64,000 nucleotides of DNA, taken from the NCBI RefSeq assembly GCF_002778275.1, contig NZ_NESG01000005.1, positions 62,001 through 126,000 on the forward strand. Reading direction: 5' to 3'. Position numbers and translations under genes: made by a program. Within the stretch, counting starts at the first letter, position 1; each line of letters opens with the position of its first letter. This document shows, piece after piece, positions 1-64,000 of the stretch. Under the pieces are notes generated by a model that was not told the origin of the DNA, did no database searches, and worked only from the letters and a program-made list of their open reading frames with translations. The stretch is from Limnohabitans sp. G3-2. Lineage in GTDB: Bacteria; Pseudomonadota; Gammaproteobacteria; Burkholderiales; Burkholderiaceae_C.

Positions 1-311
1 TCGGTGAACAATTTCTTCATGGCCGCGTTGCGCACCTCGCCGGGCACGCCTTGGCGCATGAAACTTTGAAATTCAGAGGCGGGGGTCAGGTTCTCCACAT
101 CGGCCATGGTCGGCAGCGGCGGTTGAGGCGGTTGAGGCGCTGCCTCGGCCAAGTTGTCCTGCTGCGAAGCCGCGACCTGCGAGGCACCGGCAGGACCGGT
201 GGCCCCATGCCCGGGCGGTGCGACCGAGGGGGCGGCTGGGGCTGGGCTGGGCTCTGTCGTCTCCAGGCCTTGCTTGCGCCTTGACCAGCGGCTGAAAAAA
301 TTCTCACTCAT
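1..311 (-). CDS. DUF3306 domain protein (3' end outside window)
   Basis: Reading leftwards from the ATG at 311, the frame starts MSENFFSRWSRRK, the typical opening of DUF3306 proteins, followed by an Ala/Pro-rich stretch and a conserved block (LTPASEFQSFMRQGVPGE at about residues 76-93). It runs off the left edge, so the C-terminus is missing. Its ATG overlaps the TGA of the DUF3305 gene (ATGA), indicating translational coupling. DUF3305 and DUF3306 genes are commonly found beside formate dehydrogenase genes, as here. Their biochemical role is unknown; a part in maturation or electron transfer would only be a guess from context. Confidence 0.8.
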   Translation of the reverse strand, partial: MSENFFSRWSRRKQGLETTEPSPAPAAPSVAPPGHGATGPAGASQVAASQQDNLAEAAPQPPQPPLPTMADVENLTPASEFQSFMRQGVPGEVRNAAMKKLFT

Positions 312-892
312 GGCGCAGGCCTTGCGCCCTTGCGCTTGCTGTCGGTGCTGACCGACACAGGCTGCCCAAAGCGATCGGTCAAGCGCTGAAAACTCTGGGG
401 ACGCTGGCGTTTTTTCTCTTCGGGCACAAAGTGCTGCTCTGCAAAGGCCTTCATCCAGTCCACCACCTCTGCCGCAACCGGCATGGTTTCCACGGTTTCC
501 TGGGCATCGAGCCACCGGCCGGCATCGTGGTAGCTCAGGCTCACCGCTTGTGGGACAGCCACAGGCTCACCACCGTCTTCAGCATCGATCAAGCGCCACA
601 TCACAAAGTAACACGGCGTGGGTGAGGTGGCATTGAGCCAATAGCCTTCGGCGTCATCTTGAAAAAGGGCCACGGTCCAGCTGGGGTAAAGCCACAGGGT
701 TTCGTGCTCAGTTTGGCGCAAACAACGGGGCTGCGCACCGAAACCGGTTTCCTGGGGCACGACATCCGCGAGCACCCAGCGCCAGGTCTGCCAACGCGAC
801 ATGGGCCCTTGCACCGGCTCGCGGCGCATGAGCACCGCAACGTCAAATTGGGGTCGGGCAGTGGGAGGGGGCGGCGAAGTCATGCGCCGCAT
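308..892 (-). CDS. DUF3305 domain protein
   Basis: A 194-residue protein matching DUF3305 (FDVAVLMRREPVQGPMSRWQ near the N-terminus, then a Trp-rich conserved region). The chosen start at 892 overlaps the fdsA stop as TAATG, which suggests re-initiation by the same ribosomes; a second ATG at 883 (MTSPPPP) is possible. The stop overlaps the DUF3306 start. It is soluble with no signal peptide. Function is unknown; it is the sixth cistron of the apparent box-fds transcription unit. Confidence 0.8.
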   Translation of the reverse strand: MRRMTSPPPPTARPQFDVAVLMRREPVQGPMSRWQTWRWVLADVVPQETGFGAQPRCLRQTEHETLWLYPSWTVALFQDDAEGYWLNATSPTPCYFVMWRLIDAEDGGEPVAVPQAVSLSYHDAGRWLDAQETVETMPVAAEVVDWMKAFAEQHFVPEEKKRQRPQSFQRLTDRFGQPVSVSTDSKRKGARPAP

Positions 893-3678
893 TATGCGGT
901 GATCGCAGAGGCCACTCGCACGGCACAGTATTTGAATTCCGGGATCTTGCCAAAGGGATCGAGGGCGGCGTTGGTCAACACGTTGGCGGCCGCCTCGACA
1001 TAGGCAAAGGGCATGAACACCGTCCCCAAGGGGGTGCCGCTGTCTTGGCGCAAGACCAGCTCGACGTGGCCACGGCGCGAGACCACTTGGATGCGTTGAC
1101 CCGCCTGCAGGCCCAAGCGCGCCATGTCGGACGGGTGCATGGACGCGGTGGCCGCGGGCTCCAGCGCGTCGAGCACGGTGGCGCGGCGCGTCATGCTGCC
1201 GGTGTGCCAATGCTCCAATTGCCGCCCGGTGATGAGCACCATGGGGTACTCGGCATCGGGCTGCTCGTTGGCCGGGATCAGCCCCGCCGTGACCAAACGC
1301 ACACGGCCATCTTGGGTCGGGAATTGGTCGTGGAAAACGATGGGCTGGCCCGGGTCGTCGGCGCTCACACACGGGTAAGTGACCGAGCCCGCATTCAGGC
1401 GCGCCCAGTCGATGCCGCCAATGGCCGGGGCCATGGCCTGGCGCATTTCTTCGTACACCTGAGCGACACCGTCATGCTCGCCTGCATAGGACCAGTCGAG
1501 GCCCATGCGCTCGGCCATCTGCTGGATGATCCACAGATCGGGTTTCGCATCGCCCGGCGGCAAGACCGCTTGGCGGCCCATCTGAACCGTGCGGTCGGTG
1601 TTGCTGACGGTGCCGGTTTTTTCGGGCCAAGCGCTGGCGGGCAGCACCACATCGGCCAGCCAGGCGGTTTCGGTCAAAAAGATGTCTTGCACCACCAAGT
1701 GCTGAAGGCTGGCCAACGCGTGGCGGGCGTGGTGCAGGTCCGGGTCGCTCATGGCCGGGTTCTCGCCCATGACGTACATGCCGCGCACCTTGTGCGGGTC
1801 GCTGTCGGGTGCGAGCGCCTTGTGCATGATCTCGACCACGGTGTAACCGGGCTGGTCATCCAAGGGGGTGCCCCAGAATTTCTCAAACCAGTCGTGCGCA
1901 GACTTGTCGCTCACGCGCTGGTAGTTGGGGTACATCATCGGGATCAGGCCCGCGTCGCTCGCGCCCTGCACATTGTTCTGGCCGCGCAGCGGGTGCAAGC
2001 CCGTGCCGGGACGGCCGATTTGACCCGTGATGCTGGCCAGCGCGATCAGGCAGCGCACGTTGTCGGTGCCGTGCACATGCTGGCTCACGCCCATGCCCCA
2101 CAAAATCATGGCGGCTTGGGCGCCGGCATAGGCCCGCGCCACTTCGCGGATGCTGTCAGCGGGGATGCCGCAGATCGCGCTCATGGCCTCGGGCGTGTAG
2201 TCGCGCACATGGGCCTTGAGTTCGGCCACGTTGTCGGCACGTTCCCGCAAGAAGGTTTCGTCGCACAGGTTCTCGGTCACGATGACGTGCAGCATGGCGT
2301 TGAGCAGCGCCACATCGCTGTCGGCCTTGAACTGCAAAGTGCGCCAGGCGTGACGCCCGATGTCGGTGATGCGCGGGTCCATCAGCACGATGCGTGTGCC
2401 GCGCTGGGCGGCGTTCTTCATCCAGGTGGCGGCCACCGGGTGGTTGGCCGTGGGGTTGGAGCCGATGACGATGATGAGGTCGGCATGCGCCACATCGCGC
2501 ACCGGGTTGCTCACCGCACCCGAGCCCACACCTTCGAGCAAGGCCGCCACGCTGGAGGCGTGGCACAGGCGCGTGCAGTGGTCCACGTTGTTGCTGCCAA
2601 AACCGGTGCGCACCAGCTTCTGGAACAAATACGCTTCCTCGTTGCTGCCTTTGGCCGAGCCAAAACCGGCGAGCGATTTGGGGCCGTGTTGTTGACGCAG
2701 CGTGTTGAGCGGCAGGGTGGCCAGATCCAGTGCTTCTTCCCAAGTGGCTTCGCGGAAAACGTCGCGCCAGTCGCTGTGGCCCTCCAGCAGTGCGACGTCC
2801 TTGACCACGCCCGCCTTGCGGATCAGCGGCCGGGTGATGCGGTCCGGGCTGTGGATGTAGTCCATGCCAAAACGGCCCTTGACGCACAAGCGCCCTTGGT
2901 TGGCCGGGCCTTCGCGGCCTTGGACGCTGATGATCTTTTCGTCTTTGACCTGGTAAGTGACCAGACAACCGACACCGCAAAACGGGCAGACGGAATCGAT
3001 TTCGCGGTCCACCTTCTGCGGGCCCATGTGGCTCTTGGGCATGAGCGCGCCTGTGGGGCAGGCCTGCACGCATTCGCCACAGCCCACACACGAGCTGCCT
3101 CCCATCGGGTCGGCCAGGTCAAACACCACTTGGGTGTGTGCACCCCGAAAAGCCAGACCGATCACGTCGTTGACCTGCAGGTCGCGGCAAGCGCGTTCGC
3201 AGCGGTTGCATTGGATGCAGGCGTCCAGGTTCACCGCCATGGCCGGGTGCGACAGGTCGGCGGGCACGGCCTCACGCTTGATCGCAGCCAGCGCCGGGCG
3301 AACCTGCACCCCGAGGTGTTCGGCCCATTGGCTCAGCTCACCGTGCGGGGCCTCAGCCCTGTCGTCCAGCCACTTGTGGCCCTGCTCGGGCAGGTCGGCC
3401 AGCAGCATCTCGAGCACCATCTTCTGGCTTTTGAGCGCGCGTTCGCTGTGGGTCTGCACCTGCATGCCGGGCGTGGCGCTGCGGCAGCAACTGGGGGCCA
3501 AGGTGCGTTCACCGGCCACCTCCACCACACAGGCGCGGCAGTTGCCATCAGGCGCCAAGCCTTCCTTGTGGCACAGGTGCGGGATGGCAATGCCCAATTC
3601 TTGGGCGATGTTGAAAATGCTTTTCCCCGCCGGCGCTTCAACGCTTTGGCCATTGAGGGTGAATTGAACCGTGCTCAT
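892..3678 (-). CDS. fdsA: NAD-dependent formate dehydrogenase, molybdopterin alpha subunit
   Basis: Oxidises formate to CO2 at a bis-MGD molybdenum centre and passes electrons to the NADH module (next gene upstream). The 928 residues show an N-terminal plant-type [2Fe-2S] domain (C36, C47, C50, C64/65) and a His-Cys region. Two ferredoxin-like [4Fe-4S] motifs follow (C154/157/160/164 and C197/200/203/207). The molybdopterin domain starts with another cluster motif (C231, C234, C238, C265). In HCTRLCHASSV, C372 aligns with the Mo-binding Cys/Sec of the family, so this is a cysteine enzyme with no selenocysteine. The C-terminal molydopterin-binding domain (ITGRQLEHWHTGSMT) is present. Length and domain order match FdsA of Cupriavidus and Rhodobacter. 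It is cytoplasmic, with no Tat signal. Confidence 0.95.
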   Translation of the reverse strand: MSTVQFTLNGQSVEAPAGKSIFNIAQELGIAIPHLCHKEGLAPDGNCRACVVEVAGERTLAPSCCRSATPGMQVQTHSERALKSQKMVLEMLLADLPEQGHKWLDDRAEAPHGELSQWAEHLGVQVRPALAAIKREAVPADLSHPAMAVNLDACIQCNRCERACRDLQVNDVIGLAFRGAHTQVVFDLADPMGGSSCVGCGECVQACPTGALMPKSHMGPQKVDREIDSVCPFCGVGCLVTYQVKDEKIISVQGREGPANQGRLCVKGRFGMDYIHSPDRITRPLIRKAGVVKDVALLEGHSDWRDVFREATWEEALDLATLPLNTLRQQHGPKSLAGFGSAKGSNEEAYLFQKLVRTGFGSNNVDHCTRLCHASSVAALLEGVGSGAVSNPVRDVAHADLIIVIGSNPTANHPVAATWMKNAAQRGTRIVLMDPRITDIGRHAWRTLQFKADSDVALLNAMLHVIVTENLCDETFLRERADNVAELKAHVRDYTPEAMSAICGIPADSIREVARAYAGAQAAMILWGMGVSQHVHGTDNVRCLIALASITGQIGRPGTGLHPLRGQNNVQGASDAGLIPMMYPNYQRVSDKSAHDWFEKFWGTPLDDQPGYTVVEIMHKALAPDSDPHKVRGMYVMGENPAMSDPDLHHARHALASLQHLVVQDIFLTETAWLADVVLPASAWPEKTGTVSNTDRTVQMGRQAVLPPGDAKPDLWIIQQMAERMGLDWSYAGEHDGVAQVYEEMRQAMAPAIGGIDWARLNAGSVTYPCVSADDPGQPIVFHDQFPTQDGRVRLVTAGLIPANEQPDAEYPMVLITGRQLEHWHTGSMTRRATVLDALEPAATASMHPSDMARLGLQAGQRIQVVSRRGHVELVLRQDSGTPLGTVFMPFAYVEAAANVLTNAALDPFGKIPEFKYCAVRVASAITA

Positions 3679-3711
3679 GCCCTGCCCTTCCCTGTGCGCC
3701 CAAGTCCCTGT

Positions 3712-3828
3712 GAGAGGCTGCCCTTGCGGCCGAATGCTTCAGGCTTTTGTGGGAGGCCGCCCCTGCGGCCGAATGCTTCAGGCTTTTGTGGGAGGCCGCC
3801 CCTGCGGCCGAATGTTTCAGGGGCTTGT
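3712..3828. repeat. Three tandem copies of a 39-bp GC-rich hairpin repeat
   Basis: Units start at 3712, 3751 and 3790. Each contains a GGCCGC-CCCT-GCGGCC hairpin (degenerate in copy 1) followed by GAATGCTTCAGG. Copies 2 and 3 are identical over about 26 bases; copy 1 differs at three positions in that part. The array fills most of the 172-bp gap between fdsGB and fdsA and has no T-run, so it is not a standard terminator. It looks like a REP-type intergenic repeat that expanded in tandem. Confidence 0.85.
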
Positions 3829-3850
3829 GCCCACAGGCCATCGGGCTTCA

Positions 3851-5572
3851 TCATGCGGCACCTACTTCGTGCGGGAAGTAGTCCAGCACACACCGAATGG
3901 GGTTCGGTGCGGCCTGACCCAAGCCGCAAATCGACGCATCGCCCATGACCTGCGCCAAGTCTTTGAGCGTATCGGCATCCCACACCCGGGCGGTCATCAG
4001 TTGCGCCGCTTTGTCGGTGCCCACGCGGCAAGGCGTGCACTGGCCGCAGCTCTCGTGCGCAAAAAAGCGCATCACATTCAGGGCGGCTTCGCGGGCGCTG
4101 TCGTGTTGGCTCAGCACCATCACGGCGGCCGAGCCGATGAAGCAGCCATGTGGCTGCAGGGTGTCAAAGTCCAGCGGCACATCGGCCAAGCGGGCCGGCA
4201 AGATGCCGCCGCTGGCACCGCCGGGCAAATAGGCGTAGAGCGTGTGTCCCTCGGCCATGCCGCCGCAGTATTCATCCACCAGTTCGCGCAGGGTGATGCC
4301 TGCGGGTGCAAGCTTGACGCCCGGGTGCTTCACGCGCCCGCTCACGCTGAAGCGGCGCAGGCCCTGGCGGCCGTGGCGGCCCTGCGATGCGAAGCTGTCT
4401 GCGCCCTGTTCCAGCAGTTCGCGGATCCAGTACAGGGTCTCAAAGTTGTGTTCCAGCGTGGGGCGGCCAAACAGACCGACTTCGGCGATGTAGGGCGGGC
4501 GCAGGCGGGGTTCGCCGCGCTTGCCCTCGATGCTCTCGATCATGGCCGACTCTTCGCCGCAGATGTAGGCGCCTGCACCGCGGCGCAGTTCGATGCGCGG
4601 CAAGGCACAGGGCGGATTCGCCTGCAGATCGGCCAGCGCCTGCGTGAGCAGCACACGCGCTTCGTGGTATTCGTCACGCAGGTAGATGTAGACCGCCTCG
4701 CAGCCCACCACGCTGGCCGCGATCAGCACGCCCTCCAGAAAGCGGTGAGGGTCGGCTTCCAGACCCGTGCGGTCTTTGAAGGTGCCGGGCTCGCCCTCGT
4801 CGATGTTCACCGCCATCAGGCGCGGGGCTGGCTGCTGGCGCACGATGCGCCATTTGCGCCCCGCAGGGAACCCCGCACCGCCCAAGCCGCGCAAGCCCGA
4901 GGACTCCAAGACCTGGATCACCGATTCGGCCTCGCGCTCGCCCGCGGCCACTTGCTGGGCCAGGCGGTAGCCCCCGGCTTGCACATAAGCGTCTAGGCCG
5001 ATGGCGTCGGGCAAGGCATTGGGCGCCGTCTCATGCTGGGCCACACGCCGCGACACTGTTTCAGGCGTCGCATGCGCCACGGCCTGCTGTCCGACCTGCG
5101 CGGCCGGGGCCTGCTCGCAGCGGCCCAGACAGGGCACGGGCACGACTTTCACACCCGATCCCTGGCTCTGCACATCGTTTTGCAACTGGCGCAGCAAGCT
5201 GTCACTGCCCGCCAGGCTGCAGCTCAGGCTGTCGCAGACCCGCACGGTGATGCGCGGGGCCGTGGCGTCGTCTTTCAGGATCTCGAAGTGGTGGTAGAAC
5301 GAAGCGACCTCGAAGACTTCCACCACGGACAGGCGCATCTCGGCCGCCAGCGCCACGATGTGGCGCTCAAAAAGACCATGAAAATGGTCATTCAGCACAT
5401 GCAGGTGCTCGATCAGCAGGTCACGGCGGTGCCCCTCTGGGGGCGGCGCACCGATCAGCGCCTGCACCTGGGCGCGGGCTTCATCGCTGGCCTGTCGGCC
5501 TTTGAGCTGCGAACGCGGCTGGCGCAGTTGCTGGCGAAGCTGGTCCAGACCGATGTGGGTGGCGTTCGCCAT
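3851..5572 (-). CDS. fdsB: Formate dehydrogenase NADH-module subunit, fused FdsG-FdsB
   Basis: Transfers electrons from FdsA to NAD+ through FMN and Fe-S clusters. The 573 residues combine two proteins that are separate in the classical fds operon. Residues about 20-170 are a NuoE/FdsG-like thioredoxin-fold [2Fe-2S] domain (VRVCDSLSCSL, then VPCLGRCEQAP). Residues about 200-573 are NuoF/FdsB-like, with an FMN/NAD site (GLGGAGFPAGRKW, ICGEESAMIESIEGKRGEPR) and a C-terminal [4Fe-4S] motif (ESCGQCTPCRVGTDK and a later Cys). The ATG lies only 6 bp after the boxA stop, so the two genes are almost certainly cotranscribed. The fusion boundary near residue 170 shows no stop or frameshift. Confidence 0.9.
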   Translation of the reverse strand: MANATHIGLDQLRQQLRQPRSQLKGRQASDEARAQVQALIGAPPPEGHRRDLLIEHLHVLNDHFHGLFERHIVALAAEMRLSVVEVFEVASFYHHFEILKDDATAPRITVRVCDSLSCSLAGSDSLLRQLQNDVQSQGSGVKVVPVPCLGRCEQAPAAQVGQQAVAHATPETVSRRVAQHETAPNALPDAIGLDAYVQAGGYRLAQQVAAGEREAESVIQVLESSGLRGLGGAGFPAGRKWRIVRQQPAPRLMAVNIDEGEPGTFKDRTGLEADPHRFLEGVLIAASVVGCEAVYIYLRDEYHEARVLLTQALADLQANPPCALPRIELRRGAGAYICGEESAMIESIEGKRGEPRLRPPYIAEVGLFGRPTLEHNFETLYWIRELLEQGADSFASQGRHGRQGLRRFSVSGRVKHPGVKLAPAGITLRELVDEYCGGMAEGHTLYAYLPGGASGGILPARLADVPLDFDTLQPHGCFIGSAAVMVLSQHDSAREAALNVMRFFAHESCGQCTPCRVGTDKAAQLMTARVWDADTLKDLAQVMGDASICGLGQAAPNPIRCVLDYFPHEVGAA

Positions 5573-5578
5573 GCTGGC

Positions 5579-6892
5579 TCAGTAAGTCTCGAGGTGCAAA
5601 CGGCCTTCTTTCTTGAGCGTGCCACCGATGGCGTCCCAGTCCAGACCGGCGTTTTGCGCAATGTCGCGCAGCGCCATGACCACGCCCTCTTCCATGCTCT
5701 TCAAACCGCACACATAGAAACAGGTGTGGGGGTCTTTGAGCTGCAGTGCGATGTCGGCAGCGCGGTCACGCAGGGCATCCTGCACATAGCGCTTGGACTT
5801 GCCCACTTCACGCGAGAAGGCGAACTCGATGTCGATGAAGTCTTTGGGCAAGTTGTTGAGGGGCCCAAAGTAAGGCAACTCGGCGGGGGTGCGGGCACCG
5901 AAGAACAGCATGAGTTTGCCGCCCTCGAACTTGCCACTGGCGCGCAGGCGGCGACGCCATTCGGTCATGGCGCGCATGGGGGCAGAGCCTGTGCCGGTGC
6001 AGATCATGACGATGTTGCTCTTGGGGTGGTTGGGCATGAGGAAACTCGCGCCGAACGGTCCGATCACTTGCACCTTGTCGCCCACCTTCAGGTCGCACAT
6101 GAAGTTGGAGGCCACACCGCGAACGGGTTTGCCGTCGTGGTCCTCCAGCACGCGCTTGATGGTCAGCGACAGGTTGTTGTGGCCCGGACGCTCGCCGTTG
6201 CGCGGGCTGGCGATCGAATATTGGCGCGCATGGTGCGGCTTGCCGTGGGCATCCAGCCCTGGCGGGATGATGCCAATCGACTGGCCTTCGAGCACAGGAA
6301 AAGGCAACTGGCCAAAGTCCAAGACGATGTGGTGGGTGTCGTAGTCCTGGTGCCCAGCGAGTTGGCCCACTTCGGTCACGCGCAGGTTGCCGGTGACGGT
6401 GGCGGTGATGGTTTTGTCTTGCGCCTTGGGGCCATACAGGTTGGTGTAGGCATGGGCCGCCGACCAGGGTGGGATGGTCGCGCCGAACAGCGCCGAGTTG
6501 AAGCCTGAAGCGGCGGCGGTGCTGACGGCCGAAGCCGAAGAAGCTGCCGCCGCTTGCACAGCGGTTTGTGCTTCTTCTTGCGCGGCATCCACCACACCAC
6601 CCGCGGCAGCCAGTTCTTGCGCACTCAGTTCTGCGGGCAAGTCGAACCACTTGAGTTGTTCTTCGATGCTGTAGGCCTGGGCTTTGGGCACCATGCGCCA
6701 ATTGTCAATCGAGCCGGTAGGGCATGGCGAGATGCAGTCCATGCAACCGTTGCAGACATCGGCCTTGACCACGTAATTGAGCGAGTCGTGGGTGATCGCG
6801 CCCACCGGGCAAATGGCTTCGCAGGTGTTGCAGCGGATGCAGATTTCCGGGTCAATCAGGTGTTGCTTGATCAGCGTCGCTTCGGTGCTCAT
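5579..6892 (-). CDS. boxA: Benzoyl-CoA 2,3-epoxidase reductase component
   Basis: BoxA takes electrons from NADPH and feeds the diiron epoxidase BoxB. The 437-residue protein has two N-terminal [4Fe-4S] motifs ([16 protein letters not shown] and [16 protein letters not shown]), an Ala-rich linker around residues 105-145, and a ferredoxin-NADP reductase-like C-terminal half. That half has an FAD motif ([12 protein letters not shown]), a nucleotide-binding segment ([14 protein letters not shown]) and a C-terminal aromatic residue (HLETY). The ATG at 6892 is preferred because MSTEATL begins the conserved part. It is followed after 6 bp by fdsGB and separated from boxB by a 458-bp gap holding three hairpins. 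Confidence 0.95.
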
Positions 6893-6945
6893 GTCTTGAC
6901 TCTCTTGTATTTGGCGTTTTATGTCTGTGGTCTGCGAGGTCCGCA

Positions 6946-7017
6946 ACGGTATGGCTTGGGGCCGGGCGCCTCATGCTGGGGTAGCCCAAATCGGCGCCCG
7001 GCCCCAAGCCATACCGT
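6946..7017. repeat. Long hairpin H1 (25-bp perfect arms, 22-nt loop)
   Basis: Arms 6946-6970 and 6993-7017 are perfectly complementary over 25 bp. The loop, read on the - strand, is GATTTGGGCTACCCCAGCAT plus GA, almost the same as the loop of H3 read on the + strand. H1 is therefore an inverted member of the same family. Its stem sequence differs from H2 and H3 (it starts ACGGTATGGCTTGGGG). There is no T-run on either side. Confidence 0.95.
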
Positions 7018-7078
7018 CGCTCAGTGCCTGCATGAACGTGTCAAGTCTACTGGCAGCCTTGGCATGCAGCTCACCCAT

Positions 7079-7156
7079 GTCATTGAAAGGGCAAGGGGCG
7101 GGTGACGATTTTCGGTACCCCGTCATGAGGAACCCGCCCCTTGCCCTTTCAATGAC
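7079..7156. repeat. Long hairpin H2 (25-bp perfect arms, 28-nt loop)
   Basis: Arms 7079-7103 and 7132-7156 are perfectly complementary over 25 bp. The loop-proximal stem GGGGCGGGT/ACCCGCCCC is shared with H3, while the outer stem (GTCATTGAAAGGGCAA) is not. The loop 7104-7131 begins GACGATTT, contains GGTACCCC and ends CATGAGGA, like the loop of H3. Confidence 0.95.
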
Positions 7157-7230
7157 CGCCTCCACTCAAGGCAGAACATAGAAACGACCAGCCACACACC
7201 CACCCACAGACGCTCAACAAACACCATGCC

Positions 7231-7302
7231 GTTGACAGGGGAAGGGGCGGGTGACGATTTGGGGTACCCCAGCATGAGGAACCCGCCCCTTCCTCTGTCA
7301 AC
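7231..7302. repeat. Long hairpin H3 (22-bp arms, one mismatch, 28-nt loop)
   Basis: Arms 7231-7252 and 7281-7302 pair over 22 bp with a single mismatch that would be G-U in RNA. The loop 7253-7280 begins GACGATTT, includes the palindrome GGGGTACCCC and ends AGCATGAGGA. It lies 48 bp downstream of the boxB stop on the - strand. H1, H2 and H3 together occupy about half of the boxB-boxA gap; the remaining bases show no gene. Confidence 0.95.
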
Positions 7303-7350
7303 TGCTGCCCCCACAACGAAGCAGAGGCAGCAGTCAAATCAGAAACTCAA

Positions 7351-8778
7351 TCAGTTGAAGCGGACGTAATCAAAGTCCACAGGCTGACGGTTGATGCCCA
7401 TGACGGGTGGCGCGATCCAGTTGGCGAACTTGCCTGGCTCGACGACACGGCCCATCAGGCTGGCCACATAGGCGCGGTCTTCGTTGGTCGGCAGCCACTC
7501 GCCCACTTTGGCCATCCACTCGGCGTCGGTCACCACACGGCCTTCGGGCGTGATCTTGGAGCCGGACAAAGAACCGATGTTGCGGTGGAACGCCTTGTGA
7601 GGGGCGGTCAAGGTGAAAGGAATGCCGGCCTTGGCGATCACACGGTTCCAACGGTCGATACCGCCTTTGGAGTCGGTGATGTAGTCGTCGCGCAGCACTT
7701 CGTTCAAAGCGTTGAGCATCGGCACTTCTTTTTCGACCAGCTTGCCGTCTTCGACCGACAAGATCTTGTAGCTGTTGCCTTTCAAGACGTGGTCGTCGGT
7801 GCGCTTGCCTTCTTCGTAACGGCCTTTGAGGCCGGAGCTGTAGAAGGTGGCGGCGTTGGACGACTCATCGGCACCGAACAGGTCGATGGTCACCGAGAAG
7901 TGGAAATTGATGTAGCGCTGGATGGTCGGCAAATCGATCACGCCGGCTGCGCGCAGCTTGCCCACGTCGTCGGTTTTGAGCTGGTTCATCACGTCCACCG
8001 TGCGCTGGATGGTGCGGCTCACGCCCGACTCGCCCACGAACATGTGGTGCGCTTCTTCGGTCAGCATGAACTTGGTGGTGCGGGCCAGTGGGTCAAAAGC
8101 CGACTCGGCCAAGGCGCACAGCTGGAACTTGCCATCACGGTCGGTGAAGTAAGTGAACATGAAGAAGCTCAACCAGTCCGGTGTCTTCTCGTTGAAGGCC
8201 TGCAAGATGCGGGGGTTGTCTTCGTTGCCGCTGTTGCGCTGCAGCAGGGCGTCGGCTTCTTCACGGCCGTCTTTGCCGAAGTATTTGTGCAGCAAATACA
8301 CCATGGCCCACAGGTGGCGGCCTTCTTCGACGTTGATTTGGAACAGGTTGCGCAGGTCGTACATGCTGGGCGCGGTCAGGCCCAGGTGACGCTGCTGCTC
8401 CACCGATGCGGGTTCGGTGTCGCCTTGCGTCACGATGATGCGGCGCAGGTTGGCGCGGTGCTCGCCAGGCACGTCTTGCCAGGCTTTTTCGCCGATGTGG
8501 TCACCGAAATGGATCTTGCGGTCTTGCTCACCAGGGTTCATGAAAACACCCCAGCGGTAGTCGCGCATCTTGACGTGGCCGAACTGGGCCCAGCCTTGGG
8601 GGTCCACGCTCACGGCGGTGCGCAGGTACACGTCCATGTCGGTCGAGCCCTCGGGGCCCATGTCGTCCCACCAGTTGATGAAGTTGGGCTGCCACTGCTC
8701 CAAGGCGCGTTGCAGGGTGCGGTCTTCCGACAGGTTGACGTTGTTGGGGATTTTTTCGCTGTAGTTGATACCGGACAT
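7351..8778 (-). CDS. boxB: Benzoyl-CoA 2,3-epoxidase, diiron oxygenase component
   Basis: BoxB epoxidises the ring of benzoyl-CoA using O2 and electrons from BoxA. The 475-residue protein starts MSGINYSEKIPNNVNL, typical of BoxB. It has two E-x2-H diiron-type motifs: E152-x2-H155 in NVEEGRHLWAM and E241/E242 with H244/H245 in LTEEAHHMF. Length equals that of characterised BoxB proteins. It lies 92 bp downstream of boxC on the - strand. It is cytoplasmic with no membrane segment. Confidence 0.96.
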   Translation of the reverse strand: MSGINYSEKIPNNVNLSEDRTLQRALEQWQPNFINWWDDMGPEGSTDMDVYLRTAVSVDPQGWAQFGHVKMRDYRWGVFMNPGEQDRKIHFGDHIGEKAWQDVPGEHRANLRRIIVTQGDTEPASVEQQRHLGLTAPSMYDLRNLFQINVEEGRHLWAMVYLLHKYFGKDGREEADALLQRNSGNEDNPRILQAFNEKTPDWLSFFMFTYFTDRDGKFQLCALAESAFDPLARTTKFMLTEEAHHMFVGESGVSRTIQRTVDVMNQLKTDDVGKLRAAGVIDLPTIQRYINFHFSVTIDLFGADESSNAATFYSSGLKGRYEEGKRTDDHVLKGNSYKILSVEDGKLVEKEVPMLNALNEVLRDDYITDSKGGIDRWNRVIAKAGIPFTLTAPHKAFHRNIGSLSGSKITPEGRVVTDAEWMAKVGEWLPTNEDRAYVASLMGRVVEPGKFANWIAPPVMGINRQPVDFDYVRFN

Positions 8779-8870
8779 GAGAGTCTCCAGAAATATAAAG
8801 AAGCAACGGTGGGGTCAAATTTCGGTTGCAGGGGGCACCACCGGGAGGCCCACTGCACAACGCCAAAACA

Positions 8871-10529
8871 TCAAACGCGGTTCATGTCGAACTGGACTTT
8901 CTCGCCCTTGCCATACACCTTCAGGGCACCTTTTTCGCCCACGGCGTTGGGGCGCTGGAAGATCCAGTTTTGCCAAGCGGTCAAGCGGCCAAAAATGCGG
9001 GTCAACATGTTCTCTTGGCTCGCAAAACGCAGGTTGGCTTCGAGACCGGTCAAGGCGTCAGGCGACATGGACGAGCGCTCTTCCAGGGCCAGGCGGATTT
9101 CGTCGGTCCAATCGATGTCGTCGGGCGCTGCCGTCACCAAACCCAAAGCCAGGGCCGCGTCGGCGTCCAGCGCTTTGCCGATGGCGCCGCGTGCGGCTTC
9201 CATGGCGGGCACTTCTTCGTAGAAGCGGCGCTGCAGGCGGGTCTGGTCATTGACCATGGGGAAGAAACCGAAGTTCATTTCATTGAGCTGGATCTTGGGG
9301 GCCTTGGCTTCGTCGTCTGGCAGCGCCAGCATGTAAGCGCGGTCGGCGCAGAAAGCCAATTCGGCGAGTGTGCCGACAAAACATGTCCCCTCTTCGATCA
9401 GGGCGAACAGGCTGCGCGAGGTCACGTCCATGCGGGCCAGGGTGCGGCGCAGGTGGCCGATGGTTTCACGCACAAACCAGTGGTCTTTGTGGGCCAGCAG
9501 GGTGGCGTCCGAGGCCAAGACGGCCGCGGCATCGCCCGAGGTCTTGAGCACCCAGGTGCCGATGTCGAGTTCGTTGGTGCGCATGTGCAAGATGGCATCG
9601 TCAAGTTCGCGCACCATCTGCAGCGGCCACCAGTTCATGCCTGCGGCTTCGATGCCGGCGATGTCGGTGGGCTGGGCCGTGGCAGGCGCCTTGACGGTGA
9701 AGGTGGCAATGCGCTTGGCGCGGTCGATTTCCACAGTGATGTTGGTGTAAGTGAGCGCGTCGGCCGAGAAGTTGCGACTCAAGGGGGTCAGCTCAACGCC
9801 CTTGACCCCTGCGGGGCGGATGCTGCCTGCAGCCAACTGGGTGGCGCGTGCTTTGACCACGTCCTTGAACACGGCGGGCTTGGCAATCGCGTCCACCAGG
9901 CGCCAGTCAACGGCTTTTTGGCCACGCACGCCTTCGACGCTGGTGCAAAAGATGTCGGCCAGGTCGTGGCGCACATGGCGCTTGTCGGTCACGCGGGTCA
10001 GGCCGCCGGTTCCGGGCAACACGCCCAGCAGAGGCACCTCAGGCAAAGACACCGAAGAGGAGCGGTCGTCCACCAGCACGATGTCGTCGCAGGCCAAGGC
10101 CAGCTCGTAGCCGCCGCCCGCGCAAGCGCCGTTCAGAGCCGCCACAAATTTCAGGCCGTCGTGCTTGCTGGAGTCTTCGATGCCGTTGCGGGTTTCGTTG
10201 GTGAACTTGCAGAAGTTCACTTTCCAGCCGTGGGTGGACACGCCCAGCATGAAGATGTTGGCGCCGGAGCAGAACACGCGGTCCTTCAAGCTGGTCACCA
10301 CCACCGAGCGCACTTCGGGGTGCTCGAAACGGATGCGCTGCAGCGCGTCGTGCAACTCGATGTCCACACCCAGGTCATAGCTGTTGAGCTTGAGCTTGTA
10401 GCCAGGGCGGATGCCAGCGTCTTCGTTGATGTTGATCGACAAGGTCGCGATCTCGCCATCAAAAGCCAACTGGATGTGCTTGTACTGGGAAGGGTTGGTT
10501 TGGTAATCAACCTGTGGTGCTGCGGTCAT
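8871..10529 (-). CDS. boxC: 2,3-epoxybenzoyl-CoA dihydrolase (benzoyl-CoA-dihydrodiol lyase)
   Basis: BoxC hydrolytically opens the ring of 2,3-epoxybenzoyl-CoA to give 3,4-dehydroadipyl-CoA semialdehyde plus formate. The 552-residue protein belongs to the crotonase superfamily: FCSGANIFMLG and ALNGACAGGGYELALACD form the oxyanion/CoA region, and SLPEVPLLGVLPGTGGL carries the conserved Glu. The start at 10529 (MTAAPQ) is chosen because GGAG precedes it by 6 bases; an upstream ATG would add five residues. It is the first structural gene of the - strand run and faces a promoter region with BoxR-type sites. Confidence 0.96.
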   Translation of the reverse strand: MTAAPQVDYQTNPSQYKHIQLAFDGEIATLSININEDAGIRPGYKLKLNSYDLGVDIELHDALQRIRFEHPEVRSVVVTSLKDRVFCSGANIFMLGVSTHGWKVNFCKFTNETRNGIEDSSKHDGLKFVAALNGACAGGGYELALACDDIVLVDDRSSSVSLPEVPLLGVLPGTGGLTRVTDKRHVRHDLADIFCTSVEGVRGQKAVDWRLVDAIAKPAVFKDVVKARATQLAAGSIRPAGVKGVELTPLSRNFSADALTYTNITVEIDRAKRIATFTVKAPATAQPTDIAGIEAAGMNWWPLQMVRELDDAILHMRTNELDIGTWVLKTSGDAAAVLASDATLLAHKDHWFVRETIGHLRRTLARMDVTSRSLFALIEEGTCFVGTLAELAFCADRAYMLALPDDEAKAPKIQLNEMNFGFFPMVNDQTRLQRRFYEEVPAMEAARGAIGKALDADAALALGLVTAAPDDIDWTDEIRLALEERSSMSPDALTGLEANLRFASQENMLTRIFGRLTAWQNWIFQRPNAVGEKGALKVYGKGEKVQFDMNRV

Positions 10530-10573
10530 GGGTGTCTCCATCAAGGAAGGTGGGATTTGATTTTGGTCAAAAA

Positions 10574-10589
10574 ATGCATTTCACTGCAT
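10574..10589. promoter_or_regulatory. Putative BoxR operator, site C1
   Basis: ATGCATTTCACTGCAT holds TGCA-N6-TGCA. It lies 45-60 bp upstream of the boxC ATG, downstream of the proposed -10. TGCA direct repeats are the known recognition element of the BzdR/BoxR family; use of this copy is inferred. Confidence 0.6.
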
Positions 10590-10599
10590 GTTGGCCTGA

Positions 10600-10628
10600 A
10601 GTTTAGTGCAGACCACGACCCCCATCAA
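10600..10628 (-). promoter_or_regulatory. Candidate boxC promoter
   Basis: On the - strand TTGATG (10628-10623) and TAAACT (10605-10600) are 17 bp apart, each 4 of 6 to the sigma-70 consensus. A TGCA lies in the spacer beside the -10 and BoxR-type sites flank the promoter on both sides, as expected for repression. This is a weak match and the start point is not demonstrated. Confidence 0.4.
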
Positions 10629-10629
10629 T

Positions 10630-10645
10630 ATGCACTTTAATGCAT
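10630..10645. promoter_or_regulatory. Putative BoxR operator, site C2
   Basis: ATGCACTTTAATGCAT (TGCA-N6-TGCA) is identical over all 16 bases to the site at 11661-11676 in the boxR-boxD intergenic region. It directly abuts the proposed -35 of the boxC promoter. Confidence 0.7.
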
Positions 10646-10689
10646 TTACTAAGTGTTTACCCTAGGAAGTAGAAAAAGCCCATCCCCGT

Positions 10690-11604
10690 TCAGGCGGGCA
10701 TGGCCAGATGCTGGCGAACCGAAGTCCGCAAGGCGTCAAAAGCTTGGTCTTCGGTGCGGCCACTGGTGTTGATGGCCAGATCGGCTTTGGAATAAAACGC
10801 CGAGCGCCCTTCCAGAATGCGCTTGAGGTCTTCCATCGCCTCGCGGCTGGCGGCCATGGGGCGCATGTCGCCTTGCGCAGCCACTCGGCCCATGTGGTCG
10901 GCCGCGTCGGCCTGCAGCCACACCGTGGTGCAGTGCGAGAGCAACACATTGAAGTTGGCCGAATCGGACACCAAGCCTCCTGGCGTGGCGATCACCACCT
11001 CGGGGTAAATCTGGATCGCTTCTTCGAGGGCGCGGCGTTCGTAGCGGCGGTAGGCGTTGGCGCCATAGAGGTTGTGGATTTCGCTGATCTGGCAACCGGC
11101 AAACTGCTCGATCTCGCGGCTGAGCTCAATGAAGGGAAAGCCCATGTCGTCGGCCAAACGCTGGCCCAGCGCGGTTTTGCCGGCACCGCGCAAACCAATG
11201 AGGGCAATGCGGTTCTTGCGCTCTTGCGCGTTGCCGCCTTCGCCAAACAGCTCGCCCAACTGCACCCGAGCGCGGCGAAGATCGCTCTCGCTGCGCTGCG
11301 ACAGGAGCTCACGGATCAGCAGCCACTCGGGCGAACGGGTGGTGACGTCACCCAGCAACTCGGCCAAGGAACACTGAAGGGCCTGCGCCACCTGCAGCAG
11401 CACCAGCACCGAGACGTTGCCGGTGCCGTACTCCAGATTGGCCAGGTGCCGCTCGGACACCTCGGCGGCCAGGGCCACCGCACGGCGTGTCATGCCCTGG
11501 CGCGACCGCAAGTTGCGCACGCGTTCGCCCAGCGCCTCCAGGAACGGGCTGCGCTTGGTCTGCGGCTCGGTGGGCTCCAGCAACGTGGATTCTTGACTGC
11601 TCAT
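10690..11604 (-). CDS. boxR: BoxR/BzdR-type benzoyl-CoA-responsive regulator
   Basis: A 304-residue protein with the unusual two-domain layout of BzdR/BoxR. It has an XRE-type helix-turn-helix at about residues 24-84 (RVRNLRSRQGMTRRAVALAA, SERHLANLEYG), a linker, and a shikimate-kinase-like domain from about 130 with the P-loop GLRGAGKT at 137-144. In this family benzoyl-CoA binds the C-terminal domain and relieves repression. ATG 11604 is preferred over TTG 11610. The gene is divergent from boxD and ends 160 bp upstream of boxC, so it sits between the two promoters it probably controls. Confidence 0.93.
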   Translation of the reverse strand: MSSQESTLLEPTEPQTKRSPFLEALGERVRNLRSRQGMTRRAVALAAEVSERHLANLEYGTGNVSVLVLLQVAQALQCSLAELLGDVTTRSPEWLLIRELLSQRSESDLRRARVQLGELFGEGGNAQERKNRIALIGLRGAGKTALGQRLADDMGFPFIELSREIEQFAGCQISEIHNLYGANAYRRYERRALEEAIQIYPEVVIATPGGLVSDSANFNVLLSHCTTVWLQADAADHMGRVAAQGDMRPMAASREAMEDLKRILEGRSAFYSKADLAINTSGRTEDQAFDALRTSVRQHLAMPA

Positions 11605-11660
11605 GTTCAACTTTGGATCAAAGGCAAGGGAAAACCCTTAATTTTCAACAAACCCAAAAC

Positions 11661-11676
11661 ATGCACTTTAATGCAT
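11661..11676. promoter_or_regulatory. Putative BoxR operator in the boxR-boxD divergent promoter region
   Basis: ATGCACTTTAATGCAT is identical to the site at 10630-10645. Further TGCA copies follow at 11680-11683 and 11698-11701. The position between divergent boxR and boxD would allow control of boxD-bclA and autoregulation of boxR. Confidence 0.7.
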
Positions 11677-11812
11677 ACTTGCAGGCACGCACAATAGTGC
11701 ATCAACCGGTGTTTATACCGCCAACTGGCCCACCCGAACAGTTTTTTGTTGCATGCCCCCGCCTGCAGCCCACCTGACCCCCCTCATTTCGAGACGACTG
11801 AAAGCCATTCAC

Positions 11813-13381
11813 ATGACCGCATTGCTCCCCAACTTCTTCGCAGGCCGCTGGCAAACCGGCACCGGCGCAGGCACGCCCTTGTTGGACCCGGTGCTGGGCA
11901 CCGAGCTGGCCCGTGTGTCGAGCAGCGGCATCGACCTGGCCGAAGGCTTTGCCTTTGCGCGCACGCAAGGCGGCGCGGCGCTGCGCGCCCTGAGCTACGG
12001 CCAGCGCGCCGCATTGCTCAGCAAAATCGTCAACGTGCTGCAAGCCCACCGCGACGCTTACTACGAGATCGCCACCGCCAACAGCGGCACCGTGGCCAGG
12101 GACTCGGGCGTGGACATCGACGGCGCCCTCTTCACCCTGGGCTACTACGCCAAGCAAGGCGCAGCCCTGGGCGACGCCACGCTGCTGCTGGACGGCGAGC
12201 GCATCCGCATGGCCAAGGACCCGGCTTTTCAGACCCAGCACATCCAGGTGCCTACCCACGGCGTGGCGCTGTTCATCAACGCCTTCAACTTCCCCAGCTG
12301 GGGCCTGTGGGAAAAAGCCGCACCCGCTCTGCTCTCTGGGGTGCCCGTCATCATCAAACCCGCCACGGCCACCGCCTGGCTGACCCAGCGCATGGTGAAA
12401 GACGTGGTGGACGCGGGCGTGCTGCCGGTGGGTGCCCTGTCGGTGATTTGCGGCTCGTCTGCGGGCTTGATGGACCAGCTGCAGGCCTTTGACGTGGTCA
12501 GCTTCACCGGCTCGGCCGAGACGGGCAAGATCATCCGCAGCCACCGCGCCGTGACCGAGTTGTCGGTGCGCTGCAACATCGAAGCCGACAGCCTCAACAG
12601 CGCCCTGCTCTCGCCCGCCGCCACAGCCGAGAGCGAAGCCTTCCAACTGCTGGTGGCCGAAGTGGCGCGCGAGATGACGGTCAAGTCGGGCCAAAAGTGC
12701 ACCGCGATCCGCCGCATATTTGTGCCCCGCGCCTTGTACAAAGCGGCCGCACAGGCGATTGGCGCACGCCTGGCCAAAACCACCGTGGGCAACCCCCGCC
12801 ACGAGGCCGTGCGCATGGGCGCCTTGGTCAGCCTAGAACAAAAAGCCAGTGTGCTGGCGGGACTGGCCCGGCTCAAGACCGAAGCCACGGTGTTGTTTGA
12901 CGGCAGCGCCGCTGGCCTGGTCGATGCCGATGCATCGAGCGCCTGCGTGGCCCCGGTGCTGCTGGGCACCGAGTCGCCCATGACGGCGCAGGTGCTGCAC
13001 GCGCTCGAGGTGTTTGGCCCTGTGTCTACCCTCATGCCTTACGACAGCATCGAAGAGGCCTACGCCATGATCCGCCGCGGCGAAGGCTCGCTGGTGTGCT
13101 CGCTCTACAGCGAAGACCCGGCCTTCACCGCCCAGGCCTCGGTCGCGCTGGCCAGCAGCCACGGCCGGGTGCATGCGATTTCGCCCGATGTGGCGGCCCT
13201 GCACAGCGGCCACGGCAACGTGATGCCCATGAGCCTGCACGGCGGCCCCGGCCGCGCGGGGGGTGGCGAGGAGCTGGGCGGCTTGCGCGCCCTGAACTTC
13301 TACCACCGCCGCAGTGCGGTGCAAGGCAGCGCGTTGGCCCTGGACGTTTTGGCTGCACAGGGCGGCAAATTGGCCCTTTGA
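11813..13381 (+). CDS. boxD: 3,4-dehydroadipyl-CoA semialdehyde dehydrogenase
   Basis: An aldehyde dehydrogenase of 522 residues that oxidises the semialdehyde made by BoxC to 3,4-dehydroadipyl-CoA with NADP+. Family features are the cofactor segment (FINAFNFPSWGLWEKAAPAL, VIIKPATATAW), a glycine turn (SFTGSAETGK), the Cys-containing segment VKSGQKCTAIRR and a C-terminal GGPGRAGGGEELGG. It resembles the BoxD/PaaN-like branch rather than ordinary aldehyde dehydrogenases. The start MTALLPNFFAGRW fits the conserved N-terminus. It is divergent from boxR and 85 bp upstream of the CoA ligase gene. Confidence 0.92.
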   Translation: MTALLPNFFAGRWQTGTGAGTPLLDPVLGTELARVSSSGIDLAEGFAFARTQGGAALRALSYGQRAALLSKIVNVLQAHRDAYYEIATANSGTVARDSGVDIDGALFTLGYYAKQGAALGDATLLLDGERIRMAKDPAFQTQHIQVPTHGVALFINAFNFPSWGLWEKAAPALLSGVPVIIKPATATAWLTQRMVKDVVDAGVLPVGALSVICGSSAGLMDQLQAFDVVSFTGSAETGKIIRSHRAVTELSVRCNIEADSLNSALLSPAATAESEAFQLLVAEVAREMTVKSGQKCTAIRRIFVPRALYKAAAQAIGARLAKTTVGNPRHEAVRMGALVSLEQKASVLAGLARLKTEATVLFDGSAAGLVDADASSACVAPVLLGTESPMTAQVLHALEVFGPVSTLMPYDSIEEAYAMIRRGEGSLVCSLYSEDPAFTAQASVALASSHGRVHAISPDVAALHSGHGNVMPMSLHGGPGRAGGGEELGGLRALNFYHRRSAVQGSALALDVLAAQGGKLAL

Positions 13382-13466
13382 TTTGGACAGGAGGCGGCCT
13401 CCTGCAAACCCCTATGGCCAGAACAAAAAATCTGAACAAGATCACAAACACCCCGAGGAGACCCCC

Positions 13467-15026
13467 ATGACCCGCACCGTGACAGCCCCACCCGCCGACT
13501 TCAACTTTGCCCAGCACCTGATCGCCACCAACGCTGGCCGCGCCGACAAAACCGCTCTGATCGATGACATGGGCCAGCTCAGCTATGGCGAGCTGGCCGA
13601 GCAGGTGCGCCGGTTTGCGGGCGGTCTGCAATCCTTGGGCCTCCAACGCGAAGCGCGTGTCCTCTTGCTGATGCACGACTGCAGCGACTGGGTGGTGGCC
13701 TTTTTGGGCTCACTTTATGCGGGCGTGGTGCCCGTGGCTGTCAACACGCTGCTCACTGCCGAAGACTATGCCTTCATGCTGAGCAGCAGCCGCGCCCAAG
13801 CGGCCCTGGTCTCGGGTGCTCTGTTGCCCACCCTGCAAAGTGCGCTGGACCTGGTCAAAAACGAGGTGCGCCAGGTCGTGGTCTCGCAACCCACAGGCGC
13901 TTTGACGCAAGGCCAATTCAACATGGCCGACTTGGTGGCCCAAAACAAGCCCGCTCTTGCCGCCCAAACCCTGGCCGATGAACCGGCTTTCTGGCTGTAC
14001 TCATCCGGCTCGACCGGCAAGCCCAAGGGCACCGTGCACAGCCAGGGCAACCTGTACTGGACGGCCGAGCTGTACGGCAAAGGCGTGTTGAACCTGCAAG
14101 AAAGCGACACCGTGTTCTCGGCCGCCAAGCTGTTCTTTGCCTATGGCCTGGGCAATGCCCTCACCTTCCCCCTGAGCGTGGGCGCCACGGTGGTACTGAT
14201 GGCCGAACGCCCCACCCCGCCAGCGACTTTCAAGCGCATGGTGGACCACCAACCCACTGTTTTTTATGGTGCCCCCACGGGCTACGGCGGCATGCTGGCC
14301 CACCCAGCGTTACCCACCAAAAGCCAAGTGGCCCTGCGCCTGTGCTCGTCCGCTGGCGAGGCGCTGCCCCGCGACATCGCCGAGCGTTGGACCGCTCACT
14401 TTGGCTGCGAGATCATCGACGGCATCGGCTCCACCGAAATGCTGCACGTGTTCCTGTCCAACCGCCCCGGCGACGTGCGCTACGGCACAACGGGCAAAGC
14501 CGTCCCCGGCTACGAAGTGCAGCTGCGCAACGAAGACGGCAGCGTGGTCACTGGCCCGAACGAGATCGGCGACCTGTACATCCAGGGGCCCAGCAGCGCC
14601 CTGATGTACTGGAACAACCGCGAGAAGACACGCGACACCTTCCAGGGGGTGTGGACCAAAAGCGGCGACAAGTACACGCGCGACGCGGACGGCTATTACA
14701 CCTACGCCGGGCGAAACGACGACATGCTCAAGGTCAGCGGCATCTATGTCTCGCCCTTTGAGGTCGAGTCCACCTTGGTGCAACACCCGGCCATCTTGGA
14801 GGCGGCCGTGATCGGCAAAGAAGACACCGATGGCCTGACCAAGACCAAGGCCTTCATCGTGCTCAAGCCCGGTCAAAGCCTCACACAAGAGGATGTCAAA
14901 GTGTTTGTGAAAGAACGTTTGGCACCCTACAAATACCCCCGTTTCATCGAGTTCGTGGCCGAATTGCCCAAGACAGCCACGGGAAAAATCCAACGCTTCC
15001 GGCTCAGAGACCAAGAGAAAAACTGA
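13467..15026 (+). CDS. bclA: Benzoate-CoA ligase
   Basis: Activates benzoate to benzoyl-CoA with ATP, the entry step of the box pathway. The 519-residue protein has the acyl-adenylate signature YSSGSTGKPKGTVHSQGN, the A5-type motif GSTEMLHVFLSNRPG, the hinge YAGRNDDMLKVSG and the catalytic Lys near the C-terminus (PKTATGKIQRF). MTRTVTAPP is chosen as start because GAGGAGACCCCC precedes it. 2-aminobenzoate or hydroxybenzoate ligases are related, but the box context favours benzoate. Confidence 0.92.
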   Translation: MTRTVTAPPADFNFAQHLIATNAGRADKTALIDDMGQLSYGELAEQVRRFAGGLQSLGLQREARVLLLMHDCSDWVVAFLGSLYAGVVPVAVNTLLTAEDYAFMLSSSRAQAALVSGALLPTLQSALDLVKNEVRQVVVSQPTGALTQGQFNMADLVAQNKPALAAQTLADEPAFWLYSSGSTGKPKGTVHSQGNLYWTAELYGKGVLNLQESDTVFSAAKLFFAYGLGNALTFPLSVGATVVLMAERPTPPATFKRMVDHQPTVFYGAPTGYGGMLAHPALPTKSQVALRLCSSAGEALPRDIAERWTAHFGCEIIDGIGSTEMLHVFLSNRPGDVRYGTTGKAVPGYEVQLRNEDGSVVTGPNEIGDLYIQGPSSALMYWNNREKTRDTFQGVWTKSGDKYTRDADGYYTYAGRNDDMLKVSGIYVSPFEVESTLVQHPAILEAAVIGKEDTDGLTKTKAFIVLKPGQSLTQEDVKVFVKERLAPYKYPRFIEFVAELPKTATGKIQRFRLRDQEKN

Positions 15027-15177
15027 GATTTCAACGCGCAAACCCTCAAAAACCGCCCATCCACCATTTTTTCAATTGGATTCATCCCAACAAATTAAAC
15101 CGTCAGCAACCTCGGTGAGTCAGTAGAAACCCTTAAGATTGACACGCTGACGCAATGGGCGTTTATTGGGGTGATGC

Positions 15178-17178
15178 ATGCAAGTCAAAACAAGGTTGAT
15201 GCTGGGGGGTCTGGCGACCCTGATCGGTTTACTGGCGGTCTCGGTGACGGCGCTGTTTTTGGAAAAGTCCAGCATGATGGACGACCGGAAAATCAAGACA
15301 CGCCATTTGGTGGAAGCGGCGCACACGGTGTTGGTGCACTTTCATGAGCAGGAAAAGTCCGGCAATATGACGGGCCAAGAGGCCAAGGCAGCCGCCATAT
15401 CGGCCATCCATGCCATGCGGTACGAGCAAAAAGAATATTTTTGGCTGAATGACCTGACCTCCCCCATCCCGAAAATGATCATGCACCCCACGGTGCCCGC
15501 GCTCAACGACAAGATCTTGGATGGCGCCAACTTCAATTGCGCCACCACCCTTCAAGCCGGAGCAGATGGCCCCGTGGAGCGGACAGACGGTCGGAAAAAC
15601 CTGTTTGTGGCCTTCAATGAAGTGGTCCAAAAATCTGGCCACGGTTTTGTGACTTACAACTGGCCCAAACCCAAATTGGGGGGAGGCACCACCGAAGAGT
15701 TGTTTGAAAAACTCTCTTACGTCAAGAAATTTGAGCCTTGGGGTTGGGTGATCGGCTCGGGCATCTACGTGGACGATGTCGACAGCAAGTTCTGGCAGAT
15801 GGCCCAGCAATTTGCGGCCATGGTCTTGGCGGTGATGCTCGTCATTGCCGCCATGATCCACTGGCAAGTGCTGAGCATCACACGGCCCTTGGATGAATTG
15901 CGTGCGATGGTGATCTCGATCGAGCGCTCATCTGACTTCTCACGTCGGCTGGGGATTGAGCGCCAAGACGAGGTGGGGCAAACGGCCATGGCGTTCAACC
16001 AACTCATGTCTGCACAGCAGTTGGCCATCGGTGAAGTCAATGCGGTGGTCGAAGCCATCGCTGCAGGCGACTTCAGCAAACGCGTGAACGCAGACCTCAA
16101 AGGTGATCTGGGCATCATGAAGGCGGCCGTCAATGCCAGCGCACAAAGTGTCGACTCCACCATGCAAGCGTTGCAAGAGGTGATGCACGCCTTGTCCAAT
16201 GGGAACTTCAGCAAACGCATGTCCAGCGAAGTGCAAGGCGAGCTGCGCACGGCCGTGGACAGCGCCATGCAGGCCATGGAAACGCTGCTGAGCGATGTGG
16301 GCACCGTCATGAGGGGCGTGGCTCAAGGCGATTTACGCGGACGGATTCAAGCGCAGGGCCGTGGCGATCTGGCCACCTTGAAGGACAACATCAACCACTC
16401 GCTCGAAGCTTTGGGCAACAGCATGGTGACGATCAACAGCAACACCCGCCAAGTGGCGGCGGCGGCCAACGAAACCAGCCAAGCCATCAACCAAATCAGC
16501 GACGGTGCGCAAAATCAGATGCACGCCATCAGCCAACTGGCCAATGCGGTGCGTGAAACCGCGGTCTCGGTCACCGACGTGTCGCGCAACACCGAAACCG
16601 CCAGCGCCCGCTCTCAAGAGTCGATGGCCATCGTGCGGGCAGGCAAAAACAAGATGTCGCTCATGGTCGAGGTGGTCAACGGCATTGCCGCCAACTCGGA
16701 AAAAATCAACAAGATCACCGAAGTGATCGAGAAGATCGCCAACAAAACCAACCTCTTGTCGCTGAACGCGGCCATCGAGGCGGCGCGTGCTGGCGAACAC
16801 GGCAAGGGCTTCTCGGTGGTGGCCGAAGAGGTGGGCAAGCTGGCCTCCAGCAGCGCCGAGAGCACGCAAGAGATTTCGCAACTGGTGCAAGAAGCCGTGG
16901 AACAAGCCCGCCACGCGGTGGCCACGGTGCAAGAAGTCAGCCGTGACATGGAACGCATTGAATCGGGTGCCCACGAAGCCAACGGCATGATGCAACGCAT
17001 TTCCGCCGCGCTCGAGCAACAAAGTTCAGCGGTTCAAGAGATCAACTCGAACGTGGCCAATTTGAACAAGATCGCCGAATCGAATGCGGCGGCCAGTGAA
17101 GAGATTGCGGCCACGGTGATCGAGTTGTCCAAAATCGCAGACGGCACGCGCCACGAAGTGGACAAGTTCCAAGTCTGA
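15178..17178 (+). CDS. Methyl-accepting chemotaxis protein with Cache sensor and several HAMP units
   Basis: A 666-residue inner-membrane chemoreceptor. It has a first membrane helix at about 7-30 and a periplasmic single-Cache domain ([34 protein letters not shown]). A second membrane helix lies at about 213-232. Four HAMP-like units appear to follow between about 235 and 425, three of them sharing a GDFSKR/GNFSKR/GDLRGR motif. The cytoplasmic signalling tip ([20 protein letters not shown]) matches the universal MCP hairpin. The ATG is preceded by GGGGTGAT as ribosome site. It follows the benzoate genes by 151 bp on the same strand; a role in aromatic-acid taxis is possible but unproven. No C-terminal CheR-tethering pentapeptide is seen. 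Confidence 0.93.
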
Positions 17179-17222
17179 GCGGGCCCCATTTCAAACCAAG
17201 GCCATCCCTGTGCGCCACGCCA

Positions 17223-19640
17223 TCAGGGGTGGCTTGGTGCCTTCAAGCGGGCCAAAGTGGCTTCGATCTCTTTCTGCAAGATCGCTTGGGACATGGGTTT
17301 GGAGACATAGCCATCGGCGCCTGCCGCGATGAAACGCTCTTTGTCACCGGTCATGGCGTGGGCCGTGACCATCAAGACCGGCGTTCTGCGCTGACCCTGG
17401 GCTTCACGCGCACGCAGCTCGCGCAAAGCGGTCAAGCCGTCCATCACCGGCATCATCACGTCCATCAACACCACATCAAAGCGCTCTTGGGCCAAGCGGT
17501 CCAAGGCCTGCTGGCCGTCCGCCGCCGTGGCGTAAGGGCAGCCCATGCGTTGCAGCATGATTTCAGCCAACTTGCGGTTGATCTCATGGTCCTCCACCAA
17601 CAAGACCGAACACGCCGGCATCTCGGTGTGGCCGCAGGACGGCAAGGCGGCCAGCTCCGGGGCTTCAGGCAGGCTGGGGCTGGCAGGCTGCAAGACGCGC
17701 TTGACTGGCAAGGTGGCGACAAAGGTGGCGCCCTGACCGGGCCGCCCCTGCGCGGTGACAAAGCCGCCCATCAACTGCACCAAGCTGCGCGTGATGGCCA
17801 GGCCCAAGCCCGTTCCCCCAAAAGAGCGAGTGACCGAGCCATCGGCTTGCGTGAAAGGGCTGAACAAGGCCTCGGTTCGCTCCGGATCGAAACCCATGCC
17901 GGTATCGGCCACGCTGATGCGCAAAAGAACGGTTGAAGCCTGGTCTGAGGGCAACAAGTCGGTTGTGACGGTGACTGCGCCTTGGTCGGTGAACTTGATG
18001 GCATTGCCAATCAAGTTGGTCAAGACCTGACGCATGCGCACCGGATCGAGCCACAGCAGCTCGGGCACATCGGGGGCCGTGACGGTGTGCAAATCAATCT
18101 GCTTGGCGCGGGCCAACTGCGCCAAAGACCGCACCGTGTCGCGCACCAATTGAGCGGGGCTCACCTCGAGCAGCTCCAACTCCAGCGCCTTGGCCTCGAT
18201 TTTGGAGAAGTCCAAAATTTCATTGATGATTTGCAGCAAATGGTTCGCCGAGTCGCGCGCCAGCACCAAATACTCTTTTTGCTGTGCCGGCTCGCTGGTG
18301 TCCAGTGCCAACTCGGTCATGCCCACAATGCCGTTCATGGGCGTGCGGATTTCATGGCTCATGTTGGCCAAGAACTCTCCACGCATGCGGTTGGCTTGCT
18401 CGGCTTTGTTTTTGGCCTCCACCAGCAGGTCTTGGGCACTTTGGATGGCCGTGAAGTCTTGCATCACGCCGATGAAGAAGTGCTCCTTGTCCAGCCGTGT
18501 CTCGCTGATCGTCAAGCGCACGGGAAACAAACGGCCATCGCGCCTGCGGCCCTGCAGAACACGCGGCTGGTTCATCAACTTTTTCTCACCCGTGCTGAGG
18601 TAACGGTCCATGTAGTGGTCGTGCTGCCCTTGGTCAGATTCGGCCATCAGCATGTTCACGCGCTGGCCCATCAGGGCGTCCATGGGGTAATCAAACATAG
18701 CGGCTGTGGCGTCGTTGCATTGCACGATGTGCCCGCGCGAATCCGCCACCACAATGGCTTCCGGCACCGATTTGAAAATGCTGTTCAACTTGCTCTCACT
18801 CAAGCGCAGATGCCTTTCCACCTGTTCGCGTTCGGCGATCTCTTGGCTGAGCTGCCGGATGGCTTTTTTTCTCTCGCCCGACAGTTCACGCGAGGTCATC
18901 AAAGCGGTTCGGATGCGTTTGATGGAAAACCAAATCAGCAGCAAACCCAAGAACAACAACACCAACAAAACCACAAAGGTGCGGTTGAGCACGCCGGTGC
19001 TGGCCAGCTGCCATTGCGAGACGGGCAAGACCACCTCCAAAGCCCCCCGCACATCGTCGACTTGCCAGTCGGTTTTGGGAGAGCCGGGGTAACTGTTGTG
19101 GCACGCCACGCAGCTGGGCAACATGCGGTCGGCCTGCGCAAAGCGCAGCACGCGGGTCCCGTTGAGCAGCTCTTCGCGCACAAAGGGCTGGTTCGGTTGG
19201 TCTTTCAGATGCGCCAGCGCCTGTTTTTGGAAATCATCCAGCGAACGCTCCGCCACACGCCAGGGGAATGGCCGGTCGCTGTACAAGCGCACCTGGGTGC
19301 CACCATCGACTTTGGAGAGGTAATGGCCTAAATCGATCGTCAAGGTGGCGGGCAAGGGCAAGGCGTTGTCGAGCGCGTGGTAGTCGTGGGTGACCGCCAG
19401 GCCGCCTTTGATGGCCCGAGGCACCAGCTCCTGCGTATAGAAGTTGCGAAATTGGGTGATGGATGCCGCGTGCGCCTGCGCGCTTTCTGTGGCGTATTGG
19501 CGGACCATGACCTCGCTAGACTGGTAGGTGTAGAACACCATCCAAAGACCCGTGGCCAGCAGCACCCCGCCGAGCAACTCCATGGGCCAACGCACGAGCA
19601 ATTGGCGCATCCCCTCCATCAGACCTTGCAAAGCTTTCAT
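17223..19640 (-). CDS. Hybrid sensor histidine kinase with periplasmic haem-c (DUF3365-type) domain
   Basis: An 805-residue hybrid kinase. Two membrane helices (about 25-42 and 222-245) bracket a periplasmic DUF3365/Tll0287-like domain that contains CVACH, a CxxCH haem-c binding motif, followed by YPGSPKTDWQ. Inside the cell come a PAS domain (SVPEAIVVADSRGHIVQCND), an H-box (NMSHEIRTPMNGI, about residue 430), an ATPase domain (RSFGGTGLGLAI) and a C-terminal receiver (VVLMDVMMPVMDG). No output domain follows, so a separate partner is expected. ATG 19640 is preferred; an upstream ATG at 19667 lacks a ribosome site. It is convergent with the chemoreceptor gene. Confidence 0.9.
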   Translation of the reverse strand: MKALQGLMEGMRQLLVRWPMELLGGVLLATGLWMVFYTYQSSEVMVRQYATESAQAHAASITQFRNFYTQELVPRAIKGGLAVTHDYHALDNALPLPATLTIDLGHYLSKVDGGTQVRLYSDRPFPWRVAERSLDDFQKQALAHLKDQPNQPFVREELLNGTRVLRFAQADRMLPSCVACHNSYPGSPKTDWQVDDVRGALEVVLPVSQWQLASTGVLNRTFVVLLVLLFLGLLLIWFSIKRIRTALMTSRELSGERKKAIRQLSQEIAEREQVERHLRLSESKLNSIFKSVPEAIVVADSRGHIVQCNDATAAMFDYPMDALMGQRVNMLMAESDQGQHDHYMDRYLSTGEKKLMNQPRVLQGRRRDGRLFPVRLTISETRLDKEHFFIGVMQDFTAIQSAQDLLVEAKNKAEQANRMRGEFLANMSHEIRTPMNGIVGMTELALDTSEPAQQKEYLVLARDSANHLLQIINEILDFSKIEAKALELELLEVSPAQLVRDTVRSLAQLARAKQIDLHTVTAPDVPELLWLDPVRMRQVLTNLIGNAIKFTDQGAVTVTTDLLPSDQASTVLLRISVADTGMGFDPERTEALFSPFTQADGSVTRSFGGTGLGLAITRSLVQLMGGFVTAQGRPGQGATFVATLPVKRVLQPASPSLPEAPELAALPSCGHTEMPACSVLLVEDHEINRKLAEIMLQRMGCPYATAADGQQALDRLAQERFDVVLMDVMMPVMDGLTALRELRAREAQGQRRTPVLMVTAHAMTGDKERFIAAGADGYVSKPMSQAILQKEIEATLARLKAPSHP

Positions 19641-19757
19641 GGGCACCCCGTTGAGAGAGTGCATCATAGCAATGAAAACTTAACTACCCATCACGGGCAA
19701 ATAGCCACCAACAAGGTCTCTTTCATGCGCTTGAGCGGGGGGGGCAGCGCCCAGCGC

Positions 19758-20846
19758 TCAAGTGTCCTTGCTGATCTTGATGCTGGGGAACTTGCTGGAA
19801 AAATCCTTGGCCTTGGCCGCGATCTTGACCGCGACTTGGCGGGCCACGGCCTTGTAAATCTGCGCCACTTCGCCGTCGGGGTCGTACACCACGGTCGGTT
19901 TGCCGCTGTCGGCCTGCAGCCGAATTTGCATGTCCAGGGGCAAGGCACCCAGGTAATCCATGCCGTATTCGGCCGCCATTTTTTTGCCGCCATCCGCGCC
20001 AAAAATGTGCTCGACATGGCCACAGTTTGTGCACACATGCACCGCCATGTTTTCCACCAAGCCCAAAATCGGTACGCCCACTTTCTCGAACATCTTCACG
20101 CCTTTTTTGGCATCCAACAGGGCGATGTCTTGCGGGGTCGTCACGATCACCGCGCCCGTCATGGGCACGCGTTGGCTGAGCGTCAACTGGATGTCGCCCG
20201 TGCCCGGCGGCATGTCCACAATCAGATAATCCAGCTCTTTCCAGTTGGTCTGGCGCAGCAGCTGCTCCAGCGCCTGGGTGGCCATGGGGCCGCGCCAAAT
20301 CATGGCTTCGTCCGCATTGACCAAAAAACCAATCGACATGACCTGCACGCCGTAATTCTCGAGCGGCTCCATGGTCTTGCCGTCTTCGCTCTCCGGGCGG
20401 CCTTCGATGCCCATCATCATGGGCTGGCTGGGGCCGTAAATGTCGGCGTCGAGCAAACCCACCTTGGCGCCTTCCGCAGCCAAGGCCAGGGCCAGGTTGA
20501 CCGCCGTGGTGCTCTTGCCCACGCCACCCTTGCCAGAGGCCACAGCCACAATGTTTTTGACCTGGGGAAGCAAGGCCACGCCGCGCTGGGCGGCGTGCGC
20601 CGTGATCTTGCTCGTCACGTTGGCCGACACATTGGACACCCCCGCCACACCCTTGGCGGCGGCAATCAGCGCCTGGCGCAGCACAGGGATCTGGCTCTTG
20701 GCGGGGTAACCCAGCTCGACGTCAAAGGACACATCGCCCCCTTCGACTTGCAGGTTCTTGAGGGTTTTGGTGGAGATGAAATCTTTGCCCGTGTTCGGGT
20801 CAATCACGGCTTGCAGGGCCTGGAGGAGTTGTTCTGGGGTCGCCAT
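19758..20846 (-). CDS. apbC: Mrp/ApbC-family iron-sulfur cluster carrier ATPase
   Basis: A P-loop NTPase of 362 residues that carries and transfers Fe-S clusters. It has an N-terminal MIP18-like domain (about 1-90), a deviant Walker A ([18 protein letters not shown]) and a switch region with [18 protein letters not shown]-x2-C pair in [13 protein letters not shown] probably holds the bridging cluster. ATG 20846 is chosen because AGAAAG precedes it; an ATG two codons upstream is possible. It is divergent from metG by 86 bp, the usual arrangement in betaproteobacteria. Confidence 0.92.
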
Positions 20847-20932
20847 GGTCACTTTCTAGAATGGGGCGAAGTTTACCGACAAGCCAACGCGTAGACCCTA
20901 AAATCAGCGATTCCCCTACAAATTGCCCCACC

Positions 20933-23047
20933 ATGTCTGCCCCCCACGCGCTCCGCCAGCTTTTCGTCACCACCGCCTTGCCCTACGCCAACGGCAACTT
21001 CCACATCGGCCACATCATGGAATACATCCAGGCCGACATCTGGGTGCGGTACCAGCGCATGCAGGGCAGCCAGGTGAATTTTGTCGGCGCGGACGACACG
21101 CACGGCGCGCCGATCATGATCGCGGCCGAAAAGGCAGGGAAAACGCCCCAGCAGTTCGTGGCCGACATCGCCGCCGGCCGTAAGCCCTATCTGGACGGCT
21201 TTCACATCGCTTTTGACAACTGGCACAGCACCGACGCGCCCGAAAACCACGAGCTGGCCCGCCAGATTTACCGCGACCTGCGTGACATTTCCGCCGCGGA
21301 TGGCGGCTCGCTGATTGAAGTGCGCGCCGTCGAGCAGTTCTTTGACCCCGAAAAGAACATGTTCCTGCCCGACCGCTTCATCAAAGGCGAGTGCCCCAAG
21401 TGCCACGCCAAGGAGCAGTACGGCGACAACTGCGAGGTCTGCGGCGCGGTCTACGCCCCCACCGACCTGATCAACCCCTTCTCGGCCCTGTCGGGTGCCA
21501 AGCCCGAGCTCAAAACCTCGGAGCATTTTTTCTTCAAGCTGTCCGACCCGCGCTGTGTGGCGTTTTTGACCCAGTGGACGCAAGACGGCAAGCTGCAGCC
21601 CGAGGTGGCCAACAAGGTCAAGGAGTGGTTCAGCGTGCGCACCAACCCCGACGGCACCACCAGCGAAGGCCTGGGTGACTGGGACATCTCGCGCGATGCA
21701 CCTTATTTCGGCATCGAGATTCCGGACGCGCCAGGCAAGTACTTTTATGTGTGGCTCGACGCGCCTGTGGGTTACCTGGCCTCGCTCAAAAACCTGCTGG
21801 ACCAGCGCAGCGAGGACTACCAGGCCTACATGGCCAACCCGCATCTGGAGCAGTACCACTTCATCGGCAAAGACATCGTCACCTTCCACACGCTGTTTTG
21901 GCCTGCCATGCTGCATTTCTCGGGTCGCAAAACACCCAACAGCGTGTTCGTTCACGGCTTCCTCACCGTGAACAACGGCGAAAAAATGAGCAAGAGCCGC
22001 GGCACGGGCCTCGATCCGCTCAAGTACCTGAGCCTGGGCATGAACCCCGAGTGGCTGCGCTACTACCTGGCGGCCAAACTCTCCGCCCGCAACGAAGACA
22101 TCGACTTCAACGCCGAAGACTTCATGGCGCGGGTGAACAGCGATTTGATCGGCAAGTTCGTGAACATCGCCTCGCGCTCGGCCGGTTTCATTGCCAAACG
22201 CTTCGGGGGCCAATTGGGCCCGGTGAGCGCCGACGGTCAAGCCTTGCTCAGCGCCTTGCAAAGCGCCGCGCCCTTGGTGGCGACGTGCTATGAACAGCGC
22301 GAATACGCCAAAGCCCTGCGCGAAGTCATGCTGCTGACCGACAAGGTCAACAGCTATGTGGACCAAAACAAACCTTGGGATTTGGCCAAGCAAGAAGGCC
22401 AAGACACGCGACTGCACGACGTGTGCACCACCTGCATCGAGGCATTCCGCTTGCTGACCCTGCAGCTCAAGCCCGTGTTGCCGGCACTGGCAGCGCAGGT
22501 CGAGGGTTTCCTGAACGTGGCCCCTTTCTCGTTTGACCAAGCGCAAAGCCTGCTGGGCGCAGGCCACACCATCAAGGCCTACCAACACCTGATGCAACGC
22601 GTCACCCCCGAGCAACTCGACGCTTTGTTCGAGCCGCCCGCCGTGGTCGAAGAAAAATGGGTCCCTGGCGGCGAAGACATCGCCCCGACGATCAGCATCG
22701 ATGACTTCGCCAAAGTGGACCTGCGCATCGCCGAGATTGTGAACTGCGAACCCGTGGAAGGCTCGGTCAAGCTGCTGCGCCTGACCTTGAATGTGGGCGA
22801 AGGCCCGGACGCACAAGGACGCCCCATCCTGCGCAACGTGTTTTCTGGCATCGCCAGCATGTACAAGCCCGAAGACCTGATCGGCAAACTCACCGTCATG
22901 GTGGCGAATCTGGCCCCACGCAAAATGAAGTTTGGCGTCTCCGAAGGCATGGTCCTGGCGGCCAGCCACGCCGACGAAAAAGCCGAACCGGGCATCCATG
23001 TGCTGCACCCTTGGCCGGGTGCCAAGCCCGGCATGCGGATCCACTGA
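20933..23047 (+). CDS. metG: Methionyl-tRNA synthetase
   Basis: Charges tRNA-Met with methionine. The 704-residue class I synthetase has the HIGH motif ([12 protein letters not shown]), a zinc knuckle ([18 protein letters not shown]), the KMSKS motif ([11 protein letters not shown]) and a C-terminal EMAP-like tRNA-binding domain from about residue 600 ([17 protein letters not shown]). [20 protein letters not shown] marks the conserved start; upstream in-frame ATG codons have no conserved sequence. Full length for the dimeric type. Confidence 0.97.
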
Positions 23048-23070
23048 CCCTCCTGGCAAAAGCGCTGAAG

Positions 23071-23340
23071 ATGTTTCCTCTCATTCGTGGATGGACCGAT
23101 GTACAGCGCAGCCCCGAGGCCAATCTGGGCTTGGGACGGGTTTTGAGTTTTGTGGCCGGCGCCACCAATGCGGGCGGCTTTTTGGCGGTGGGCAGTTACA
23201 CCTCGCACATGACAGGCATTCTGTCCTCCGTGGCCGATGACCTCATTTTGGGCCACATCACCACCCTGCCCTTGGCCGCTTTGCTGTGGATTTTGTGCCT
23301 GCGTCCCTTGTTGACGGACTTGCGGGCCCGCGCCCAATGA
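23071..23340 (+). pseudogene. Truncated DUF1275 (YoaK-like) membrane protein
   Basis: An 89-residue frame whose residues about 20-70 (VLSFVAGATNAGGFLAVGSY, TSHMTGILSSVADD) match the N-terminal part of DUF1275 proteins, which are normally about 220 residues with six membrane helices. After LLWIL the match ends in a short unrelated tail. Either a deletion remnant or a recruited short leader: its TGA overlaps the ATG of the next gene (ATGA), so it could still be translated for coupling. Confidence 0.6.
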
Positions 23341-25016
23341 ACTGGATGCAGGCCACCCACTTCTTTCGCCCCCAATTGCTGGAGAGCTTGCAGGGCTACA
23401 CCCGGCAACGCTTTGTGCAAGATGTCGGTGCGGGCATGACGGTGGGTGTCGTGGCGCTGCCCTTGGCCATGGCCTTTGCCATTGCCTCAGGCCTGAAACC
23501 CGAGGCGGGTCTTTTCACGGCCATCATTGCGGGTTTTTTGATCTCGGCACTGGGCGGCAGCCGGGTGCAAATTGGCGGTCCGGCTGGCGCTTTCATTGTC
23601 ATTGTTTACGGCATCGTCGAACGCTATGGACTGGCCAACCTGATTTTGGCCACCGCCATGTCCGGCGTGCTGCTCTTCCTGATGGGCCTGTTCCGCCTGG
23701 GCAATTTGATCCGTTTCATTCCTGTGTCGGTCGTGATTGGCTTCACCAACGGCATCGCGGTGCTGATCATGCTCTCGCAAATCAAGGACTTCTTGGGTCT
23801 GAAAATCGTCAGCATGCCTGCCGACTTTTTTGGCATCTTGCATTCACTGTGGCACCACCTGCACAGCGCCAATTTGGCTTCTTTGCTGCTGGCCCTGGCT
23901 TCTTTGTCGCTGCTGATCGGCTGGCTGCGCATGAGCCGCCGCCTGGTGGGCACGCGCTTGCAAGCCCTCAGCATGGTGCCCGGCTCCATCCTGGCACTGG
24001 TGTTCGCGACTTTGGCCACTTGGCTGCTGTCCTTGCCCGTAGAGACCATTGGCTCCAAATTTGGCGGCATCCCATCGGCCATGCCCGCCTTGGAATGGCC
24101 CGCCTTCAGCTGGGACAGCGCCCGGTTTTTGCTCATGCCCACCTTGACCCTGACGCTCTTGGGCGCCATTGAGTCTTTGCTGTGCGCCCGCATCGCCGAC
24201 GGCATGACGGGTGACCGCCACAACCCCAACCAGGAGTTGATGGCCCAAGGCGTGGCCAACTTCGTCACGCCTTTTTTTGGTGGCATGCCTGCCACGGGCA
24301 CCATCGCCCGCACGGTGACGAACATCAAAAGCGGCGGCACCACCCCAATTTCAGGCATGGTGCATGCCCTGACCTTGCTGGCCGTGGTGCTGGTGGCGGC
24401 GCCTTTGGCGGCCCACATCCCATTGGCCGCGCTGGCGGCGATCTTGATGTTTGTCGCCTGGAACATGGGGGAGTGGCGCGAATTTTTGCTGCTGCGCCAG
24501 TACCGCATGCCTTACCGCGTGACCTTGCTGGCGGTTTTTTTCCTCACGGTGGTGTTTGATCTGACCGTGGCCGTTGAGGTGGGCCTGATCGCCGCCTGCC
24601 TGACATTCATTTACCGGATCTCCAGCCTCAGCCGCTGCGAAAACGTGGGCCCACAGGATCAACCCGCCTTGGCCGGCCACGAAGCACACATCCAGGCCTG
24701 GCGCGTCTATGGCGCCTTGTTTTTCGGCGCCGTCCAATTGATTGAGAAGATCGAAGACCAGATCAGCACGCCGGTGCTGGTGGTGGACCTGAAAAACGTG
24801 ATTTACATCGACTCGTCGGGTGCCGACGCTTTGATGAACCTGATCGACACGTGCCGGAAAAAAGAGGTGCACCTGATCGTCTGCGGCTTGTTGCACCAAC
24901 CGCTGGACATCGCGCGCCGCAGCGGTCTTCTGGCCCACCTGGAAGGGCAGCTGGCGGCCGATCTGCCTTCTGGCTTGCAAAGGGCTGTCCGTCAGTGGCC
25001 CCCTCAAGGCCAGTAA
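23337..25016 (+). CDS. SulP-family anion transporter with STAS domain
   Basis: A 559-residue inner-membrane transporter. The membrane part (about 30-420) opens with the SulP motif (DVGAGMTVGVVALPLAMAFA) and has many hydrophobic helices. The cytoplasmic STAS domain (about 450-545) shows VVDLKNVIYIDSSGADAL with the conserved Asp-Ser-Ser. Family substrates include sulfate, bicarbonate and dicarboxylates; the sequence alone does not decide. The start at 23337 is coupled to the upstream DUF1275 remnant. A second SulP gene in the window (37142-38827) is clearly distinct. Confidence 0.9.
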   Translation: MNWMQATHFFRPQLLESLQGYTRQRFVQDVGAGMTVGVVALPLAMAFAIASGLKPEAGLFTAIIAGFLISALGGSRVQIGGPAGAFIVIVYGIVERYGLANLILATAMSGVLLFLMGLFRLGNLIRFIPVSVVIGFTNGIAVLIMLSQIKDFLGLKIVSMPADFFGILHSLWHHLHSANLASLLLALASLSLLIGWLRMSRRLVGTRLQALSMVPGSILALVFATLATWLLSLPVETIGSKFGGIPSAMPALEWPAFSWDSARFLLMPTLTLTLLGAIESLLCARIADGMTGDRHNPNQELMAQGVANFVTPFFGGMPATGTIARTVTNIKSGGTTPISGMVHALTLLAVVLVAAPLAAHIPLAALAAILMFVAWNMGEWREFLLLRQYRMPYRVTLLAVFFLTVVFDLTVAVEVGLIAACLTFIYRISSLSRCENVGPQDQPALAGHEAHIQAWRVYGALFFGAVQLIEKIEDQISTPVLVVDLKNVIYIDSSGADALMNLIDTCRKKEVHLIVCGLLHQPLDIARRSGLLAHLEGQLAADLPSGLQRAVRQWPPQGQ

Positions 25017-25101
25017 AATCCACCCACCCCAAGGTTTGCGCCAAGACGCAGGCCTTGCATGCGCCCTTGGCGCTCTTTGATTGCCCGACCGAAAGACCTG
25101 C

Positions 25102-25308
25102 ATGTCCATTTTCCGCCGCCCCGACTACACCTCTGACACCACCCAATTCATTGAGCAACTCAAAGCGCAGCATCCTCAATTGGAAGCCGAACAACGCCAA
25201 GGCCGCGCTTTGCTGTGGGACAAACCGGTCAGCCGCGTGGAACAGCAAGCCTTCAAAGATGGCCGAGTGGCTCAAAAACCTTACGTCTACCAGACTCAGG
25301 CCTCTTGA
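25102..25308 (+). CDS. DUF3460 family small protein
   Basis: A 68-residue basic/acidic soluble protein (MSIFRRPDYTSDTTQFIEQL, then GRALLWDKPVSR and RVAQKPYVYQ) matching DUF3460, a short family common in Burkholderiales and often located beside scpA and panC, as here. Function is unknown. GAAAG precedes the ATG by 8 bases. Confidence 0.85.
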   Translation: MSIFRRPDYTSDTTQFIEQLKAQHPQLEAEQRQGRALLWDKPVSRVEQQAFKDGRVAQKPYVYQTQAS

Positions 25309-25367
25309 GCCTTGCACCGACGCGACGCTGTCAGTCCTAGAACCGCATGGCCTCTGAGGCACGCCCC

Positions 25368-26216
25368 ATGACGACCCCCACCGAACTGATCGACCTGTTG
25401 CAGGATGCCCCCGCGTCCATGCCCCAGGTGGTCGACCATGTGGCGGTGGCTCGCCTGTATGGCGAACCCTTGTTCTCCATGCCCACCGACCTGTACATCC
25501 CGCCCGATGCGCTGGAGGTGTTTTTGGAGGCATTCGAGGGCCCGCTGGATTTGCTGCTGTATTTGATTCGAAAGCAAAATTTCAACATCCTCGACATCCC
25601 CATGGCCGGCGTGACACGCCAGTATTTGGCCTATGTGGATGAAATCCGCCAGCGCAACCTGGAGCTGGCGGCTGAATACCTGCTGATGGCCGCCATGCTG
25701 ATCGAAATCAAGTCCCGCATGCTGCTGCCGCCCAAAAAGGTGGCCGAGGGCGAAGAAGCCGAAGACCCCAGGGCCGAGCTGGTGCGCCGTTTGCTGGAGT
25801 ACGAGCAAATGAAGCTCGCCTCCATGCAACTGAACGTGGTGCCGCAATACGGGCGTGATTTTTTGCAGGCACAGGTGTACATCGAGCAAAGCCTGCAACC
25901 GCGCTTTCCCGACGTGAGCATGGACGAGTTGCAAATGGCTTGGCGCGACATTTTGAAACGCGCCAACTTGGTGCAGCACCACAAGATCAGCCGCGAAGAA
26001 CTCAGCGTTCGCGAGCACATGACCATCGTGCTCAAGCACTTGCAAGGCCGCAAATTTGTGGAGTTTGAACACCTGTTCGATCCCACGCTGGGCACGCCTG
26101 TGTTGGTCGTGACCTTCATCGCCTTGCTCGAGCTGGCCAAGGAAACCCTGATCGAAATCACCCAAGCCGAGGCTTTTGCCCCCATTTATGTTCGGTTGGC
26201 GTACACGCCCAATTGA
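25368..26216 (+). CDS. scpA: Segregation and condensation protein A
   Basis: The kleisin subunit that links SMC heads with ScpB in chromosome segregation. The 282-residue protein has the conserved N-terminal region (FEGPLDLLLYLIRKQNFNIL, AAEYLLMAAMLIEIKSRMLL), an acidic linker and a C-terminal winged helix (FIALLELAKETLIEITQ). ATG 25368 has GAGG 9 bases upstream; ATG 25347 would add seven residues. No scpB is adjacent. The gene is followed by panC on the same strand. Confidence 0.92.
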   Translation: MTTPTELIDLLQDAPASMPQVVDHVAVARLYGEPLFSMPTDLYIPPDALEVFLEAFEGPLDLLLYLIRKQNFNILDIPMAGVTRQYLAYVDEIRQRNLELAAEYLLMAAMLIEIKSRMLLPPKKVAEGEEAEDPRAELVRRLLEYEQMKLASMQLNVVPQYGRDFLQAQVYIEQSLQPRFPDVSMDELQMAWRDILKRANLVQHHKISREELSVREHMTIVLKHLQGRKFVEFEHLFDPTLGTPVLVVTFIALLELAKETLIEITQAEAFAPIYVRLAYTPN

Positions 26217-26263
26217 ATCTGTCTTAGAAAACGCCGACTCACCCGAGTCACGCCCACCTTGCC

Positions 26264-27112
26264 ATGATCATTGCCCGTTCCATCGACGAACTGCGCCAAG
26301 CCCTGAGCGCATCCGAATGCCCCGCCTTTGTGCCCACCATGGGCAATCTGCACGCAGGCCACATCCAACTGGTCGAGTTGGCCAAGCCCCAGGGCGACTG
26401 CACCGTGGTCAGCATTTTTGTGAACCGGCTGCAGTTCTTGCCGCACGAAGACTTTGACAGCTACCCCCGCACCTGGGAGGCCGATTGCGCCAAACTCGAA
26501 GCGGCAGGTTGCGATGTGGTGTTTGCGCCGCGCGAAACCGACCTCTACCCCGAGGCCCAGACCGTCAAGGTGCACGCCGACCCGGCGCTGGCCGACATTC
26601 TCGAAGGCGAGTTCCGACCCGGCTTTTTCACCGGCGTGTCCACCGTGGTCATGAAGCTGTTCATGAGTGTCTTCGCGGGCAAGGCCCAAGGCGTGGCCGT
26701 GTTCGGCAAAAAGGACTACCAACAACTCATGGTGATCCGCCAGATGGTGCGCCAGTTCGCGCTGCCCATCAGCGTGGTGGGCATGGACACCTGCCGCGCC
26801 GAAGACGGCCTGGCCCTGAGTTCGCGCAACGGCTACCTGAGTGAAAGCGAACGCACCGAAGCGCTGCAACTGTCACTGGCGCTGCGGGCGCTGGGCCGCG
26901 ACGCCCTGGCCGCCGCCGATGCGCTGGCCCGCCACCTGCCCGCCCTCGAGGCCAAAGCTATGACGGCCTTGAACCATCGCGGCTGGCAAGCCGACTACCT
27001 CACGGTGCGCCGCCGCCACGACCTGCAAGCGCCGCAAGCGGGTGATGCGCTGGTGGTGCTGGGCGCGGCCAAGCTGGGCTCCACCCGCTTGATCGACAAC
27101 TTCGAAATCTGA
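26264..27112 (+). CDS. panC: Pantothenate synthetase
   Basis: Joins pantoate and beta-alanine with ATP in coenzyme A synthesis. The 282-residue protein has the HIGH-like motif in VPTMGNLHAGHIQLV, the pantoate pocket (FRPGFFTGVSTVVMKLF), KKDYQQL and the KMSKS-like LSSRNGYLS. Length is normal. It is convergent with gpsA, and no panB or panD is adjacent. Confidence 0.95.
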   Translation: MIIARSIDELRQALSASECPAFVPTMGNLHAGHIQLVELAKPQGDCTVVSIFVNRLQFLPHEDFDSYPRTWEADCAKLEAAGCDVVFAPRETDLYPEAQTVKVHADPALADILEGEFRPGFFTGVSTVVMKLFMSVFAGKAQGVAVFGKKDYQQLMVIRQMVRQFALPISVVGMDTCRAEDGLALSSRNGYLSESERTEALQLSLALRALGRDALAAADALARHLPALEAKAMTALNHRGWQADYLTVRRRHDLQAPQAGDALVVLGAAKLGSTRLIDNFEI

Positions 27113-27149
27113 GTCCGCTGCCCGGGCCGGGCCAAGCAGACAAAATGGC

Positions 27150-28151
27150 TTAAACCGCCTCGCCCCGGGGCCCACGCCCCATCAGCACTTGCACGGCATC
27201 AAAGGCTTTGAGATGGCCGTCCAGCAAGGCCACCACCGCTTCGGTGATGGGCATGTCCACACCCAGTTGGCGCGCGCGCTGGAGCACGGTGCGGGCGCTG
27301 TACACCCCTTCGGCCACATGGCCGAGGGAGGTCACGGCCTGCTCGAGGCTCAGACCTTGGGCCAGCAAAAGACCCACCTTGCGGTTGCGGCTCAGGTCGC
27401 CCGTGGCCGTGAGCACCAAATCGCCCAAGCCCGACAAGCCCATGAAGGTCTCGGGCTTGGCGCCCAGCGCCACGCCCAGACGGGTCATTTCGGCCAAGCC
27501 GCGGGTGATCAGTGCCGCTCGGGCGTTCAGGCCCAGGTCCAGCCCATCGCACAGGCCTGTGGCAATGGCCAACACGTTCTTGACGGCGCCCCCCACCTCG
27601 ACCCCCACGATGTCGTCGTTGGCGTACACCCGCAGGGCCGCGCCATGGAAGGCCTGCACCAGCGCATCGCGCACCGAAGCGTGGGGGCTGGCCGCCACCA
27701 GGGCCGTGGGTTGGCTGCGGGCCACTTCTTGCGCAAAACTGGGGCCATTGAGCGCGCCCGCCTTGAGCTGAGGGGCCACTTGGGCCTGCACTTCGTGAGG
27801 CATGAGACCGGTCTCGGCTTCAAAGCCCTTGCACAGCCAGGCCACCGAGGCGGGCACCCCCTGCAGCGCCTGCAAAGCGCTGCGCAGGCCGGCCATGGGG
27901 GTGGCGATGATGAACAGGTCTTGGGCCTGTGCAGACGGCAGCAGTGCGCCCAAAGGGCCTGAGGTGATGCTCAGGGGTGCAGGCAACTCGATGCCGGACA
28001 AATAGCGTTCATTGCGACGCTGCTGCTGCAGGGCTTGGGCCTGTGCAGGGTCGCGGACATACAGACTCACCCGGTGGGCACCAGACTGGCGACTGGCGGC
28101 AATCGCCAAGGCCGTGCCCCAAGCGCCAGCACCGATGATGGTGATCTGCAT
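27150..28151 (-). CDS. gpsA: Glycerol-3-phosphate dehydrogenase [NAD(P)+]
   Basis: Reduces dihydroxyacetone phosphate to sn-glycerol 3-phosphate for phospholipids. The 333-residue protein has an N-terminal Rossmann motif ([15 protein letters not shown]), the KGFEAETG segment, the catalytic lysine region ([17 protein letters not shown]) and [20 protein letters not shown]. Start [12 protein letters not shown] is certain. It lies 18 bp downstream of secB, the common secB-gpsA order in proteobacteria. Confidence 0.96.
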
Positions 28152-28169
28152 GCCGGGTGCGTTTCGCTT

Positions 28170-28634
28170 TTACTGCTGAGGCGCTGCGGCTTGCTGGGCT
28201 TGCTGCTGCTCGTACATGGCTTGGAAATTGATCTCGGCCAAGTGAACGGGTGGGAAACCGGCACGGGTGATCAAATCGGCCACGCTGGCACGCAAGTAGG
28301 GGTAAACGATTTGAGGGCAAGCGATGCCCATGACGGGGCCCATTTGGTCTTCGGGCAAATGGCGGATTTCAAAAATACCGCCTTGCTTGCATTCGGCCAA
28401 AAAGACGGTTTTGTCACCGATTTTGGTGTGCACCGTGGCCGTCACGCAGACTTCAAACACACCCTCAGCAGCGGGCGTGGCCTCAACACCCAGCTGAATG
28501 TCCACGCTGGGTTGCTGCTGTTCAATCAAGATGGCGGGGGAATTGGGCTGCTCGAGGGACGCCTCTTTCAGGTAAACGCGCTGAATTTGGAAAACAGGGG
28601 CCAAAGCTTCGGTGTTGACGGCGGTATCGGTCAT
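28170..28634 (-). CDS. secB: Protein-export chaperone SecB
   Basis: A cytoplasmic tetrameric chaperone that keeps preproteins unfolded and hands them to SecA. The 154-residue sequence contains the family core ([25 protein letters not shown]-like [30 protein letters not shown]) and the usual [10 protein letters not shown] near the end, followed by a Gln/Ala-rich tail. It is the middle gene of the grxC-secB-gpsA run. Confidence 0.97.
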
Positions 28635-28726
28635 GAATTTCTCTTCAAAAATGAGGCGGACACGCCCAAACGGGGAGGTCCAAGGTGGGAACTGTTGAAT
28701 TATCGGCGATCAACATCGCCTTCAAG

Positions 28727-28987
28727 TCAGGCGGATTGCAACAAAGGCAACAAACCACCCTTGGCGTCCAGGGCCATCAAATCGTCGCAACCGCCCACAT
28801 GGGTGTCACCCACATAAATTTGCGGAACCGTGCGTCGCCCTGTGATTTGCATCATGTGGTCGCGTTGAACGGGGTCCAGGTCAATGCGGATCTCTTCAAT
28901 CTGCGCCACGCCTTTGGATTTGAGCAACTGCTTGGCCCGAACGCAATAAGGGCAGACAGCGGTGGTGTACATCTTGACGGTTTGCAT
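28727..28987 (-). CDS. grxC: Glutaredoxin 3
   Basis: An 86-residue thioredoxin-fold protein with dithiol active site CPYC at residues 12-15, the cis-Pro motif TVPQIYV and the GSH-binding GGCDDL. It reduces protein disulfides and glutathione mixed disulfides. The rhodanese gene ends 16 bp downstream of the secB-side neighbour order (rhodanese, grxC, secB, gpsA), so all four are probably one operon. Confidence 0.95.
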   Translation of the reverse strand: MQTVKMYTTAVCPYCVRAKQLLKSKGVAQIEEIRIDLDPVQRDHMMQITGRRTVPQIYVGDTHVGGCDDLMALDAKGGLLPLLQSA

Positions 28988-29003
28988 GGCATTTCCTTGG
29001 GGT

Positions 29004-29405
29004 TCAGGCTTTTTCGACGGGCATGCTGGCCGCTTGCCAGGCCTTCAGGCCTCCGGCCAGCGACTGCACATTTTCAAATCCGAGTTTGCGGGCAGTGGCG
29101 GCAGCGCGGGCCGAACGGGCACCCACTTGGCAAACCATGATCACTTGGGACGATTTGTTTTTGACCAACTGCGCCAGCTTGTCTTCGAGTTGACCCAAAG
29201 GCAAGTTTTTGGCGCCGATCACATGGCCGCGGGCGAACTCTTCGGGTTCGCAGACGTCGATGACGGTGGCTTTTTCACGGTTCATCAACTGCACCATGTC
29301 TTGCGGATTCAGGCCCTTGCCTGCGCTCAAAACAGGGAAAAGCAAAGCTGCCCCGGAGGCCAAAGCCACGGTGATGAGCATCCAGTTGTCGAGGAGAAAT
29401 TTCAC
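29004..29405 (-). CDS. Membrane-anchored rhodanese-domain protein
   Basis: 133 residues: one N-terminal membrane helix (about 9-27, LITVALASGAALLFPVL) followed by a rhodanese domain with the active-site Cys in VIMVCQVGARSARAA and the conserved TVIDVCEPEEFARGHV. Probably transfers sulfur or senses redox state at the membrane. It is the first gene of the rhodanese-grxC-secB-gpsA operon and is divergent from gpmA by 114 bp. Confidence 0.9.
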   Translation of the reverse strand: MKFLLDNWMLITVALASGAALLFPVLSAGKGLNPQDMVQLMNREKATVIDVCEPEEFARGHVIGAKNLPLGQLEDKLAQLVKNKSSQVIMVCQVGARSARAAATARKLGFENVQSLAGGLKAWQAASMPVEKA

Positions 29406-29519
29406 GAATCAGACCTTTAAAGGCAAAAAAACAAGGGCCTGTGGAAAGGCCGGGAACTGTGGATTCTAAAATGACGGGCTTATCCCTTGTTTTCACGACC
29501 CTCAGCGTCCCTTCTGCCC

Positions 29520-30257
29520 ATGTACAAACTTGTCCTTATCCGCCACGGCGAATCCACTTGGAACCTTGAAAACCGTTTCACTGGCTGGACCGATGTCGAC
29601 CTGACCCCTTTGGGCGTGAGCCAGGCCAAGTCAGCGGGCCAACTGCTCAAAGCCCAAGGCTGGGACTTCGATATTTGCTACACCTCGGTGCTCAAGCGGG
29701 CCATCCGCACCCTTTGGCTGACTTTGGACGAAATGGACCGCACGTGGTTGCCCGTGGTCAAGGACTACCGGCTCAATGAGCGCCACTACGGCGCCCTGCA
29801 GGGCTTGAACAAAGCCGATATGGCCAAAGAATTCGGTGAAGAGCAAGTGCTGATCTGGCGCCGCAGTTACGACACGCCCCCGCCTGCCCTGGAGAGCAGC
29901 GACCCCCGGTGCGAGCGCAGCGACCGTCGCTACCCTGAACCGCAAACTGTGCCACTGACTGAGTGTTTGAAAGACACGGTCGCTCGCGTCCTTCCTGCCT
30001 GGAACGACAGCATTGCCCCCAGCATCAAGGCGGGTCAGCGCGTGGTGCTGGCTGCGCACGGCAATTCCATCAGAGCCTTGATCAAGTACCTGGACAACAT
30101 CTCCGACGAAGACATCGTGAACCTGAACATTCCCAACGGGATTCCCTTGGTCTATGAACTGGACGAAAACCTCCAACCCATCCGGCACTACTACCTGGGC
30201 GATGCACAAGCCGCTGCCCAAGCGGCTGCCGCAGTGGCCAGCCAAGGCAAAGCCTGA
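29520..30257 (+). CDS. gpmA: 2,3-bisphosphoglycerate-dependent phosphoglycerate mutase
   Basis: Interconverts 3- and 2-phosphoglycerate in glycolysis and gluconeogenesis. The 245-residue protein has the phosphohistidine motif [12 protein letters not shown] (His9), [15 protein letters not shown] and the second catalytic His in [29 protein letters not shown] fixes the start. An Ala/Gln-rich tail ([13 protein letters not shown]) extends past the usual end. Confidence 0.96.
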
Positions 30258-30330
30258 TCCCCCCTGGCCGGGCATTGGCCGGCCCCTCGGGTGTATATTG
30301 ACCGCATTCTGACTCGATAGACTCAAGCAC

Positions 30331-31782
30331 ATGGGACAAAAACTCAAGATCGCTGGCTGGCTCAGCGTTGGCGCATTGGCCGGCGCACTGACCACGGTGT
30401 CACTGCAGACGGTGGCACGCGGCAACCTGGCCCCGCTGCCCCTGGAAGAGTTGCAGCAATTGGCGGCTGTTTTTGGCATGGTCAAAAGCGATTACGTGGA
30501 GCCCGTGGACGAGAAAAAACTCATCTCCGAAGCCATCTCCGGCATGGTGGCCAGCCTGGACCCCCACTCTCAATATTTCGACAAAAAGAGCTTCAAAGAG
30601 TTTTCCGAGGGCACATCGGGCAAATTCGTGGGTGTGGGGATCGAAATCAGCCAAGAGGACGGTTTGGTCAAAGTGGTCTCGCCCATCGAGGGCTCGCCCG
30701 CTGACCGTGCGGGCCTCAAGCCCAATGACCTGATCACCAAAATCGATGACACCGCCGTCAAAGGCCTGAGCCTGAGCGAAGCGGTCAAACGCATGCGTGG
30801 CGAACCCAAAACCAAGGTGCTGCTCACCATCTTCCGCAAATCCGAGAACCGCACCTTTCCGGTCACCATCATCCGAGAAGAGATCAAGACCCAATCGGTC
30901 AAGTCCAAGGTGATTGAGCCTGGCTACGGCTGGATTCGCGTGTCCCAGTTCCAAGAACGGACCGTGGATGACTTCGCACGCAAAATCGAGGAGATGTACA
31001 AACAAGAGCCCAAGCTCAAAGGCTTGGTGCTCGACCTGCGCAATGACCCCGGGGGGCTGCTGGACGCGGCCGTGGCCTTGTCGGCCGCCTTCTTGCCCGA
31101 AAACGTCACGGTGGTCACCACCAATGGCCAGCTCGAAGAAAGCAAATTCACCTACAAAGCCACGCCCCAGTTCTGGCGTCGCAACAGCAGCAACGACCCC
31201 ATCACCCGGATGACGGCGGCCACCGGGGGTGCACTGAAAAAAGTGCCTTTGGTGGTGCTGGTGAACGAAGGCTCGGCCTCGGCCAGCGAAATCGTGGCGG
31301 GTGCATTGCAAGATTACAAACGCGGCACCTTGATGGGCAGCCAGACCTTTGGCAAAGGCTCGGTGCAAACCGTGCGCCAGCTGGGGCCTGACACAGCGCT
31401 CAAGATCACCACCGCCCGCTACTACACACCCAGTGGGCGTGCCATCCAAGCCAAGGGCATCGTGCCGGAAGTGATGCTGGACGAAACCGAGAACGGCAAT
31501 GTGTTCTCGGCTTTGCGCACGCGAGAAGCCGATCTGGAAAAACACCTCTCCAACGGCAAAGAAGCCGAAGAGAAAAAAGACCCCGCCCGCGAAAAAGCCC
31601 GCGAAGAAGCGATCAAAAAACTGGAAGAAGAATCCAAAAAACCTGTGGCGGACCGCCGTTTGCCCGAGTTTGGCTCGGACAAAGACTTCCAGTTGATCCA
31701 AGCCTTGAACCAACTAAAAGGCTTGCCCGTCAAGGCCAGCACCACCCTCGCCGAGCGCAAGGCAGAGAAAAAAGACGACTGA
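30331..31782 (+). CDS. ctpA: C-terminal processing protease (S41 family)
   Basis: A 483-residue periplasmic serine protease. It has an N-terminal signal/anchor (LKIAGWLSVGALAGALTTVS), a PDZ domain at about 100-180 (VVSPIEGSPADRAGLKPNDL) and the S41 core with the catalytic Ser in VNEGSASASEIVAGAL (about 314) and Lys in GSQTFGKGSVQT (about 342). The charged C-terminal tail is rich in Glu and Lys. It lies 73 bp after gpmA, the arrangement common in betaproteobacteria. Substrates cannot be inferred. Confidence 0.93.
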   Translation: MGQKLKIAGWLSVGALAGALTTVSLQTVARGNLAPLPLEELQQLAAVFGMVKSDYVEPVDEKKLISEAISGMVASLDPHSQYFDKKSFKEFSEGTSGKFVGVGIEISQEDGLVKVVSPIEGSPADRAGLKPNDLITKIDDTAVKGLSLSEAVKRMRGEPKTKVLLTIFRKSENRTFPVTIIREEIKTQSVKSKVIEPGYGWIRVSQFQERTVDDFARKIEEMYKQEPKLKGLVLDLRNDPGGLLDAAVALSAAFLPENVTVVTTNGQLEESKFTYKATPQFWRRNSSNDPITRMTAATGGALKKVPLVVLVNEGSASASEIVAGALQDYKRGTLMGSQTFGKGSVQTVRQLGPDTALKITTARYYTPSGRAIQAKGIVPEVMLDETENGNVFSALRTREADLEKHLSNGKEAEEKKDPAREKAREEAIKKLEEESKKPVADRRLPEFGSDKDFQLIQALNQLKGLPVKASTTLAERKAEKKDD

Positions 31783-31800
31783 GCGCCATGGGTGACGCGC

Positions 31801-32559
31801 ATGGATGACACGCAGCTGCTGCGCTACTCGCGGCACATCCTGCTCAACGAATTGGGCATCGACGGCCAAGAAAAGCTCCTGGCCTCGCACGCCCTGATCA
31901 TCGGCGCGGGCGGCCTGGGCTCTCCGGTCAGTTTGTATTTGGGCAGTGCGGGTGTGGGGCACATCACCGTGGTCGACCACGATGAGGTCGACGCCACCAA
32001 TTTGCAACGCCAGATTGCCCACACCTTGGAGCGCGTGGGCCAATACAAAGCCGATTCGGTGCGCACCGCCATCGCCCAGATCAACCCCGATGTGCGCGTC
32101 ACCCCCATCACCCAACGCGCGGATGCGGCCCTGTTAGACCATTTGGTGGCCCAGGCCGATGTGGTCATCGACTGCTGCGATAACTTTGAAACCCGCCAAG
32201 CCGTGAACCTGGCCTGCGTTGCGCACCGCAAACCGCTGGTTTCGGGCGCGGCCATCCGCATGGACGGGCAGGTGTCGGTGTTTGACAGCACACAGCCTGA
32301 GGCGCCCTGCTACGCCTGCATCTTCCCGCCAGAACAGCAGCCAGAGGAAACCCGCTGCGCCACCATGGGCGTGTTCGCGCCGCTGGTGGGCATCATCGGC
32401 ACGGTGCAAGCGGCCGAGGCCCTGAAAATTCTGAGCGGCATGGGCAGCCACATGGCTGGGCGTTTGCTCATGCTCGACGGGCGCGAACTGTCATGGACCG
32501 ACATCCGCATGCAGCGCAATCCGCAGTGTCCGGTGTGCGCAGCCCACCGCCCCACTTGA
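31801..32559 (+). CDS. MoeB/ThiF-family adenylyltransferase
   Basis: Adenylates the C-terminus of a ubiquitin-like sulfur carrier (MoaD or ThiS type). The 252-residue protein has the nucleotide motif GAGGLGSPVSLYLGSAGVG, the N-terminal RYSRHILLNELG and a zinc site built from CYACIF and CPVC. The family Cys after CATMGV is present. ATG 31801 is chosen; a GTG at 31792 is possible. It follows ctpA by 18 bp. MoeB versus ThiF cannot be decided without neighbours of either pathway. Confidence 0.88.
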   Translation: MDDTQLLRYSRHILLNELGIDGQEKLLASHALIIGAGGLGSPVSLYLGSAGVGHITVVDHDEVDATNLQRQIAHTLERVGQYKADSVRTAIAQINPDVRVTPITQRADAALLDHLVAQADVVIDCCDNFETRQAVNLACVAHRKPLVSGAAIRMDGQVSVFDSTQPEAPCYACIFPPEQQPEETRCATMGVFAPLVGIIGTVQAAEALKILSGMGSHMAGRLLMLDGRELSWTDIRMQRNPQCPVCAAHRPT

Positions 32560-32563
32560 CCGT

Positions 32564-32680
32564 TCAGATCCGGCGATCCTTCGGGCGCAGGGGCGGCTCC
32601 CCACAAGGCCCGCAGTTTAGGCACAACACCTTGGTGGGGTAGCGCCCCGGCTTGCCTGTGCCTGCACGTTCAACGGCCAT
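32564..32680 (-). CDS. Possible 38-residue CxxC small protein
   Basis: A short frame from ATG 32680 to a stop at 32564 encodes MAVERAGTGKPGRYPTKVLC followed by LNCGPCGEPPLRPKDRRI. The CLNCGPC cluster could bind a metal. Its start overlaps the 3' end of the thermonuclease gene. No family is recognised and chance is a real alternative. Confidence 0.25.
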   Translation of the reverse strand: MAVERAGTGKPGRYPTKVLCLNCGPCGEPPLRPKDRRI

Positions 32681-33167
32681 GGCAAAGTCCATGGAATTTC
32701 CTGAACACGGGCGGCGACATGGCGGCTTCGGGCACCGCAAACACCCCCATTTTTTGTTTTTGCGCCTGGCGTTGCAACAGGGCATAGGGTCCCTTGCCTG
32801 TGCGAAAACGGTATGCCCATGCCATGCCGGAGCGCACCATTTCGGCACCCAGGTCGAGGCCATTGAGGCTCAAGCGCCCGATTTGCCGACCGTACACATC
32901 CTGGCCCAAATCCACGACCTGAACAGATTTTCGCAACACCATGCGAATCAACTCATCGCGGGACTCTGCGCCGCCGGGCTGACAGCTCTCCGGCGCGTCG
33001 ATGCCATCGATGCGCAAGGTGATGGGCTCATGCTGGCCTTCGCGCACCAACAACACCGTGTCGCCATCCATGACCCAGCTGACCCAACCCGTCCACACCT
33101 GCGAAGCTTGGCCTGTGCAAGGCAGCGCCAAGGCCAACGCACAAAGCCACAAACGCCATCGCGTCAT
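32670..33167 (-). CDS. Thermonuclease-family (SNase-like) protein
   Basis: A 165-residue secreted nuclease-like protein: signal peptide at 1-22 (LWLCALALALPCTGQA) followed by an SNase fold with DGDTVLLV, LRIDGIDAPE, GRQIGRLSLNG and MVRSGMAWAYRF. The catalytic Arg/Glu positions of the family look present in RIDGIDAPE and the following helix. Its ATG overlaps the TGA of the MarR gene (ATGA), so the two are coupled. Confidence 0.88.
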   Translation of the reverse strand: MTRWRLWLCALALALPCTGQASQVWTGWVSWVMDGDTVLLVREGQHEPITLRIDGIDAPESCQPGGAESRDELIRMVLRKSVQVVDLGQDVYGRQIGRLSLNGLDLGAEMVRSGMAWAYRFRTGKGPYALLQRQAQKQKMGVFAVPEAAMSPPVFRKFHGLCHGR

Positions 33168-33688
33168 GACGCATCCTTGACGCGCTGACCCCGGCGGCGA
33201 TTGGCCTTAGGCAAATCGGGGCCCAGCTCGGTGAGCAAAACTTGAGCGCGGACTTGCAAGCGTTCCAGCACTTCGTCAAAGCGGGCGGCTTCTTCGGGCA
33301 GCAGCACACTCAGGATTTGGCTGTTGATGGCTTGAATTTGGGGCATCAACACTTCATAAAGCTGTCGCCCTGATGGGGTCAGGCTGACCAATGCGCTGCG
33401 ACGGTCGTTGGCGGGGATGGTGCGCAGCACCAGCTGCTTGCGGCCCAAGGCCGTCAAGCTCCGCGAGGTGCGGGCGCGGTCACGGTGCATGCGCTCGGCC
33501 AGGGCCGATGGCGGCAAGCTGCCATTTTCATACAGTTGGGCCACCACGGCCCATTCGCGCCGCGTGATGCCATAACCGCCCTCACACAAGCGCACCACCA
33601 TGGCCCCCGCCACGCTCGACAAACGACCGAGCCTGTACAAAAGCAGGTCATCGATCGAAGCCAGACGCTGAGATGGAGACAAGGACAT
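33164..33688 (-). CDS. MarR-family transcriptional regulator
   Basis: A 174-residue winged-helix regulator. The recognition region is ITRREWAVVAQLYENGSLPP to MHRDRARTSRSLTALG, and the wing is IPANDRRSALVSLT. It is divergent from the TctC-sulfatase-SulP block (115-bp intergenic region) and coupled to the thermonuclease gene. By position it may control either side; no clear palindromic operator was seen. Confidence 0.88.
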   Translation of the reverse strand: MSLSPSQRLASIDDLLLYRLGRLSSVAGAMVVRLCEGGYGITRREWAVVAQLYENGSLPPSALAERMHRDRARTSRSLTALGRKQLVLRTIPANDRRSALVSLTPSGRQLYEVLMPQIQAINSQILSVLLPEEAARFDEVLERLQVRAQVLLTELGPDLPKANRRRGQRVKDAS

Positions 33689-33803
33689 CAGGGTTTTCCG
33701 GGGGGATGGTTGTTTAGATCAATTGTGCGTCAAGGCGCTACATTCTGAATGGACTTGCGCTTTCAACAAGGGACCCCCAAATCCCGTTCCACCGGAGACT
33801 TTC

Positions 33804-34778
33804 ATGAATGCCATTCACCTCTTGACCCGCCGCGCACTGGGCCTGCTGGCGCTTTCTCTGGCAGTGCTCTCGCCCAAGCTGCACGCACAAGACAAACCAC
33901 CCCTCAAGATCGTGGTGGGCTTTCCCCCTGGCGGCTCGGCGGACATTCTGGCGCGCATGGTGGCAGACGCCCTGCGCGAGGACTTTGGCACCATCGTGGT
34001 GGACAACAAGCCCGGTGCAGGTGGCCGCATTGCCCTGAACGCGGTCAAGGCCGCCAAGCCCGATGGCCAGACCGTGATCGTGCTGCCCAGCGGCCCGATG
34101 GTGCTGTTCCCCCATGTCTACAAAAAGCTCGACTACGACGCGGTGAAAGACTTCACGCCTGTTTCGCAAATCGCCCGCTTCCAGTTTGGCGTGGTCTCCG
34201 GCCCCGCCAGCAACGCGAAAACCGTGGCCGACATGGTGGCCAAGGCCAAGAGCGACCCCGGCCATGCCAGCTATGGCACGCCCGGCGCGGGCACCTTGCC
34301 CCACTTCATGGGGGTGTTGATGGAGCAGTCAGCGGGCATCAGCCTGAACCATGTGCCCTTCCAAGGCGGCGCACCGGCCAACAACGCCCTGCTGGGTGGC
34401 CACATCGGTTACAAGTTTGACGTGGTGTCCGAAACCGCAGAAATGCACCGGGCTGGCAAAGTCCGCATCATCGCCGTGACCGGCAACCAGCGCGACCCGC
34501 AAGTGCCCGAGGTGCCAACGCTCAAGGAGTCGGGCATCCACATGGATGCCACCGCCTGGTTTGCCATGTATGGCCCTGCGGGCCTCAAAGGCGATGCGCT
34601 CACCCGCCTTGAAAAAGCGATGATGAAGATGGCACGCGATCCGGCCATGAAAGACAAAATGCTCAAGCTCGGCTATGAACCCATTGGCTCCAACTCGGCC
34701 GATTTGGCTGTGGCGCAAAAGACCGACCTGGCCCGCTGGGAAAAGCCCATCAAGGCCACGGGCGTACAACTGGACTGA
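33804..34778 (+). CDS. TctC-family (Bug) periplasmic substrate-binding protein 1
   Basis: A 324-residue solute receptor with a signal peptide at 1-27 (ALGLLALSLAVLSPKLHA) and Bug-family motifs IVVGFPPGGSADILARM and VVDNKPGAGGRIA. The family binds small carboxylates or amides for tripartite tricarboxylate transporters; the membrane parts TctA/TctB are absent nearby. GGAGA precedes the ATG by 6 bases. It begins a co-directional block with a second TctC, a sulfatase and a SulP transporter. Confidence 0.92.
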   Translation: MNAIHLLTRRALGLLALSLAVLSPKLHAQDKPPLKIVVGFPPGGSADILARMVADALREDFGTIVVDNKPGAGGRIALNAVKAAKPDGQTVIVLPSGPMVLFPHVYKKLDYDAVKDFTPVSQIARFQFGVVSGPASNAKTVADMVAKAKSDPGHASYGTPGAGTLPHFMGVLMEQSAGISLNHVPFQGGAPANNALLGGHIGYKFDVVSETAEMHRAGKVRIIAVTGNQRDPQVPEVPTLKESGIHMDATAWFAMYGPAGLKGDALTRLEKAMMKMARDPAMKDKMLKLGYEPIGSNSADLAVAQKTDLARWEKPIKATGVQLD

Positions 34779-34806
34779 ACCTCCTGAACCATTCAAGGGT
34801 GAACAC

Positions 34807-35778
34807 ATGCCACATCCATTTTCACGCACCGGCCTGATCCTCAGCCTCGGCCTGCTGCTGGGGTCTTTCGCACTGGCCCAAGCCCCCTCTTGGCCGAGCA
34901 AGCCGGTCAAGTTCATCAACAGCTTTCCACCTGGCGGTCCTTCGGACATCTTGGCTCGGGCCGTTGGCGATGTGCTGCAAAAGCAGTTTGGCCAGCCCTT
35001 TGTGGTGGACAACAAACCGGGCGCAGCAGGCAATGTGGGGGCAGATCAGGTGGCCAAGGCTCCCCCCGATGGCAACACCTTGCTGTGGGGCATCGACACG
35101 ACCCACACCATCAACCCACACATTTACAAAGTCATGCCTTTCAAGGAGGCCGACCTCAAACCCCTGGTGGTGATCTCCAGCTCGGGACTGCTGCTCGGTG
35201 TGCATCCGGGCACAGGCATCAAGACGGTCAAAGACTTCATGAAAGCCGCGCGCGATCGCAGTCTGAACTTCAGCTCAGGCGGCAACGGCTCGCCTGGCCA
35301 CCTTTGGGTCAACATGGCCAACATCTCGGCCGCTACGCGACTGGTCCACATCCCATACCGGGGAAACTCCCCTGCAGTAATGGCCGTGGTGGCGGGCGAG
35401 GTGGAGGGTGGCACGCTGGCCACCCCGGGCATGCTGCCGCAAGTCAAAGGCGGGAAAATCAACGCACTGGCTGTGACCAGCCAAAAGCGCTCGCGCCTGG
35501 CCCCTGAAGTGCCCACCGTGGCCGAGGTGGGGTTCAAGGATTTAGAAAGTGAAGTGCTCTACGTGGTCATGGCCCCGGGCAACACCCCTGAGCCCCTGAT
35601 GCAAACCATGGCCAAGGCCATCACCGACGCCTTGGCCCGACCCGAGTTGCAAAACAGGCTGAACGAACTGGACATGGCCTATGAAGGTCTGAGCGGCAAT
35701 GCCGCCACCCAACGCCTGAAAAGACTCTCTGACCAATATGGCCGGGTGATCCGTGCCACCGGCATGAAAGTTGACTGA
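34807..35778 (+). CDS. TctC-family (Bug) periplasmic substrate-binding protein 2
   Basis: A 323-residue paralogue of the preceding protein with signal peptide (LILSLGLLLGSFALAQA) and the same core (FINSFPPGGPSDILARAVGD, VVDNKPGAAGNVGADQ). The two differ widely outside the motifs, so this is an old duplication or two independent Bug proteins. It lies 28 bp after the first one and 8 bp before the sulfatase gene, so one transcript is likely. Confidence 0.92.
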   Translation: MPHPFSRTGLILSLGLLLGSFALAQAPSWPSKPVKFINSFPPGGPSDILARAVGDVLQKQFGQPFVVDNKPGAAGNVGADQVAKAPPDGNTLLWGIDTTHTINPHIYKVMPFKEADLKPLVVISSSGLLLGVHPGTGIKTVKDFMKAARDRSLNFSSGGNGSPGHLWVNMANISAATRLVHIPYRGNSPAVMAVVAGEVEGGTLATPGMLPQVKGGKINALAVTSQKRSRLAPEVPTVAEVGFKDLESEVLYVVMAPGNTPEPLMQTMAKAITDALARPELQNRLNELDMAYEGLSGNAATQRLKRLSDQYGRVIRATGMKVD

Positions 35779-35786
35779 TCCCCGCC

Positions 35787-37118
35787 ATGACCCTCCAACG
35801 CCCCAACATCATCTTCATCGTGGCCGATGACCTCGGCTTTGCCGACCTGGGCTGCTACGGCGGCCGTGACGCCAAGTTCGGCCCCGTCTCGCCGGTCCTC
35901 GACCGGCTCGCCGCCGATGGACTCAAGTTCACTCAGGGTTATGCCAACTCGCCCGTGTGCTCACCCACGCGCTTTGCGCTCATGACCGCGCGTTACCAGT
36001 ACCGCCTGCGCGGCGGGGCCGACGAGCCCATCAACAGCAAGAGCAAAGGCAGCAAGGTGCTGGGCCTGCCGCCTGAGCACCCCACACTGCCGTCGCTGCT
36101 CAAGGCCAGCGGATACCGCACCGCCTTGATCGGCAAGTGGCACCTGGGCTACCCGCCGCATTTCAGCCCCATCAAGTCAGGCTACGAAGAGTTCTTTGGC
36201 CCCATGTCGGGTGGTGTGGACTACTTCACCCACGCCAGCAACAACGGCACGCACGACCTCTACACCAACGAAGAAGAAAAGCACGAAGACGGCTACCTCA
36301 CCGATCTGATTTCCAACAAGGCGGTGGACTTTGTGAACCGCATGGCTCCGGGGGCTGCGCAGGGCACGCCCTTCTTTTTGAGCCTGCATTACACCGCGCC
36401 ACACTGGCCTTGGGAAACCCGTGAAGACCATGCGCTGGCCCAAGAAGTCAAAGACAACCTGTTCCACCTGCATGGCGGCAACATCCACACTTACCACCGC
36501 ATGATCCACCACATGGACGAGGGCATTGGCTGGGTGGTGGACGCGCTCCAAAAGACAGGCCAGCTCGAGAACACCCTGATCGTCTTCACCAGCGACAACG
36601 GCGGCGAACGCTTTTCAGACAACTGGCCCCTGGTGGGCGGCAAGATGGACCTGACCGAAGGCGGCATCCGGGTGCCGTGGATCGCGCACTGGCCCGCCGT
36701 CATCGCGCCCGGGGGCAGCTGCGCCCAGCACTGCATGACCATGGACTGGTCGGCCACCCTGGTCGAGCTGGCAGGCGCAAAGGCACATGCCGACCACCCT
36801 TTTGACGGCGTGTCGCTCGTCCCCGTGCTGCGCGACACCCAGCACCAGTTCGAGCGCCCCTTGTATTGGCGCATGAACCACCGAGGCCAACGTGCCCTGC
36901 GCATGGGCGACTACAAATACCTGCGGGTGGACGGCAACGACTATTTGTTCAACATCTCCGCTGACGAACGCGAGCGTGCCAACCTGGCACAGCACCAACC
37001 CGATAAGTTGCAAAACTTGCGTGCCGCCTGGGAGGCCTGGGACGCCACGGTGCCCGCCATCCCAGAAGACGCGACCGTCAGTTTGGGCTACTCTGTCAAA
37101 GACATGCCACAGCGCTGA
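35787..37118 (+). CDS. Sulfatase (formylglycine-dependent, S1 type)
   Basis: A 443-residue arylsulfatase-like enzyme. It starts with the metal-binding NIIFIVADDLGFADLGCYGG. The signature CSPTRFALMTAR provides the Cys that an anaerobic or FGE-type modifier converts to formylglycine. Other conserved parts are GKWHLGY and FTSDNGGE. No signal peptide is visible, so it is probably cytoplasmic and acts on an imported sulfate ester. The substrate is unknown; no formylglycine-generating enzyme gene is in the window. Confidence 0.9.
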   Translation: MTLQRPNIIFIVADDLGFADLGCYGGRDAKFGPVSPVLDRLAADGLKFTQGYANSPVCSPTRFALMTARYQYRLRGGADEPINSKSKGSKVLGLPPEHPTLPSLLKASGYRTALIGKWHLGYPPHFSPIKSGYEEFFGPMSGGVDYFTHASNNGTHDLYTNEEEKHEDGYLTDLISNKAVDFVNRMAPGAAQGTPFFLSLHYTAPHWPWETREDHALAQEVKDNLFHLHGGNIHTYHRMIHHMDEGIGWVVDALQKTGQLENTLIVFTSDNGGERFSDNWPLVGGKMDLTEGGIRVPWIAHWPAVIAPGGSCAQHCMTMDWSATLVELAGAKAHADHPFDGVSLVPVLRDTQHQFERPLYWRMNHRGQRALRMGDYKYLRVDGNDYLFNISADERERANLAQHQPDKLQNLRAAWEAWDATVPAIPEDATVSLGYSVKDMPQR

Positions 37119-37141
37119 CGCCATGACGGCTAAGATCGCTC

Positions 37142-38827
37142 ATGGCTGATGTTCGACGATATTTAACTTTCCTTCAGTGGCCCCGCCTGACAGCACCTCT
37201 GGCCCGCACCGAGGTGCTGGCGGGTCTCACGGTGGCGCTGGTCATGATCCCGCAAGCGGTGGCTTATGCGGGCCTGGCTGGCATGCCCTTGATCACCGGG
37301 CTTTACACCTGCCTGATCCCGGCTTTGTTGGCCGTGCTGTTTGGCAGCGCCAACCGCTTGTCGGTGGGTCCGGCTGCGCTCACTTGCGTGCTGATTGGCG
37401 CCTCGCTCACCGGCATGGCAGAACCGGGCTCGCCCGAATGGGTGGCGCTGGCGGTGTGGCTGTCGCTGCTGTCGGGAGCCATTCAGTTGCTGCTGGGCTT
37501 GGGGCATTACGGCTGGCTCATCAATCTGGTCAGTGCCCCGGTCATGACCGGCTTCACCCAGGCCGCGTCTTTGCTCATCATGGCCTCGCAAGTGCCCGGC
37601 TTGCTGGGCGTCAAAGCCTGGAGCTGGGACGTGCAAACCTGGCCTGCTTGGCTGAGCAGTTGGCCGGCCCTGTTTGGCCTGGGCAGTCTGGCCATGCTTT
37701 TGTTGCTGAGGCGCTTCAAGCCACGCTGGCCCGGCATCATGATCGTCATGGGCCTGGCCTCGGCCATCGCGTATGCCACCGACTACCAGGCGCATGGCGC
37801 GGTTGTCGGCCTGCTGCCCTCGGGCCTGCCCGAGTTTTATGGGCCCGTGTGGCCGGGCTTGGACATGCTCAACCAGCTGTGGGTACCCGCCATGGTGATC
37901 GCGCTGGTCAGCTTCCTGGAAACGGCGTCGAGCGCCCGCATCGAATGCCGCCGCGAAGGCAAACGCTGGGACGACAGCACCGAACTCTTCGGCCAAGGCT
38001 TGGCCAAAATCGCCTCGGCATTTTCGGGCAGCTTTCCCACCAGCACCTCGTTCTCTCGCTCAGCGCTCATGTTGTATGCGGGCGCCCGCTCGGGCTGGGC
38101 GGTGGTGGCCTCGGTGGGCTTTGTGCTGCTGGCTTTGCTCATCCTCATGCCTGCGCTGCAATACGTTCCGCGCTCGGTCATGGCTGCGGCCGTGATCGTG
38201 GCCGTGCTCAATTTGTTCCAGCCCCGCCAGTTTTTAAACCTCTGGCGAGTGGGCCGTGTCGAAACGGTGACGGCAGGCATCACCTTTGCCATGACCTTGC
38301 TGACCGCACCGCGCATTTACTGGGGCGTGATGACCGGGGTTCTGGTGGGCCTGAGCCATTTTTTGCACACCCGACTGCACCCGCGCATCATCGAAGTGGG
38401 TTTGCACCCCGACGGCAGTCTGCGCGACCGACATCTTTGGAAACTGCCACCCTTGGCCCCCCAGCTTTACGCCCTGCGCATGGACGCCGAACTCGATTTT
38501 GCTGCAGCCAGCGAGTTTGACCGGGCCATCACCGACCACCTGGCCCAACACCCCGATGTGCAACATGTCTGCCTGTTTGCGCAGCCCATCAACCGCATCG
38601 ACGTGACCGGCGTGGAGACTTTTGCCCAGCTGCACCGCCAACTGAGCGGTCGGGGCATCACGCTGCACATCAGCGGCATCAAGCTGCCGGTCGAAACCAC
38701 ACTGCGCCGAGCAGGCGAGCTGGCAGAAGGCCCCTACCTCCAGCTCTACCGCACCGACGCCGAAGCGCTCAAGGCGCTGGAAAACCTCGACCCGCACCCC
38801 GCAGAGGCGGCCGCGCCCGCCGTTTGA
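37142..38827 (+). CDS. SulP-family sulfate permease-like transporter with STAS domain
   Basis: A 561-residue inner-membrane protein with the SulP entry motif (EVLAGLTVALVMIPQAVAYA), a Gly-rich pore region (GLAGMPLITGLYTCLIPALL) and TSFSRSALMLYAGARSG in the core. The C-terminal STAS domain is at about 440-545 (DAELDFAAASEFDRAI, RIDVTGVETFAQ). It follows the sulfatase by 23 bp; by context it could move sulfate released by that enzyme, but direction and substrate are inferred. Confidence 0.9.
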   Translation: MADVRRYLTFLQWPRLTAPLARTEVLAGLTVALVMIPQAVAYAGLAGMPLITGLYTCLIPALLAVLFGSANRLSVGPAALTCVLIGASLTGMAEPGSPEWVALAVWLSLLSGAIQLLLGLGHYGWLINLVSAPVMTGFTQAASLLIMASQVPGLLGVKAWSWDVQTWPAWLSSWPALFGLGSLAMLLLLRRFKPRWPGIMIVMGLASAIAYATDYQAHGAVVGLLPSGLPEFYGPVWPGLDMLNQLWVPAMVIALVSFLETASSARIECRREGKRWDDSTELFGQGLAKIASAFSGSFPTSTSFSRSALMLYAGARSGWAVVASVGFVLLALLILMPALQYVPRSVMAAAVIVAVLNLFQPRQFLNLWRVGRVETVTAGITFAMTLLTAPRIYWGVMTGVLVGLSHFLHTRLHPRIIEVGLHPDGSLRDRHLWKLPPLAPQLYALRMDAELDFAAASEFDRAITDHLAQHPDVQHVCLFAQPINRIDVTGVETFAQLHRQLSGRGITLHISGIKLPVETTLRRAGELAEGPYLQLYRTDAEALKALENLDPHPAEAAAPAV

Positions 38828-38851
38828 GCCCAGCCCCGTGGCAGCAGGGCT

Positions 38852-39808
38852 TCAGGCCAGCGCCTTTTCAAATTCCGACAAGCGCTTGTAAATGGAACGC
38901 AACTCGGTGATGTCGGTCCAGCGCTCGATCAGGTAAGAAAAAGCGTCATTGACCTTGCCGAAGGCGTTGCTCACCTGCTGAATGGCCCCCAAGGTGATCA
39001 AGCCTGTGAACAGCGATGGCCCCATGAGCAGGTATGGAAAAATCACCATCGTCTGGCTGTAAAAATTGCTCCACAAATGGAAGTAAGCGTAGTGGTTGAA
39101 CAAACGGAAATTGTTCAAGCGCACGCCCGTGAACAAGCCCATCACGGTGGGCAAATCCATGCGGGCGCGGTCGTCCTCGGCATAGACCAAGTCCTTGCGC
39201 AACGCCGCTTCGGTGCGTTGGTTGTTGTACTCCAGCCCCGGCAAGCGAATGCCCACAAACCAAGACAGCACCGTGCCCCCCACCGCCGTGACCAGGGCCA
39301 CCCAAAACAGCGAGCCCTCGAACTGCAGCCACGCGATGGCCATGCCCTTGGAGAGCAGCCACAAAATCGGGATGAAGGACACCAGCGTGAGCACTGCCCG
39401 CACCAGACCCAACCCCAAGTTTTCTGTTTGGCGGGCAAAACGCATGCAGTCCTCTTGGATGCGCTGCGAAGCACCCTCGACCGTCGTGTGGGTGCGTTGC
39501 CAGCGCGGCAGGTACACCTCGGTCAGGGCCTGACGCCAGCGAAAAGCGTAATGCGAAGCCAAATAAGTCTCCAGGCTGCGCAGCAACATGTAGGGAAAAG
39601 CGATCCAGGCAAACTGAACCATGAAGCCCCAGAACTTTTCCACCCCGCCCGCCTGCTCTGGCTTTTGCAGCAGGTCATAAAACTCGCCATACCAAGTGTT
39701 GAGCTTCACGGTCTGTTGGACCGTGATGAACACCATCGCCACCAAGAGCAGCAAACCACCCCAGGCCCAAAAAGCCCAGCGGCGAGAAAGAAAGAAACTT
39801 CGGAACAT
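38852..39808 (-). CDS. SbmA/BacA-like membrane transporter
   Basis: A 318-residue protein of the SbmA/BacA-like family, which imports peptides and other compounds. At least five or six hydrophobic segments are visible (for example LLLLVAMVFITVQQTV and GLVRAVLTLVSFIPILWLL), and the conserved NTWYGEFYDLLQ and YNNQRTEAALRKDLVYAEDD are present. It lacks an ABC ATPase domain, as expected for SbmA. It lies 4 bp downstream of the cupin gene, so the two are cotranscribed. Confidence 0.85.
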   Translation of the reverse strand: MFRSFFLSRRWAFWAWGGLLLLVAMVFITVQQTVKLNTWYGEFYDLLQKPEQAGGVEKFWGFMVQFAWIAFPYMLLRSLETYLASHYAFRWRQALTEVYLPRWQRTHTTVEGASQRIQEDCMRFARQTENLGLGLVRAVLTLVSFIPILWLLSKGMAIAWLQFEGSLFWVALVTAVGGTVLSWFVGIRLPGLEYNNQRTEAALRKDLVYAEDDRARMDLPTVMGLFTGVRLNNFRLFNHYAYFHLWSNFYSQTMVIFPYLLMGPSLFTGLITLGAIQQVSNAFGKVNDAFSYLIERWTDITELRSIYKRLSEFEKALA

Positions 39809-39812
39809 TGAA

Positions 39813-40211
39813 TCAAGCCTCTTTGGGGTTGACCTCGTCCACCGTCACGGTGTCAAAGTCTGCAGGCAGTACCACCTCCAACAACTCGACATCGGGGCTG
39901 TGACCGAGTTCGCGGTGGCGAATTTCGGGCGGCTGGTGCACGCACGAGCCCGCCTCCAGGCGCACCACCCCCTGACCCTCATACTCAAACTCGATCCAGC
40001 CCTTGAGCACGTACACCAGCTGGAACTGAGTCTTGTGAAAATGCGGCTGGCTCGAAAAAGCACCGCCCTCGGCCGCTCGGATCACACTGGCCGTGACCCG
40101 CCCACCCGTGGCCGCCTTCATGCCCAGATCGCGGTATTCAAAAAACGAACGCAGCCCTTTTTCAAACTGCGCGTCTTTGGCGTGGGTGACCACGAAGCCT
40201 TGTGTCGTCAT
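39813..40211 (-). CDS. Cupin-domain protein
   Basis: A 132-residue single-domain cupin (SQPHFHKTQFQLVYVLKGWI, then SCVHQPPEIRHRELGHSP) with His residues placed to bind a metal. The start at 40211 is preferred because AGGAG lies 6 bases upstream; an ATG two codons earlier overlaps that ribosome site. Function is unknown; the likely operon partner is the SbmA-like transporter. Confidence 0.85.
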   Translation of the reverse strand: MTTQGFVVTHAKDAQFEKGLRSFFEYRDLGMKAATGGRVTASVIRAAEGGAFSSQPHFHKTQFQLVYVLKGWIEFEYEGQGVVRLEAGSCVHQPPEIRHRELGHSPDVELLEVVLPADFDTVTVDEVNPKEA

Positions 40212-40256
40212 TTGCATCTCCTGAGGGGTGCGCTGAATTCCAGCGAGCCATCAGGC

Positions 40257-40709
40257 CTATCCTAATGCCAAGTGGTAGGCATAGAATTTTTGATCACGCT
40301 CCCAGCCCATGGACGCGTAGAGAGACTGTGCAGGTAAATTTTGCACATTCGTCGTCAAGGACAGGCGCACAGCACCCAATTGGCGAGCATGGTCCGCAGC
40401 AGCTGTCAACAAGGCTTCGCCCACGCCGAGCCGCCTGGCCGTGGGTGCCACGAAAAGGTCGTTGAGCACAAAAACCCGCGCCATCGACACCGAAGAAAAG
40501 CTCGGGTACAGCTGCGTGAAACCTACGGCTTGGTCTTGTGACTCGGCCAACAGCACCACCGATTGCCCATGCTCAAAGCGGGCTTGCAGAAAAATCTTGG
40601 CCGCTGCTTCATCGCTGGCTTGACCATAAAACTGGCGATAACCATCGAACAAGATAGCTACCGCATCCAGATCTGCCAACACAGCTTGGCGGATGGTGAT
40701 TGAATTCAT
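40257..40709 (-). CDS. GNAT-family N-acetyltransferase
   Basis: A 150-residue acetyltransferase: ITIRQAVLADLDAVAILFDG opens the fold and VLNDLFVAPTARRLGVGEAL carries the acetyl-CoA pyrophosphate loop (RRLGVGEA). C-terminal residues YASMGWERDQKFYAYHLAL match the family end. The substrate is unknown. Its ATG overlaps the stop of the PNPOx-like gene (ATGA). Confidence 0.9.
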   Translation of the reverse strand: MNSITIRQAVLADLDAVAILFDGYRQFYGQASDEAAAKIFLQARFEHGQSVVLLAESQDQAVGFTQLYPSFSSVSMARVFVLNDLFVAPTARRLGVGEALLTAAADHARQLGAVRLSLTTNVQNLPAQSLYASMGWERDQKFYAYHLALG

Positions 40710-41188
40710 GGTTTCTCCTGTGATGATGGATTGACGTTGTAGGCCCTCAAGGCCGAAGCGATCTGGGATGCCTCGGTGGTTTCGCCAGGATAAAAGCGGT
40801 AACTGGGTGCCACGATGGGGACCACGGATGTGACGCGAATGACCAGAACACTGTGGATGACAAAGCGCTGCCCCACCATGGCCAGCAGCGGTGCGGCCCA
40901 GCGGGCGAATGCCGAATCACCGGCAAGCACCTCATGCGCCGAGCCATTGAGCTTGAAGCCCTTTTGCACGAACACATCCACAAAGCTCAAACACACCTGC
41001 GGCTGCTGCGCGATGTTGCGGACCGACATGGGTGAGGCGATGTTCGCCACCACCACATGCTGGTCGTCAAAGACGGTCCACACCTCTTTGGGCGAGACAT
41101 TGGGCAGGCCATCGGTATCCACCGTTGCCAACCAGCAAAGCACGCTGCGGCGGGCAGCATCGCGGACGGATGCATTCAATATAGACAT
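40706..41188 (-). CDS. Pyridoxamine 5'-phosphate oxidase-like flavoprotein
   Basis: A 160-residue split-barrel protein of the PNPOx-like superfamily (VLCWLATVDTDGLPNVSPKE, VVVANIASPMSVRNI, QVCLSFVDVFVQKGFKLNG). Such proteins bind FMN or F420 and reduce varied substrates; this one is too short to be PdxH. It is coupled to the GNAT gene downstream. ATG 41188 (MSILNAS) fits the conserved start better than upstream codons. The 203-bp region upstream of it is comparatively AT-rich and shows no gene. Confidence 0.85.
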   Translation of the reverse strand: MSILNASVRDAARRSVLCWLATVDTDGLPNVSPKEVWTVFDDQHVVVANIASPMSVRNIAQQPQVCLSFVDVFVQKGFKLNGSAHEVLAGDSAFARWAAPLLAMVGQRFVIHSVLVIRVTSVVPIVAPSYRFYPGETTEASQIASALRAYNVNPSSQEKP

Positions 41189-41391
41189 GGGCAATCGCTG
41201 AAATAGAAAACGCTCAGAGTGACCGTTTTGACGGTGCCCCAAAGGGTTAGTCCATCATCGTATCCCGCGTCGCCCAAGTTTAGCTATTAAGAAAACATTT
41301 ATGAAGAAAAATTCTGTACCCGGAAATTCCCCATTGACCTTGATGGACCCTTCAGTATTGACAAGCGGATGACAGGGCATCTATCCAAGGT

Positions 41392-42486
41392 TCAGGCTTC
41401 GTTCAGTCTCAAAAACACAGACATGCGATGCAGTTCATCGTCCAGGGCCACAGCAAAGGCTTTGTCCCTAGGAGCTGTGCTCACCAAGCCCACATCAGGC
41501 GTGAGCACCCCCGACTTGGCACTGACGTTGGCCCAGCCGATGACCTGATCACGCCAGAGCAAGGGCATGGCGTAGTGGCCGCGCACACGCTTGGCAGCCG
41601 GGGTGTAGGCCTCAAAGCGGTAGGCCCAACCCCACAATTGCTCAAAGCGGCGGCGATCCCACACCACCGGGTCAAAAGGTGCCAGCAAGCGCACCTGATC
41701 ATTCACAACATGGCGACGCGATGCCGGGTTTTCGCCCTCAGGCCAAAACCAAGTTGTCCCATCCACTTCAGCAGTGGGCAAGCGCAGGCGCGCACGCTGC
41801 AGCATGGCCTGGCGGTGCTGCAGCCACTGCGGTACACCGCCCGCCAGCAGCCCAACCAACTGCCCCAGACTGGCTGCAGACAATGGGGCGTACTTGGCCA
41901 CGATCACATCCACCAGTGCATCCATGATGGCATCGGGGCTCAGCCCACTCGGTTCGTGCTCGCGAACGGCGTACAGGCGCTGACCGCCTTCGCGTCGTAC
42001 CACACGCAACAGCCCCCGATAGTGCATGCCTTCGAGCAGCTGCGTGCTGGCCTTGCTGTTGCCACCGAACCAGTTGACCACGCGGCCATGGTCAAAGTGG
42101 GCGTCCACCTGTGCGGGCCGAACAACACCGACCTCACGCACAAAAGCCAACACCTCTTGCGCTTGCTTCATGCGGGCAGCCGACCAGACAATTCGAGCTG
42201 TGCGCGGGTGCATCAGATGGTGCAAGTCACGCCGCACAAAACCGTAGTTGACGAAAAAATCTTCCTCGATGGGCAGCTTGGCATAGCGCGACTCCAGATC
42301 CCCCACCCGATAACCCGCCACACGGTGGCGCAGCGTCAGGTCTTGTGCGCGGGCAGGTGCACGCAAGGGGTCAGCCTGCACAAAGCCCAGGCGTTGCAAT
42401 GCCTTGGGCAAGGTGGTGGGCGCGAACAGGCTGCGCGCCACCGCATAGCGGCGCAGCTGGTCCAGAGTCAACACGGGTGATGCCAT
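41392..42486 (-). CDS. YcaQ-like winged-helix DNA glycosylase family protein
   Basis: A 364-residue protein with the YcaQ/AlkX-type organisation (LTLDQLRRYAVARSLFAP at the start, three winged-helix-like segments, then LLAPFDPVVWDRRRFEQLWG). E. coli YcaQ unhooks DNA interstrand crosslinks, and the DPVVWDR block is strongly conserved here. Whether the catalytic QxQ motif is conserved could not be assigned with confidence, so the activity is inferred from the family. Confidence 0.8.
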   Translation of the reverse strand: MASPVLTLDQLRRYAVARSLFAPTTLPKALQRLGFVQADPLRAPARAQDLTLRHRVAGYRVGDLESRYAKLPIEEDFFVNYGFVRRDLHHLMHPRTARIVWSAARMKQAQEVLAFVREVGVVRPAQVDAHFDHGRVVNWFGGNSKASTQLLEGMHYRGLLRVVRREGGQRLYAVREHEPSGLSPDAIMDALVDVIVAKYAPLSAASLGQLVGLLAGGVPQWLQHRQAMLQRARLRLPTAEVDGTTWFWPEGENPASRRHVVNDQVRLLAPFDPVVWDRRRFEQLWGWAYRFEAYTPAAKRVRGHYAMPLLWRDQVIGWANVSAKSGVLTPDVGLVSTAPRDKAFAVALDDELHRMSVFLRLNEA

Positions 42487-42522
42487 GGCCGCACCATGCC
42501 GCAGACGTACCTTATGGGGCTG

Positions 42523-42735
42523 TTATTTTTTAGCCGCCATCCAATAAGCCACAATGGCATTGGCGTGGCCATGTCCCATGCCATGCTCGGTCTTGAGCCA
42601 CGCCACCATCTCCATGTGCTTCATGCCTTCGCACGATTGGAGCAGCGCCAGCCAATGCGCGATGGGCTGGCCGTACTTCTTCTCGATGGACGGGAAATAC
42701 GATGCGGGGCCTTTGGGTTTTTCAGGGGTGTTCAT
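42523..42735 (-). CDS. DUF4287 small protein
   Basis: A 70-residue protein (GPASYFPSIEKKYGQPIAHW, MVAWLKTEHGMGHGHANAIV) matching DUF4287, a short helical family of unknown function. It lies 36 bp downstream of the YcaQ-like gene start on the - strand direction and 31 bp upstream of nothing transcribed differently, so it may belong to the racemase-DUF4287-YcaQ run. Confidence 0.82.
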   Translation of the reverse strand: MNTPEKPKGPASYFPSIEKKYGQPIAHWLALLQSCEGMKHMEMVAWLKTEHGMGHGHANAIVAYWMAAKK

Positions 42736-42766
42736 CAGGCGGTTCTCCTTGTGACGTTTTTTCGCC

Positions 42767-43462
42767 TCACGACTTCAGCGCTTCGAGCGCCGCCGCCCTG
42801 GCATGAATGGCCGTGGTGTCAAACAGCGGGACCGGAGAGTCCTGGGCGTTGACCAACAGCGAAATTTCTGTGCAGCCAAGGATGATGGATTGCACACCCT
42901 GAGAAGCCAGGTCCTGCATCACCCTTGTGTATTCGGCGCGTGACTCCGCCTTGACGATGCCCAGGCACAGCTCTTCATAAATGATGCGGTGAACAATCTC
43001 CCGGTCAGCCATGGCAGGGACTTTGACCTGCAGGCCATGGTGATCGCGCAGCCGGTCTTTGTAAAAAGCTTGCTCCATGGTGAAGCGCGTGCCCAGCAGG
43101 CCCACAACGGTGTGGCCCGCTGTCTTGATGGCGGCGGCGGTGGGGTCTGCGATGTGCAGCAGTGGGATACTGACGGCCGCTTCGATGGGGTGCGCGACCT
43201 TGTGCATGGTGTTGGTGCACAAAACCAAGAACGATGCGCCAGCGGCTTGCAGCGAGCGCGCCGCATGGGCCAAGGCCTGGCCGGCACTGTCCCAGTCGCC
43301 CTGGCGCTGGAGCTCTTCAATGTCGTGGAAGTCCACGCTGTACAAAATGAGCTTGGCCGAATGCAAGCCACCCAATTGCGCTTTGACCGTTTCGTTGATC
43401 ACCCGGTAATAAGGCACGGTGGATTCCCAGCTCATGCCACCGATCAGACCGATTGTTTTCAT
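42767..43462 (-). CDS. Aspartate/glutamate racemase-family protein
   Basis: A 231-residue enzyme with the two catalytic cysteines of cofactor-independent racemases, in VLCTNTMHKVAHPIE (about residue 82) and IILGCTEISLLV (about 197). The N-terminus IGLIGGMSWESTVPYYRVIN is typical of the RacX/YgeA-like branch. The amino acid substrate is not predicted. It is transcribed ahead of the DUF4287 gene (31 bp). Confidence 0.88.
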   Translation of the reverse strand: MKTIGLIGGMSWESTVPYYRVINETVKAQLGGLHSAKLILYSVDFHDIEELQRQGDWDSAGQALAHAARSLQAAGASFLVLCTNTMHKVAHPIEAAVSIPLLHIADPTAAAIKTAGHTVVGLLGTRFTMEQAFYKDRLRDHHGLQVKVPAMADREIVHRIIYEELCLGIVKAESRAEYTRVMQDLASQGVQSIILGCTEISLLVNAQDSPVPLFDTTAIHARAAALEALKS

Positions 43463-43642
43463 GGGGACTCCTTGGGCTGCTGATGACAGCCAACGTTCCA
43501 GCCTAGCCGTCGGCTGAGGCCAGCAATGCTGACTCGGTCACTGCAAATAATTTTTCCATCGATCTCTATTGTTCAGCAGGTCACCCCACACGGGTGGCCC
43601 ACTGCGTCACCCCAAAGACAGGTGCGTGGCTGAGCGCAAAGC

Positions 43643-44458
43643 CTAGGCCGTCACGATCCAGCCCTCCAGCGGATCACATGGGGGCAAGCCGTATTGCGGG
43701 TGCCCCGCCTCGTGCTGCTGCTGCGCCCAGGCCGCTTGCATCAGGCACAGGGTGGCGTCGAGCGCGTCGCCGCTCGCGTCGTCGGCCAAGCGCCCCAGCA
43801 GCGCGTTGCTGGCCACCAGGCGCAGGCCCAGGCGGGTCTGGCCGCGCTCCAAGGCGCTCAGCAGTTCGCGCCGGGCCAGCAAGCGCTCGGGCGTTTGTTT
43901 GGCTTTGTCGTCGCTTTTGTAGCTTTGCTTGCCCAGCACCTCACGCGCCAGCAAGCCGGGGTAGGCCTCCAGCGCCACGCGTCGCGCGTCGCCCGCGCAC
44001 AGGCCGGGCAGGTGCACACCCGCTTGGCGCAACAGGGGCACGCCTGCGTGCAGCATGTAGGCCACGGGCGGGTTGACCCATTTCATGGAGGGGCTGGAGC
44101 CTGCGGGGTGGTCGGCGGCGCGGTGCGCGAACTTGCCGCCTACAGGGCGGGCATTGCAAAACGCGGCAAACTGCTCGCGAATCTGGGGGCGCTCCAAGGC
44201 GCAGTAATGGTCCATGCAAGCGGTCCAGTCGGTGGGCCAGCCCAAGGTCTCGACCAATTCGCGCGGCAGGCCAAAAGGCAGGTCAAAACCGCCCACCCAG
44301 TCGGCAGGCTGCGCCAGCCAGTCGCCAAAAGCGTTCAGCGTCTCAAAGGTCTGCAGCGCTTGCAGTTGCACCCGGCCCTGCCGGGCCTGACCCAGCGCCA
44401 GCACAATGGGTTTGCGTTGGCTGGGGCTGCTGGAGAAATCGCAGCCAATCAGGTTCAT
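43643..44458 (-). CDS. DUF429 domain protein
   Basis: A 271-residue protein matching DUF429 (NLIGCDFSSSPSQRKPIV at the start, FDLPFGLPRELVETLGWP and EAYPGLLAREVLG). The fold is RNase-H-like but function is unknown. It lies 37 bp downstream of the BLUF gene, perhaps as the last gene of that run. The roughly 180-bp region after it shows no gene. Confidence 0.85.
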   Translation of the reverse strand: MNLIGCDFSSSPSQRKPIVLALGQARQGRVQLQALQTFETLNAFGDWLAQPADWVGGFDLPFGLPRELVETLGWPTDWTACMDHYCALERPQIREQFAAFCNARPVGGKFAHRAADHPAGSSPSMKWVNPPVAYMLHAGVPLLRQAGVHLPGLCAGDARRVALEAYPGLLAREVLGKQSYKSDDKAKQTPERLLARRELLSALERGQTRLGLRLVASNALLGRLADDASGDALDATLCLMQAAWAQQQHEAGHPQYGLPPCDPLEGWIVTA

Positions 44459-44495
44459 GGTTCACTTCGCGACGCAGGCGTCGCGCCAGCAAGGC

Positions 44496-44918
44496 TCAGG
44501 CGCGGCCGATGATGGAGGCCGTGGCCATCAGCTCTTCGAGCAAGGCCAACGAGACTTTGCCCGACACGTTGTACGGGTCCAACTCGGCCCGCTCGGAGTA
44601 CTTGAGCAAGATGTTGGTGTTGACGCGCGATGCATCGACTTGTCCCATGGTCCAGCCACCGAAGCGGCGCTCCGAGATTTCTTCGTAGTGCAGCAACACC
44701 ACCTCCTTGTGGCGAGCGTCTTTCTGGATGTGGCCATACAGTTCGCTCACGGCGGTTCGTCCGCCTTCGATGGCTTGCAAAAAGATGCCGCCGCCGTAAC
44801 ACAAGATGCCCGTGATGCCCGATGCCGGATTGAACTGGCGCGACTGGCTCAAGATGGACTCAATGGTTTCAGGTCGGGTATCCACAGCGCGGCTGGCGTA
44901 AAGCAGGCGTACCAACAT
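44496..44918 (-). CDS. BLUF-domain blue-light sensor
   Basis: A 140-residue single-domain FAD photoreceptor. The residues that form the light switch in AppA/BlrB are present: Tyr7 (VRLLYASRAV), Asn30 (FNPASGITG), Gln48 (FLQAIEG) and Trp89 (RFGGWTMG). No output domain is attached, so it must act through a partner. It starts 2 bp after the folE stop and is therefore almost certainly cotranscribed with GTP cyclohydrolase I. Confidence 0.93.
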   Translation of the reverse strand: MLVRLLYASRAVDTRPETIESILSQSRQFNPASGITGILCYGGGIFLQAIEGGRTAVSELYGHIQKDARHKEVVLLHYEEISERRFGGWTMGQVDASRVNTNILLKYSERAELDPYNVSGKVSLALLEELMATASIIGRA

Positions 44919-44920
44919 GG

Positions 44921-45631
44921 TCAGTCCTTTTTGGGAATCAGAGACAGAAATTCACGGCGCAGGTTCGGGTCTTTGAGGAAGGCACCGCGCATGACCGAGT
45001 TGATCATTTTGCTGTCCATGTCCTTCACACCCCGCCAACCCATGCAGTAGTGGCTGGCCTCCATCACGATGGCCAGGCCATCGGGCTGGGTTTTGCGCTG
45101 GATCAGGTCGGCCAGTTGCACCACGGCTTCTTCTTGAATCTGGGGCCGGCCCATGATCCATTCGGCCAAACGGGCGTATTTGGACAGGCCGATCACGTTG
45201 GTGTGCTCATTGGGCAGCACGCCGATCCAGATCTTGCCGATCACCGGGCAAAAGTGGTGGCTGCAGGCGCTGCGCACGGTGATGGGGCCGACGATCATCA
45301 GCTCATTGAGGTGCTCTGCGTTGGGGAACTCGGTGATCTCGGGTGCATCGACGTAGCGGCCTTTGAACACTTCCTTGAGGTACATCTTGGCCACACGGCG
45401 GGCGGTATCGCCCGTGTTGTGGTCGTTGACGGTGTCGATGACCAAGCTGTCGAGCACGCCCGCCATTTTGACGGTCACCTCGTCGAGCAATTTGTCGAGT
45501 TCGCCGGGTTCAATGAACTCAGCGATGTTGTCATTGGCGTGAAAACGCTTGCGAGAGGCGTTGATGCGCTCGCGGATTTTTACCGAAACGGGTACGCCGT
45601 CATCTTCGGGCGTGGCAGCAGAAGCAGTCAT
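44921..45631 (-). CDS. folE: GTP cyclohydrolase I
   Basis: Converts GTP to 7,8-dihydroneopterin triphosphate, the first step of folate synthesis. The 236-residue enzyme shows the zinc site (CSHHFCPVIGKIWIGVLP, and HYCMGWRGV later), the active-site TVRSACSHHF and QIQEEAVVQLADLIQ. It is the upstream gene of the folE-BLUF pair; nudB, whose product acts on the FolE product, is three genes upstream on the same strand. Confidence 0.96.
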   Translation of the reverse strand: MTASAATPEDDGVPVSVKIRERINASRKRFHANDNIAEFIEPGELDKLLDEVTVKMAGVLDSLVIDTVNDHNTGDTARRVAKMYLKEVFKGRYVDAPEITEFPNAEHLNELMIVGPITVRSACSHHFCPVIGKIWIGVLPNEHTNVIGLSKYARLAEWIMGRPQIQEEAVVQLADLIQRKTQPDGLAIVMEASHYCMGWRGVKDMDSKMINSVMRGAFLKDPNLRREFLSLIPKKD

Positions 45632-45733
45632 GGCGTCTGGGTTTTGTTGAATGTGGGCTTCATCCTACCAGCGATTGGCAGCTCCTTAGGGCCAGCGGAC
45701 CAACGCCCATGTCGGCCAAGGGGAAACCTCTTG

Positions 45734-46963
45734 TCAATAACGGTTGCCTGTCAAAAACAAGGCCAAACGCATCAGGGCGAAGGCCAGCAGGTCACGCAAC
45801 CTCAAATGCCACGGACTTTGTGCGAAAGTTTGCACCTCTACAGGCTTACTTTGTTGCTCGATCGCCAAGACCAAACGCTGGTGCAATTGCTGGGCAAAGG
45901 CTTTGTCGGCCACCACCACATTGGCCTCGCGCGCCAACAACAAGCTGAGCGGGTCCAAATTGGACGAGCCGACGGTGGCCCAAGGTCGGTCATGGTGCGG
46001 GTCCATCACGGCCACTTTGGCATGCAAAAAACTGGCCGAGTATTCGTGGATCTCCACCCCTGCACGCAACAATGCACCATAAACAGGCCGGGCGGCGTGG
46101 TATTGCATGAAGTATTCGTAACGCCCTTGCAGCAGCAAACGCACACGCACCCCCCGCTTGGCCGCATGCATCAAGGCCTGGCGCACGCGACGGCCTGGCA
46201 AGAAATAGGCATTGGCAATCACGATGTCATGCCTGGCTGCACCAATGGCCTTGAGGTAGGCGCGTTCGATCTGGCCACGGTTCAACACGTTGTCGCGCAG
46301 CAGCAAGCCCGCCTTGGCCACCGACAGTGTGGGCATGTCCACACCTTGCGCTTGTGTCCAAGGCAAATGAACCCCACCCGTGCGAAACGAGTTCAAGGCC
46401 TCGGGAAACTGCTGGTGCTTGGCATGCTTGACCCCCTGTATGCGCCACCACAATTGGGCCATCGTCTCTTGCATTTGCTGGACCAAGACACCCCTTGCCG
46501 AAACGGCAAAGTCCAGGCGAGGTTGCGCCAAGGTGCCGTGATGCGGGTCGTACCAGTCGTCCAAAATATTGATGCCGCCACAAAAGGCCAAGTCCCCATC
46601 GATCACACACAATTTGCGGTGCAAACGCCGCCAACGACTGGGGATCAACAAGCCCAAGGTGCCCAACGGGGAATACACGCACCACGCCACACCCGCACGC
46701 GAAAACCGCTCTTGCCATTCAGGCGGCAGCCGTGGTGTTCCCACCCCATCCACCACCACCCAGACGCGCAAGCCCCGCCAAGCCGCACGCTCCAAAGCCT
46801 CGGCCACCCGAGCAGTCGCCGCGTGAAAGTCAAAAATATAGGTTTCCAGATGCACTTGGCTGCTGGCTTGGTCGATCGCAGAGACCAAGGCATCGAAGTA
46901 GGCCTGGCCGCCTTCGATCAAACGAATTTGATGCCCATCGTGCAATGGCATGCCGTGTCCCAT
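45734..46963 (-). CDS. clsB: Cardiolipin synthase B-type phospholipase D family protein
   Basis: A 409-residue enzyme with two HKD motifs of the phospholipase D superfamily: HRKLCVIDGDLAFCGGIN and HAKVAVMDPHHDRPWATVGSSN. It joins phosphatidyl groups to make cardiolipin or related lipids. The start MGHGMPLHDGHQ lies 2 bp after the stop of the EEP gene. This nudB-EEP-clsB order is common in Burkholderiales. A C-terminal hydrophobic stretch (LRDLLAFALMRLALFLTG) may contact the membrane. Confidence 0.9.
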   Translation of the reverse strand: MGHGMPLHDGHQIRLIEGGQAYFDALVSAIDQASSQVHLETYIFDFHAATARVAEALERAAWRGLRVWVVVDGVGTPRLPPEWQERFSRAGVAWCVYSPLGTLGLLIPSRWRRLHRKLCVIDGDLAFCGGINILDDWYDPHHGTLAQPRLDFAVSARGVLVQQMQETMAQLWWRIQGVKHAKHQQFPEALNSFRTGGVHLPWTQAQGVDMPTLSVAKAGLLLRDNVLNRGQIERAYLKAIGAARHDIVIANAYFLPGRRVRQALMHAAKRGVRVRLLLQGRYEYFMQYHAARPVYGALLRAGVEIHEYSASFLHAKVAVMDPHHDRPWATVGSSNLDPLSLLLAREANVVVADKAFAQQLHQRLVLAIEQQSKPVEVQTFAQSPWHLRLRDLLAFALMRLALFLTGNRY

Positions 46964-46965
46964 GC

Positions 46966-47718
46966 TCAATCCGTCCAAGCGAATTCGGCCACCAAGGGCA
47001 AGTGGTCCGACATGCGCTGCCAAATTCGACCCGAAGGCACCATGGCGTGCAAAGGCTTCAGGCCCCGTGCATAGATGTGGTCCAACTGGTTCAAGGGCAA
47101 GCGCGAGGGGAAAGTCGGTGTGGCTTGCTCGCGCCATTCGCCAAACCCTGCCTGCGCCATGCGGCGGCCCAAACCCGTGCCCCAGTCATTGAAGTCTCCC
47201 GCGACCAGAACCGGCGCGTGGTCAGGAATGGTTTGTTCGATGAATGCCAACAACTGAAGCACTTGGCGGACACGACTGGCGGGCACCAGACCCAGGTGCA
47301 CCACAATCACATGCACCACCCTGTCCACCACTTGCACCGTGCTGTGCAGCAAACCGCGTTGTTCAAACCGGTGGTCTGAGATGTCTTTTTGTTGGGACGA
47401 CAACACCGGCCAGCGTGACAACATGGCATTGCCATGCTCGCCGTGGCGGGTGACCGCATTGGTGCGGTAAACCGCCTCGTAGCCTTCAGGGGCGAGGTAG
47501 TCGGCTTGCGGTTGGCTAGGCCAATGCGCAAAATACCGCTCTTCCCGGCGATGCATGCGGCGAACCTCTTGCAGGCAAACGATGTCCGCATCGAGTTGCT
47601 CCACCGCATGGCCCAAATTGTGAATTTCCAAGCGCCTGGCAGGCCCCAGCCCCTGTACACCCTTGTGGATGTTGTACGTGGCCACACGCAAAACCGGGTG
47701 TTCATGTCGTTGGGGCAT
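46966..47718 (-). CDS. Endonuclease/exonuclease/phosphatase (EEP) family hydrolase
   Basis: A 250-residue EEP-fold protein: VATYNIHKGVQG and DIVCLQEVRR at the N-terminal half, LVAGDFNDWG, and the terminal catalytic MSDHLPLVAEF. Each matches a metal-site block of the fold. The substrate may be a phosphodiester of lipid or nucleic acid; its position with clsB suggests a lipid role but does not prove it. Start MPQRHEH lies 2 bp after the nudB stop. Confidence 0.88.
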   Translation of the reverse strand: MPQRHEHPVLRVATYNIHKGVQGLGPARRLEIHNLGHAVEQLDADIVCLQEVRRMHRREERYFAHWPSQPQADYLAPEGYEAVYRTNAVTRHGEHGNAMLSRWPVLSSQQKDISDHRFEQRGLLHSTVQVVDRVVHVIVVHLGLVPASRVRQVLQLLAFIEQTIPDHAPVLVAGDFNDWGTGLGRRMAQAGFGEWREQATPTFPSRLPLNQLDHIYARGLKPLHAMVPSGRIWQRMSDHLPLVAEFAWTD

Positions 47719-47720
47719 GC

Positions 47721-48188
47721 TCAGCCAACGGGTCTCAAAAAACGCGGCAGCATCAAAATGGCCTCCGCATTCGACGGTGAAAAACACAGGTCTGCGGCCG
47801 CCTGCCAAGGCTGCAATTGCCACTCGGTGTGCTCCGATGGGCTCAGTGTGATGGGCCTTTTTTCTGGCACACACAAACCAAAAACACGCTCGGTGTTGCG
47901 ACTCACTTCAGGCGCGTAACGCCAGCGCCACACGGGATAAATGTCGTATTGGTTTTCAAGTTCCCAGTCGTGCAAAAAGCAGCCCGCTTGCTGGGCATCG
48001 ATGCCCGTCTCTTCTTTCACCTCGCGGATGGCGGTCTCCAGCCATGTCTCGCCCGGATGGTCTTTGCTGCCCGTGACGGACTGCCAACTGCCCATGTCGG
48101 CGCGGCGAATCAGCAACACTTCTTGCGCAGGCGTGTGGATGACCACCAACACCGATTCGGGAATTTTGTAAACCACGGAGACAGACAT
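47721..48188 (-). CDS. nudB: Dihydroneopterin triphosphate diphosphatase
   Basis: A 155-residue Nudix hydrolase. The Nudix box is GSKDHPGETWLETAIREVKE continuing ETGI. It removes pyrophosphate from dihydroneopterin triphosphate in folate synthesis. Length and N-terminus (VYKIPESVLVVIHTPAQEVL) match NudB. First gene of the nudB-EEP-clsB operon, with folE 102 bp beyond clsB on the same strand. Confidence 0.92.
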   Translation of the reverse strand: MSVSVVYKIPESVLVVIHTPAQEVLLIRRADMGSWQSVTGSKDHPGETWLETAIREVKEETGIDAQQAGCFLHDWELENQYDIYPVWRWRYAPEVSRNTERVFGLCVPEKRPITLSPSEHTEWQLQPWQAAADLCFSPSNAEAILMLPRFLRPVG

Positions 48189-48290
48189 GGACTTGGATCC
48201 TACGTGGGACAGGTACCACTTGGGTTCATTGTAGTCAGCACCTCGCCGGCATGGCGTGTGCCGTCTCAAGCAGCTGATAGCATTGGCGCC

Positions 48291-48935
48291 ATGTTGATTT
48301 CGACCCACTTTCATCCGTCAGAAAAACGCCCAGCTGCACTGCAAGTCAGAGGGTTAAACGGCGGCCCGGGCGAGCTGCTGCTTTTCAAGGACTTGAATCT
48401 GCAGCTGCCGCCGGGCTTGTCTGCGCTGCTGGGGGACGAAGGCTCAGGAAAAACCAGCCTCTTGCGCTTGCTCTGCGGTGATTTGACGCCCCAATCCGGA
48501 GAAATTGAGGTGCGCGGTGAAGTGGCTGCGGTGCTCCCACCACAGGGGTCGGTTTTTTGGACCGATCTGCGCCTGCCCCATGGCGACGAGCACACACCAG
48601 GCCATTGCTGGGATGCTTTGGCGCCCTTGTGGCCGGCTTGGTCTGAACAAGCCCAACAATCTTGGTGCACGGCTTTGCAACTCACGCCCCATCTGGACAA
48701 GCGCTTGAACATGCTGTCCACAGGCACGCGTCGCAAAGTCGGCTTGGTGGCCGCGCTGGCCTCAGGCGCCGCAGTCACCTTGCTTGACCAACCCTTTGTG
48801 TCTCTGGACCAAGCGTCCATCCGCGTTTTACAAGACATGTTGGCAGACAGCTACCGAGACTCAGAGCGCGCCTGCTTGATTGCGGACTATGAGAAACCAC
48901 CGCACATGCCATGGGCGGCGGTGTTCCAGTTGTGA
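48291..48935 (+). CDS. Orphan ABC-type ATPase domain protein
   Basis: A 214-residue ATP-binding protein without a membrane partner nearby. It shows a Walker A variant (GDEGSGKTSLLRLL) and Walker B with D-loop (VTLLDQPFVSLD, the catalytic Glu replaced by Gln). The signature motif is weak (LSTGTRRKV). The Gln after the Walker B Asp would impair hydrolysis in a normal ABC protein. It may be a regulatory or degenerate ATPase. It is divergent from nudB and 24 bp upstream of a lytic transglycosylase gene. Confidence 0.75.
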   Translation: MLISTHFHPSEKRPAALQVRGLNGGPGELLLFKDLNLQLPPGLSALLGDEGSGKTSLLRLLCGDLTPQSGEIEVRGEVAAVLPPQGSVFWTDLRLPHGDEHTPGHCWDALAPLWPAWSEQAQQSWCTALQLTPHLDKRLNMLSTGTRRKVGLVAALASGAAVTLLDQPFVSLDQASIRVLQDMLADSYRDSERACLIADYEKPPHMPWAAVFQL

Positions 48936-48959
48936 TCGGCCACCTGGGAATTTTTTTGA

Positions 48960-49463
48960 ATGTGGCCCATTTCGTTTGACCATCGCCTGGGGGTTCTCTC
49001 GGCGTTTTGCGTCGGGGCGATGACCTGGGCCCATGGCATGGCTTGGAGCCAGACCACCCCCACCGCCCCAACACATCAAGCCTCTGCGGCAGAGCGCTGC
49101 TTGGCACCTGCAGCGCAACGACATGGCGTGAACCCCAAGATACTCCGGGCCATTTTGCAAGTCGAGTCCGGCATGCGCGCCCATCTCGTGAACCACAACG
49201 CCAACGGCACCATGGACGTCGGGATGGCCCAAATCAACTCCATCCACTTTCCAGAATTGGCGCAATGGGGCATCACACCCGATCGACTTCTGGACCCCTG
49301 CGTGGCCACGCATGTGGCAGCTTGGCACCTCAAACGCAGTTTGCTGCGTCACGGCAACACTTGGTTCGGCGTCGCGGCTTACCACTCCACGACACCCGAG
49401 CACAATTTGCGCTACCAAGAATTGGTACGGCGCGAAATGGCGCGCACCGGCTCTTTGCGCTGA
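48960..49463 (+). CDS. Lytic transglycosylase-type (SLT) protein
   Basis: A 167-residue exported peptidoglycan-cleaving enzyme. A signal peptide (LSAFCVGAMTWAHGMAWS) is followed by a single SLT domain with the catalytic Glu in ILQVESGMRAHLVN, DVGMAQINSIHF and WFGVAAYHSTTPE. Size and single-domain form resemble the IagB/PilT-type small transglycosylases linked to secretion or pili, but no such system is nearby. Probably cotranscribed with the ATPase gene. Confidence 0.85.
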   Translation: MWPISFDHRLGVLSAFCVGAMTWAHGMAWSQTTPTAPTHQASAAERCLAPAAQRHGVNPKILRAILQVESGMRAHLVNHNANGTMDVGMAQINSIHFPELAQWGITPDRLLDPCVATHVAAWHLKRSLLRHGNTWFGVAAYHSTTPEHNLRYQELVRREMARTGSLR

Positions 49464-49810
49464 TGCGCCGCCCCCACTCGGTTCAGACCATCGGTCCCTT
49501 CCTCTCACAGCGCGCCACCCCCATGGCTTTAGGTTGTGGCCTATTTCCAGCACGCAATGTGCTGGGATCCAGGGTCGCGGCTCAGGGGCAAATGGGCGTT
49601 TGCTGGCCTTTTTGAAACAAGGGCAAAAAGATAAGCCGCGTCAGTTTCTCCGGCTTTTCACGCTATGCCCCATAATGTGCTTGTGCACGTCGTGAAAAAC
49701 GGCACAAGTCAGGTGATCGGTCAGTTTCGCGCGCTACGGCGGCAGTTTTCAGTTTGTTGTGCTTTCGGGACCCCATCGCTTTGTTTTTTTGTATTTCTGA
49801 GGAGTCCTCC
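49464..49810 (+). other. 347-bp intergenic region with long leader of the RNA-binding protein gene
   Basis: No gene is seen. A CATAAT at 49671-49676 could be a -10 box but lacks a matching -35. If used it would give a leader of about 130 nt ahead of the next gene, and the last 60 bases are T-rich with a GAGGAG-like ribosome site. Long leaders are typical of cold-inducible RNA-binding-protein mRNAs; here this is inference. Confidence 0.35.
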
Positions 49811-50233
49811 ATGGGCAATAAACTTTACGTCGGCAACCTGCCGTACACCGTTCGCGACGAAGACCTGCAACAGGCATTCGGCGAATTCGGCGCCATCACC
49901 AGCGCCAAAGTCATGATGGAACGCGACACAGGTCGTTCTAAAGGTTTCGGCTTTGTCGAAATGGGCAGCGATGCCGAAGCACAAGCTGCTATCGCTGGCA
50001 TGAACGGCCAGTCTTTGGGTGGCCGTAGCATCACCGTGAACGAAGCCCGTCCGATGGAGGCACGTCCTCCACGCACCGGTGGTTTCGGTGGTGGTGGCGG
50101 TTACGGCGGTGGCGGCCGTTCCGGTGGCGGCGGCTACGGCGGCGGTGACCGTTCCGGTGGCGGCGGCTACGGCGGTGGCGGCGATCGCTCCGGCGGTGGC
50201 GGCTACGGCGGCGGCGGTCGCGGCGGCTACTAA
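49811..50233 (+). CDS. Cold-inducible type RNA-binding protein (RRM plus glycine-rich tail)
   Basis: A 140-residue protein with one RNA recognition motif (RNP2 KLYVGNLPYTV at 4-14, RNP1 SKGFGFVEM at about 44-52). A tail of about 50 residues is dominated by Gly, Tyr, Arg and Ser (GGYGGGGRSGGGG repeats). This matches bacterial Rbp/cold-shock RNA-binding proteins. The repetitive 3' part invites slippage and may vary in length between strains. Confidence 0.93.
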   Translation: MGNKLYVGNLPYTVRDEDLQQAFGEFGAITSAKVMMERDTGRSKGFGFVEMGSDAEAQAAIAGMNGQSLGGRSITVNEARPMEARPPRTGGFGGGGGYGGGGRSGGGGYGGGDRSGGGGYGGGGDRSGGGGYGGGGRGGY

Positions 50234-50306
50234 GCCCTGCACCCTGTCAACGGCGCAAACGCCGTTGCAAAATTGCTGGCTCAGCGCCCGCTGAGCTCAG
50301 ACATCA

Positions 50307-50340
50307 AAGGCTTCAAGACTTCGGTTTTGAGGCCTTTTTT
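50307..50340 (+). terminator. Rho-independent terminator of the RNA-binding protein gene
   Basis: AAGGCTTCAA (50307-50316) pairs with TTGAGGCCTT (50327-50336) with one G-U pair, and the stem runs into TTTTTT. Two further small stems, around 50251-50270 (CAACGGCG / CGCCGTTG) and 50279-50296, precede it and may add structure to the transcript end. Confidence 0.75.
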
Positions 50341-50378
50341 GTCGGCGGCACACCATCCCTCTTGCCGGCCCAAAGTCA

Positions 50379-50414
50379 AAAAGCCAACGCCACCCGAAGG
50401 TGGCGTTGGCTTTT
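50379..50414. terminator. Bidirectional terminator between the RNA-binding gene and aspS
   Basis: A 16-bp perfect stem (AAAAGCCAACGCCACC with its complement, CGAA loop at 50395-50398) starts with an A-run and ends with a T-run, so it can stop transcription in both directions. It lies 18 bp beyond the aspS stop. Confidence 0.9.
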
Positions 50415-50432
50415 GTCGCTTGTCTTTGGCGG

Positions 50433-52247
50433 TCAGGCTGCTTTGGCCGCATCCAAATTGCGCAAGCGGATGTGCAGTTCGCGCAATTGCTTCTCGTCCA
50501 CAGGGCTAGGCGCTTGGGTGAGCAAACACTGCGCTCGTTGTGTCTTGGGGAAGGCAATCACGTCTCGGATGGACTCAGCGCCGGTCATCAAGGTCACGAT
50601 GCGGTCCAGACCGAAGGCCAAACCACCGTGAGGCGGTGCGCCGTATTGCAGCGCGTCGAGCAAGAAGCCGAACTTGAGCTGGGCTTCTTCAGGTGTGATC
50701 TTCAAAGCGTCAAACACTTTTTGCTGCACGTCGGCGCGGTGGATACGGACCGAGCCGCCGCCCATTTCCCAACCGTTGAGCACCATGTCGTAGCCTTTGG
50801 AGATGCACTTCTCGGGGGCGCTGACCATCCAGTCCTCGTGGCCGTCCTTGGGCGCCGTGAAGGGGTGGTGCACCGCCGTGTAGCGCTGGTTCTCGTCGTC
50901 GTATTCGAACATCGGGAAGTCCACCACCCACATCGGCGCCCAGCGGTCTTCAAACAGGCCGTTTTTCTTGCCGAACTCGCTGTGACCAATTTTGATGCGC
51001 AGAGCACCAATGGCGTCGTTGACGATTTTTTCCTTGTCGGCGCCAAAGAAAATAAGGTCGCCGTTTTGGGCACCCGAGCGCTCCAGCACGGCATTCAAGG
51101 CCGCATCGTGGATGTTCTTGACGATGGGCGACTGCAAACCATCACGCCCTTTGGACAGGTCGTTGACGCGGATGTAGGCCAGGCCTTTGGCGCCATAAAT
51201 CTTGACAAACTCGGTGTACGCGTCGATCTCGCCGCGGCTGATGCCGCCGCCTTCGACCGAGCCGTTCGGCACGCGCAAGGCCACCACGCGGCCGCCTTTC
51301 ATGTTGGCGGCACCCGAGAAGACCTTGAAGTCCACATCGCCCATCACATCGGTGACTTCGGTGAATTGCAACTTCACACGCAAATCGGGCTTGTCCGAAC
51401 CATAGAGATGCATCGCGTCTTGGTAAGTCATGACGGGGAACTCGCCCAGATCAACGCCAATGGTCTTCTGGAAGACCCGCTTGATCATGCTCTGGAACAT
51501 GTCGCGGATTTCTTCTTCGGTCAGGAACGATGTTTCGATATCGATCTGGGTGAATTCGGGCTGGCGGTCCGCACGCAAATCTTCGTCACGGAAGCACTTG
51601 GTGATTTGGTAGTAACGGTCATAGCCCGCCACCATCAACAGCTGCTTGAACAGCTGAGGGGACTGAGGCAACGCAAAGAACTGGCCATCGTGTACGCGGC
51701 TGGGCACCAGGTAGTCGCGTGCGCCTTCGGGCGTGCTCTTGGTGAGCATCGGGGTCTCAATGTCGACAAAGCCGTTTTCATCGAGGTACTTGCGCACTTC
51801 CATCGCCACTTTGTAGCGCAGCATCAGGTTGTTTTGCATGTACGGGCGGCGCAGGTCCAGCACGCGGTGCGTGAGGCGGGTCGTCTCGGACAGGTTTTCT
51901 TCGTCGATCTGGAAGGGTGGCGTCACCGAGGCATTGAGCACGATCAACTCATGGCACAGCACTTCGATCTTGCCGCTTTTCATGTTGTCGTTGGTGGTGC
52001 CGTCAGGGCGGGCACGCACCACCCCTTTGATCTGTACGCAAAACTCGTTGCGCACGTCTTCAGCGACCTTGAACATGTCAGGACGGTCGGGGTCACACAC
52101 CACTTGGACATAACCCTCGCGGTCGCGCAGGTCAATGAAGATCACGCCGCCGTGGTCACGGCGACGGTTGACCCAGCCGCACAGGCTCACGGATTCGCCC
52201 GTCAGGGCTTCGGTCACCAGACCGCAGTAGTGGGAACGCATGGACAT
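50433..52247 (-). CDS. aspS: Aspartyl-tRNA synthetase
   Basis: A 604-residue class II synthetase: N-terminal OB-fold ([20 protein letters not shown]), motif 2 ([20 protein letters not shown]) and the bacterial insert domain. Motif 3 lies near the end ([15 protein letters not shown]). Full length. Whether it is discriminating or also charges tRNA-Asn was not determined; the window has no gatCAB. The start MSMRSHYCG is chosen; M at 52241 is possible. It follows fmdB and DUF502 on the same strand. Confidence 0.97.
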
Positions 52248-52289
52248 GTTGTACTTTCAGGATTCGCAGGAACAGGATTCAAAAAGGGG

Positions 52290-52961
52290 TCAAACGGACT
52301 TGGGCAATGCGCTGTCGTTTGCAGGCACAGGGGCAGGTGTGCCAGGCACCACCACCCCCATGGAGATGATGTATTTCAAGGCATCGTCAACGCTCATGTC
52401 CAGCTCAATCACATCGGCCTTGGGCATCATCAAAAAGAAGCCGGAGGTCGGGTTGGGCGTTGTCGGCACATAAACACTGACCAAGGGCTGATCAAAGTGG
52501 CTGGCGACTTCACCGCCGGGTGTGCCCGTCAAGAAAGCGATGGTCCAGGACCCCTGGCGCGGATACTGCACCAGCAATGCTTTGGAAAAAGCATTGCCAC
52601 TGCCCGAAAACAAGGTGTCAGCCACTTGGCGGACGCTGGTGTAGATGCTGCGCACGACAGGGATGCGGTTCATCAAGCCGTGCCAGCTGCGCAACCACCA
52701 TTGGCCAAACATGTTGGCCACAAAAACACCTGTTGAAAAAATGAACAAGGCCACAATGGCCACACCCAGACCGGGCACGCCCCGCAGGTATTCGGCATTG
52801 ACGTGGATGCCAGGAATCAAGGTGTCGGCCGCATGCAAAACCGCCAAGAACACGGCATCCAACAAACCGACCAACCACATGAGCACCCACACGGTGATCG
52901 CCAAAGGCAGCCACACCAACAAGCCGGTGATGAAATACTGTTTGAAGCTGCGGTGTTTCAT
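52290..52961 (-). CDS. DUF502 membrane protein
   Basis: A 223-residue inner-membrane protein with two or three hydrophobic helices (FITGLLVWLPLAITVWVLMW, VPGLGVAIVALFIFSTGVFV) and the family motifs MNRIPVVRSIYTSVRQVADT and VSVYVPTTPNPTSGFFLMM. Function is unknown. The fmdB-DUF502-aspS run is widespread in betaproteobacteria. MKHRSFKQYF is the start. Confidence 0.92.
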   Translation of the reverse strand: MKHRSFKQYFITGLLVWLPLAITVWVLMWLVGLLDAVFLAVLHAADTLIPGIHVNAEYLRGVPGLGVAIVALFIFSTGVFVANMFGQWWLRSWHGLMNRIPVVRSIYTSVRQVADTLFSGSGNAFSKALLVQYPRQGSWTIAFLTGTPGGEVASHFDQPLVSVYVPTTPNPTSGFFLMMPKADVIELDMSVDDALKYIISMGVVVPGTPAPVPANDSALPKSV

Positions 52962-52998
52962 GGTTTTTTGCAATCGGTGAGGTCAGGCACAAACGTGC

Positions 52999-53340
52999 TC
53001 AGTGGCAGGCGCAGGATGCTGCGCAGCCACCCGCGCTCGCTGTCGTTGCGGCGGGCGATGTGGCGGCGGGTGCCGCTGTGTCCGCACTCGGAGATGGCGC
53101 GGGGCTTGAAACCGCGTCAGCGGCCGTGCCAGAAGCTGCTGGCACAGCGGCCGCCCCGCCGCCTTTGAAGTCGGTGGCATACCAGCCCGTGCCTTTGAGC
53201 TGAAAGCCTGGCGCGGTGAGTTGTTTGTTGAATTGAGGCGCCGCACAGACCGGGCAAACGGTCAGGGGGTCATCGCTCATTTTTTGCAGGACATCCTTGG
53301 CATGGCCGCAGGCGTCGCATTTGTAGGCGTAAATGGGCAT
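52999..53340 (-). CDS. FmdB-family zinc-ribbon protein
   Basis: A 113-residue protein with an N-terminal zinc ribbon (MPIYAYKCDACGHAKDVLQK, then VCPVCAAPQF; four Cys) followed by an Ala/Pro-rich tail ending GGCAASCACH. Members are often called regulatory proteins, without firm evidence. It heads the DUF502-aspS run. Confidence 0.92.
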   Translation of the reverse strand: MPIYAYKCDACGHAKDVLQKMSDDPLTVCPVCAAPQFNKQLTAPGFQLKGTGWYATDFKGGGAAAVPAASGTAADAVSSPAPSPSADTAAPAATSPAATTASAGGCAASCACH

Positions 53341-53426
53341 GGAAAAGGCCTTTGAGGGTGATGCAAGAAAACCTTCAATTATAGGCTTTGCAACGCTGTC
53401 CCCCTAGGACCTTTGGACTTGTCGGG

Positions 53427-54920
53427 TCACTTCACCGGGGCATCTTTGGCGCCATGGTGTGCGCCGCTCGCGTGATGCAGCGCACTCACCACCGATTGCC
53501 CTTGGTTGCGGACAAGCGATGGCAACAAGGAGCCCACCCACATCCCCACAACAGAGGCCAAAAGACCCCACAAATTGGCAGGCACCAGGGTTTCAAGGCC
53601 CAACAGGGTCAATGCGAGCCAAGTCCCCACGCCGCTGAGCACCGACAGCAGCGCACCTTGCGTATTGGCGCGGCGCCAAAATGCGCCCGCCATCAAAGGA
53701 ACAAAGGCGCCAGTCAAGGTGACGTTGTAAGCGTTTTGGACCATTTCATACATGGTGCTGGTGCTGTTGAGCGCAAACAGCAAGGCACACGCGGTGAAAG
53801 TCACCAGGATGACACGCAGCAAGAGCAGGAATTGGCGGTCACTCATGCGGGGAACAAAAGGCTTGAGCACGTTCTCGGTGAATGTCGCGGTAGGCGCCAG
53901 CAAGGCACCGCTTGCGGTCGACAAAATGGCAGAAAGCAAAGCACCAAAGAACAAAATTTGCGCCCACAAAGGCATTTTTCCCAACACCAAATCGGGCAAG
54001 ATGCGCTGGATGGTCCGTGCGTCCTCCGACTCAAACAAGGCCTTGAGTTCGGGGTGAGCCATCAGCGCCGCGTAGGCGATGTAGAGCGGAATGAAAGCGA
54101 TCACGAAATACAGCAAGCCCCCCAAAATGGTGCCGCGCTGGGCTGTTTTTTCGTCTTTCGCACTGGTCATCTGTTGGAACACGTCTTGCTGCGGGATAGA
54201 ACCAAAAGCGAAAGCGAAAAATGCACCGGCCATGGCCCACCATGCCGCGCCATCCATGTCTGCCGGGAACATGTCGAATTTGCCATCGGCCGCGGCTTGG
54301 GCCACCACCTTTTCAAAGCCACCCGCGTTGCCCCCCACCAGCCAGGCCACCAGCACCAAGCCCACGACAATGATCACCGACTGGAACAAGTCCGTGAAGG
54401 CCACCGACCACATCCCGCCAAAGACGGTGTAGACCAAGACCACGGCAGCGCCCATCATGATGGCGTGGTTCAACTCAATGGAACCTGCGGACAAGACATG
54501 GATGACCAAACCCAAAGCCGTCAACTGCGCTGAGGTCCAGCCCAGATAAGAGACGACGATGGCCACACTGGTCAAAACCTCTACCGACTTGCCGTAGCGC
54601 ACTTTGTAAAAGTCACCGATGGTCAAGAGGTTCAAGCGGTAAAACAATTTGGCGAACAACAAGGCGGCCAAAACCAAACAAAAGGTGGCGCCAAATGGGT
54701 CGCCCGGTATGCCATTCAAACCGTCTTTGGCAAAGGTTGCCGATACCGACAACACCGTTTCAGCGCCGAACCAGGTGGCAAACACTGTGGCCACATTCAT
54801 GTAAAGCGGCAAACTTCGGCCCGCCACCAAATAATCCTTGGCCCCATGGACCCGGCGCGCAGCCAACAAACCGATGCCGATGGTCACGGCCAAATATGCG
54901 ATCACAAATGTCAGCAACAC
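53427..54920 (-). CDS. Sodium:solute symporter family transporter
   Basis: A 497-residue secondary transporter with about 13 hydrophobic segments, from LLTFVIAYLAVTIGIGLLAA to VPANLWGLLASVVGMWVGSL. Family features are the GAKDYLVAGRSLPLYMNVAT segment, the Na+-site region AILSTASGALLAPTATFTEN and FGGMWSVAFTDLFQ. The solute is unknown. It lies 24 bp downstream of ubiB on the same strand, probably sharing its transcript. Confidence 0.93.
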   Translation of the reverse strand: MLLTFVIAYLAVTIGIGLLAARRVHGAKDYLVAGRSLPLYMNVATVFATWFGAETVLSVSATFAKDGLNGIPGDPFGATFCLVLAALLFAKLFYRLNLLTIGDFYKVRYGKSVEVLTSVAIVVSYLGWTSAQLTALGLVIHVLSAGSIELNHAIMMGAAVVLVYTVFGGMWSVAFTDLFQSVIIVVGLVLVAWLVGGNAGGFEKVVAQAAADGKFDMFPADMDGAAWWAMAGAFFAFAFGSIPQQDVFQQMTSAKDEKTAQRGTILGGLLYFVIAFIPLYIAYAALMAHPELKALFESEDARTIQRILPDLVLGKMPLWAQILFFGALLSAILSTASGALLAPTATFTENVLKPFVPRMSDRQFLLLLRVILVTFTACALLFALNSTSTMYEMVQNAYNVTLTGAFVPLMAGAFWRRANTQGALLSVLSGVGTWLALTLLGLETLVPANLWGLLASVVGMWVGSLLPSLVRNQGQSVVSALHHASGAHHGAKDAPVK

Positions 54921-54944
54921 CTTCGTCCCCTCTTGATACAGCGT

Positions 54945-56522
54945 TTAAAAGAACCCATGCAAGCGTGTTCCGACTTGCAAGACCAACAAAGACAGCACAA
55001 AACCCAAACCCGCATACACCAGGGTTTGCAACAATTTGTTGGTGCGCTTTTGCTCAGCCAACAACTGATCGATCTGCTTGGCATCGTGCGATCGGTTTTG
55101 TTGCAAATAGTCATGCAACAAGCGCGGCAACTGAGGCAGCAGCTTGGCGTAATGCGGCGCTTGTCCCTTCAACTCTTCCCACAACTTCTTGGGGCCAATT
55201 TGCTCCAGCATCCAAGTCTCTAGAAAGGGTTTGGCGGTGCTCCACAGGTCCAACTCAGGGTCCAAATCGCGGCCCAAGCCTTCGATGTTGAGCAAGGTTT
55301 TCTGCAAAAGAACCAGTTGCGGCTGAATCTCCACCTGAAAGCGGCGCGAGGTCTGAAACAACCGCATGAGCACCATGCCCAGCGAAATTTCTTTGAGTGG
55401 GCGATCGAAATAGGGCTCACAAACGGCGCGGATGGCCGACTCCAATTCGTCCACACGCGTCTCGGCCGGAACCCAGCCCGACTCGATGTGCAGCTCCGCC
55501 ACGCGCTTGTAGTCGCGGCGGAAAAAAGCAGTGAAGTTCTGTGCCAAGTACTCTTTGTCGTACTCGGTGAGGGTGCCCACGATACCGAAATCGAGCGAGA
55601 TGTAGCGCCCAAAAGTTTCAGGCGCCAAGCTCACCTGGATGTTGCCAGGGTGCATGTCCGCATGAAAGAACCCGTCGCGAAACACCTGCGTGAAGAACAG
55701 GGTCACGCCATCGCGCGCCAATTTGGGAATGTCCACACCCGCTTCGCGCAAACGGTCGACCTGGCTGATGGGCACGCCGTGCATGCGCTCCATGACGATG
55801 ACCTCAGGGTGACAAAAGTCCCAGATCATCTCGGGGATCAGCACCAAATGGAGGCCTTGCATGTTGCGGCGCAGCTGCGCGGCGTTGGCGGCTTCGCGCA
55901 CCAGGTCCAATTCGTCGTGCAGGTATTTGTCAAACTCGGCCACCACCTCGCGCGGCTTGAGGCGTTTGCCGTCAGCGCTCAGGTTTTCCACCCAGCCGGC
56001 CATCATGCGCATCAGGCTCAGGTCTTTGTCGATGACGGGCAGCATGCCCGGGCGCAAAACTTTGACCGCCACCTCACGCAAGTCGCCTGTTTTGCCACGC
56101 AGGGTGGCAAAGTGGACCTGCGCGATCGAAGCGCTGGCCACGGGCTCGCGTTCAAACGTCTCAAAAATATCGTCCACCGGGCGGCTGAAGGCCCGCTCAA
56201 TCGAGGCCACGGCAATGGCTGAACTGAAGGGCGGCACGCGGTCTTGCAGCTTGGCCAACTCCTCGGCGATGTCCGGGGCCAGCAAGTCACGGCGTGTGGA
56301 CAAGACCTGTCCAAATTTCACAAAAATCGGACCCAAGCGCTCAAGGGCTTCACGCAGGCGCACGGCCCGTGGTGAGCGCAAATCGCGCCCCACCGACAGC
56401 ACGCGCGCCAACACACGCAGCCATGGTTTTTGAAAGCTCGAGAGCACCAATTCGTCCAGGCCATAGCGCAAGACGATGAAGACAATGAAGGCGCCGCGTC
56501 CAAAACGGCTCCAGCGCATCAT
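54945..56522 (-). CDS. ubiB: Ubiquinone biosynthesis ATPase/kinase-like protein
   Basis: A 525-residue protein of the ADCK/UbiB family: the KxGQ motif ([20 protein letters not shown]), the nucleotide-binding segment [14 protein letters not shown] and the catalytic-like [14 protein letters not shown] with DFGIVGTL. C-terminal membrane segments end the chain ([20 protein letters not shown]). It supports ubiquinone synthesis. Its start overlaps the ubiJ stop by 4 bases. Confidence 0.95.
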
Positions 56523-57091
56523 GCTGCGCCGCCTGTGCGAAGTTCAGTGCCAGGGCGCTTGGCCACAAAGCTGCGCAAAGCGCTCGCCGCTTGACGGGCA
56601 GCTTGCGCCAGGGTGTGCGCTGCTGCGTCCCCGATCAAGCGGGCCAAGTCCTCTTCGGCATCCCAGCGCACGTGATCGATCAGCCAATTGACTTCTGCGG
56701 CCAGTTGCACATCGCCTTCAATGCGCACCTTGGGCTTGTCGCCCCGCGCCAAAGCCGACACCAGTGTGGTGACCGATTCTTCGGTCACGGTCAGGCGCAA
56801 ATCAAAGCCATCAAATCGGCCGCGCTCCAGCAGCCCCGCAGGGGTGGGCGTCAATTGCAATTCCAAGCGATCCCACACCAGCGCGATGCGCTGGTTTTTT
56901 TGGCGCGCCAAACGCGCCATGGCCTCAGGCTCGCTCATCAGGACATGGTTGAGAAACAGGACCAAACGGTTCACGGTTTCATCGATCACCCATTCAGGGG
57001 GGTGAAAAGAAGTGCTGAACTGCTTGGCCATTTGAGCGGCCAGGTCGGGAAGCGCCTGAGCGGCCCATGAAAAAGGGGACTGTGTTGCCAT
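56519..57091 (-). CDS. ubiJ: Ubiquinone biosynthesis accessory protein, SCP2 domain
   Basis: A 190-residue protein with an SCP2-like lipid-binding domain ([40 protein letters not shown]). UbiJ assists the hydroxylation steps of aerobic ubiquinone synthesis. It lies directly upstream of ubiB (4-base overlap), with ubiE further upstream across the Tim44-like gene. Confidence 0.92.
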
Positions 57092-57137
57092 AGTCCCCGA
57101 TTATTCCCGAAAGTGCAGGCCCCAAAGAGCCAGGGCT

Positions 57138-58139
57138 TTATTGCAGTGCTTGCACGCCAGCCACCAGCCAGCCACCGCCCTGCTTGGACTTGGTCATGTT
57201 CCAGACTTCGCGGAATGGGCTCGGGCCAGAAGCAGCGTCCTCACGGATCATGCCGTTGAACTCGACACTGGCCATGTAAGCATCGGCCTGCTCTTCAATG
57301 CCCAAGAGCTGGGCGTCGAGCATGACCACTTCGGTCTTGTTGGGCTGACCAGGGAACTGCGCTTCGCGCTCAGCCAACTGGTTGCGGATTTCCACCACCA
57401 TGGCGTCCGTCATCATGGAGCGCAGTGCGCTGATGTCCGAACGGTCCCAGGCGTCTTGCAAGGTCACGAAATTGCGTTTGGCGGCTGTGATGAAACTGTC
57501 CACATCAAAGCCGGCTGGGATGCCCCAGGTTTGCGAACCACTCAGACCTGAGCCAATGCCCGAGCCGATCATGGAGCCCGTCGATTGGGAAGCAGCCGAG
57601 CTGTCGAAGCGGGTGTTTTGGCCTTCCCATGGGCGAGCCGAGGCGTCGTTGCCCACGTTTTGGGGGCTGTACTGTTTGTAGGTGGCCGGGTTTTCCGCAG
57701 AAGCGCCGGCCCCTTGGTAAGCCAGACCACCGTTTTGAGAAGCAGCGCCACGACGGGCCCGCATGACCATGCCAATCACCGCGACCACAGCCACACCGAT
57801 CAACAAAGCCATCAAGATGTTGCCAAAAGCTTCACCCATACCGAGGGAGCTGGCCAACCAAGCCAGGCCCAGACCCGCGGCCAAACCACCCAGCATGGCA
57901 CCCCAAGGCTTCTTGGGTGCGGCAGCAGCAGCAGGTGCAGCAGCCGGTTTGGCGACGTTCGCAGGTGCCGCATTTTGGGCAGGTGCAGCAGGTGTTTGAG
58001 GCGCGGCATCGCGCTTGGTGACCTGGTTCGACTGCTGACCAATGGATTTGCCACCCCCCATGCGGCGTGCGGCTTCAGCATTCAGACTGCCCAGTGCCAT
58101 CACGCCAGCGAGCATCAGGGTCATCAACTTGTTGTTCAT
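57138..58139 (-). CDS. Tim44-like domain protein
   Basis: A 333-residue protein. It has a signal-like N-terminus (LMTLMLAGVMALGSLNAEA), an Ala/Pro-rich region at about 50-85, membrane-like helices at about 85-130 (GLAAGLGLAWLASSLGMG, ILMALLIGVAVVAVIGMVM) and a C-terminal Tim44-like domain from about 215 (DVDSFITAAKRNFVTLQDAW). The mitochondrial relative helps protein import; the bacterial role is unknown. It sits between ubiE and ubiJ. Confidence 0.88.
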   Translation of the reverse strand: MNNKLMTLMLAGVMALGSLNAEAARRMGGGKSIGQQSNQVTKRDAAPQTPAAPAQNAAPANVAKPAAAPAAAAAPKKPWGAMLGGLAAGLGLAWLASSLGMGEAFGNILMALLIGVAVVAVIGMVMRARRGAASQNGGLAYQGAGASAENPATYKQYSPQNVGNDASARPWEGQNTRFDSSAASQSTGSMIGSGIGSGLSGSQTWGIPAGFDVDSFITAAKRNFVTLQDAWDRSDISALRSMMTDAMVVEIRNQLAEREAQFPGQPNKTEVVMLDAQLLGIEEQADAYMASVEFNGMIREDAASGPSPFREVWNMTKSKQGGGWLVAGVQALQ

Positions 58140-58174
58140 GGTGTCTCCAACTCAGGAAATTCGGTTTGTGGGCC

Positions 58175-58906
58175 TCAGCACTTGATGCCCATGTGCAAGG
58201 CTACCACCCCGGCCGATAAATTGTGAAAATCCACATGCCCAAATCCGGCATTTTTCATAAGGGTTTTCAAATCCTCTTGGCTGGGATGCATGCGAATCGA
58301 TTCGGCCAGATAGCGGTAACTGTCGGCGTCTCCCGCCACCAGCTTGCCCAATTGGGGCAGTATCTTGAAGCTGTACCAGTCGTAAGCTTTTTCCAGGGGT
58401 TTGGCCACTTTGGAAAACTCCAGCACCAGCAATTTTCCGCCCGGCTTGAGCACACGGCACATTTCCTTCAGCGCCACGTCTTTGTGGGTCATATTGCGCA
58501 GCCCAAAAGCCACACTGACCACGTTGAAATGGGCATCTGGAAATGGCAGTTTTTCGGCATCGCACACCAGCGTGGGCAAGGCCAGGCCGTGATCGACCAA
58601 ACGGTCACGGCCGGTGGACAACATGGCTTCGTTGATGTCGGTGTGAACCACGCGGCCCGTGGCACCCACTTTTTTGGCGAACGCCATGGACAAATCGCCC
58701 GTACCGCCTGCGATGTCGAGCACCTGATCGCCCTCTTTGAGGTTGGCCACCTGCACGGTGTAGGCCTTCCACACGCGGTGCAAGCCCATGGACATCAGGT
58801 CGTTCATCACATCGTATTTGGACGCAACCGAGTCGAACACGCCGCGCACATGCTTGGCTTTTTCTGTTTCATCGACGGTCTTGAAACCGAAATGGGTGGT
58901 GCTCAT
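58175..58906 (-). CDS. ubiE: Ubiquinone/menaquinone C-methyltransferase
   Basis: A 243-residue SAM-dependent methyltransferase that methylates the ring carbon of demethoxy quinol intermediates. The SAM motif is [40 protein letters not shown] and [17 protein letters not shown] are family blocks. ATG 58906 ([13 protein letters not shown]) is chosen; a longer in-frame start lies in the DUF971 stop region. It is 10 bp downstream of the DUF971 gene. Confidence 0.96.
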
Positions 58907-58916
58907 GACGGGGCCC

Positions 58917-59336
58917 TCAATGTTGGTGACCGCAACTGCCGCCGGCAGCGGCCTCGACCATGGGCGCATCGCGGCTCATGCCTGCAGCTTGCAGGCGGTC
59001 TTCGTATTGTTTCCACAAGGCCTCTTGCTGGTCACCCAAGAAGTACAGGTATTCCCATGTGAACAGGCCCGACTCGTGGCCATCGGTGAAGGTCGGCTTC
59101 ACCGCGTAATTGCCCACAGGTTCGATTTCGGCAATGCCGACCTCGCGCTTGCCGGTTTGCAGCACTTCCTGTCCCGGGCCATGGCCTTGTACCTCGGCCG
59201 AGGGCGAATAAACACGCATCAGCTCAAAAGGGATGCGGAACTGCGCGCCATCGGAAAACCCGATTTCCAGAACCCGGGTCTGACCGTGCACGGTCAAGGA
59301 CTCGGGGGTGGGCATGTCTTTTTTCAATCCGGCCAT
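58917..59336 (-). CDS. DUF971 protein
   Basis: A 139-residue protein matching DUF971, related to the N-terminal domain of gamma-butyrobetaine hydroxylase ([40 protein letters not shown]). The role is unknown, possibly linked to Fe-S proteins. The C-terminal CGHQH is compatible with metal binding. It lies between the large FAD/Fe-S oxidoreductase and ubiE. Confidence 0.9.
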
Positions 59337-59351
59337 GTTCCGCTTTCCAAT

Positions 59352-62300
59352 TTAAACCAACACGCGCTCAATGCCGCCCGCATTGGCTGCACTCACGTAT
59401 TCGGGCATCCATGCTTCGCCCAGGATGTGCTTGGCCATCTCGACCACGATGTAGTCGGCTTCGAGCAGACCGTTTTTCATGTCGTCGCCAAAACGCGACA
59501 AGCCTTGCAGGCAGCTGGGGCAGCTGGTCAGGATTTTCACGTTGGCCTGAGGGGCCAGCGCACCGCTGCTGCGCAAAGCCGCTTCGCCTTTGAGCAGCTC
59601 TTCTTCTTTGCGAAAGCGCACCTGGGTCGAAATATCGGGGCGCGTCACGCCCAGCGTGCCCGACTCGCCGCAGCAGCGTTTGCTCTCGAGCACGTTATCC
59701 CCCATCAAGGCATTGACGGTCTTCATGGGCTCTTGCTGCTTCATGGGGCTGTGGCAAGGGTCGTGGTACAGATAGGCCCCGCCTGCGTCCAGCTTCATGC
59801 CTTTTTCGAGCAAGAACTCGTGGATGTCGATGATGCGGCAGCCCGGGAAGATCTTGTCGAACTGGTAGCCCTGCAGCTGGTCATAACAAGTACCGCAGCT
59901 CACCACCACGGTCTTGATGTCCAGGTAGTTGAGCGTGTTGGCCACGCGGTGGAACAGCACACGGTTGTCGGTGATGATCTTCTCGGCCTTGTCAAACTGG
60001 CCCGAGCCTTTTTGCGGGTAGCCGCAGCACAGGTAGCCCGGCGGCAACACGGTCTGCACACCCACATGCCAGAGCATGGCCTGGGTGGCCAAACCCACTT
60101 GGCTGAACAGGCGCTCGGAGCCGCAACCGGGGAAGTAAAACACCGCTTCGGATTCTGAGGTGGTGGCCTTTGGGTTGCGGATGATGGGCACGTAGTCGTT
60201 GTCTTCGATGTCCAGCAAAGCACGCGCGGTTTTCTTGGGCAAGTTGCCCGGCATCTTTTTGTTGATGAAGTGGATCACCTGCTCTTTGATGGGCGCGGTG
60301 CCCACCGAGGCCGGTGGCGCACTCGTTTGCTTGCGGGCCACGCCCTTGAGCAACCCAGCCACAAAGCGCTGCGCACGCATGCCCACGCCCACCATGGCGG
60401 CACGCGCCAACTTGATGGTTTCGGGGTTGGTGGCGTTGAGCATGAACATGGCCGCTGCGTTGCCGGGGCGGAAGCTTTTCTGACCCATCTTGCGCAGCAG
60501 GTTGCGCATGTTCATGGACACATCGCCAAAGTCGATGTTGACCGGGCAAGGCGTCAGGCACTTGTGGCACACGGTGCAGTGGTCGGCCACGTCTTCGAAT
60601 TCCTGCCAGTGCTTGATCGAGATGCCACGGCGGGTTTGTTCTTCGTAGAGGAATGCCTCGACCAGCAAGGAGGTCGCCAAAATTTTGTTGCGCGGGCTGT
60701 AGAGCAAATTGGCGCGCGGCACGTGCGTGGCGCACACGGGTTTGCATTTGCCGCAGCGCAAACAGTCTTTCACGCTGGCGGCAATCGCACCGATGTCCGA
60801 CTGCTGCATGATCAGCGACTCGTGGCCCATCAGGCCAAAGCTGGGGGTGTAGGCGTGGGTCAAATCGGCGGCATGCACATCGTCGCCCAAGCCCGTGAGG
60901 GCCGCGCCGCGCAGCAGCTTGCCTTTGTTGAAGCGCCCTTCGGGGTCCACTTTGGCTTTGTAGGCGGTGAAGTTGGCCAACTCGGCGTCGGTCAAAAACT
61001 CCAGCTTGGTGATGCCAATGCCGTGTTCGCCCGAGATCACGCCGTCCAGGCTGCGGGCCAGCACCATGATGCGGGCGACCGCCTCGTGCGCGGTCTGCAG
61101 CATCTCGTAGTTGTCGGAGTTGACCGGAATATTGGTGTGCACATTGCCGTCACCCGCATGCATGTGCAGCGCCACCCACACACGGCCTTTGAGGACGCGT
61201 TGGTGAATGGCCGTGACTTCGGTCAGGATCGGCAAAAAGGCCGAGCCCGAGAAAATGTTTTGGAAAGCCGGGCGAATTTGCGTTTTCCAGCTGGCGCGCA
61301 GGCTGTGCTCTTGCAACTGTGGAAACAAGGCGTCGACATCGGTCAACCAACCTTGCCACTGCGCACGCACCTCGCGCACCACGGCCAGGGCTTGCGCCAC
61401 GCGGTCTTCCAACAACTCGGCCGAAGGCATGTCGTTGGCATCGTCTTGTTTGCCCAAAGGCAGGTTGCCCTTGACCAGAAAATCTTCCAGCTCGCGGCAA
61501 AACTGCAGCTTGTTGCGCAGGCTCAGCTCGATGTTGATGCGCTCGATGCCGTCGGTGTACTCGGCCATGCGCGGCAGCGGAATGACCACGTCCTCGTTGA
61601 CCTTGAAGGCGTTGGTGTGGCGCGAAATAGCCGCTGTCTTTTTGCGGTCGTGCCAAAACTTTTTGCGCGCTTCGGGGCTGATGGCAATGAAACCTTCGCC
61701 ACTGCGCGAGTTGGCAATGCGCACGATCTCGCTGGTCGCCTTGGCCACGTCGTCGGCGTTGTCACCGGCAATGTCACCGATCAAGACCATCTTGGGGAAA
61801 CCGCCGCGCTTGCTCTTGGTCGAATAACCCACGGCCCGCAAATAGCGGTCGTCCAGGTGTTCCAAACCGGCCATCACGGTGCCGGTGCGCTTTTGCTCGG
61901 CAAACATGAAGTCCTTGATCTCGACGATGCTGGGCACCGCCTCGCGGGCGTGGCCAAAGAACTCCATGCACACGGTGCGGGTGTGCGTGGGCATGCGGTG
62001 CACCACCCAACGGGCGCTGGTGATCAGGCCGTCGCAGCCTTCTTTTTGCACGCCCGGCAAACCGCTCAAAAACTTGTCGGTCACGTCCTTGCCCAGGCCT
62101 TCTTTGCGGAAAGTCTTGCCCGGGATCACCAGGGTTTCGGTGCGGATCGGGGTTTTGCCATCGGCCTTGAAGTAGCGCAACTCAAAAGTGGCAACTTCGG
62201 CGTCGTGGATCTTGCCCATGTTGTGGTCCATGCGCACCACGTCCAGCCATTCGGCGTCGGGCGTGACCATGCGCCAGCTGGCCAGGTTGTCGAGCGCAGT

Positions 62301-63230
62301 GCCCCACAAAACCGCTTTTTTGCCGCCCGCGTTCATGGCGATGTTGCCGCCCACGCAGCTGGCTTCGGCCGAAGTCGGGTCCACCGCAAAGACAAAACCA
62401 CCGCGCTCGGCCGCATCGGCCACGCGTTGGGTCACCACACCGGCTTCGGTGTAGATGGTCGGGATGGGGTGCGCGATGCCGGGCAGGTCGACCATCTCGA
62501 CCTCGGTCATGGCTTCGAGCTTTTCGGTGTTGATGACCGCGCTCTTCCAGGTCAAGGGAATCGCGCCACCGGTGTAGCCCGTGCCGCCGCCGCGCGGGAC
62601 GATGGTCAGCCCCAAGTCGATGCAGCCCTTGACCAGCCCCGCCATTTCGGTCTCGCTGTCGGGGGTCAGCACCACAAAGGGGTACTCCACGCGCCAGTCG
62701 GTCGCGTCGGTCACATGACTCACGCGCGAGAGGCCGTCGAACTTGATGTTGTCCTTGGCGGTCAGGCGCCCCAGCGTTTTTTGCACTTGGCTGCGCAGCT
62801 TGGCCATGCGGGTGAAACGTTCGCTGAACTGTGTCACGGCTTGGGTGGCCATGGCGAGCAACTGGCCCACCAGCTTGTCACGGGCCGTGTCGGCCTCGGG
62901 CGTGCGGCGCTTTTGGACCTCGCCCAAGCGGTGCTGCAAGGCTTCCACCAGCAATTTGCGGCGTGCCGGGTTGTCCAACAAGTCGTCTTGTAAATAGGGG
63001 TTGCGCTCCACCACCCAGATGTCGCCCAGGACTTCGTACAACATCCGAGCCGATCGACCCGTGCCCCGCTCTTGGCGCAATTGGTTCAAAAGATCCCAAG
63101 CCGATTCGCCCAGCAAACGCAGCACGATTTCGCGGTCAGAGAAGCTCGTGTAGTTGTAGGGGATCTCGCGCAGGCGCGGCGCATCGGCGTCGGCTTGCAT
63201 CAAATGTTGGAGCGTGGTGGGTGCATTCAT
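59352..63230 (-). CDS. Large FAD-linked oxidase / Fe-S oxidoreductase with DUF3683
   Basis: A 1292-residue multidomain protein of the D-2-hydroxyacid (lactate) dehydrogenase type. Its order is: DUF3683 at about 25-150, FAD-binding PP-loop [16 protein letters not shown] near 215, and FAD-oxidase C-terminal domain. Two [4Fe-4S] motifs follow, near 820 ([14 protein letters not shown]) and 890 ([12 protein letters not shown]). Last comes a pair of CCG domains ([47 protein letters not shown], about 1030-1185). It may pass electrons from a hydroxyacid to the quinone pool. The ATG at 63230 (MNAPTTLQ) precedes the conserved N-terminus. Confidence 0.9.
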
Positions 63231-63508
63231 GGGTATGGCGCAGTCAAAGGCGTCGCTGAAGACGCTGTCAGCCAGACCCAAAACAGGTGTCAAAGCGGCT
63301 GAGGGGCAATGTTACCGCAGTGCAACAAACACACGCCGGGGGTGGGGGCACCTGTCACCCACAGGTCTGCGCTCATGGAAACCCCGGATTGCCTTGCAAC
63401 TGTCACACAGTTTTAATCCATTTGACATCAACAGCCACGAAAGTGAAGCCTCGGAATTGCCTGTTTGTATTGGGCAAATCAAGACTTCCTTACTTTTCAG
63501 GAAACGCC

Positions 63509-64000
63509 ATGAAATTCAAACTTACCCTCTCCGCCCTGGCTTTGGGCCTGGCCAGCCTCTCCGCCCAAGCCCAGACCGAGATCCAGTGGTGGCACTCGAT
63601 GGGCGGCGCCCTGGGTGAGTGGGTCAACGATCTGGCCAAAGACTTCAACGCCAGCCAAAAAGACTACAAAATAGTGCCCACCTTCAAGGGCAGCTACGAC
63701 GAGTCCATGACCGCTGCCATTGCCGCCTACCGTGCGGGCAATGCGCCCCACATCCTGCAGGTGTTCGAAGTGGGCACGGCCACCATGATGGCCAGCAAGG
63801 GCGCCATCGTGCCCGTGGGCAAGGTCATGCAAGATGCTGGCCTCAAATTTGACCAAAACGCCTATGTGCCCGCCGTGGCCGGTTACTACACCGCCCCCAA
63901 CGGCCAAATGTTGAGCTTCCCATTCAACAGCTCCACCCCCGTCTTTCATTACAACAAGGACGCTTTCAAGGCCGCAGGCCTGGACCCCAACACCCCGCCC
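63509..64000 (+). CDS. ugpB: ABC transporter substrate-binding protein, UgpB-like (3' end outside window)
   Basis: 164 residues are visible: a signal peptide ([19 protein letters not shown]) followed by the mature start [20 protein letters not shown] and [20 protein letters not shown]. This matches sn-glycerol-3-phosphate receptor UgpB of the Ugp ABC transporter. AGGAAA precedes the ATG. The gene continues past the right edge; the downstream ugpA/E/C genes, if present, are outside. The 278-bp divergent region upstream holds two CTGTCAC motifs (63352-63358 and 63400-63406). Confidence 0.9.

Follow-up and report, generated by a model that had tools for sequence, protein, structure and literature searches.

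A mobile family of hairpins with a kept internal loop and free arms, close to REPINs, in the boxB-boxA gap of a Limnohabitans genome

In integron attC sites the structure is kept on one strand while the sequence of the stem varies, and the folded single strand is the substrate. Template-switch correction keeps inverted repeats perfect, and the REPs between malE and malF have a role in message protection or in the expression ratio. For REPINs, TnpA_REP is reported to process folded single-stranded DNA of one strand and to read its bulges and loops (PMC8266576), and the middles of REPINs are reported to show compensatory changes (PMC3116915). Here we analyzed a 64,000-nt stretch of the genome of Limnohabitans sp. 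G3-2 (the window, which begins at C21:62001), together with related loci and genomes. No description of the hairpin repeat reported below was found among the titles and starts of abstracts of the open-licence PMC papers listed. Rfam gave no match in the window and, in six further loci, only matches far under the gathering scores.

Three hairpins in the boxB-boxA gap

The 458-bp gap between boxB and boxA, with benzoate-degradation genes on either side, is occupied by three hairpins, H1, H2, and H3. BoxC lies upstream, and the names BoxA and BoxB are those of NCBIfam equivalogs. The features, in window coordinates, are as follows.

5579..6892, minus strand: boxA, benzoyl-CoA 2,3-epoxidase subunit BoxA (TIGR03224, 717 bits)
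6944..7019, minus strand: hairpin H1, 76 nt (covariance model R1, 75.0 bits, and folding)
6969..6992 (C21:68969-68992), minus strand: H1 core GATTTGGGCTACCCCAGCATGAGG (core pattern search)
7020..7079, no strand: spacer between H1 and H2, which form an inverted pair, 60 nt (mean pairwise identity 0.730 in 17 genomes)
7080..7155, plus strand: hairpin H2, 76 nt (R1, 86.8 bits; inverted repeat 100% complementary)
7107..7130, plus strand: H2 core GATTTTCGGTACCCCGTCATGAGG (core pattern search)
7156..7228, no strand: spacer between H2 and H3, 73 nt (mean pairwise identity 0.725 in 17 genomes)
7229..7304, plus strand: hairpin H3, a diverged copy of H2, 76 nt (R1, 75.4 bits)
7256..7279, plus strand: H3 core GATTTGGGGTACCCCAGCATGAGG (core pattern search)
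7351..8778, minus strand: boxB, benzoyl-CoA 2,3-epoxidase subunit BoxB (TIGR03225, 894 bits)

The original prediction of three long hairpins between boxB and boxA was borne out by folding, by inverted repeats, and by the core pattern, with the hairpin ends corrected by R1 placement to those listed. RNA folding of the GATTT strands gave -73.2 kcal/mol for H1, -58.4 for H2, and -57.8 for H3 (z scores of -11.5, -9.4, and -6.9), and for each hairpin none of 200 shuffles was as stable. The arms of the inverted repeats in the window are 25 to 28 nt long and 92 to 100% complementary, and the core GGTACCCCAGCATGAGGA (3 mismatches allowed) matched three times in the window versus 0.06 expected. H1 consists of an outer stem of ~27 bp, the internal loop GATTT/ATGA, and an inner hairpin; relative to the boxB-boxA operon, its GATTT strand is sense, whereas that of H2 is antisense. 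The core first quoted, GAC...GGTACCCC, fits H2 and H3 only, as H1 is inverted relative to both and has the core GCC-GATTTGGGCTACCCCAGCATGAGG. Likewise, the stems described as different do differ between H1 and the others (26 of 52 arm bases in common with H2, 24 of 52 with H3); H2 and H3, however, share 42 of 52 arm bases and look like diverged duplicates. Two smaller features accompany the hairpins: a short inverted repeat, CTGCTGCC...GGCAGCAG, at window positions 7302-7333, which lies directly past the boxB stop, touches the foot of H3, and is present in many of the box gaps listed, and the word TAGACT in the H1/H2 spacer (7020-7079), which recurs across the hairpin-bearing box gaps listed, though the spacer overall diverges.

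A structure kept on one strand

The anatomy of the family was drawn from 188 nonidentical copies (at most 2 substitutions) at 126 loci. From the apex outward, a copy has a tetraloop TACY, an inner stem NNGG/CCNN that covaries (CTGG/CCAG, GTGG/CCAC, GCGG/CCGC), an internal loop of GATTT facing CATGA, and a C-G pair beyond it in 185 of the 188 copies, followed by either a G-A/A-G tandem mismatch (A-G in 127 of 188, G-A in 114 of 188) or standard pairs. The paired fraction of the outer stem is 0.88 to 0.98 up to position 26 and then falls to 0.58 and 0.46 at the two positions that follow; stem length peaks at 27 to 28 (96 of 188 copies), and the feet of the hairpins are not conserved from site to site. 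Because the inner hairpin varies in length in some copies, chiefly those within uvrA, the part common to all is the outer stem with the C-GATTT / ATGA-G loop. A kink-turn was considered for the internal loop and rejected, the inner helix being out of register with the consensus of that motif.

Covariation was scored on an alignment (A1) of 59 dissimilar copies, taken from the 167 of the 188 that lie off a locus edge and have at least 21 of 27 pairs. In A1 93.4% of cells were paired, a figure biased upward because only copies with at least 21 of 27 pairs were admitted. Covariation scored 0.894 (shuffles, 0.189), or 0.13 and 0.17 when the partner was slid by one column; cells with double changes numbered 622 versus 170 in shuffles. 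Pairs changed on both sides (28 of 31) barely exceeded the shuffles (25.4; 3 of 500 reach 28). The sequence of the outer stem is free and bound only to pair, and the internal loop is kept. Selection for the structure, one of two readings offered by the original prediction, is supported by these values and by the bias in stem mismatches described next.

Mismatches in the stems are unevenly divided between the strands. In 171 of the 188 copies, G-T outnumbered A-C by 199 to 37 on the GATTT strand; in the 64 copies that are less than 75% alike, the ratio was 88 to 13 (p = 7.5e-15), whereas 68 other hairpins from the same loci, taken as a control, had 10 and 8. Because each G-T mismatch appears as A-C on the complementary strand, it is the GATTT strand, folded as a single strand, that is constrained. 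By host-gene direction and context, the G-T:A-C counts were 24:9 in uvrA sense, 39:7 in uvrA antisense, 41:5 between codirectional genes in the same sense, 43:4 between codirectional genes in antisense, 30:11 in convergent gaps, and 4:2 in divergent ones. In the two hairpins of a dispersed unit in genome G102 (see below), the counts were 25:5 and 49:24. The excess is weak in places, namely, in H2 at the box site (11:7), in the second G102 hairpin (HP2), and in divergent gaps; the box-site counts are not independent, one G-T pair being common to most copies of H1 and another to many copies of H3. RNA energies favor the GATTT strand in H1, H2, and H3, whereas DNA energies (GATTT strand versus complement: H1, -40.8 versus -41.2; H2, -32.8 versus -33.0; H3, -27.4 versus -25.5) favor it only in H3, so that a role as RNA suits these values at least as well as one as single-stranded DNA.

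Structured RNA that serves the host (in processing, stability, or regulation) and is carried in the messages of neighboring genes would account for the RNA folding preference, the wobble-tolerant pairing, and the conservation of copies at a fixed site. It would also fit the placement of the single copies elsewhere: in 40 of 49, the hairpin has on its 3' side the facing stop codon of an opposite-strand gene, at a distance of 13 to 44 nt in 37 of those 40 (several of them orthologous). In these same 40 of 49, however, the message of the facing gene would carry the complement of the GATTT strand. The G-T excess is found for every host-gene direction, including uvrA antisense and codirectional antisense, where the GATTT strand is not the host message, which speaks against a fold of that message, as do the copies inside the uvrA coding frame. 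We regard a host RNA as an unlikely explanation of the family.

Gene context also bears on intrinsic or bidirectional transcription terminators. The copies are intergenic and near stop codons, and convergent neighbors (45 of 188 copies) exceed divergent ones (16 of 188); these contexts come from a codon-usage gene caller, class 26 of the 188 as edge cases and 4 as inside cases, and cover several sites that are mutually orthologous. Yet no terminator-like or promoter-like site was found at 6880-7370 in a search covering loops of 3 to 8 nt only, the 3' flank is A-rich rather than T-rich, some copies lie inside uvrA, and those in the window lie between genes of one operon. Termination as the function of the family is highly improbable.

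Distribution, mobility, and the link to RAYT

Further copies of the loop core, which the original prediction expected in the complete genome and in relatives unless the hairpins were a local accident, were found throughout, along with the covariation described above. The Limnohabitans sp. G3-2 genome itself has copies in 8 places by the core pattern (at most 3 mismatches) and in 13 by R1. With R1, hairpins were detected in 85 of 90 Limnohabitans genomes and in 63 of 299 genomes of the family (41 of 138 genera). Of 300 genomes drawn evenly from the order, family members included, 5 had hairpins, and only G406 among these lies outside the family; by eye, its match has the same internal loop and a longer inner domain. 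Copy numbers and absences in the family- and order-wide searches are soft, as at most 16 candidates were scored per genome under stricter filters. The exact core pattern occurs in at least 118 stretches of public genomes, and nearly all of the matches listed carry the label Burkholderiales, beta proteobacteria, or a genus of that order; the other labels in the list are those of two Akkermansia loci, one Cryomorphaceae locus, and one labeled "bacterium." As to these records, two labeled Akkermansia muciniphila (L013 and L018) and one labeled Cryomorphaceae (L009) carry the repeat, and the Akkermansia labels look wrong, at least for L018. One exact pattern had no match in viral contigs, and the window gap had no blastn match in plasmids or phages.

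The hairpin family is mobile. In genome G102 it forms the ends of a ~245-bp unit with at least 26 full copies, 75 to 100% identical to the query, in which an inverted pair of hairpins encloses a spacer of 77 to 79 nt that is palindromic by eye. Among distinct G102 copies, mean identity was 0.975 and 0.980 in the loops versus 0.68 and 0.77 in the arms, and pair types had changed on both sides at 19 of 24 stem positions in the first hairpin (HP1) and 14 of 24 in HP2. Across all pattern loci, neighboring hairpins at most 450 bp apart were oriented "-+" in 46 cases, "+-" in none, "--" in 5, and "++" in 1; this is the inverted-doublet orientation of REPINs, but in doublets of whole hairpins. An element that remakes its arms, the other reading of the original prediction, finds no support as an abrupt process: the G102 arms differ by compensated substitutions and grade into one another, with a few arm exchanges, and at orthologous sites each site has the same arms from species to species.

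The G102 unit with its inverted ends, and the hairpins of G118, whose two end types differ in their outer flanks (by eye), could be taken for ordinary MITEs, that is, for the ends of a classical DDE transposon whose transposase lies elsewhere. Across 25 G102 copies, however, no target-site duplication was detected (no 8-mer direct repeat above shuffles at z > 2.5, a signal that old copies could have lost), and no longer, gene-bearing copy of the unit was found among the G102 matches; no flank complementarity was detected among the G102 copies either. Nor are double-strand transposases expected to impose single-strand pairing on one strand, as is seen here. An origin as DDE ends is accordingly quite improbable. 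Genes lying between two hairpins were inspected as possible transposases and rejected, being ordinary by eye (superoxide dismutase, hydrolase, transporter).

Insertion within a protein gene was seen in uvrA: hairpins lie within an open uvrA frame in 12 of 24 uvrA loci (R1, E <= 0.001), the frames stay open through them, and other loci have no hairpins at the same linkers. The giant uvrA of the Limnohabitans sp. G3-2 genome, which encodes 2112 aa (L160:4577-10915; C21:344576-350914), has four family hairpins in-frame in its linkers. The same linkers in relatives hold other repeats, such as LSRVRERAGVRV...PHPSPLPEGEGA in L172 and LGSDPN-type repeats in L174, L183, and L187.

Candidate enzymes were sought among Y1 genes. 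Eighteen of 24 Limnohabitans genomes have one Y1 match, five have two to four (two in Limnohabitans sp. G3-2), and G003 has none; for the Y1 gene of G102, the best NCBIfam model is that of a REP-associated tyrosine transposase, at 74 bits and thus below the cutoff of 80. All 13 RAYT loci of the genus that were examined are flanked on either side, no more than 700 bp away, by GGGGTCAGA-type repeats (at most 1 mismatch), and in 23 of the 188 hairpin copies the hairpin lies between GGGGTCAGA and TCTGACCCC REP ends. An exact 25-mer, AATTGGGGTCAGATCAACATTAATT, is shared by 10 hairpin loci and 4 RAYT loci (those of G001, G006, G012, and G020), or 14 of 334 loci. Among 15 hairpin regions from seven genomes, 8 have the hairpin between REP ends; in the regions of G001, G006, G012, and G020, 6 of 11 have it in REPIN form, and in other regions of the same genomes (L335, L339, and L345 among them) the hairpins, paired in inverted orientation or single, are free of REP ends. 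This sharing of a REP by hairpins and the RAYT gene implies that, in one Limnohabitans clade, some hairpins are the centers of REPINs that belong to the resident RAYT, and that a second form of the family occurs alongside. The original prediction had not recognized the family, and Rfam has no match; at least this clade ties it to REPINs. Copies thus take three forms: single hairpins, inverted pairs (which end the ~245-bp unit in one genome), and REPIN centers in one Limnohabitans clade. At L039:4405-4486, 32 nt separate inverted copies of the 25-nt REP, two in number, a distance too short for a family hairpin, so hairpin-less REPINs exist beside hairpin-bearing ones.

The link does not extend to every copy. 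REP ends on both sides are absent in 165 of 188 copies, window hairpins included, and the window has no match to the REP AATTGGGGTCAGAT with up to 2 mismatches; in Limnohabitans sp. G3-2, the RAYT has REPs of the clade type, whereas the window hairpins have none. That RAYT gene (L133:3875-4700) is flanked by inverted TTTAATTGGGGTCAGATCCCAATTAA, and a second, weaker Y1 gene in L134 is without TTTAATTGGGGTCAGATCCCAATTAA. A pattern search up to ~4 kb from the RAYT gene at the 13 genus loci gave no convincing hairpin, only one match, in L142, that carries 4 substitutions. The 85% complete draft of G008 includes a RAYT but no hairpin; in the 81% complete draft of G003, which has ten hairpins, no RAYT was found. 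Presence of RAYT was also tried as a marker of hairpin carriers and discarded, as all 17 of the 17 carriers have it, but so do 17 of 20 noncarriers.

Retention at the box site and comparison with known systems

Box gaps were compared in the Limnohabitans sp. G3-2 genome and in 60 of 76 others with a BoxB match. Hairpins, one to four per gap, were detected in 45 of these 61 genomes, by a detector that missed some visible by eye (in G355, G342, G343, and G397), and 13 genomes have a minimal gap with none. These 13 carry 3 to 33 copies elsewhere (17 in G006, 33 in G020, and 26 in G358). G390 and G395, drafts that are 94% and 90% complete, have box gaps without the hairpins of their relatives and no match genome-wide at E <= 0.001; G392 and G396 likewise have no hairpin matches genome-wide. 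One box gap, L219 (in G360), has a hybrid hairpin with one H3-like and one H2-like arm, apparently from a deletion between neighboring hairpins.

Identity at the site was measured in 17 genomes: G355, G342, and G343, together with all but two (G023 and G367) of the 16 genomes whose layout is "--+". The arms (0.865 to 0.975) and loops (0.841 to 0.951) exceeded the two spacers listed above and the stretch before H3 (0.728), with the stretch after H1 at 0.809 and the coding ends at 0.937 and 0.931. The arms at the box site have compensated changes between species. Fixed copies are thus conserved, though mobility alone would predict their decay.

Perfect arms could also be a by-product of mutation, in that quasipalindrome correction by template switching would yield compensated arms in long palindromes. 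Such correction gives no reason to expect the strand-specific excess of G-T (88:13), the common stem length, the conserved internal loop, or arms more conserved than the adjoining spacers, and we consider it very unlikely. Self-correction of palindromes alone, we reason, would not bring the rate of change in the arms under the neutral one, and since the arms are more conserved than the spacers, the window hairpins look to be retained under constraint with their REP ends gone.

The explanation that we favor, and hold to be somewhat probable, is that the folded GATTT-sense strand is read via its internal loop by an enzyme, likely a RAYT in at least one clade, and that the box copies are kept for local use. 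Such an enzyme, most likely a RAYT (Y1/HUH) in at least the REPIN-bearing clade, would recognize the folded GATTT-sense single strand and would read its internal loop, borne on a stem of fixed length, the arms needing only to pair; with the loop as what is read, only the pairing and the stem length of the arms would be selected. The box-gap hairpins may then be kept for a local action such as protection of the boxB message or tuning of the boxB:boxA ratio. Both the enzyme and this host role are what we infer, and we file the family as miniature palindromic mobile DNA close to REPINs. More tentatively, the C-GATTT / ATGA-G loop on a ~27-bp stem of free sequence might be a mobile module defined by its fold alone, read single-stranded, borne by various carriers (RAYT REPINs, the two-hairpin unit, in-frame uvrA inserts) even within one genome, and later kept for host use; this broader proposal we find possible but doubtful.

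Within one genome and across 90 congeners, the hairpins provide a natural series of mobile palindromes that preserve their structure but not their sequence, and they make testable what RAYT-type enzymes read in the folded strand. A covariance model combined with the strand test (G-T versus A-C) detects such elements where sequence searches fail. The box site further suggests that hairpin repeats between the genes of an operon can be old mobile DNA under constraint.

Among known systems, attC sites are alike in keeping a structure on one strand despite a variable stem, but differ in that the conserved internal loop here lies near the apex rather than the foot and that no cassette array was present at the sites looked at. 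The Rickettsia palindromic elements are palindromes that occur in-frame in protein genes (PMC10969869), as in uvrA here; they belong to another host lineage, and the present hairpins are mostly intergenic and have covarying arms. MITEs, as reviewed in the same paper (PMC10969869), share with the ~245-bp unit its nonautonomy, its inverted ends, and its dispersal in one genome, but the ends here are long, free-armed hairpins instead of conserved inverted repeats, and no target duplication was found. The nearest likeness is to REPINs and RAYT, which are described as small nonautonomous extragenic palindromes in inverted doublets, with compensatory changes in the middle and a transposase acting in trans (PMC3116915, PMC8266576). 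In REPINs as described there, conservation lies in the end 16-mers and the middle is free, whereas here it lies in the apex loop, with free arms, and most copies (165 of 188) are not bracketed by a pair of REP ends; in one Limnohabitans clade, the hairpins' REP ends and the flanks of the RAYT gene are nonetheless identical in sequence in the same genomes.
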